IMG/VR virus record: IMGVR_UViG_3300011118_000028
Coordinates: 1-25,665 of that record
From: a virus
DNA: 25,665 nt
Direction: 5' to 3' (one strand)
How positions within the stretch are numbered: position 1 is the first letter of the stretch; every line of letters begins with the position of its first letter. The notes beneath the pieces were generated by a model. The model was not told the DNA's origin. It worked only from the letters and a program-made list of their open reading frames with translations, and did no database searches. This document shows, piece by piece, positions 1-25,665 of this stretch. The translations under genes were made by a program, and so were the position numbers.

Positions 1-1
1 C

Positions 2-244
2 CTGCGGACGATCCACCGGTGGATCCACGACGGCGTCGGCGGCCGCAAGCTCGAGACGATCGACGTGGGCGGGCGGATCGCCACGTCGATGGAGGCGCTC
101 CAGCGATTCTTCCGCCGCCGGGCCGACGCGCCCGACGGCCCCCACGACGTGACGGAGCTGAGCTGGCCCACCGAGGGCCGCCGCGAGCGGATCAGCCGGG
201 CGATGGAGCTTGCCGAGGCCGCCGCGGACGCCGAGGGACTCTGA
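2..244 (+). CDS. DUF1580-like small helix-turn-helix protein, C-terminal part
   Basis: The gene enters from the left edge and its start lies outside; 80 residues are visible before TGA at 242-244. The visible N-terminal part (LRTIHRWIHDGVGGRKLETI, then VGGRIATSMEALQRFFRR) has the layout of DUF1580 proteins: a short helix-turn-helix read as 'hierarchy of helices, W-I-x-x-G-V-x-G, then a beta-wing naming a parameter that is passed to an EALQRFF helix'. That family is small, of unknown function, and known almost only from Planctomycetes, where it resembles excisionase-like or MerR-like DNA-binding domains. The tail after residue 45 is charged and unremarkable. The next gene starts one base after the stop, so the two are probably cotranscribed. 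DNA binding is inferred from fold resemblance; the target is unknown. Confidence 0.75.
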   Translation: MRTIHRWIHDGVGGRKLETIDVGGRIATSMEALQRFFRRRADAPDGPHDVTELSWPTEGRRERISRAMELAEAAADAEGL

Positions 245-245
245 C

Positions 246-443
246 ATGGACGCGATCCGAGTGGACGTGGCGGAGCAGTTCGCCGAGGCCCTCGCCGACG
301 GGCGGCTGACCTACGGGCAGCTTCGCCCGCAGGTCCCGCCCAAGGTCCTGGGCGGGATCGTCGCCCTGGCGGCCGAGCGGGGCTACTCGCCGCCGCTGGC
401 GGCGATCGGGCCCGACGCGGCGACGGAGATCCCGGCGGACTGA
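246..443 (+). CDS. Hypothetical small protein (65 aa)
   Basis: ATG at 246 directly follows the TGA of the DUF1580-like gene with one base between, which favours translational coupling. An in-frame upstream start (210) would lie inside the previous gene and adds 12 residues of shadow-like sequence, so I prefer 246. The protein begins MDAIRVDVAEQFAEALADGR and continues with a proline-rich stretch and a hydrophobic helix (VLGGIVALAAERGY). It has no cysteines and no clear motif, and I do not recognise a family. Position suggests a small accessory protein of the left-arm operon. Codon third positions are almost all G or C, as in its neighbours, which supports real coding. Confidence 0.6.
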   Translation: MDAIRVDVAEQFAEALADGRLTYGQLRPQVPPKVLGGIVALAAERGYSPPLAAIGPDAATEIPAD

Positions 444-532
444 CGGACGGGCACGGAAGCCAACCGGCCCGGGCGGCGGTGTCGATCGTGTCGGCCCCGC
501 CGAGAGCGGGCGCATCGGAAAGGACTCCGACG

Positions 533-931
533 ATGGAGCGCTGCCGGAAATCGGACAAGGGGAGTCGGGGCTGCATCAAGCCGGCGGGCCACCGAGGGCG
601 CTGCAAGGTCCGCGACGACGCCGCGGCGATCTTCGCCGCGGGCGCCGACGCCGAGGCGCCGGCCCCGAAGCGCCGTGCGAAGGCCCGCGGCAAGGCCAAG
701 CCCCGACGTGCGTCGGGACTGGCGGCGGCGCTGGAGGACCTCCAGGCGACGACGCGGAAGCTGGAGGACGCCGTCCGGGACCACACGGCCACGGCCGGCG
801 GCCTGGCCGCCGTCCTGGCCAAGCGGATCGACTCGCTGCGGGGGCGGAACGCCGCCCTGCTGAAATCGGTCGTGGCCAGCACGCGGCGGCTCCGCGAGCT
901 GGCCGCGGGGGCGGACGGCAAACGCGAGTGA
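533..931 (+). CDS. Small basic protein with N-terminal Cys/His motif and coiled coil (132 aa)
   Basis: The frame is open from 479, but the ATG at 533 has a good ribosome site (AAAGGA at 519-524) and begins directly with the informative part. The N-terminus carries C4-x9-C14-x5-H20-x3-C24 with a GHRGRC ending, the pattern of small putative zinc knuckles common in phage and plasmid proteins. Residues about 40-65 are Ala/Lys/Arg-rich (KRRAKARGKAKPRR). Residues about 66-130 form one long helix with heptad-like hydrophobics (LAAALEDLQATTRKLEDAV, then LAKRIDSLRGRNAALLKSVV). That suggests a nucleic-acid-binding coiled-coil dimer. I do not recognise a named family. It lies between small left-arm genes and the ASCH-ParB frame, whose possible GTG start at 928 would overlap this stop. 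Confidence 0.65.
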   Translation: MERCRKSDKGSRGCIKPAGHRGRCKVRDDAAAIFAAGADAEAPAPKRRAKARGKAKPRRASGLAAALEDLQATTRKLEDAVRDHTATAGGLAAVLAKRIDSLRGRNAALLKSVVASTRRLRELAAGADGKRE

Positions 932-1029
932 AAGCACACAAGCCATACCGGCTAGGGGCTGCGACGGCCCGCCCGCCGGCGCGATCGCAAGATGAACCGG
1001 GCGGCTCCAGGAGCGGGCCCGCCCCGTCC

Positions 1030-3759
1030 ATGGCGGCGATCACGCTGTGGAGCCCGTGGGCGCAGTGGATCGCCGCCGGACTCAAGACGGTGGAGACCCG
1101 CGAACACGGGCGACTCCGCTCCGTGGTCGGCCGCCGGGTCGCGATCCACGTCGCCCGGCAGACCGACCGGCAGGCCCTGCTGATCGCGAGCAAGTACGCC
1201 AGGTCCGACCGGCTGCTGGCGGCGATCAAGCGCTTCGGCGACGTGGCCGGGCACGTCCTGGCGACGGCGTTCGTCCTGGACCACCGCAACGTGACGGACT
1301 GGCACTCTCGAGCGGCGCTGTATCCGTGCAGCCCCGGCCTCTACGGCGTGTTCCTCGGCGACGTTCGGGTGCTTCCCGAGCCGATCCCCGCCTGCGGCTG
1401 CCAGCTCATCTGGTCGTGGACACCGCCGCCGGGATGGAAGGACGACGGCCCCGCCCCTGCGCTCTTCGGGCGGGCAAGGCGGCGACGTGGGCGAGACGAC
1501 CCTGACGACAAGGAACGGATCCCGCCGCGGGCGGGATCGCAAGAGGAAAGGAACGACTCCATGAGCAAGCAGACGGTGGCGGAGATGGCCCGGATCGACG
1601 GCAAGACGCCCGTCGGCCGGGAGTACGAATTCGAGGGCGAGCGGGGCGCATTCGACCCGCGCATCCAGGGGCCGGCCAAGACGCCGTTCGCCTTCACGCT
1701 GCGCCTGGCGAAACGCTTCCGCCGGCGGAAAGACGCCGGCAACATCACATTCGCCAACGGAGACGGGACGACGTTCACGCTGGGGATCGACCACTGGCGC
1801 GACAGCTACGCGCCGGCCGTGACGGGCGTCGTGGACCGCGAGGCGGCGGGGACGAAGCGGCGCGGTGCCAGCACGCCGCCGCCATCGGCCGGGGCGAAGG
1901 CCCCGGCGCCCCTCGGCCGGCTGGAGGGGCCGCCCGGCGTGGCGGCCGGGTGGACGCAGACCGCACGGCCCACGCTCGTGCGGACGGCGATCGACTCCAT
2001 CGAGGTCCGCGACGGCGCGAACCCGCGGCGGCACTTCGACGAGGGGCTCCTGGCGGAGCTGGCCGCCAGCCTCGGCCAGACGGGACAGCTCCAGCCCATC
2101 GCGGCCCGCGAGATTCCTGGCCCCGGGGCCGGCGGCCGGCTCGAGCTGATCTTCGGCGAGCGGCGGCTTCGGGCGGCACGGCAGGCGGGCATGGAATGGG
2201 TCGACGTCCTGGTCTACCCGAAGGGCGCCCTGGCGGACAGCGACGCGGCGGACATGCGCCTGACGGAGAACCTCCGCCGGGCCGACCTGACGCACATCGA
2301 GCTGGCCGAGGCCTTCGGCGCCCTCCGCGACGCCGGCCACAGCAATCAGCGGATCGCCGAGCGCTACCACGTCAGCGACGATTTCGTCCGGAAGCACACG
2401 TACCTCTTGCGGCTCGCACCGCCCGTCCGCGAGCTGCTCGCCAGCGGCCGCCTGCCCGTCAAGCAGGCCGAGCTGATCTGCCGCGTGGGCGACCACGCCA
2501 AGCAGGTCAACCTCGCCGGCGAGGTCACGAACCTGAGCTGGAACCCGAGGAAGAAGACCTGGGGCGACCGACACACGGTCGGCCAGGGCGGCCGCTTCGA
2601 TCCGGCCGATTACGTCATGCCCGCCGGCGAGCTGCGACAGCGCCTGCCGTGGCTGATGAAAACCCTCGGGGCGTGCGGCTGGCCGATGGACCAGGAGTAC
2701 GCCGGGCGCAGGCCGTGCGCCGTCTGCCCGGACAATACGGCGACGGAGCCGACGCTGTTCGAGGGCGTCAACATCCCCGGCACGTCCCGCAAGGGCACGT
2801 GCACAAACGAGGCCTGCTTTCTCGTCAAGGCCAGGGCCTGGGAGAAGGTCAAGGCCAAACGCCGGGCCGAGAAGGAACGGAAGGACAAGATCCGGGCCGC
2901 CGAGGCCCGGGCACGCGGCGACTGCATCTGCGGCGACTGCGGGCGGATCGCCGAGCCGGCCGCCAAGGGCAAGCCCCCCGACGGCTGGCCCAAGAGCGAC
3001 CAGTGCCCCAAGTGCAAGGAGCGGGCGGACAAGCGGAGGGACCGCTACGGGGGCGGCCCGGCCGGCAAGCCCCGGCGCTGGCCCGACACGCCCGAGGAAC
3101 ACCTCGACGCGGCCCTTGACGAGCATGGGCGGGAGCTGACCACGAAGCTGGTCGAGTGGATCGGTCTGTCCCTGGCGTTCTGGACGGCCGAGGCCCGCAC
3201 CCAGCGCCTCGAGCTGCTCTGCGTTCTGCTGGTCGTCCAGCGGGCGACGCGCTCGTGGGGCGCCGACGTCCAAATCTGGAGCCTGGAGCCCGACGACGAT
3301 GACGACGACGGCGTCGAGAAGCTGCTCGCCCGGATCGCTGCGGGCGAGGCGATGGCGCCGACGGCGGAAGATCTCCGCACGTCGGTGGACGCCCTCCTGC
3401 ATCCGATCAAGGGCCGCGGGCTGCACCAGCACCATCGGGCGATGACCGGCCGCGACCTGGCCGCCCTGGACGCCACGGAGGCCGTCTGCCGCCGCTACGG
3501 CATCGAGGTCCCCGACCGCCCCACGCTGGAGAGCGTCCGGGCACGCGTGGAGGCCGCGCGGGCCAAGGCCCAGCGCGAGGCGCTGGCCAAGGCGATCCGC
3601 ACGGCCAAGCGGCCCGAGGCCCTCGCCGCGATCGCGGCGTGCGCCGACGCGGCGCTGCTGGCGGAGGTCCTCGCCGCCGGCCCCCGCGGCAAGTGGCGGA
3701 TCGCCGCCATCGAGGGCCGCCGGCTCGAGCTGGAGCAGGCCGTTGGCGAAGCGGAGTGA
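1030..3759 (+). CDS. ASCH domain joined in frame to a ParB-type partition protein
   Basis: One open frame of 909 residues from ATG 1030; the frame is also open back to GTG 928. Residues 1-145 look like an ASCH (PUA-like, RNA/nucleotide-binding) domain: ITLWSPWAQWIAAGLKTVETRE, a GRRVAIHVA strand, and a closing GLYGVFL...GCQLIWSW. From residue 178 a second protein seems to begin (ATG 1561, with a strong GAGGAAAGG site). It carries the ParB N-terminal domain (about 321-415): NPRRHFDE, GERRLRA at 376, TENLRRADL at 412. An HTH follows (about 435-460, SNQRIAERYHVSDDFVRKH). Next come two cysteine clusters (CAVC...CTNEAC near 563-595; CICGDC...CPKC near 635-662) and a helical C-terminus with a six-Asp run. 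ParB proteins bind centromere-like sites; its ParA is not in view. Either a true fusion or two genes lacking a stop between them; translation from 1561 alone gives 732 residues. Confidence 0.82.
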   Translation: MAAITLWSPWAQWIAAGLKTVETREHGRLRSVVGRRVAIHVARQTDRQALLIASKYARSDRLLAAIKRFGDVAGHVLATAFVLDHRNVTDWHSRAALYPCSPGLYGVFLGDVRVLPEPIPACGCQLIWSWTPPPGWKDDGPAPALFGRARRRRGRDDPDDKERIPPRAGSQEERNDSMSKQTVAEMARIDGKTPVGREYEFEGERGAFDPRIQGPAKTPFAFTLRLAKRFRRRKDAGNITFANGDGTTFTLGIDHWRDSYAPAVTGVVDREAAGTKRRGASTPPPSAGAKAPAPLGRLEGPPGVAAGWTQTARPTLVRTAIDSIEVRDGANPRRHFDEGLLAELAASLGQTGQLQPIAAREIPGPGAGGRLELIFGERRLRAARQAGMEWVDVLVYPKGALADSDAADMRLTENLRRADLTHIELAEAFGALRDAGHSNQRIAERYHVSDDFVRKHTYLLRLAPPVRELLASGRLPVKQAELICRVGDHAKQVNLAGEVTNLSWNPRKKTWGDRHTVGQGGRFDPADYVMPAGELRQRLPWLMKTLGACGWPMDQEYAGRRPCAVCPDNTATEPTLFEGVNIPGTSRKGTCTNEACFLVKARAWEKVKAKRRAEKERKDKIRAAEARARGDCICGDCGRIAEPAAKGKPPDGWPKSDQCPKCKERADKRRDRYGGGPAGKPRRWPDTPEEHLDAALDEHGRELTTKLVEWIGLSLAFWTAEARTQRLELLCVLLVVQRATRSWGADVQIWSLEPDDDDDDGVEKLLARIAAGEAMAPTAEDLRTSVDALLHPIKGRGLHQHHRAMTGRDLAALDATEAVCRRYGIEVPDRPTLESVRARVEAARAKAQREALAKAIRTAKRPEALAAIAACADAALLAEVLAAGPRGKWRIAAIEGRRLELEQAVGEAE
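1518..1560 (+). promoter_or_regulatory. Perfect hairpin plus strong ribosome site before internal ATG 1561
   Basis: GATCCCGCC (1518-1526) and GGCGGGATC (1530-1538) are perfect 9-bp inverted arms around GCG. A purine-rich ribosome site (GAGGAAAGG, 1543-1551) follows, ten bases before ATG 1561. The layout looks like a gene boundary (end-of-gene hairpin, then SD, then start), although the ASCH frame stays open across it. It is the main reason to suspect that ParB is also made as a separate protein. Confidence 0.55.
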
Positions 3760-3786
3760 CCGCAGGATGAAGGACTGAGCAACGGC

Positions 3787-4434
3787 ATGGACGCCGACGT
3801 GGCCAAGCTGTGGCGGGCCTACCGCCGCCGGCGGACGGCGGCGAACCGCAACCGCCTCATCGTGGCGCTGCTGCCGATGGCGCGGCACGCCGCGATGCAG
3901 ACGGCCCGCAAAACGGGCCTGGAGAAGGGCGAGCTGCTCGGCGAGGCGGTCCTGGCGGCCATGCGGACGCTGCCCGGCTGGCGGCCGGGCGGGGGAGCCT
4001 CGCTGACGACCTACCTGTACCGGGCGATGCGCTGGGGCTCCTGGCGGGCCGCCGAGCAGCTCCGCCGGCAGGCCGCGAGCCTGGACGCGGCGATGGACGC
4101 CGGCGACGAGGCGGTCCGGGCGAGGGCGACGCTGGCGGACCCGTCGGCCGGCCGGGCGATCCGGCGGCTGGAGGACGCGGAGGCGGCGGGGCGGCTGCTG
4201 GGGGTGCTGGGGCCGGAGCTGCGGGCGGTGGCCGTCTGGCACTTCGGCGAGGGGCGCTCGCTGGTCGAGGTCGGCCGGCTGCTGGGGATCTCCGACATGA
4301 CGGCGGCCCGGCGGGCCCGCGGCGCGCTGGCGAGACTGCGGCGCGAGGCCCGCCGGCTGGGACTGACGAACGGCACGAGAACCAGAGATCCGCACAGGAG
4401 AACACGATGGCCAGACGCACGCGGAAGCGACTGA
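3787..4434 (+). CDS. Sigma-70-family RNA polymerase sigma factor (215 aa)
   Basis: The N-terminal half matches sigma region 2: NRLIVALLPMARHAAMQTARKTG, then GELLGEAVLAAMRTLPGWRPGGGASLTTYLYRAMRW. The 'EAVLAAMRT...F/G...LTTYLYRAMRW' block is the core helix set that contacts beta-prime and the -10 element. The C-terminal half (about 140-195) matches region 4: LGPELRAVAVWHFGEGRSLVEVGRLLGISDMTAARRARGALARLRRE, a helix-turn-helix for the -35 element. No region 1 or long region 3 is present, so this is a short group 3/4-type factor. The start ATG 3787 is 27 bases after the ParB stop, with AAGGA upstream. The last 28 bases overlap the next gene. A phage sigma factor would redirect host polymerase to phage promoters. 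Family assignment is strong; target promoters are unknown. Confidence 0.85.
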   Translation: MDADVAKLWRAYRRRRTAANRNRLIVALLPMARHAAMQTARKTGLEKGELLGEAVLAAMRTLPGWRPGGGASLTTYLYRAMRWGSWRAAEQLRRQAASLDAAMDAGDEAVRARATLADPSAGRAIRRLEDAEAAGRLLGVLGPELRAVAVWHFGEGRSLVEVGRLLGISDMTAARRARGALARLRREARRLGLTNGTRTRDPHRRTRWPDARGSD

Positions 4435-5126
4435 CGCGCAGCCGGATGACGCGAGCCCGGACGGCGACCCCGAACGTCCTGGCCCCGGCGGCAGACCCGT
4501 GGGAGCGGGGCCGCCGCGGGCTGGCGGTGGCGGACGCGGAGGCCCGGGCCCTCGCCCAGAACGTCATCGACGAGATCGAGGACCACCGCTGGCTCCGCGA
4601 GGCCCGGGTGCTGCTGCTGTTTCGCTCGGGCGTCCAGCCGAACGCGGAGAACCAGATCTGCCTCGGCCAGGCCCGGCGGGCGGCCCCGCTGGTAGCGCTG
4701 CTGGGCGAGCGGCCGGACTTCGTGATCCTGCTGACGCGCGAGACGTGGGAGGCCGCCGCGCCCCGCAAGCGGCTGGCCCTGCTGGACCACGAGCTGACCC
4801 ACTGCGCGGTGACGATCGCCGGGAAGTTCGTCTCGCCGGCCAAGCTGGAGGCGTTCGTGGCGCAGCTCGGCAAGCGGCACATCGAGACGACGAACATCAC
4901 CGACGACAAGGACCGCACGCTGGTGCGGTACGTCAAGACGGACGCCGACGGCCGGCCGCGGTGGCGCATCCGCCACCACGACGTGGAGGAATTCTATGAC
5001 GTGCTCGGCCGCTGGGGGGCGTGGGACGCGGCGGCGGCCCGGCTGATCGACCTTCTGGAGAAACCCGACGACGGGCAGATGCCGCTGTTCGACGACGGCG
5101 AGGCGAACCGCCAGGCGGCGGGCTGA
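4407..5126 (+). CDS. Putative phage metallopeptidase (HELTH motif, 239 aa)
   Basis: ATG 4407 is preceded by AGGAG (4396-4400) and lies inside the end of the sigma gene in another frame. After a basic start (MARRTRKRLTRSRMTRAR) the protein has a folded domain with RVLLLFRSG, PDFVILLTRETWE and then LALLDHELTHC, in which H128-E129-x-x-H132 is the zinc-binding HExxH signature. This arrangement (strand, strand, 'H-E-L-T-H-C', then a conserved 'DEDG...R...HHDVEEF' block, here DADGRPRWRIRHHDVEEFYDVLGRWG) matches the putative phage metallopeptidase family, whose proteins also end in short acidic tails. The third metal ligand probably lies in the HHDVEEF block. The substrate is unknown. Overlap with sigma suggests coupled expression, perhaps of an enzyme acting on a host or phage regulator; that role is inference. 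Confidence 0.8.
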   Translation: MARRTRKRLTRSRMTRARTATPNVLAPAADPWERGRRGLAVADAEARALAQNVIDEIEDHRWLREARVLLLFRSGVQPNAENQICLGQARRAAPLVALLGERPDFVILLTRETWEAAAPRKRLALLDHELTHCAVTIAGKFVSPAKLEAFVAQLGKRHIETTNITDDKDRTLVRYVKTDADGRPRWRIRHHDVEEFYDVLGRWGAWDAAAARLIDLLEKPDDGQMPLFDDGEANRQAAG

Positions 5127-5138
5127 CCGGAGCGGGCA

Positions 5139-6422
5139 ATGGCGGCCGGCCACGGACGGCGGCGGTACGTCTGGCGGATCTGCCACTGGCGGACGCTCTA
5201 CGCCGTCGGCACCGAGCCCGGCTCGATGGACGAGCTGTACGCGATGCGCTACCCGATGGAGTTCGTGAGGCTGTTCTGTAGCACCGCCACGCGGCGGGCG
5301 GCCTTCGTCCGCCGGCAGCGGCGGGCGATCCTCGCCGCGGGGGGGCATCGGCTCTGGGGGATCGCGCTGGACGTGCTGTGCTTCGCGGCCGTCTGCGATC
5401 GCGCGGACGGCCGGCTCCTGGATCATCTCGGGTCGCCGGCGAACCCGGAACACATCGCCGAGGTTGTTGGCCTGTCGCCCGAACAGCTCGGCCGGGCGCT
5501 TCGGCTGCTCAGCGGCCGGGCGGTCGGTTTCATCGAGCGGGCCGCCTGGCGGCCCGGGGGGACGCCCCCGGGGCCGGACGGCGGCGGGATCGGGCGACGC
5601 GGGCCGTGCCCGGCCGACGGGCCGGAGAGGGGGACAGGAGATGATCCCGACAGCGGCCAGGGGGCCGGCGACGCCGAACGCGGCCAGGGGCCGGGAGGGC
5701 GCGGCCCGCCGGGCGAGGAATCGCCGGGGGACGCCGCTGCCGGCGCCGCCGAAGAACAAGAGCAAGACCAAGAGCAAGAGCAAGCCGAAGGCGCTCGCCT
5801 GTCGGCTCGCGGCAAGGCGGCTGCGCCGCAAGACGAAGAAGAAGCGGCGCCGGCAGAGCAAGGGCGCCCGGGCGCGCGAGAGGCAGAGGCGGCGGCCAGC
5901 GGCGAGGGCCAGCGGCGCCAGGCCGAGGCCGAGGCCGCCAGGCCGACGGGTGCCGACCCGGCCGGGCAGGTCCGCGCGACGGAAGACCCGGACACGGGCG
6001 TGGTCGAGCTGACGATCGGGGAGCCACGATCGGGTGCTGACCCAGGCGGCGGGGCGGCCGGCGGGCCGCCCCCCGCCGGGCCGGCGCTGGACGGGGACGC
6101 CGTGGCCTGGACGATCTTCGCGCTGCTGTACCCCACCGAACGGGCCAAGCAGATCGGGGCCGAACGCGGCGGAACGAACGGGACGCCGCTAAGCCTCCGC
6201 CAGTTCACCGAACGCGAGACGGCCGCCCTTCGCAGCGGATGGGATCGCCTGGCCGCGGCCCACGCCGATGAGCAGGTTGCGTTCCGGCTGGGCCGGCAGC
6301 GGGCCGCGGAGATCGGCCGGCGGCGGGTCACACCGCACAAGACGGCCGGGGCAATCTGGTGCCACTGGATCCGCCAGCACACCGCCAAGCAACGCGCCAC
6401 CGCGGCGGGAGGGCATCACTAA
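5139..6422 (+). CDS. Hypothetical protein with winged-helix-like N-terminus and low-complexity middle (427 aa)
   Basis: ATG 5139 follows GGAGCGGG and lies 12 bases after the metallopeptidase stop. Residues 1-135 look folded: YVWRICHWRTLYAVG, then GIALDVLCFAAVCDRADGRL and an HTH-like block (NPEHIAEVVGLSPEQLGRALRLLSGRAVGFIER), similar to N-terminal domains of phage replication-initiation proteins. Residues about 140-315 are Gly/Pro/Ala/Glu/Gln low complexity. The C-terminus (about 320-420, WTIFALLYPTERAKQIGAERG ... GAIWCHWIRQHTAKQRA) again looks folded. Third-position G/C bias weakens in the middle, where another frame (5641-6012) fits better. The single frame may therefore cover two genes, or its middle may be dual-coding. 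The function is unrecognised; replication initiation is only a guess from domain shape and location. Confidence 0.6.
   Translation: MAAGHGRRRYVWRICHWRTLYAVGTEPGSMDELYAMRYPMEFVRLFCSTATRRAAFVRRQRRAILAAGGHRLWGIALDVLCFAAVCDRADGRLLDHLGSPANPEHIAEVVGLSPEQLGRALRLLSGRAVGFIERAAWRPGGTPPGPDGGGIGRRGPCPADGPERGTGDDPDSGQGAGDAERGQGPGGRGPPGEESPGDAAAGAAEEQEQDQEQEQAEGARLSARGKAAAPQDEEEAAPAEQGRPGAREAEAAASGEGQRRQAEAEAARPTGADPAGQVRATEDPDTGVVELTIGEPRSGADPGGGAAGGPPPAGPALDGDAVAWTIFALLYPTERAKQIGAERGGTNGTPLSLRQFTERETAALRSGWDRLAAAHADEQVAFRLGRQRAAEIGRRRVTPHKTAGAIWCHWIRQHTAKQRATAAGGHH
5641..6012 (+). CDS. Candidate very basic Lys/Arg-rich protein overlapping in the +1 frame (123 aa)
   Basis: ATG 5641 follows GGAGAGGGGG (5625-5634). 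The frame runs to TGA 6010-6012 wholly inside the 427-residue frame. Its codons almost all end in G or C, including the run AAG AAC AAG AGC AAG ACC, whereas the host frame reads GAA GAA CAA GAG CAA there. In this GC-rich genome that contrast usually marks the true coding frame. The product has the KNKSKTKSKSKPK run, KTKKKRRRQSKGARARERQRRR and proline-arginine repeats. It would be a histone-like or intrinsically disordered, nucleic-acid-binding protein. Alternatives are that it is the C-terminal part of the upstream protein after a frameshift, or a compositional accident of repetitive DNA. Confidence 0.4.
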   Translation: MIPTAARGPATPNAARGREGAARRARNRRGTPLPAPPKNKSKTKSKSKPKALACRLAARRLRRKTKKKRRRQSKGARARERQRRRPAARASGARPRPRPPGRRVPTRPGRSARRKTRTRAWSS

Positions 6423-6527
6423 GTGACTGTTTCAGTTGGATTTACAACCGAATATCGACGAGTAAAGGCCCGTCAAGCGGCCGCCAGGCCGGCCGGATCC
6501 GGGGCCACCACGGCCCGTTCCGGCCTG

Positions 6528-6551
6528 CCACACGGGCGGTAACCCGTGTGG
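6528..6551 (+). repeat. Inverted repeat, 9-bp arms with 6-base loop
   Basis: CCACACGGG (6528-6536) and CCCGTGTGG (6543-6551) are perfect complements around CGGTAA. The element lies 106 bases after the left-arm stop and is followed by GAAAGG, not a T-run. It could be an operator, a terminator stem, or a terminase recognition dyad. Confidence 0.6.
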
Positions 6552-6593
6552 AAAGGCATTGAAAAACAAGGACTTACGGCTGCGGGTCCTTCC

Positions 6594-6607
6594 TGGAGGG
6601 CCCTCCA
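6594..6607 (+). repeat. Perfect 14-base palindrome TGGAGGGCCCTCCA
   Basis: The palindrome is centred at 6600/6601 and extends leftwards as CCTGGAGGGCC. The same CTGGAGG/CCTCCAG half-sites recur as 8-bp dyads at the ends of the three long repeats at 12475, 14328 and 14493. It may therefore be a shared protein-binding or cleavage site. Confidence 0.5.
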
Positions 6608-6669
6608 ATGCCGGTTCGATGCTCCAGCTTCCGACAGCTTTTGCCCTGTCGAATTGCCGCTTTACTTAC

Positions 6670-7638
6670 ATGGCGAAATCCGCACCTGAAAAACCGAAGC
6701 CCCGCCCGCGCGTCCGACTCCGCGAGCGCGACCTTCGCCGCGCCGCCTCGCAGAAGAAGGCGCTGCCGGACATCGCCGAGGCCCTCGGCGTCGCGCTGGG
6801 CCGGCTGACGGAGGCCCTGGCCAAGCGCCCGCGGCTCCGCGCCGCCTACGACCGCGGCCGGCTGCTCTACCGCGTCCGCCGGCTGTCGTACATCGGGTCG
6901 AGCTACGACGAGGCCGCCCGGTCCCTCGGCCGGGAGCCCGCGGCGTTCCGCCGGCTCGTCGAGGGCGACCCGGAGCTGCTCGACACGTGGCGCTCCGGCC
7001 GGACGGAATCCCTCCAGGCCCTGACCGCCGCCCTGTGGACGCAGGCGCAGTCCGGCTCCGTCCCGGCGATCCGCACGGCGATCGAGCGCCTCCAGGCGGA
7101 CCTCGGCCCGCGGTCGGTGGACCTCCGGAGCCTCCGCGTCGGCGAGACGGCCGCCGCCTTCGGCGTCTCCCGCCAGTCGATTCACGACTGGAGCCGCAAG
7201 GGCTGCCCCCGCAACGCCGACGGCACTTTCCCGCTGGCGGAGCTGATCGAATGGCGCGTCGCCCAGCTCCTGGAGCGCTCCGGCGAGCGCCCGGCCGCGA
7301 CCGCCGAGAGCCGTTTCCGGGCGGCGAGGGCGGAGGCGGCGGAAATGGACCTGCGCGAGCGGCGGGGGCAGCTCCTGGACCGCCGCGAGGTCGTCGTCGG
7401 CATCATCGCCCGCGTCCATCGGTTCGTGCAGATCCAGGAGGGCGAGGCGACGGCCCTCGCCGGCGAGCTGGCCGGCAAGCCCCCGGAGCTGATCGCCGAC
7501 ATCCTCCAGCGGCGGTTCGTCGCCTGGCGGCGGATGATGATCCCGGAGCTGAAGGCCCTGCGCCTGCCGACCGACGCCGAGGCGGAGTTGGCCGGGCTGC
7601 TGGACCGCCTCGCCGCCGGCGGGGGGGGCGGATCGTGA
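6670..7638 (+). CDS. Terminase small subunit, Nu1-like (322 aa)
   Basis: The protein that recognises the packaging site on phage DNA and assembles with the large subunit. I take ATG 6670 (MAKSAPEKPKPRPRVRLRERDL); the in-frame TTG 6559 adds unlikely sequence. Residues about 155-200 form the Nu1/excisionase-like winged helix: SLRVGETAAAFGVSRQSIHDWSRKGCP, then GTFPLAELIEWR. A long helical region follows (RFRAARAEAAEMDLRERRGQLLDRREV), the hallmark of Nu1-type and related small terminases, and then a C-terminal helical part likely to bind the large subunit. It is longer than lambda Nu1 (181 aa) because of an N-terminal 150-residue helical segment with a second possible HTH (LPDIAEALGVALGRLTEAL). 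It overlaps the next gene by GTGA. Confidence 0.83.
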   Translation: MAKSAPEKPKPRPRVRLRERDLRRAASQKKALPDIAEALGVALGRLTEALAKRPRLRAAYDRGRLLYRVRRLSYIGSSYDEAARSLGREPAAFRRLVEGDPELLDTWRSGRTESLQALTAALWTQAQSGSVPAIRTAIERLQADLGPRSVDLRSLRVGETAAAFGVSRQSIHDWSRKGCPRNADGTFPLAELIEWRVAQLLERSGERPAATAESRFRAARAEAAEMDLRERRGQLLDRREVVVGIIARVHRFVQIQEGEATALAGELAGKPPELIADILQRRFVAWRRMMIPELKALRLPTDAEAELAGLLDRLAAGGGGGS

Positions 7639-9587
7639 CGGCGGCGACGGCGATTCGGCCGCTGCCCCTCCAGGCGGAGGAGCGCGAGGCCTGGCGGCCG
7701 CGGCCGCGGCTGAGCGTCATCGAATGGGCCGAACGCCGGCGGATGCTGAGCCGCCTGACCAGCGCGATCCCGGGCCGCTGGAGCTGGGACGTGACGCCCT
7801 ACCTCCGCGACCCGGCGGAGGCGTGGTGCGACCCGCAGATCCGGCGGATCACGATCCGCAAGTGCAGCCAGTCCGGGGCGACGGAGCTGGGCTGCAACAT
7901 CGTCGGCCGGACGATCGACGAGGACCCGCAGCCGACGATGATCGTCATGCCCGTCGAGAACGACGTGCGCCGGCGCGTCCGCGTCCGCATCCGGCCGATG
8001 ATCGCCAGCGCCCCGTCGCTGCTGAAGCACCTCGGCCGCCTGGAGGACCTGAACATCGGCGGCGAGACGGTCCTGGACCACATGATCCTGTACCTGGCCT
8101 GGGCGACCAGCCCGGCGGCCCTGGCGGACAACCCGGTCTGCTACGTCATCCTCGACGAGATCGACAAGTACCCCGATCGAGCGGGCCGCGAGGCCGACCC
8201 GATCAGCCTGGCGGAGGACCGCCAGCGGACGTTCATCCTGGCCCGGACGCTGGAGCTTTCCACGCCGACCGACGAGCACGGCCCGGTGTGGCGGGGATGG
8301 CTCGCCGGCGATCGCCGCGAGTGGTTCGTCCCGTGCCCGGAATGCGGCACATGGCAGCGGCTCGTCTGGGCGAACGTCCGGCTGGACAAGGACGACGACG
8401 GCCACCTGCTGGCCCCGTCGGCCTACCGGCTGGGCGAGAGGGCCCGCTACGTCTGCCCGCACTGCCGGGCGGCCTGGACGGAGGACGACCGCTGGCAGGC
8501 CGTCCGGGCCGGCCGGTGGGTCCCGGACGGCTGCGGTGTGGACGGCCGCGGGCGCCTGACCGGCGAGGCCCCCGCCACGACCCACCGGTCGTACCACGTC
8601 CACGCCCTCATGCTGCACAAGACATTCTCGACGGTCGCCAAGCTGGCCGCCCGCTGGGCCCGGGCGGTCCGTTCGCAGAAGGCCGGCGACATCGGCCCGA
8701 TGATCGACTTCTGGAACTCCGAGATTGGGGAAATCTGGGCCGACACACAGGGCCGGACGGACGTGGAGGTCCTCCGCCGGCGGATCGAGGCGCGGCCCCA
8801 GGACCTCGTGCCGCCGGCGGCGGCCTGCCTGACGGCCGGCGCGGACGTCCAGGCGGACCACGTCTACCTGGCGGTCTGGGGCTGGGCCCACCTGTACGAG
8901 GCGTGGCTGATCGACTACCAGCGGCTCGAGACGGGCGACACGATGCTGGGCCAGAACTGGCGGCCGCTCGCGGAGGCCCTCAGCCGGACCTGGCCCGTTA
9001 CCCCCCGGGCGCCGGCGCCCGGGCAGGACGCGCCGCCGCCGGCGCCGGAGCGGATGGGGATCTCCCTGGCGTTCATCGACTCCGGCTTTCGGCCGGCGGC
9101 GGTGTACGACTTCTGCCGGACGTTCGGCGGCTGCGACGCCAGGCCTAGCAAGGGCCACGGCCGGCCGGACCTGCCGTTCCGCAGCTCGGTGGTGGATTAC
9201 CACCCGTTCACCGGCCGGCCGGTCGAGCATTCGATCCGCCTGTGGCACCTTCGGGTCGACGGTTACAAGGACCGCCTCTGGCGGATGTGCATGAACGACC
9301 GGCCGGGCGGCGGCTACGTGCACCTGCCGGCCGACGCATCGGACGAGCTGCTCGCCCAGCTCGCCAGCGAGGAAAAGCGGATCGTCCGGCGGACGCGCGA
9401 CCGGACGGTGCTGGCCTGGGCCCGCAAGGCCGGCTCGCCGGCGAATCACTGGTGGGACTGCTCGGTGTACGCACTGGCGGCCGCGGAGGTCATCGGGGTG
9501 CGGAACCTGCCGGCGCCGGGAGAGGCGCCGCCGCCCGAGGAAGAGGAAATCGCGGTGGCCCGGATGGACCGGTTCGCCCACCGCTAA
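7635..9587 (+). CDS. Terminase large subunit, lambda GpA family (650 aa)
   Basis: The packaging motor ATPase and DNA-cutting nuclease. GTG 7635 overlaps the small-subunit stop. The N-terminal ATPase begins with the family's EWAERRRML / PGRWSW...PYLRDP motif. A deviant Walker A (KCSQSGATE, about 75-83) has the lysine at the start and Ala where classic P-loops have Lys, as in GpA relatives. Walker B is YVILDEIDKYP (about 168-178). A zinc-binding pair, CPECGTWQRLVW (about 234) and CPHC (about 274), is typical of GpA proteins. The C-terminal nuclease shows acidic motifs AGADVQADHVYLAVWGW and LAFIDSGFRPAAVYDFC, and a late NHWWDCSVYALAAAE motif with the final Asp. The length is as expected (lambda GpA 641). 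Next gene 17 bases away. Confidence 0.95.
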   Translation: MTAATAIRPLPLQAEEREAWRPRPRLSVIEWAERRRMLSRLTSAIPGRWSWDVTPYLRDPAEAWCDPQIRRITIRKCSQSGATELGCNIVGRTIDEDPQPTMIVMPVENDVRRRVRVRIRPMIASAPSLLKHLGRLEDLNIGGETVLDHMILYLAWATSPAALADNPVCYVILDEIDKYPDRAGREADPISLAEDRQRTFILARTLELSTPTDEHGPVWRGWLAGDRREWFVPCPECGTWQRLVWANVRLDKDDDGHLLAPSAYRLGERARYVCPHCRAAWTEDDRWQAVRAGRWVPDGCGVDGRGRLTGEAPATTHRSYHVHALMLHKTFSTVAKLAARWARAVRSQKAGDIGPMIDFWNSEIGEIWADTQGRTDVEVLRRRIEARPQDLVPPAAACLTAGADVQADHVYLAVWGWAHLYEAWLIDYQRLETGDTMLGQNWRPLAEALSRTWPVTPRAPAPGQDAPPPAPERMGISLAFIDSGFRPAAVYDFCRTFGGCDARPSKGHGRPDLPFRSSVVDYHPFTGRPVEHSIRLWHLRVDGYKDRLWRMCMNDRPGGGYVHLPADASDELLAQLASEEKRIVRRTRDRTVLAWARKAGSPANHWWDCSVYALAAAEVIGVRNLPAPGEAPPPEEEEIAVARMDRFAHR

Positions 9588-9604
9588 GCACGAAAGGACT
9601 CGAC

Positions 9605-9994
9605 ATGGCGAAGAAGGACACGAAGGCGCCGCCGGCGGCGGCGAAGGCCCCGGAGAGGAAGCAGGCCGCGGAGGCCCCAGAGACGCCCGAGGCGACGGCG
9701 GCGGCGGCGGAGATCCTGCCGGGGCTGGACGCGATGACGGACGTGCAGCTCCTGGCACTGGCCGTGGGGCGCGCCGTGCCCGTCGCGGTGGACCGCGAGG
9801 ACCTGATCCGGCGAATCCGCCGGCACCTGGCCCCGAAGCTCGGCAGGCACCGCGCGGGCGAGACGCTCTGCCCGCGGTGCGGCGCCCGGGCCGTGGTCCG
9901 GTCCAGCGGCGCCCGCTTCGGGCTGAAGCGCTACTACCGCTGCCCGTTCTGCCGGCACCGCTTCCCGCTGGCCAAGCTGCAAGGGGGATCCTGA
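9605..9994 (+). CDS. Zinc-ribbon protein (129 aa)
   Basis: ATG 9605 follows GAAAGGA (9592-9598). Residues 1-55 are an Ala/Pro/Glu/Lys-rich disordered leader. Residues 60-85 form a helix (AVDREDLIRRIRRHLAP) and residues 89-116 form a zinc ribbon, C89-P-R-C92 ... C113-P-F-C116, with the KRYYRCPFCRHRFP spelling of rubredoxin-like or transposase-type ribbons. No enzyme motif is present. It is the first gene of the stretch that separates terminase from the gpW-like gene. It ends one base before the ParB/Srx gene, so the two are probably cotranscribed. A nucleic-acid or protein-adaptor role is inferred from the ribbon only. Confidence 0.7.
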   Translation: MAKKDTKAPPAAAKAPERKQAAEAPETPEATAAAAEILPGLDAMTDVQLLALAVGRAVPVAVDREDLIRRIRRHLAPKLGRHRAGETLCPRCGARAVVRSSGARFGLKRYYRCPFCRHRFPLAKLQGGS

Positions 9995-9995
9995 C

Positions 9996-10631
9996 GTGGG
10001 CCGGGCGAGAAGGAAGCCCCCGCCGCCGGCCGGCCCGGCGCACATCGCGCCGGCCATCCGGGCCCACGCGGTGGCGATCGACTCCATCGACGTGCACCCC
10101 GCCAACGCCCGCCGCCATCCGCGGCGGAACCTGGACGCGATCCGGGCGAGCCTTCGCCAGTTCGGCCAGCAGCTTCCCGTTGTCGTCAATGGCGAGGGGC
10201 TCGTGGTCGCCGGCAACGGGACGCTGCGGGCGGCCCGGGAGCTGGGCTGGCGGCAGATCGCCGCGGTCGTGACCGACCAGGAGGGCCTCGCCCAGCAGGC
10301 CCTCGCCGTGGCGATGAACCGGACGGCGGAGCTGGCGGAGTGGGATGACGGGCGGCTGGCCGCGGAGCTGGAGGCGATCGTGCGGGACCTGGAGCTGGCC
10401 GACGCGACGGGCTTTTCGGAGCGGGACATCTCCGGGCTGCTGGGCAAGCTGGCCGACGGCGAGGCCGCCGAGACCGCCGAGACGGCCGGCATCGAGCCCT
10501 TCGAGGTCCGCGAACCCCCGACAATGGTCTGGGTGCTGCTGGGGATCCCCCTGGAGGCCTGGCCGATGGCGATGGAGGCCGTCACGCAGCTCCGCGCCCT
10601 GGCCGGCGTGGACGTGGAGACGACCCGATGA
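9996..10631 (+). CDS. ParB/sulfiredoxin-fold nuclease-like domain protein (211 aa)
   Basis: GTG 9996 with AAGGGGG upstream. Residues 28-95 carry the ParB/Srx fold: IDSIDVHPANARRHPRRNLDAI, then FGQQLPVVVNGEGLVVAGNGTLRAARELGW, in which GNGTLRAARELG is the box II equivalent (GER.RAA in partition ParB). QQALAVAMNRTAELAEWDDGRLAAELEAI follows, and that block is shared with the ParB-like N-domains found beside phage DNA methyltransferases. No partition HTH follows, so it is not a chromosome-partition ParB. It overlaps the methyltransferase-like gene by ATGA, which strongly suggests partnership. Such domains can bind CTP or cleave nucleic acid; which applies here is unknown. Confidence 0.83.
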   Translation: MGRARRKPPPPAGPAHIAPAIRAHAVAIDSIDVHPANARRHPRRNLDAIRASLRQFGQQLPVVVNGEGLVVAGNGTLRAARELGWRQIAAVVTDQEGLAQQALAVAMNRTAELAEWDDGRLAAELEAIVRDLELADATGFSERDISGLLGKLADGEAAETAETAGIEPFEVREPPTMVWVLLGIPLEAWPMAMEAVTQLRALAGVDVETTR

Positions 10632-11236
10632 AGGCCCGGGCGACGCGACAGACCGACAACAGCCATCTGGCGGTGAAGCTCGAGATCCGCCGGCGGATCT
10701 GCGGGGCCCTCGGCGAGCCCCTGGCGGTCCTGGACTGCTGCGCGGCGGCCGGCGTGATCTGGCGGCGGCTGCGGGCGGAGCTGCCCGTCGAGCGCTACGT
10801 CCCGATCGACCGCAAGCCCGACCGGGCGGCCGTGCCGGAGACGCTCCGCCTGGACAGCCGGGCCGCCCTCGAGCGGATGGACCTGGCGGCCTTCAACGTC
10901 GTGGACGTGGACACCTACGGCGAGCCGTGGGACCACTGGCTGACCGCCTGCCGGCGGATCGCCCGGCGGACGGCCGTATTCCTGACGCACGGCTTCGTCT
11001 CCGTGGCCGGCGGGAACGTCTCGCGGACGGTCCGGCGCGAGCTGGGCATCCCGGCCGCCTGGCCGATCCCGATCGGGCCGGCACTGGCAAAACTCTCCGC
11101 AAGTTTTTTGTTGTCAAGAGGTTGCAAATCGGCTAGACTCCGGTCGGCTCTGCGATGGACATCGAGCCGGGTGGACTACTACGGTCTGATCCTGGAGCCC
11201 GCCGGGCGGGCGGGCGGAAAGGGGAAACGGACATGA
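10628..11236 (+). CDS. Class I SAM-dependent methyltransferase-like protein (202 aa)
   Basis: ATG 10628 overlaps the previous stop. LAVLDCCAAAGVIWRRL (D36 to G42) fits the SAM-binding glycine loop of Rossmann methyltransferases. RYVPIDRKPD fits the acidic end of strand 2. FNVVDVDTYGEPWDHW (D93, D95, P100) resembles the DxDPxGSP catalytic motif of Trm1-like RNA guanine methyltransferases. It is shorter than Trm1 and lacks a target-recognition domain. Codons from about 11090 to 11160 are unlike the rest (AGT, TTT, TTG, TCA, AGA, AAA) and contain a promoter-like sequence. The C-terminus (SRVDYYGLILEPAG) looks genuine again. Its substrate could be DNA, RNA or protein. The neighbours (ParB/Srx before, radical SAM after) point to nucleic-acid modification, by inference. 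Confidence 0.68.
   Translation: MKARATRQTDNSHLAVKLEIRRRICGALGEPLAVLDCCAAAGVIWRRLRAELPVERYVPIDRKPDRAAVPETLRLDSRAALERMDLAAFNVVDVDTYGEPWDHWLTACRRIARRTAVFLTHGFVSVAGGNVSRTVRRELGIPAAWPIPIGPALAKLSASFLLSRGCKSARLRSALRWTSSRVDYYGLILEPAGRAGGKGKRT
11111..11139 (+). promoter_or_regulatory. Promoter-like site inside the methyltransferase gene (TTGTCA, 17 bp, TAGACT)
   Basis: TTGTCA (11111-11116) and TAGACT (11134-11139) are separated by exactly 17 bases, with a T-run just upstream (11104-11109). The site lies in an AT-rich pocket of about 60 bases in otherwise very GC-rich DNA. Predicted transcription starts near 11146, about 85 bases before the radical-SAM ATG at 11233. It would give the radical-SAM and membrane-protein genes their own promoter. 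Confidence 0.5.
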
Positions 11237-12033
11237 CGGCGGGAAGGACCGCGCCGGCGATCTCCGGCACGAAGGAATGGTCGAGCCGTTCGGTCAACTG
11301 CTGCACGGGCTGCTCGCACGGCTGTCTGTACTGCTACGCCCGGGCTCGGGCGGCGCGGTTCCGGCTGCGGGCCGCGGCGGAGTGGACACGCGAGGAAATC
11401 CGGCCGGCGGCGGTGGCCAAGGGCTACCGCTTCGCCGAGGGGACGACGATGTTCCCCACGACGCACGACATCACGCCGACGAACCTCGCGGCCTGCATGA
11501 CGGTCCTGGGCAAGCTGCTGGGCTCCGGCCGGCGGGTCCTTCTCGTCAGCAAGCCGCACCGCCGCTGCATCGGGCGGATCTGCGCGGAGCTGGCCCTGTT
11601 CCGCGAGCAGGTGCTGCTGCGCTTCACGATCGGTGCGGTGTCGGATCGGCTGCTGCGCTTCTGGGAGCCGGGCGCCCCGCCCTTCGCCGAGCGGCTGGGC
11701 TGCCTGATCCTGGCCCACCGCGCCGGCTTCGCGACCAGCGTCTCCGCCGAGCCGCTGCTGGAGGCGGCCCGGGCCGCGGAGCTGGTGGCCCGCGTCCGGC
11801 CGCACGTGACGCACTCCATCTGGATCGGCAAGGCCAACCGCCTCCGCGAGCGGACGGCCTGGGCCCTGCCGGCGGACCACCCCGAGATCCTCGCCGTCGA
11901 GGCCGGCCAGACGGACGCCGCCGTCCGGCACGTGGCGGCCCAGCTCCGCAACGATCCGCTGATCCGCTGGAAGGAATCGTACAAACAGGTCCTCGGCCTG
12001 GCACTGGCGACGGAGCCCGGCCTGGACATCTGA
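11233..12033 (+). CDS. Radical SAM protein with CxxxCxxC cluster motif (266 aa)
   Basis: ATG 11233 overlaps the preceding stop and has a purine-rich site (GGAAAGGGG, 11217-11224). Residues 23-36 read CCTGCSHGCLYCYA; C27-x3-C31-x2-C34 is the radical-SAM [4Fe-4S] motif, with the aromatic Y before the last cysteine. FPTTHDITPTN, GRRVLLVSKPH, FTIGAVSD and GFATSVSAEPLLEA trace the beta strands of the partial TIM barrel, as in small proteins related to spore photoproduct lyase or the Rv2578c group. No second cysteine cluster or SPASM domain is present. It could insert or remove a modification on DNA, RNA or a peptide. Adjacent ParB/Srx and methyltransferase-like genes favour nucleic acid; the reaction cannot be read from sequence. 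Confidence 0.82.
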   Translation: MTAGRTAPAISGTKEWSSRSVNCCTGCSHGCLYCYARARAARFRLRAAAEWTREEIRPAAVAKGYRFAEGTTMFPTTHDITPTNLAACMTVLGKLLGSGRRVLLVSKPHRRCIGRICAELALFREQVLLRFTIGAVSDRLLRFWEPGAPPFAERLGCLILAHRAGFATSVSAEPLLEAARAAELVARVRPHVTHSIWIGKANRLRERTAWALPADHPEILAVEAGQTDAAVRHVAAQLRNDPLIRWKESYKQVLGLALATEPGLDI

Positions 12034-12047
12034 TCGGGGAGACGACG

Positions 12048-12425
12048 ATGGACGTGGTATGGGATCTCCTGGCGTCGTTCTGGTCTGTCCTGTGGCGGGT
12101 CCTGCTGGTCTCGGCGGCCGTCGGGGCGGCGGCGTTCGGCTGGCGCCGGCTGCGGGCCTATCTCCACGCCGACGGCAAGCCGGCGGTCGGCGAGAGCGCC
12201 CGCGAGAACGGCACCGAGGCGGCGAGCGGACGCGCCGAGGCGCGGAGGATCGAGGCGATCTTCGATCGGGCCTCGGCGGCGGGGATCCGGATCCACGCCA
12301 CGGACGCCGCGGACGGCGCCCTGGACGTGAGCCTCCAGCCGGATACGCCGGAGTCTCGTGAGAAGATGGCGGCGATCCTCCACAGCGAGGGCTTCGACCG
12401 CTTCCGCCTGCACACCTGGAGCTGA
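12048..12425 (+). CDS. Membrane-anchored hypothetical protein (125 aa)
   Basis: ATG 12048 lies 14 bases after the radical-SAM stop, with GGGGAGA upstream. Residues 4-31 (VWDLLASFWSVLWRVLLVSA, then AVGAAAFGW) form one transmembrane helix, followed by the basic stop-transfer RRLR. Residues 45-125 are soluble: a charged linker, a helix (ARRIEAIFDRASAAGIRI), a short strand block (DAADGALDVSLQPD) and ESREKMAAILHSEGFDRFRLHTW. Together the last parts resemble a small alpha/beta domain. No signal cleavage site or lipobox is seen. I recognise no family. It closes the first half of the island; 345 bases without a gene start follow it. Confidence 0.62.
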   Translation: MDVVWDLLASFWSVLWRVLLVSAAVGAAAFGWRRLRAYLHADGKPAVGESARENGTEAASGRAEARRIEAIFDRASAAGIRIHATDAADGALDVSLQPDTPESREKMAAILHSEGFDRFRLHTWS

Positions 12426-12474
12426 CCGGCCCGCCGGCACACCCGGCCGATCCCCCGGGCCCGCTCCCTCTGCC

Positions 12475-12571
12475 CTCCGGGCCGAACGGCCGAACCGACC
12501 CCTATCCCCCCGCGGATGGCCCCCCGCGGGGCTCTCCGGGCGGATACGGGCGTCCTGGAGGCCCTCCAGGC
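12475..12571 (+). repeat. Long structured repeat, copy 1 (about 97 bases)
   Basis: It begins CTCCGGGCCGAACGGCC and ends with the dyad CCTGGAGG/CCTCCAGG (12554-12570). Between them are CCCTATCC, two CCCCCGCGG units and GCTCTCCGGGCGGATACGGG. The order and spacing match copies 2 and 3 at 14328 and 14493 almost base for base after the first 20 bases. It lacks the leading GGCCATCCTGGCG of those copies. Confidence 0.85.
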
Positions 12572-12657
12572 CCCCGGCCGGCCCGGCCCGGCCGCCGTCG
12601 GCGGACCCCCCGTCGGCCAGGCCCCGGAGGGGGGCGAAAAAAATCTGGCTTTTATCC

Positions 12658-12686
12658 TTGCCAAAGTATATTCGCCCGAATATACT
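12658..12686 (+). promoter_or_regulatory. Promoter P1 (TTGCCA, 17 bp, TATACT) with overlapping 10-bp dyad operator
   Basis: TTGCCA (12658-12663), 17 bases, TATACT (12681-12686): five of six consensus matches in each box. An A-run (12637-12643) and TTTTAT upstream look like an UP element. Arms AGTATATTCG (12665-12674) and CGAATATACT (12677-12686) form a perfect dyad around CC, covering the spacer and -10, an ideal repressor position. The XRE-type protein encoded at 13977 is the obvious candidate. The -10 continues as CTCAAGG, as in P2. Confidence 0.8.
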
Positions 12687-12730
12687 CAAGGTGGAATGAA
12701 CGATACGGCACACAACGCGGACGGGAACAT

Positions 12731-12754
12731 ATCGGCCGGAATGGGCCGGCCGAT
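12731..12754 (+). promoter_or_regulatory. Leader hairpin 1 with AATGGG loop
   Basis: ATCGGCCGG (12731-12739) and CCGGCCGAT (12746-12754) pair perfectly around AATGGG. It lies between promoter P1 and the ribosome site of the gene at 12771. An identical element precedes the clamp-loader gene (13120-13143) and a shorter one lies in promoter P2 (13936-13953). Confidence 0.7.
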
Positions 12755-12770
12755 GGGTCTGGAGAACGAC

Positions 12771-13052
12771 ATGTATACGAGATTCGCCAAGGTAACACCG
12801 AAGGGGCCGCTGGCCAGGCACGGGGCCTTCCCCGTGGACATGCTGCGATACGACCGCTGCTGCCCCTGCCGGGAAGTGGACTCGGCCCGGATCATGGCCA
12901 CGTTCGACGGCGGAGCCCACCTGCCCGGCGACGGCGACCGGGGCGTGGTCGTGACGAAGCTGACGGCCCGCAAGACGGAGCCGGCCTGGACGGTCGCCCG
13001 GTGGGCGAGCTTCGGCTGGGAGCTGCGGGAGATCACCTGCTCGTGGGCGTAG
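12771..13052 (+). CDS. Conserved-looking hypothetical phage protein (93 aa)
   Basis: ATG 12771 has GGAGA (12761-12765) at good spacing, and the clamp-loader start at 13160 repeats the same arrangement. The upstream in-frame ATG 12696 would begin almost at the P1 transcription start and read through hairpin 1, so I reject it. The sequence MYTRFAKVTPKGPLARHGAF, VDMLRYDRCCPCREVDSARI, then VVVTKLTARKTEPAWTVARWASFGWEL looks like a compact mixed alpha/beta protein. It has a CCPC cluster (residues 30-33) and one further Cys near the C-terminus. Similar small proteins with an 'MLRYD-x-C-P' core are, to my memory, common among phages without known function. It is the first gene of the P1 operon with the clamp loader. 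Confidence 0.65.
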   Translation: MYTRFAKVTPKGPLARHGAFPVDMLRYDRCCPCREVDSARIMATFDGGAHLPGDGDRGVVVTKLTARKTEPAWTVARWASFGWELREITCSWA

Positions 13053-13059
13053 GCGGACG

Positions 13060-13083
13060 GGCCGGGGCCCCCGGGCCCCGGCC
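13060..13083 (+). terminator. GC hairpin after the 93-aa gene
   Basis: GGCCGGGGCCC (13060-13070) and GGGCCCCGGCC (13073-13083) are perfect 11-bp arms with CC between them, starting seven bases after the TAG at 13050-13052. No T-run follows, so it may attenuate or stabilise rather than end transcription before the clamp-loader gene. Confidence 0.5.
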
Positions 13084-13119
13084 GATCCCCCCGGGCCTTC
13101 GGCGAGAGGGCCCGAAGGG

Positions 13120-13143
13120 ATCGGCCGGAATGGGCCGGCCGAT
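13120..13143 (+). promoter_or_regulatory. Leader hairpin 2 with AATGGG loop
   Basis: It is the exact 24-base duplicate of hairpin 1: arms ATCGGCCGG and CCGGCCGAT around AATGGG. It is preceded by another stem (CCTTCGG 13096-13102, CCGAAGG 13112-13118) and followed 16 bases later by the clamp-loader start with the same GGAGA-type site. The duplication covers hairpin, spacer and first two codons (ATGTAT). Confidence 0.7.
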
Positions 13144-13159
13144 GGATCGGGAGACGGAC

Positions 13160-13870
13160 ATGTATCTGATCGAAAAGTACAGGCCGCGGAGACTGGCGCA
13201 GGTGATTGGGCAGGAGCGGGCGGTCGCGACGATCCGCCGCGTGATGGACCACGCCACCTTCGACCGCGGGGCGTTCTGGATCGAGGGCCCTCCGGGAACC
13301 GGCAAGACCTCGCTGGCCCTGGCGATGGCCCGGAAGGTCGGGGCGACGGACTTCACCACGGAGATCATCGACGGCGATGCGTGCAGCGTCGGGCGGGTCC
13401 GCCAGATCACCGAGACCATCCGGCTGGCCGGCTGGGGCGGCTCCGGCTGGAAGGTCTACATCGTCAACGAGGCGCAGGCGATGACGCCCCGGGCCGTCCA
13501 GGCGTGGCTGACGCTGCTGGACCCGCTGCCGCCCCGGCGCCTGGTGATCTTCACGACCACGGAGGAAATGGCGACGCTGTTCGGCCAGTTCCGCCAGCCC
13601 TTCGGCGATCGCGTCCACGCCGTGCGCCTGACCAAGCTGGGCCTCCGCGAGCGCTTCGCCCGCCTGGCCAAGCGGATCGCCGGCCGCGAGGGCCTGGACG
13701 GCCGCGAGCTGGGGGCCTACGAGGAACTCGCCGGCCGCTGCCACAACTCCATGCGGGCGATCCTCCAGGCCATCGCCCGCGGCGAGATGGCCGTCGAGCC
13801 GGAGTACTCCCCGGCGATCCGCAAGATGATGGCCGGCCGCCGGCGGGCGGCCGCCGCCCGCGGGCAGTAG
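13160..13870 (+). CDS. Clamp-loader-like AAA+ ATPase (236 aa)
   Basis: ATG 13160 with GGGAGA at proper spacing. The opening MYLIEKYRPRRLAQVIGQERAV is the RFC/DnaX signature ('KYRP..l.dviGQ'). Walker A is GPPGTGKTS (K49, T50). The Walker B position reads VYIVNEAQAM, with Asn103 in place of the usual Asp before Glu104. LVIFTTTEE is the sensor 1 strand. ERFARLAKRIAGREGLD, then RCHNSMRAILQAIARGE give the lid domain with a sensor-2-like NSMR. The protein stops there: no collar domain and no zinc module as in DnaX. It resembles the small RFC-like subunits of phages. It may load a host or phage sliding clamp, but no clamp gene is in view. Transcription is probably from P1. Confidence 0.85.
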   Translation: MYLIEKYRPRRLAQVIGQERAVATIRRVMDHATFDRGAFWIEGPPGTGKTSLALAMARKVGATDFTTEIIDGDACSVGRVRQITETIRLAGWGGSGWKVYIVNEAQAMTPRAVQAWLTLLDPLPPRRLVIFTTTEEMATLFGQFRQPFGDRVHAVRLTKLGLRERFARLAKRIAGREGLDGRELGAYEELAGRCHNSMRAILQAIARGEMAVEPEYSPAIRKMMAGRRRAAAARGQ

Positions 13871-13933
13871 CCCGCGCCGCCCCGTGGCCCGGCTCGAGCC
13901 GGGCGCCGCCGTCGTGGGCGGGCGGGGCCATGC

Positions 13934-13962
13934 TTGCCGGGAATGGGCCCGGCGGATATACT
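13934..13962 (+). promoter_or_regulatory. Promoter P2 (TTGCCG, 17 bp, TATACT) with hairpin in the spacer
   Basis: TTGCCG (13934-13939), 17 bases, TATACT (13957-13962), then CAAGG: the same layout as P1, with ATATACTCAAGG identical over 12 bases (13956-13967 and 12680-12691). The spacer holds arms GCCGGG (13936-13941) and CCCGGC (13948-13953) around AATGGG, the loop of hairpins 1 and 2. It drives the XRE gene 15 bases downstream. Confidence 0.75.
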
Positions 13963-13976
13963 CAAGGGAGACGATT

Positions 13977-14237
13977 GTGACGGACACGGCAGAGGCGACG
14001 ATGGCGGACACGCGGGAGAAACTCGGCAAGGCGATCGCGCGGCGGCTCCGCGAGCGGCGAGAGGCCCTCGGGGCGAACCGCCTCCAGATCGCGCAGACGG
14101 CCCGCATCACCTGGGCGAACCTCCAGCTCTACGAGCAGGGGCGGAAGATCCCGGACCTGGAGACGCTGATCCGCCTGGCGGCGGCGCTCCGGCTGACGGT
14201 GGGCCGGCTGCTCCAGGGCATCGAGCGCGACATCTGA
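13977..14237 (+). CDS. XRE (Cro/CI)-type transcriptional regulator (86 aa)
   Basis: GTG 13977 has AGGGAG (13965-13970) at good spacing; ATG 14001 is the alternative. The domain TREKLGKAIARRLRERREAL, then RLQIAQTARITWANLQLYEQGRKIPDLETLIRLAAALRLTVGRLL, is a standard five-helix XRE fold. Helix 3 is ITWANLQLYEQG and the closing DLETLIRLAAAL is diagnostic. It is short and single-domain, like Cro. It lies directly under P2 and shares the -10/CAAGG sequence with P1. Binding to one or both promoters is the likely role: repression of P1 through the AGTATATTCG dyad, or self-regulation. A strong terminator (14273-14306) closes the unit. Confidence 0.88.
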   Translation: MTDTAEATMADTREKLGKAIARRLRERREALGANRLQIAQTARITWANLQLYEQGRKIPDLETLIRLAAALRLTVGRLLQGIERDI

Positions 14238-14272
14238 AACCGGCGGCCCGCCGCGGCGGGCCGAAGGCGGAC

Positions 14273-14306
14273 GAAACGGCCGGCGGCCCATTCCGCCGGC
14301 CGTTTC
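14273..14306 (+). terminator. Strong intrinsic terminator (14-bp stem)
   Basis: GAAACGGCCGGCGG (14273-14286) and CCGCCGGCCGTTTC (14293-14306) pair perfectly around CCCATT. The stem ends in AAA/TTT, so it can work in both directions. Ahead of it is a perfect 20-base GC palindrome (14244-14263) right after the regulator's stop, perhaps a second stem. Confidence 0.82.
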
Positions 14307-14327
14307 CGTGCGCGGCAGCTTCCCCGG

Positions 14328-14443
14328 GGCCATCCTGGCGTTCTCCGGGCCGAACGGCCCGCCGGCCCCTCTACCCCCCGCGGATCGCCCCCCGCGGGGC
14401 TCTCCGGGCGGATACGGGCGTCCTGGAGGGCCTCCAGGCGTCG
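14328..14443 (+). repeat. Long structured repeat, copy 2 (116 bases)
   Basis: It starts GGCCATCCTGGCGTTCTCC and ends with the dyad CCTGGAGG/CCTCCAGG followed by CGTCG. It contains three inverted elements: CGGGCC/GGCCCG around GAAC; CCCCGCGG/CCGCGGGG; and the terminal dyad. Copy 3 has the same length and differs at only a few positions. No long coding frame fits it. Confidence 0.88.
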
Positions 14444-14492
14444 TCCTGGACCGCCGCCGGCCGCCGGCGGGCTCGCGGGCCAGCCCCCGGAG

Positions 14493-14608
14493 GGCCATCC
14501 TGGCGTTCTCCGGGCCGAACGGCCCGCCGGAGCCCTATCCCTCCGCGGATCGACCTCCGAGGGGCTCTCCGGGCGGATACGGGCGTCCTGGAGGGCCTCC
14601 AGGCGTCG
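14493..14608 (+). repeat. Long structured repeat, copy 3 (116 bases)
   Basis: It has the same start and end as copy 2. In the central stem four positions differ (C to T, C to A, C to T, C to A). The old 8-bp pairing is disrupted by a wobble and a mismatch, but CCCTC can now pair with GAGGG, so a hairpin is kept in a shifted register. An A-rich stretch (GAGAAAAAG, 14617-14625) follows, as one follows copy 1. The connector gene begins 74 bases later. Confidence 0.88.
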
Positions 14609-14681
14609 CCCCGGCGAGAAAAAGCGCCCGATCTGTAAAACCGCCCCGACGGAAACGGCCGCGCCGGCGGTGGAATCCGGT

Positions 14682-14894
14682 ATGGCGACGACGCAGGAGC
14701 TGCTGACGGCCGTGGAGGCGGAGATCGCCGCGAGGCTCTCCGGGCGGGCACTGCGGAGCTTCGGCAAGGGGGAGGCCCAGTTCGTCAACGAGTCCCTGAC
14801 GGACCTGATGGACACCCGCGACCGCCTCCGGGCGGAGCTGGCCGCACAGCAGGCCCCGACGTTCGTCCTGGCCGACATCCGGGAGGATGTCTGA
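14682..14894 (+). CDS. gpW-like head-tail connector protein (70 aa)
   Basis: ATG 14682 is preferred; GTG 14670 in frame adds only four residues. The length (lambda gpW is 68) and position directly before the portal are those of gpW, and the pattern fits: an N-terminal helix (TQELLTAVEAEIAARLSG), a short beta hairpin (RALRSFGKGEAQFVNESLTD) and a C-terminal helix (LMDTRDRLRAELAAQQ). GpW plugs the portal vertex after DNA packaging and makes the site for FII. The stop overlaps the portal ATG (TGATG), so the genes are coupled. The ribosome site is weak. In lambda W directly follows A; here 5.1 kb lie between them. Confidence 0.72.
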   Translation: MATTQELLTAVEAEIAARLSGRALRSFGKGEAQFVNESLTDLMDTRDRLRAELAAQQAPTFVLADIREDV

Positions 14895-16429
14895 TGGCCG
14901 GCGGCGAGCGAAAGCCCAAGGGCAAAGGCCCGCTGCTGGACCGGGCGATCCGGTCGGTGGCGCCGCAGTGGGCGGCCCACCGCCAGCGGGCCCGGATCAT
15001 GCTGGCGGTCGGCGACGGCTGGGACGTGACGCGCTCGGACCGCAGGCGGCGAAAGGGCGCCATGTCCGGGGGCAGCGCCGACAAGCATTTGACCGCCCGG
15101 CGCCTCGGCCAGCTCCGCGAGCTGTGCCGGCACCACGACCGCAACGGCAGCGTGTTCGCCGGGATGCTGAACCGGGCCGTGGACAACGTCCTGGGCCCGC
15201 AGTTCACCTGGCAGGCCGCCACGGCCGACGAGACGCTGAACCGCGACGTGGACGCCTACCTCGCCGAGCGCTCGCAGGCCACGCGGGCGGACGCGCGGGG
15301 GACGCACGACCTGGCGGACCTGATGGGCCTGGCCCTCCGGGCGATGTGGACGGACGGGGACTACCTGCCGATCCACCAGCGCGACGGCGGCCTGGCGGTC
15401 TACGAGGGCGACCAGCTCGTGACGCCGCGGAGCGGCCAGAAGGTCGCGGGCCGGTCCATCCGCAACGGCGTGGAGGTCGATCCCAAGACCGGCCGGCCGC
15501 GGGCGTTCTGGGTCGCCAGCCGGAGCTTCCGCGGCTGGGTCGATACCCTCCGGGACGCCCAGCGGATCGACGCGCGGGACGCCGTCTGGCTGATGAACGC
15601 CAAGCGGATCAGCCAGACACGCGGCGTCCCGGAGCTGGCCAGCCCCCTGGCGCTCTACGACCGCCTCGACGGCTACGTGGACAACGAGTCGATGGCCGCC
15701 GAGGTCAACGCGATGCTGGCGTTCTTCATCGAGCGCGAGCCGCCGTACCCGACGACGGCCACGCTGCCCCCGGGGCAGACCAAGCAGACCAAGACGGACG
15801 GGACGGTCGAGGTTCTCCAGCAGCTCAAGACCGGCTCCATCGTGACGGTCCGGCCGGGCAACAAGGTCAAGCCCTTCGCCGCCGAGCGGCCGGGGAGCAA
15901 TTTCCAGCCCTACGTCTGGGCCGTCGGCTCGATGATCGGGGCCGCCGTGGGGATGCCGCTGATCCTCGTGTTCCTGGACTTCAGCAAGGTCAATTACTCC
16001 AGCGCCCGCGCGGCGCTGCTGGAGGCCCGGCGGGCCTTCCGGCGCTGGCAGAAGTTCATCGAGAAGCGCGCCCTCCGCCCGGTCCTCCAGCGCTGGATCG
16101 GCCAGGGCATCGCGGACGGCACCTTCCCCGCCCGGGAGGACATCTTCGATCTACAGATCCACTTCCCCGGATGGGAGTGGGTGGACCCGCTGAAGGAGGT
16201 CGAGGCCGACATCGGGGCCATCCGGGCCGGGCTCGATACGTGGTCCCGCGTGACGGAGAAGCGCGGGATCAACTTCCGGGAGCTGTGCCGCCGCCGGCGG
16301 AGCGACGAGAAGGTCCTCCGGGACTTCGGCGTCGAGGCCCACCTCCAGGACGTGACCTTCCCGCCGGCGGCGGGCGCCGGCGACGACGACCCCGACATGC
16401 GTCGGGGGACGCGGGAGTCGGACGAATGA
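14894..16429 (+). CDS. Portal protein, lambda gpB family (511 aa)
   Basis: It forms the dodecameric ring at the packaging vertex. The start RAIRSVAPQWAAHRQRARIM, then HDRNGSVFAGMLNRAVDNVLG, is typical. Further family marks are TDGDYLPI, GVEVDPKTGRPRAFWV, VPELASPLALYDRLDGYVDNES and, most diagnostic, LDFSKVNYSSARAALLEARRAF, followed by the wing-to-clip helix RRWQKFIEKRALRPVLQRWI. The length matches the lambda portal (533). The Asp-rich end (GDDDPD) is disordered and its last codons overlap the protease ATG. It has high G/C codon use and no abnormality. Confidence 0.95.
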   Translation: MAGGERKPKGKGPLLDRAIRSVAPQWAAHRQRARIMLAVGDGWDVTRSDRRRRKGAMSGGSADKHLTARRLGQLRELCRHHDRNGSVFAGMLNRAVDNVLGPQFTWQAATADETLNRDVDAYLAERSQATRADARGTHDLADLMGLALRAMWTDGDYLPIHQRDGGLAVYEGDQLVTPRSGQKVAGRSIRNGVEVDPKTGRPRAFWVASRSFRGWVDTLRDAQRIDARDAVWLMNAKRISQTRGVPELASPLALYDRLDGYVDNESMAAEVNAMLAFFIEREPPYPTTATLPPGQTKQTKTDGTVEVLQQLKTGSIVTVRPGNKVKPFAAERPGSNFQPYVWAVGSMIGAAVGMPLILVFLDFSKVNYSSARAALLEARRAFRRWQKFIEKRALRPVLQRWIGQGIADGTFPAREDIFDLQIHFPGWEWVDPLKEVEADIGAIRAGLDTWSRVTEKRGINFRELCRRRRSDEKVLRDFGVEAHLQDVTFPPAAGAGDDDPDMRRGTRESDE

Positions 16430-17940
16430 GCGCGGCCCTCCAGAACTGGATCGACTACTTCGCGGAGCACCGCTGCTGGGCGATGCGGCCGGAGGTCCTC
16501 CGGCAGCTCGGCGACGTGCTGTGCCGCCACGTCGAGGGCGTCCGCGCGTCGGCCGGCGAGGTCCAGCAAATCACGGCGGCCAAGCGGGCCCGCGGCAGCG
16601 ACGATCGGGACTACGAGCTGCTGGGCTCGACGGCGATCGTCCCGATCTCCGGCGTCATCGCCAAGTACGCCCGCCAGGTCAACGGGGTCAGCCAGCCCCG
16701 CGGCACGTCGGTCGAGCGGATCGGCGGGCAGCTCGCGGCGGCCCTCGGCGACGGCCGCGTGCGGACGATCTTCCTGCACATCGAGTCGCCCGGCGGCTCG
16801 GTGGCCGGCCTGGCGGACCTGGCCGACGCGATCGCCGCCGCCAGCGAGGCCAAGCCGGTCATCGCCTACGCCGACGACATGGCCGCCTCGGCGGCCTACT
16901 GGCTCGGCAGCCAGGCGTCGCGCTTCTACGCGAACCAGACGGCGCAGGTCGGGAGCATCGGCGTCTACACGGTGCTGCTCGACTCGACGCGCTACGCCGA
17001 GAAATGGGGCCTTCGGTTCCACCTGCTGGCCAGCGGCGAGCACAAGGGCGTCGGCGAGCTGGGCGTCGCGATCACCGACCGCCAGCTCGCCGCCATCCAG
17101 GCGGAGGTCGACAGCTACTTCGCCCTGTTCCGCTCGGCGGTCCTCCGCGGGCGATCGCCCCGCGGCATGACGGCCGCGGACCTGGACGCCATCGCCGACG
17201 GGCGGGTCTGGATCGGCGCCGAGGCGGCCGACGTCGGCCTGATCGACGGGATCAAGACGCTGGGCCAGGCGCTGGCCTCGGCGAAGCCCAAGCCGGCCGC
17301 CCGGCCGGCGGCCACGGACGCGAGCCCCCGACGCACGTCGGGAGCCACCGAACAGGAGACATCCATGGACGCACAGACGCAGACGGACGCGCCCCCCCAG
17401 ACGCCCGGCGAACCGCAGGCCAAGGCCGAGGCGGCCCCCGCGGCCCCGGCGACGCCCGCGGCACCGAAGATCGACGCCGACGCGATCGACGCGGCGGCCC
17501 GCGCGGAGGAGCGCGAGCGGATCGGGCAGATCGAGTCGGCCCTGGCCGGCGACGGCTTCGCGGAGGCCCGCCAGAAGGCCATCGACGGCGGGCTGAGCCT
17601 CGAGGGCGCCAAGGCCCTCGGCTTCGACGCCGCGATCGCCCAGCGCGACGGGGCCCTGGCGGACCTGAAGGCGCTGAAGGCGGCCGCCGGCCGCGCGGGG
17701 ATCGAGACGGGCGAGCTGCCGGAGTTCGACCCGGCCGACGTGGAGGGCCCCGAGGGCCACGACGACGGGACCGACGATGGCAAGGCCGAGAGCTTCGACG
17801 GTCGGCTGGCGAAGCTCCAGGCCGACGGCAAGGGCCGCGGGGCGGCGATCCTCCAGGCCGCCGACGAAATGCCCAAGGCGCACGCCGCCTGGATCGAGCG
17901 CGAGAACGCCAGGGCCGGCCGCGGCAAGGCCGGCGACTGA
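16426..17940 (+). CDS. S49 (SppA/ClpP-fold) capsid maturation protease, lambda gpC-like, with C-terminal scaffold (504 aa)
   Basis: It cuts scaffold and portal during prohead maturation. ATG 16426 overlaps the portal stop. Residues 65-290 are the SppA-like domain: STAIVPISGVIAKYAR, IFLHIESPGGSVAGLADLAD, then ADDMAASAAYW, where Ser155 is the nucleophile. LLASGEHKGVGE gives the base Lys207. The spacing of 52 residues equals that of Ser166 and Lys218 in lambda gpC. VWIGAEAADVGLIDGI closes the fold. After residue 313 the frame continues as a charged, helical scaffold with its own start (ATG 17365). This exactly parallels lambda, where Nu3 is translated in frame from the 3' end of gene C. Confidence 0.93.
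   Translation: MSAALQNWIDYFAEHRCWAMRPEVLRQLGDVLCRHVEGVRASAGEVQQITAAKRARGSDDRDYELLGSTAIVPISGVIAKYARQVNGVSQPRGTSVERIGGQLAAALGDGRVRTIFLHIESPGGSVAGLADLADAIAAASEAKPVIAYADDMAASAAYWLGSQASRFYANQTAQVGSIGVYTVLLDSTRYAEKWGLRFHLLASGEHKGVGELGVAITDRQLAAIQAEVDSYFALFRSAVLRGRSPRGMTAADLDAIADGRVWIGAEAADVGLIDGIKTLGQALASAKPKPAARPAATDASPRRTSGATEQETSMDAQTQTDAPPQTPGEPQAKAEAAPAAPATPAAPKIDADAIDAAARAEERERIGQIESALAGDGFAEARQKAIDGGLSLEGAKALGFDAAIAQRDGALADLKALKAAAGRAGIETGELPEFDPADVEGPEGHDDGTDDGKAESFDGRLAKLQADGKGRGAAILQAADEMPKAHAAWIERENARAGRGKAGD
17365..17940 (+). CDS. Nested in-frame head scaffold protein, Nu3-like (191 aa)
   Basis: ATG 17365 is in frame with the protease and has AGGAG (17354-17358) six bases upstream. It lies right after a loose Pro/Ala linker. 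The product starts MDAQTQTDAPPQTPGEPQAK and has an acidic/Ala-Pro stretch. Helices with coiled-coil character follow (DAAARAEERERIGQIESALAG, AIAQRDGALADLKALKAAAG), and the tail HAAWIERENARAGRGK is basic. Phage scaffolds share this order: disordered acidic start, central coiled coil, basic C-terminus that binds capsid. Lambda Nu3 is of similar length and similarly nested. Expression from both starts is inferred, but the ribosome site is clearly better than chance. Confidence 0.75.
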   Translation: MDAQTQTDAPPQTPGEPQAKAEAAPAAPATPAAPKIDADAIDAAARAEERERIGQIESALAGDGFAEARQKAIDGGLSLEGAKALGFDAAIAQRDGALADLKALKAAAGRAGIETGELPEFDPADVEGPEGHDDGTDDGKAESFDGRLAKLQADGKGRGAAILQAADEMPKAHAAWIERENARAGRGKAGD

Positions 17941-17951
17941 TCGAGCCACGA

Positions 17952-17984
17952 CCGCCGGCGGCGGACGGACGCCGCCGCCGGCGG
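17952..17984 (+). terminator. GC hairpin after the scaffold gene (12-bp stem)
   Basis: CCGCCGGCGGCG (17952-17963) and CGCCGCCGGCGG (17973-17984) pair around nine bases, 11 bases after the stop. No T-run follows. In phage head operons such stems often set different mRNA levels for protease and capsid genes. Confidence 0.5.
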
Positions 17985-18024
17985 GACCTTCGGCACCTTC
18001 GGGACACAAGCACAGGAGCAAGCG

Positions 18025-18708
18025 ATGCAGAACGAAACGGGCGTGCGGAGTTTCCAATGCGGCGAGGCCCTGGAGTCCAAGCGCCACGTCAAGCTCGACG
18101 CGGCCAACGGCTTCCAGCTCGTGTACGCCGACGCCGGCGAGGTCGGCATCGGCATCACCCAGCTCAAGGGGGCGCAGGACGACTGGATCCCCGTCCGGGT
18201 GTGGAACGACACGGGGACCTTCGAGATCACGGTCGCCGGGGACACGGCCGTCAACGCCAGGCTCTACCCCGCGGCGGACGGCAAGTTCTCGGCGACGCCC
18301 GCCGGCCCGTGCCTCTTCAAGGGGCTGGCCGCCGGATCGGCCGGGGCGATCGTGGAGGCCGCCCGATACAACGGGCCGGCCGAGGCGGGGCTGAAGGCCG
18401 GCAGCGTGGACGTGGCGGCCGACGAGCTGGCCATCCCGCTGACCCACGGCATCGTCAAGAAAACGACCGGGGCCGACGCCGAGGCGCTGACCCTCGCCGA
18501 CGGCACGCCGAGGCAGGACCTGCTGATCATCCTGGACACCGACGGCAACGGCGACGGGACGCTGACGCCGTCCACATCCACCGGCTTCGCCACGATCGTC
18601 TTCGCCGACGCGGGCGACCAGGCGCTGCTGCACTACGTGGACGACACGATCGGCTGGGTGATCCAGGGCCTGGCCGGCGTGGCGGCCCCGCCGGCGATCA
18701 CGGTCTGA
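18025..18708 (+). CDS. Head decoration (capsid cement) protein with added C-terminal beta domain (227 aa)
   Basis: ATG 18025 follows CAGGAG (18013-18018). The N-terminal half is the DUF2190/gpD-like cement fold: KRHVKLDAANGFQLVYADAGE, DDWIPVRVWNDTGTFEITVAG, ARLYPAADGKFSATPAGPC, GAIVEAARYN. The C-terminal half (about 130-227) is a separate beta-rich domain: IPLTHGIVKKTTGADAEALTLADG, DLLIILDTDGNGDGTLTPST, FADAGDQALLHYVDDTIGWVIQGLAG. That pattern recurs in surface proteins of environmental phages and may be displayed on the capsid. Trimers of the N-domain would stabilise the expanded shell. It sits between scaffold and capsid, as gene D does in lambda. Confidence 0.78.
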   Translation: MQNETGVRSFQCGEALESKRHVKLDAANGFQLVYADAGEVGIGITQLKGAQDDWIPVRVWNDTGTFEITVAGDTAVNARLYPAADGKFSATPAGPCLFKGLAAGSAGAIVEAARYNGPAEAGLKAGSVDVAADELAIPLTHGIVKKTTGADAEALTLADGTPRQDLLIILDTDGNGDGTLTPSTSTGFATIVFADAGDQALLHYVDDTIGWVIQGLAGVAAPPAITV

Positions 18709-18730
18709 TCGGGCCGGGGCGAGACGAACG

Positions 18731-18746
18731 CGGGAACGGATTCCCG
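18731..18746 (+). terminator. Small hairpin between decoration and capsid genes
   Basis: CGGGAA (18731-18736) and TTCCCG (18741-18746) pair around CGGA. It lies 23 bases after the decoration stop and 28 bases before the capsid ATG. It may be a weak attenuator or an mRNA processing or stability signal. Confidence 0.35.
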
Positions 18747-18773
18747 GGACACTAGCGCGAAGGAGCGAATCCA

Positions 18774-19751
18774 ATGACGGGACCGGAAACGAACGCGGAC
18801 CTCCGCAGCGACCTGGCGCAGGTCGTGGTGGAGTGGGACCAGGCGAACGGCGTGGACCTCCTGATCGGCCAGGAGGTCTTGCCGCCCTTCGAGACCGAGA
18901 TCGCCGAGAGCGGCTATCCGGTCCTGCGCCGGGCGGCGATGCGCAAGCTGCCGGCCGACGGCGGGCGCCGGGCGCCCGGGGCCGGCTTCAACCGCGGCGA
19001 ATTCGCCTGGGGCAGGGACTCGTTCGACTGCATCGAGCGGGCCCACGAGATGCCCTGCGATCGCAAGCAGGCGGCCAAGTACCGCCGCTGGATCGACTAC
19101 GAGGCCGAGAACGCGATGATCGCGCGGCTGATCGTCCTGTTCCTCTACGAGAAGGCCGTCGCGGACACGGTGATGAACGCGACGACCTTCACGGCCCACA
19201 ACGTGGGAACGGCCTGGAGCACGACGGCGAGCAGCACGCCGCTGGCCGACATCGACACGGCGGCCAACACGATCGAGGACGTGCTGGGCATCCCGCGGGA
19301 GCTGCTGACCCTGGTGCTGCCGCGCAGCGGCTGGCAGAACCTCCGCAACAGCACGTCGGTCCTGGACACGCTGAAGAACTGGGACAGCGGCATCCAGCGC
19401 CGCGAGGCGATCAAGCGGAAGGTCGTCGCGCAGTACCTGGACATCGCCGACATCAAGATCGGCCGGGCGACCTACGACAGCGCCCCGAAGGCGATCGCCG
19501 AGAGCCTCTCGCAGATCTGGCCGACGCAGTACGGGATGCTGGCGAGGCTCGGGTCGGCGGGCCTGCCCCTCAAGACGATCTGCCTCGGGCGGACCATCCG
19601 CTGGACGGACGGCATGCCCAGCTTCATCACGCTGGAGAGCTACGGCGAGGACAGCCGGGACAGCGAGATCGTCCGGGGCCGCCAGTTCTGCGACGAGGTC
19701 ATCATCTCGACGGACGCCGGCTACCTGCTGGACCTGACGAAGGCCAGCTAA
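18774..19751 (+). CDS. Major capsid protein, lambda gpE-like HK97 fold (325 aa)
   Basis: ATG 18774 has AAGGAG (18760-18765). The sequence traces the gpE family: ANGVDLLIGQEVLPPFETEI, then FNRGEFAWGRDSFDCIERAHEMP (E-loop region), WIDYEAENAMIARLIVLFLYEKAV (spine helix), ADIDTAANTIEDVLGIPRELLTLVLPRSGWQNLRNS (P and A domains), YDSAPKAIAESLSQIWP and the closing ITLESYGEDSRDSEIVRGRQFCDEVIIS, where the final strand pattern is characteristic. The length is close to lambda gpE (341). It is followed by two strong GC palindromes, consistent with ending a highly expressed message. Confidence 0.9.
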   Translation: MTGPETNADLRSDLAQVVVEWDQANGVDLLIGQEVLPPFETEIAESGYPVLRRAAMRKLPADGGRRAPGAGFNRGEFAWGRDSFDCIERAHEMPCDRKQAAKYRRWIDYEAENAMIARLIVLFLYEKAVADTVMNATTFTAHNVGTAWSTTASSTPLADIDTAANTIEDVLGIPRELLTLVLPRSGWQNLRNSTSVLDTLKNWDSGIQRREAIKRKVVAQYLDIADIKIGRATYDSAPKAIAESLSQIWPTQYGMLARLGSAGLPLKTICLGRTIRWTDGMPSFITLESYGEDSRDSEIVRGRQFCDEVIISTDAGYLLDLTKAS

Positions 19752-19794
19752 CCGGCCGGCACCACCGAACATCCGGGCACCCGCGGCGAAGAGG

Positions 19795-19840
19795 CCGCGC
19801 CGCGGCGCGGGGCCGGGCGGGAAACGGAGTCGCCCGCCCG
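19795..19840 (+). terminator. Two successive GC stems after the capsid gene
   Basis: CCGCGCCG/CGGCGCGG is a perfect 16-base palindrome (19795-19810). It is followed by CGGGCGGG (19814-19821) and CCCGCCCG (19833-19840) around 11 bases. They lie 44 bases beyond the capsid stop in a 140-base gap with no gene. No T-run is seen, so partial termination or mRNA protection is equally likely. Confidence 0.45.
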
Positions 19841-19891
19841 CCCCGCCTCCCTCGGAACCACGGGCAGCGACTCCACGGAAAGGATTCCGAC

Positions 19892-20821
19892 ATGCGAACG
19901 GGAACGCGAACGGGTGTGCTGATCGGGCTGGTGGTGATGGCCCTGGCCGCCGCCGGCGGCTGCCAGTCGATCATGCGGGAGCTGGACCTGCGCTTCGGGC
20001 CCGACGAGCCGCAGCGGCAGACCGCCCAGGTCGCCCGCGACCTGGCGGCGGTGGGCTCGGCGAGCGGCCTCCCGCCGGCGTCGGAGGCCAGCCGGCGGCT
20101 GGCGGCCGCGGCCGCCGCGGGCAGCGCGTACGCCGGGCCGCCCGCCGAGCCGGTGGACATCGCTCCGCTCGTGCCGCCGGGCGTCCGCGACGCCTGGAGC
20201 GTCCGGCGCGAGCAGGCCGAACGGCTGAAGATCCGGGCGGGGCTCTACCACCGGGCGAGCCGGGCGGTCGTCGCCCGCCTGGGGGAGATCGCGGCGGACG
20301 TGCAGGACCGCGCGCAGGTGGCCGTGGCGGAGATCCTGCCGAGACTGCGGGGACTGGCCGACGCGGCGGCGATCGTGACGGAGGCCGCCGGCGACGTGCC
20401 GGTGCCGGCCGATCCCGAGGTCTCCCTGGCGGACCGCCAGCGGCTGGAGGCCCTCGACGCGGCCGTGGCCAAGTTGACGGACGCCGCGGCGGCACAGGCG
20501 GCCCGCCGGCCGACGGCGGGGGAGGTCGCCGACCGCCTCGCCGACAAGGCCGAGAAGGCCGCCGACAAGACCTTCGAGCTGGCCGAACGCTTCGGGCTCT
20601 CCGAGGCCCTGATGGCGGGCCTCGGCACGCTGGGGCTCGGCGGCGCGGTGTCCGCCTGGCGGAGCCGGCGGAAGCGCAAGAAGGCCGAGGCCGAGGTCGA
20701 GGGCGTCCGCCACGATGCGGAGGTCGCCCGGATCGTCGAGCTAGCCCGCAACGGCGTGGGCCCGGCGGACGCGGGCGGCGAGGTCCGCCGGACGGACGCC
20801 GCCGGCGACGCGGAGGACTAG
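19892..20821 (+). CDS. Predicted lipoprotein with a late hydrophobic segment (309 aa)
   Basis: ATG 19892 has AAAGGA within a small hairpin (19876-19889). The N-terminus, MRTGTRTGVLIGLVVMALAA then AGGC24, is a lipoprotein signal peptide with a lipobox ending at Cys24. Residues 25-230 are helical and Ala/Arg/Glu-rich, with coiled-coil character (AERLKIRAGLYHRASRAVV, ADRLADKAEKAADKTFELAE). A Gly-rich hydrophobic stretch (EALMAGLGTLGLGGAVSAW, about 233-252) is followed by the strongly basic SRRKRKKAEAEVE and an acidic tail. Lipid anchoring plus a second membrane segment suggests an envelope-spanning phage protein, such as a spanin-like or superinfection-exclusion protein. I do not recognise a family. 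It sits, unusually, between capsid and head-completion genes. Confidence 0.7.
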   Translation: MRTGTRTGVLIGLVVMALAAAGGCQSIMRELDLRFGPDEPQRQTAQVARDLAAVGSASGLPPASEASRRLAAAAAAGSAYAGPPAEPVDIAPLVPPGVRDAWSVRREQAERLKIRAGLYHRASRAVVARLGEIAADVQDRAQVAVAEILPRLRGLADAAAIVTEAAGDVPVPADPEVSLADRQRLEALDAAVAKLTDAAAAQAARRPTAGEVADRLADKAEKAADKTFELAERFGLSEALMAGLGTLGLGGAVSAWRSRRKRKKAEAEVEGVRHDAEVARIVELARNGVGPADAGGEVRRTDAAGDAED

Positions 20822-20825
20822 GGCG

Positions 20826-21077
20826 GTGTGGGCGGCTCTCGCGCAGGTGCCGGCGGGGCTCCAGTACGGCGCGCTGGGCCTCTGCGCGGTGATGGTGCTG
20901 CACAACGCCTATGAGCGGCGGGCGCAGGCGAAGGAGCTGGACCGCCGGGCGCAGGTGATGGAAGGCCTGATCCAGGCCAACACCGCCGCGATGAACCGGC
21001 TCGCCGGGGCCCTGGGCGATCGTCCCTGCCTGGCCGACGACAGCCGCGTCCGCGACCCGACGGAGGCCGGCGCGTGA
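20826..21077 (+). CDS. Small one-helix membrane protein, possible holin or lysis accessory (83 aa)
   Basis: GTG 20826 begins five bases after the lipoprotein stop. Residues 12-28 (LQYGALGLCAVMVLHNAY) are one membrane helix. ERRAQAKELDRRAQVMEGLIQANTAAMNRLAGAL then forms a basic amphipathic or coiled-coil tail, and the last 20 residues are polar. This one-helix, coiled-tail layout is common among phage small holins and Rz-type inner-membrane proteins. Pairing with the lipoprotein upstream suggests that the two cooperate at the envelope. No endolysin is in view, so a lysis role is only a hypothesis. The stop overlaps the next start (GTGA). Confidence 0.62.
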   Translation: MWAALAQVPAGLQYGALGLCAVMVLHNAYERRAQAKELDRRAQVMEGLIQANTAAMNRLAGALGDRPCLADDSRVRDPTEAGA

Positions 21078-21436
21078 GCGACCTGGACGCCGAGATCGTC
21101 GCCGCCTTCGCCGCCGGGCTGGACGTGGCCGGCGATCTGGTGACGTACACGCCAGCCGGCGGCTCGCCGGCGGCGATCACGGTCCTCCTGGGCGACGTGG
21201 AGCGCCGGCCGCTCGAAGAGGGCGGCGAGGAATTCGAGATCGAGCGGCGGACGGCGACGGTCCTGGCGTCGGACGTGGCCGGCCCCGCCCGGGGCGACAC
21301 GATCGAGGCGGACGGGGAGACGTGGGCCGTCGAGGCCGTCGCCGGGCGGTGTAGCGCCTTCGCCACGCTCGAGCTGGTCGCGGTGGACCGGCGGATGATC
21401 CTGGACCCGGAGGGACGCGCGGAGCTGCCGACGTGA
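21074..21436 (+). CDS. Head-tail joining protein, FII-like (120 aa)
   Basis: GTG 21074 overlaps the previous stop. The sequence MSDLDAEIVAAFAAGLDVAG, then LVTYTPAGGSPAAITVLLGDVERR, FEIERRTATVLASDVAG, ARGDTIEADGETWAVEAVAG, ATLELVAVDRRMI, is a small beta barrel with the 'V..GD.i..dG..w.V' pattern of phage head-tail attachment proteins (lambda FII is 117 aa). These bind gpW at the portal and create the tail docking site. The Glu-Glu-Gly stretch (EEGGEEFE) is a likely loop. Position, length and fold pattern agree, although identity to lambda is likely to be low. Confidence 0.7.
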   Translation: MSDLDAEIVAAFAAGLDVAGDLVTYTPAGGSPAAITVLLGDVERRPLEEGGEEFEIERRTATVLASDVAGPARGDTIEADGETWAVEAVAGRCSAFATLELVAVDRRMILDPEGRAELPT

Positions 21437-21966
21437 GCGAGCCGACACCCAGCGGACCGATCGCCGAGGCCCTCCAGGCCGCCGACGACCTGATCGCCGG
21501 CCTGGAGGCCTGGCAGGCGATGTGCGGCGTCGCCGAGGGCGACCGCGGCACGGCGGAGGGGAAGGCCGCCGCGGCGGCGCACATCCACTGGCCGGAGGTC
21601 GAGGTCGCGGGGCTCTCGGAGGCCGCCCGGCGGGCGCTTCGGCCGATCTGCTGCCTGGCCCTGGCCGGCGGCGGCGGCGCCGAACGGCAGGCCCACCCCA
21701 ACACCTGGCGGGATCGCCTGGCGATCTGGGCGAAGTTCTGGGTGCTGGCCGACTCCGAGCAGACGACGCGCACGGGCCAGTACATCGCCTTCGCCAACGC
21801 GATGGGGGCCGTCGAGGCGGAGCTGCGGGCGGCCAGCGGGATCGCCGCGCTGAACGTCGCGCGCCTCGAGCGGATGACCGCCCCCCAGCGGCCGCACCCG
21901 GCCGACGTGGCGAAGGGCGTCCTGGACGAGCTGACGATCGAGTACGAGCTGACGGTGGAGGGCTGA
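21433..21966 (+). CDS. Tail terminator or completion-like protein (177 aa)
   Basis: GTG 21433 overlaps the FII-like stop. It begins with helices (GPIAEALQAADDLIAGLEAWQ) and ends with the strands VLDELTIEYELTVEG, a common finish for tail terminator (gpU-like) proteins. The middle contains a conserved-looking WRDRLAIWAKFWVLADSEQT and a possible metal- or disulphide-type ICCLALAGGGGAERQ segment. By lambda order Z and U follow FII, so this and the next gene fill those slots. Exact assignment cannot be made from sequence alone. Confidence 0.5.
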   Translation: MSEPTPSGPIAEALQAADDLIAGLEAWQAMCGVAEGDRGTAEGKAAAAAHIHWPEVEVAGLSEAARRALRPICCLALAGGGGAERQAHPNTWRDRLAIWAKFWVLADSEQTTRTGQYIAFANAMGAVEAELRAASGIAALNVARLERMTAPQRPHPADVAKGVLDELTIEYELTVEG

Positions 21967-21967
21967 C

Positions 21968-22504
21968 GTGGTCCTGAGCTTCCGCATCACGTTTTCCGGT
22001 CTGGCGGACGTGCGGTACGCCCGGGGGCGCTTCGTCGAGCTGGCGAACTACGGGCTGGCCCTGGCGATGCTCTGGTGGCACCGGCACGTCGCGCCGAAGC
22101 ACTTCCGCCGCGGGGCCGAGGGAACGTACCGCTACCGGAAGCGAAAGCCGCGGATCCTCCGGACGGGCCAGCGGATCGACCCCGACGAGATGAAGCGCCG
22201 CCGCTACGGCCGGGCGCTGCCGCTGGTGGCGAAGGGCTGGATGCAGCGCGACGTGACGAGGCGGATCGCGATCCGCAAGCACCGCCGCCGGCCGCTGGTG
22301 CGCGGGCGGATGCGGGGGCCGGAGTACCTCCACCCGGCCGGCCGGCCCGGGCGCAGCCGCTCCGGCGGGCGGTTGCCCGACATCGGCGCGGAGATCACGC
22401 GCGTGACGGACGACGAGGCCAAGCGGATTACGACCTTCGCCGGCCGCGGGACCCTCCGCAAGCTGGGCCACCTGCGCAACCGCCGGACGGTCCGCATCGG
22501 ATAG
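21968..22504 (+). CDS. Basic neck/minor tail protein, gpZ or gp10-like position (178 aa)
   Basis: GTG 21968 comes one base after the previous stop. The protein starts with a compact hydrophobic part (VLSFRITFSGLADVRYARGR, FVELANYGLALAMLWWHRHV). It then becomes very basic: APKHFRRGAEGTYRYRKRKPR, IAIRKHRRRPLVRGRMR, LRKLGHLRNRRTVRIG. Its H-F-x3-Gly ... Y-x-Y-x-R-x3-P block is a motif I have seen in tail-completion proteins where a loop contacts the tail terminator. Strong positive charge suits contact with DNA or an acidic tail tube. I cannot name the family. It sits exactly where lambda Z or U lies, before the major tail protein. Confidence 0.55.
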   Translation: MVLSFRITFSGLADVRYARGRFVELANYGLALAMLWWHRHVAPKHFRRGAEGTYRYRKRKPRILRTGQRIDPDEMKRRRYGRALPLVAKGWMQRDVTRRIAIRKHRRRPLVRGRMRGPEYLHPAGRPGRSRSGGRLPDIGAEITRVTDDEAKRITTFAGRGTLRKLGHLRNRRTVRIG

Positions 22505-22514
22505 GGAGAACGAC

Positions 22515-23384
22515 ATGGCAACGCGAGCGGCGATCAGCCTGGTGACGATCACGACCCCGAGCCTGACGATCGGCGGCCTGACGGGGGCGCGGGTCTCGCG
22601 CGGTCTGCAATCCCTGATCCGCCGGGCCGGCGGCTACCCCGACCCGCAAGTGGCCTGGACGGCCAAGGGCCGGCCGGCCTTCAGCGTCACGACGCTGACG
22701 CTCTCGGCGCTCAGCTCCATCGGCATCGAGGGCGCCGAGTGCACGACGGTCGCCACCTTCTGGCACAAGAAGAAGGCATACGGCTCGCGCGAGACCGGGG
22801 CGAACCACGTCAAGCTGACGCTGGCGAAGGCATACGCGGTCCCGCGGAGCCTGCGGTTCGCCAAGGGCGAGAACGTCGAGCTGGCGGTGGATTTCCTCGG
22901 CGTCAGCTCCGACGGCGAGACGAACCCGCTGGCCCGGACGGACAGCCAGGCCCTGCCGGCCGGCTACGGGATCACGGAGGCATACGCGCCCGCCCACCTG
23001 GACATCGGCGGGAGCGACTTCGACGTGTCCGACGGAACGCTGGAGTTCGGCGTGGACGCGCGGACGGACGGGATGCGGGCCTACGACGAGGAGGCGTGGA
23101 TCGAGAACCGCGATCCCGCCCTGAACGTCAACAGCCCGGACATCGCCGCGGAGGCGGCGGCCGCCAGCGGGGCGGGGCACATCTACTTCCGCAAGCGGCA
23201 GAACGGCACCGTCTTCTATCCCGACAACGCGAGCCAGCACCTGAAAATCTCGTGGGCCGCCAGCCGGGTCGACGTCGGCGACAGCGGCGGCGACGAGGAG
23301 GTCGTGGTCCCGCTGACGATCTGGCCGCTGTGGAACGGGACGGACCCGGTCCTGACGATCGCCACCGGGCAGGCCATCACCTGA
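22515..23384 (+). CDS. Major tail (tube) protein (289 aa)
   Basis: ATG 22515 has AGGGAGA upstream. The sequence is beta-rich with regular strands: MATRAAISLVTITTPSLTIG, PAFSVTTLTLSALSSIGIEG, VKLTLAKAYAVPRSLRFAKG, VELAVDFLGVSSDGETNPL, then VSDGTLEFGVDARTDGMRAY. That layout suits a tail tube protein with two barrel-like halves. It is the last gene before the frameshifted chaperone, the invariant position of the major tail protein in siphophages. The C-terminus (HLKISWAASRVDVGD, then VVVPLTIWPLWNGTDPVLT) could be an added domain. Family-level similarity to lambda gpV is not obvious, so this rests on synteny and composition. Confidence 0.65.
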   Translation: MATRAAISLVTITTPSLTIGGLTGARVSRGLQSLIRRAGGYPDPQVAWTAKGRPAFSVTTLTLSALSSIGIEGAECTTVATFWHKKKAYGSRETGANHVKLTLAKAYAVPRSLRFAKGENVELAVDFLGVSSDGETNPLARTDSQALPAGYGITEAYAPAHLDIGGSDFDVSDGTLEFGVDARTDGMRAYDEEAWIENRDPALNVNSPDIAAEAAAASGAGHIYFRKRQNGTVFYPDNASQHLKISWAASRVDVGDSGGDEEVVVPLTIWPLWNGTDPVLTIATGQAIT

Positions 23385-23406
23385 GACCCCAGACGAAAGG
23401 ACTCCC

Positions 23407-24162
23407 ATGCAGTTCGTGTACTTCATCCCGGGCGCGTCCGCCGCGCCGGGCGAGGTCCTGGAGGGCCTCGGCCTGGCGGCGATCCTCGGGCGCGACGTGG
23501 AGGCCGGGGCGACGGACGCCGGCCCCGACGGCGGGCGGGGCTGCCTGATCTTCGCCGGCGAGGGACCGCGGGCACGGCTGGCCGCCGAGGCCGGCCGGAT
23601 GCGCTGGATTCCCGCCCGCGGCGGCGGCGGCGCGGTCGCCTACTGGATCGGCTACGACCGCGGCGAGCCCCCGACGCCGGCGGACCTCCAGCGGGAGCGG
23701 ATCCTGCCCGGCCGGGCGCTTCGGCTCGGCGACGGCCGCGAGTGGATCGTCCCGATGGCCCGGCAGTACGACACCGAGATCGAGCAGTTCGTCCCGGCGG
23801 TGCCGATGCGGCTGACGGTCGATGACGACGGCCGCGACGCCGCGCAGGTCGTCGCCGGCTACGCCGAGCTGTGGGACGGGGCGCTGGCGGCGTGGAACGA
23901 GTGCGTCCGGGCCGTCGCCGACGCCGCCGGCGAGTCCCGCCCGGAGCTGGCGGAGCTGGAGCCGATGCCGCTGGCGGAGGCGGAGCGGATCTGCGCGGCG
24001 GCGATCCGCACGAACTACCGGGCCGGCCGGCTGGAGGCCCGGGCGCTGGGGCTTTTCGACACCGCGACGATCACGGCGATGCTCAGGACGATCGCGGACC
24101 TGGACGGCTTCGAGGAAGCGGCAAAAAACCGACGCGCGCCGTCGCCCGACGGCGGCGGCTGA
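23407..24162 (+). CDS. Tail assembly chaperone, gpG-like, zero-frame product (251 aa)
   Basis: ATG 23407 follows GAAAGGA (23395-23401). It lies between the tube and tape-measure genes, where all siphophages encode a chaperone that coats the tape measure. Its 3' end has a canonical -1 slippery heptamer (24123-24129) with a stem behind it, the mark of the G/GT pair. The N-terminal 110 residues (FVYFIPGASAAPGEVLEGLG, then LRLGDGREWIVPMARQYDTE) form a mixed fold. Residues 130-240 are helical: YAELWDGALAAWNECVRAVA, AERICAAAIRTNYRAGRLEAR, TATITAMLRTIADLDGFEEA. The zero-frame end after the slip site is only ten residues (RRAPSPDGGG). Confidence 0.8.
   Translation: MQFVYFIPGASAAPGEVLEGLGLAAILGRDVEAGATDAGPDGGRGCLIFAGEGPRARLAAEAGRMRWIPARGGGGAVAYWIGYDRGEPPTPADLQRERILPGRALRLGDGREWIVPMARQYDTEIEQFVPAVPMRLTVDDDGRDAAQVVAGYAELWDGALAAWNECVRAVADAAGESRPELAELEPMPLAEAERICAAAIRTNYRAGRLEARALGLFDTATITAMLRTIADLDGFEEAAKNRRAPSPDGGG
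24123..24154 (+). promoter_or_regulatory. Programmed -1 ribosomal frameshift site (A_AAA_AAC plus hairpin)
   Basis: In the zero frame codons read GCA AAA AAC, so 24123-24129 is A_AAA_AAC, a textbook X_XXY_YYZ heptamer. Seven bases later CGCCGTC (24137-24143) and GACGGCG (24148-24154) form a 7-bp stem with loop GCCC. Slippage gives ...AKN-PTRAV... in the -1 frame and reads on to TAG 24324-24326. The result would be a 306-residue G-T fusion. Confidence 0.85.
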
Positions 24163-24326
24163 GAACGCGGCAGTGGGCGGCCGGGCTGCTGAGCGGCTAC
24201 CGCCCGACCGTGGGCGAGCTGATGTGGCTGGAGCGGGAGCGGGCCGGCGAGCAGGCCCGCCAGGACGCGATGCAGGCGATCGTGGCCGCCCTGGCCCGGG
24301 CGGCCCTGGCGAGATGGAGACGGTAG
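24129..24326 (+). CDS. T-like extension reached by -1 frameshift (65 aa)
   Basis: The -1 frame runs open from the heptamer to TAG 24324-24326 and ends one base before the tape-measure ATG. It has no start of its own with a ribosome site. It reads PTRAVARRRRLRTRQWAAGL, then LSGYRPTVGELMWLERERAG, EQARQDAMQAIVAALARAAL, ARWRR: helical and basic, with a hydrophobic/aromatic segment. In lambda the T domain of gpGT recruits tube protein to the tape measure. Codons keep the G/C third-position bias, which supports real use. Confidence 0.75.
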   Translation, partial: PTRAVARRRRLRTRQWAAGLLSGYRPTVGELMWLERERAGEQARQDAMQAIVAALARAALARWRR

Positions 24327-24327
24327 G

Positions 24328-25665
24328 ATGGCGGAAGGCGGACGCGTGGACATGGGCTTCAGCGGGGACGCCGCCGATGTCCTGCGCCAATTCGACCGCA
24401 TCCTCGGCAGGCAGAACCGGATGCTCGAGGGCTTCACCCGGGCGCACCAGAAGTCCAAGGGATTCACCGGCGCGCTGACCCGGGGGCTGGGGATCTCCGG
24501 CCGGCAGATCACGGGACTGATTACGGGCTTCATCGGGATCGGCTCGGCGATGCGCGTCGCGCGGGGGATCTGGAACCAGTTCCAGCGCGACATCGAGCGG
24601 GGGGCCGCGAGGATCAAGGAGTTCCAGGCGGAGTTCGTGAACCTCCAGTTCCTCGGCGAGCACCTGAAGGACCCGACGTTCCGCAAGAAGGTCCTGGCGG
24701 AGTCCAAGCGGACGGGCCTCGCCGCGCCGGAACTCGCCCGCGGCCTGTACGCCTTCGAGAGCATGACCGGCTACGCGGGTGCCGCGCGGCGGGCGGAGAT
24801 GTGGCCGGAGCTGATCAAGCTCCGCAAGACGATGAACGTGCCGCTGGCGGAGCTGGTGCCGACGTTCACCAAGATGGGCGGGATCTACCGCGGCCTCCAG
24901 GGCCGGGAGATGGCGAACATCACCCAGTTCATGCTCGAGAAGGCCGGCGTCGCCGCCCCGTCGGAGGTCGCGGCGATCGCCCCGCGGATCATGGCGGCCG
25001 GCCGGATCGGCGACATCGACGCGCGGACGGCGGCGGCCATCGGCACGGTCCTGACGCACAAGACCGGCACGCCCGCGCAGGCCGCCCGCGGGACGGAGAT
25101 CCTGATCCGCAAGATCATGCTGAAGGACCCCGACGAGGCGGAGGCCATCCGGGCCGCGGCGTTCGGGGCGCCGGACCCCACGGCCGGCCGAAAGAGCCTG
25201 CTGAAGCGCGCCGGCGTGACGGCCGGCGACGACGCGTACCGGCGGCTGCTGAAGCTCTCGCGGATGAAGCTCGGCGCGCAGGATCTGAAGGACCTCTTCG
25301 GCGAGCGGGGCATGAGCTACGGGAAGATCCTCCTGGAGGACCGCGAGGGGCTCGAGCGGATGGTCGGCCTGTTCCAGACGCGGACCGCCGCGAACATCGA
25401 CATCGTGGGCCGCAAGCTCGACACCGCGGCGGCCGGCGACCAGGTCTTCCGGATGACGGAGCTGCTGGGCAAGCACAAGGTCGCCGCCGAGGCCGCCAGC
25501 CAGCGGCCCCAGCGCCTGATGTGGTCGCTGCTGGAGGCGGCCATCGACCGGATCGGCGAGGAGCGCGGCTGGCACGCCGGCCGGCGGTGGGTCCAGGGCA
25601 AGCTGCCGGCGATGCTGGCCCTGCGGGCCGGCCTCGGCGGGGAGACCGGCGAGTACCGCGCGTCG
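24328..25665 (+). CDS. Tape measure protein, N-terminal part (446 aa visible, runs off the end)
   Basis: ATG 24328 lies one base after the T-frame stop. The frame is open to the last base, so the protein is cut by the window edge. Its start, MAEGGRVDMGFSGDAADVLR then QFDRILGRQNRMLEGFTRAH, is the usual start of tape measure proteins: short beta part, then helix. A hydrophobic segment (QITGLITGFIGIGSAMRVA, about 62-80) follows, and then long amphipathic helices: AAPELARGLYAFESMTGYAG, WPELIKLRKTMNVPLAELVP and many 'A-x-x-G' turns as in TP901-type tape measures. It sets tail length and is guided by the chaperone upstream. The region after 25360 (ERMVGLFQTRTAANIDIVGR) is still helical. Confidence 0.85.
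   Translation, partial: MAEGGRVDMGFSGDAADVLRQFDRILGRQNRMLEGFTRAHQKSKGFTGALTRGLGISGRQITGLITGFIGIGSAMRVARGIWNQFQRDIERGAARIKEFQAEFVNLQFLGEHLKDPTFRKKVLAESKRTGLAAPELARGLYAFESMTGYAGAARRAEMWPELIKLRKTMNVPLAELVPTFTKMGGIYRGLQGREMANITQFMLEKAGVAAPSEVAAIAPRIMAAGRIGDIDARTAAAIGTVLTHKTGTPAQAARGTEILIRKIMLKDPDEAEAIRAAAFGAPDPTAGRKSLLKRAGVTAGDDAYRRLLKLSRMKLGAQDLKDLFGERGMSYGKILLEDREGLERMVGLFQTRTAANIDIVGRKLDTAAAGDQVFRMTELLGKHKVAAEAASQRPQRLMWSLLEAAIDRIGEERGWHAGRRWVQGKLPAMLALRAGLGGETGEYRAS

Follow-up and report, generated by a model that had tools for sequence, protein, structure and literature searches.

Three adjacent genes behind the terminase gene of this phage form a conserved unit, encoding a ParB/Srx-domain protein, a Trm1-like transferase and a radical SAM enzyme (positions 9996–12033 of the window, as the whole 25,665-nt stretch analysed is called here). 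The cassette is found in about 100 uncultured viruses, against one of 50,697 INPHARED records. With a confidence falling slightly short of even, we propose that the three proteins act in the modification of nucleic acid, the most likely substrate being the DNA of the phage itself around the time of packaging. The cassette and its neighbors are arranged as follows:

7638–9587, + strand: terminase large subunit (TerL) of gpA type, start codon not fixed; PF05876 3.7e-64, PF20454 5.3e-57; cassette neighbor
9605–9994, + strand: zinc-ribbon protein, passenger; 129 aa, weak zinc-ribbon matches only
9996–10631, + strand: ParB/Srx-domain protein; 211 aa, GTG start, variable N-terminal head and conserved C-terminal tail
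10485–10631, + strand: C-terminal ParB tail; ~48 aa, beta-alpha-beta-like, PPxMxWVLxGIP..., common to transferase-linked ParBs
10628–11236, + strand: Trm1-like class I SAM-dependent transferase; 202 aa, motif DVDTYGEPW (D93, D95, Y97, G98, P100)
11233–12033, + strand: radical SAM enzyme; 266 aa, CxxxCxxCY at C27/C31/C34/Y35, of spore photoproduct lyase (SPL)-like lineage
12048–12425, + strand: single-pass membrane protein, passenger; 125 aa, hydrophobic from about residue 7, no convincing family match
13160–13870, + strand: AAA+ clamp-loader-like ATPase, possible accessory gene; Pfam AAA 8.7e-7, DNA_pol3_delta2 1.1e-6

The five open reading frames at 9605–12425 are real and tightly packed right after the lambda-type terminase gene. 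The zinc-ribbon gene starts 17 nt past the TerL stop (9587), 1 nt separates it from the ParB gene, ATGA overlaps are found at both the ParB/transferase and the transferase/radical SAM junctions, and 14 nt lie between the radical SAM and membrane-protein genes; the five genes, short gaps and ATGA overlaps of a preliminary description, made from the sequence alone, are thus confirmed. GC content at third codon positions is 0.89–0.95 in the five genes, matching that of the TerL and portal genes (0.95–0.97), showing that all five frames are coding. The same description regarded the five genes as the insert between TerL and gpW. They are indeed located there but are not the sole separators, as the stretch from 12425 to gpW at 14670 harbors an operator-like palindrome, a ~93-aa ORF (12771–13052), the AAA+ gene, an HTH gene ending at 14237 and a ~140-nt non-coding repeat that occurs three times. 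An Rfam search gave no match.

The linkage of the three genes is seen from either end of the cassette. When the 48-aa ParB tail was used as the sole query, 24 viral loci were retrieved, and the next gene encodes the transferase in all 23 whose contigs continue. Divergent transferases as sole queries led to 72 further unique loci constituting a second clade: ParB is directly upstream in 67 of them, and 71 carry a radical SAM gene, which in 67 loci is no more than 1.5 kb downstream. Among 32 clade-1 transferase loci fetched without any radical SAM query, 21 have a radical SAM gene in the corresponding slot, where the frequency of this gene in the remainder of these loci predicts 1.3. These values (21 against 1.3, and 67/72) place the recurrence of the cassette far above chance, and the trio genes stay together across viral loci rather than scattered, as the preliminary description had expected. 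In several of the 32 clade-1 loci, the part retrieved lacks a radical SAM gene, which suggests that this enzyme could be dispensed with or work in trans. Furthermore, a locus retrieved with a TerL query alone shows the order ParB–transferase–radical SAM–TerL, 10 clade-1 loci have TerL at most ~1.7 kb downstream, and Dulem virus 36 harbors the trio as well. Clade-1 pairs have dN/dS values of ~0.1–0.2, indicating purifying selection. A sister genome of the window, sought via TerL, was not found (best segment 38% identical). The window transferase as a single query had no match in viral_contigs, and the Dulem virus transferase as the sole query found no relative; transferase relatives were reached only through radical SAM neighbors and alignments.

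This recurrence upholds part of the five-gene system previously suggested, namely the ParB/Srx, transferase and radical SAM genes. The zinc ribbon and the membrane protein, for which no relatives were found in the retrieved loci, are passengers outside the conserved cassette. At one locus (L047), an unrelated zinc ribbon is found in the same place, between TerL and ParB. Relatives of the AAA+ protein adjoin the transferase in L035, L036, L063 and L072, and are found some kb off in L045.

The window ParB matches the PHROG ParB-like family (1.3e-31) and the ParB part of a PHROG DNA methyltransferase family (2.5e-31), and scores 23.0 bits with PF02195 (ParB_N), under the cut-off of 26.3. It is not of the partition type: a Pfam search detected no HTH_ParB domain in it, whereas another ParB ORF of the window (928–3759) carries both ParB_N and HTH. 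Across cassettes the head is variable and the tail constant, with homology between clade-1 and clade-2 tails (hhalign 97.1%). A ParB–transferase fusion suspected in one locus (L200) turned out to be an out-of-frame read-through.

An AF2 model of the transferase (pLDDT 83.9) has only Trm1 structures among its top five Foldseek matches (E 3.6e-7 to 1.1e-5), and VIA-align ranks RsmD-type enzymes, Trm1, Trm5 and TYW2 at the top. In a profile alignment, DVDTYG of the window and DLDAYG of clade 2 are aligned with D136-L-D138 of 2dul; D95 is thus the equivalent of Trm1 Asp138, a catalytic residue, and the DLDPFG-type motif is kept. The methyltransferase fold and Trm1-like motif noted in the preliminary description are therefore supported by the model, by Foldseek, the structure check it had proposed, and by the profile alignment. 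At the sequence level, the initial transferase alignments yielded only weak SAM-motif matches in a profile search of the PDB, and Trm1 appeared only with a wider alignment (E 0.025), making the Trm1 link mainly structural. While the fold and the DxDx[FY]GxP motif with its Asp138 equivalent are shared with Trm1, the scores are below the family cut-offs (PF02005, 15.6 against 27 bits; TIGR00308, 17.4 against 280.65 bits), the transferases have their own invariant residues, K17, R21 and W45, and the tRNA-binding domain is missing. Motif I is AAAG in the window protein, against QGxG in the relatives. No PHROG family was found for any of 46 members, and the transferase represents an undescribed family.

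Since its best structural match is a tRNA enzyme, an RNA substrate is possible, in which case the Trm1-like and radical SAM enzymes would be modifying tRNA, rRNA or mRNA of the host or the phage late in infection. Both structural rankings are in line with this, as is RlmN, which is level with SPL as a match to the radical SAM model. However, the 202-aa transferase aligns only to Trm1 residues 15–239 and has no counterpart of the C-terminal tRNA-binding domain, the near-obligate ParB partner and the terminase neighborhood favor DNA, and no tRNA genes were found in the 25,665 nt of the window. We consider an RNA pathway distinctly unlikely.

The radical SAM enzyme was modeled with a pLDDT of 94.3, and its best Foldseek match is SPL (4fhf, 4.1e-6), also the sole match at E<0.01 in a PDB profile search. 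CxxxCxxC is positioned at the start of a partial TIM barrel, as expected for the radical SAM superfamily, and C27, C31 and C34 are invariant across 31 sequences, so that the earlier assignment, read from the cysteine motif, is now backed by model and structural match. The window protein scores 24.6 bits, under the Pfam cut-off of 29.5, and a relative (L048) passes at 33.3. SPL acts on DNA. If the radical SAM enzyme reversed lesions in the SPL manner, ParB and the transferase might serve as lesion-binding helpers in DNA repair, and SPL is indeed the nearest solved relative both by sequence and by Foldseek, sharing the CxxxCxxCY radical SAM core. Yet Cys140, the hydrogen donor of SPL (Geobacillus numbering; mutated in the C140A and C140S structures), aligns with T76 of the window (TTHDI) and with Thr or Ser in the relatives, and known SPL repair uses neither a transferase nor ParB; repair is very improbable. 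The SPL family PF20903 gives no match to the window protein at E<=0.1 and only 20.2 and 16.8 bits, against 27, with relatives in L012 and L066. Even less credit is given to protein modification, in which the trio would act on a packaging, capsid or host protein: SuiB and SkfB, whose substrates are peptides, likewise match the radical SAM model, but a conserved precursor peptide was not seen in the cassette, and the best matches of the transferase are nucleic-acid enzymes.

The radical SAM slot is occupied by three interchangeable subfamilies, DUF5131 being present in many cassettes. DUF5131 (PF07505) scores 227.4 bits with the slot protein of L049 and 20.0 bits with the window protein, against a cut-off of 28.9. 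A DUF5131 gene lies within 4 kb after the transferase in 15 of 35 clade-1 rows, while the window has an SPL-like partner instead. Mapped on the best transferase tree, the radical SAM type changes 14 times, against 17.6 in shuffles, and branches with strong support require no more than one or two changes per type; because the tree backbone is unresolved, no claim is made on the number of swaps. In isolated phages, DUF5131 occurs mostly without ParB or the transferase.

A cellular parallel, absent from the preliminary description, is the pair of TcmP (TIGR04474) and DUF5131, in which a transferase-fold protein is likewise accompanied by a radical SAM protein from the DUF5131/SPL lineage. PADLOC lists this pair as an anti-phage defence candidate. 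TcmP adjoins DUF5131 in all 20 planctomycete loci fetched, and the two match the PADLOC candidates PDC-M30/M41 A and B. In contrast, the phage transferase is shorter and matches Trm1 rather than TcmP, and the phage cassette adjoins terminase genes and further includes a ParB, which is near-obligate and has a special tail. None of 16 cassette transferases matched TIGR04474 (cut-off 53 bits) at E<=1, and hhalign aligned SAM motifs I and II alone, with a probability of 0.5%. From these sequence comparisons, the phage cassette is best read as analogous to the cellular pair and not detectably a member of it. A functional phage counterpart of this pair could act in inter-phage defence or superinfection exclusion, the transferase-fold and radical SAM proteins working against competing phages and ParB being sensor or effector. 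We regard this as unlikely, though deserving of some weight: besides the constant TcmP–DUF5131 pairing and its PADLOC matches, many phage cassettes have DUF5131 itself as their radical SAM protein, and two Gordonia phages have TcmP and DUF5131 adjoining the immunity repressor. On the other hand, the cassette is located among packaging genes instead of in a lysogeny region, its transferase has no detectable homology to TcmP beyond the SAM motif, and the PDC systems are candidates only.

Modification of nucleic acid by the trio, most likely of DNA, is suggested by the two-way linkage (tail to transferase 23/23, transferase to ParB 67/72 and to radical SAM 67/72), the three radical SAM subfamilies filling the slot, the Trm1 and SPL folds, the retained Asp138 equivalent and DLDPFG-type motif, purifying selection and TerL proximity. 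In addition, SPL is a DNA enzyme, and phage transferases that modify DNA are known to be accompanied by ParB domains. For example, CmoX, a phage cytosine C5-carboxymethyltransferase with ParBc neighbors, has CmoA and a ligase as partners (PMC12783734). As in CmoX/PHROG 498, ParB is fused to or beside the transferase, but the transferase belongs to another family, and the present cassette has a radical SAM partner. In the DNA-modification reading, ParB would be a targeting adaptor whose variable head picks or holds DNA and whose constant tail docks the transferase; the transferase with SAM would modify a base via the invariant D95, at an exocyclic amine by analogy; and the radical SAM enzyme would next carry out a radical step on the modified base or beside it. 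The mark may serve for DNA protection, which the preliminary description had put forward along with anti-restriction, as a self label, or for packaging control. Against this reading stand the AAAG motif I of the window, the clade-1 loci lacking radical SAM, the absence of HTH from ParB, and the fact that the resembling cellular pair is a listed defence candidate and not a modification system. We know of no cultured cassette-bearing phage with modified bases. Searches of open-access papers turned up no description of the ParB–transferase–radical SAM set and no mention of DUF5131.

The cassette defines an undescribed transferase family with near-obligate partners in ~100 uncultured phages and 1/50,697 INPHARED records, and it ties the roles of the phage DUF5131/Gp37-Gp68 radical SAM protein and of cellular TcmP–DUF5131 to a testable three-protein system. 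It is a rather doubtful but conceivable prospect that at least ~100 uncultured phages, and hardly any cultured ones, share a new class of packaging-coupled DNA hypermodification, with an exchangeable-head ParB adaptor, a Trm1-like transferase and an interchangeable radical SAM enzyme. If a modified base is made, the cassette would represent a novel radical pathway of DNA modification and possibly a shield against defence systems.

The window (GC 70-76%; a 25,665-base IMG/VR virus record) has a lambda-type order, in which genes for the terminase small subunit and large subunit, the latter with GpA ATPase and nuclease domains, are followed by the operon, a gpW-like head-tail adaptor and the portal. 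The positions of the five operon ORFs in the preliminary description are borne out, with gaps of 17, 1, and 14 nt and two ATGA overlaps, and all five are coding by codon-position GC. The operon does not adjoin gpW: another 2.2 kb lies between them, in which there are repeats and genes for an AAA+ and an HTH protein. The proposed five-gene set holds in part: according to profiles built from relatives, ParB (9996-10631), the Trm1-like transferase (10628-11236) and the radical SAM enzyme (11233-12033) form the core, and the remaining two genes, for a zinc ribbon and a membrane protein, are passengers.

The radical SAM query gave 32 viral loci, three of them with adjoining ParB and transferase genes, and a new search with an alignment of four transferases gave 16 loci. 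A query with the conserved last 48 residues of ParB (the tail), containing no transferase or radical SAM sequence, retrieved 24 loci; the transferase gene is directly next in 23 of the 23 continuing contigs, which partly overlap those already obtained by the transferase search. In clade 1, the window-like transferases (window's own excluded), a tailed ParB lies directly upstream of 29/34 unique transferases and a radical SAM gene within 1.5 kb downstream of 22/34. In 21 of the 32 loci that were obtained by queries other than radical SAM (which also matches a few of these contigs), a radical SAM gene is in the slot after the transferase; its density in the rest of these loci predicts 1.3.

A second clade with divergent transferases is larger than clade 1. 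In Dulem virus 36 (lemur faeces; one INPHARED record), the gene after ParB encodes a hypothetical protein with 24.6% identity, and a radical SAM gene of PA0069 type is next. L128, a locus retrieved by terminase alone, has four consecutive genes: ParB, transferase, radical SAM and TerL. Queries with these divergent transferases gave 105 loci, of which 80 were kept, with 72 unique transferases. ParB is directly upstream of 67, and four of the other five start ≤25 bases from a contig edge. A radical SAM gene is on the locus in 71/72 and within 1.5 kb downstream in 67/72 (49 in line, 18 convergent). By hhalign (97.1%), the two clades share a homologous ParB tail, which in both shows a hydrophobic strand, a helix and a strand and ends just where the transferase gene starts.

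The AF2 model of the transferase (16 relatives; pLDDT 83.9) has Trm1 as its five best Foldseek PDB matches (E 3.6e-7 to 1.1e-5). In VIA-align, RsmD-type YhhF, Trm1, Trm5, and TYW2 are tied at Z 12-13, which marks the fold as one of RNA-type class I transferases. Pfam TRM matches 9/46 family members weakly (best 8.2e-5), and no member has a PHROG match. A wide profile aligns DLDaYGvP with DLDPFGSP of P. horikoshii Trm1, including Asp138. Clade 1 shows no variation at D93, D95, G98, and P100, nor at the family-specific K17, R21, and W45. Purifying selection on the transferase is strong. The window protein has AAAG instead of QGxG in its SAM motif and, given this, is a putative enzyme.

For the radical SAM enzyme (AF2 model, pLDDT 94.3), the best Foldseek matches are spore photoproduct lyase (SPL), and no other enzyme with a solved structure is related by sequence at E<0.01; VIA-align ties SuiB, RlmN, SPL, and viperin. 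The SPL hydrogen donor Cys140 is aligned with T76, which is Thr or Ser in relatives, and therefore identity with SPL was rejected.

Parts of the cassette are exchangeable. The slot is occupied by three radical SAM subfamilies, i.e., the window type, PA0069-like and DUF5131 (Pfam-confirmed, 227-252 bits), and ParB heads are of GNGT, GHGR, and DGHLR types with a constant tail, as would be expected if ParB were an adaptor with a docking site for one fixed enzyme and a changeable targeting head. Poor resolution at the base of the transferase tree prevents a safe count of the swaps. In locus L037 (1847-5728), three consecutive ParB genes precede the transferase, and only the last has the conserved tail.

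A cellular gene pair resembles the cassette. TcmP (three-Cys-motif partner) is present in 28/199 genomes of the phylum of an uncultured Gimesia assembly, and DUF5131 adjoins it in 20/20 loci fetched. Both arrangements have a transferase-fold protein next to a radical SAM protein of one lineage, whereas the phage transferase is not detectably TcmP and ParB is added. TcmP and DUF5131 both match PADLOC candidate systems PDC-M30/M41; a defence-like action of the phage cassette is an unlikely reading, though one to be kept in mind. In Gordonia phages Angelique and PantheRoc (L111, L102), facing TcmP and DUF5131 genes are located next to the immunity repressor, as would be expected of a prophage-borne defence pair. 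On a 385-kb contig from a genome of the same phylum (L077), the transferase next to an intact DUF5131 gene is degenerate, with in-frame stops; a prophage cassette may have decayed here.

The window has further elements around the operon and upstream of it:
928-3759: 943-aa ORF, an ASCH-like region joined to ParB_N, HTH_ParB and cysteine clusters
12442-12581, 14310-14449, and 14475-14614: non-coding repeat of ~140 nt, three copies, containing palindrome-like CCTGGAGG-CCTCCAGG
12665-12686: operator-like palindrome, AGTATATTCG-CC-CGAATATACT
12731-12776 and 13120-13165: 46-nt leader, duplicated at 91%, with inverted repeat and ribosome-binding site
13160-13870: clamp-loader-like AAA+ protein, NEA instead of DEA in Walker B

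Between the operon and gpW, the ~140-nt repeats flank a module of 1.7 kb that comprises the AAA+ gene and an HTH regulator, and a 30-nt core has no exact match in other viral contigs. CGRATATACTCAAGG occurs twice, at 12677 and, shortly before the HTH gene, at 13953; the leader copies precede a ~93-aa ORF (12771) and the AAA+ gene (13160). AAA+ relatives are next to the transferase in loci L035, L036, L063, and L072 and some kb from it in L045, often between transferase and DUF5131, and the protein is a possible fourth cassette component.

By neighbourhood and analogy, the core cassette may modify DNA, at somewhat less than even chances. SPL, the nearest solved relative of the radical SAM enzyme, acts on DNA. 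The cassette adjoins terminase genes both ways, before TerL in L038, L048, L049, L064, and others and after it in the window, L047, and L061, and ParB domains are known to accompany DNA-modifying transferases of phages (PMC12783734). These three points argue for DNA as substrate. Against it, the transferase is closest to a tRNA enzyme. RNA modification is an improbable alternative in our judgement, less likely than a defence-like action. The ASCH-like region of the 943-aa ORF is a candidate modified-base-binding fold, and the ORF product possibly reads a modified base of this phage. A cassette contig is found in the Gimesia assembly, where another contig begins with DUF5131 and may continue the broken locus, and a second one in another assembly of the phylum (G040). 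For clade 1, these cassette contigs fit hosts among the planctomycetes; the second clade reaches a gut phage.
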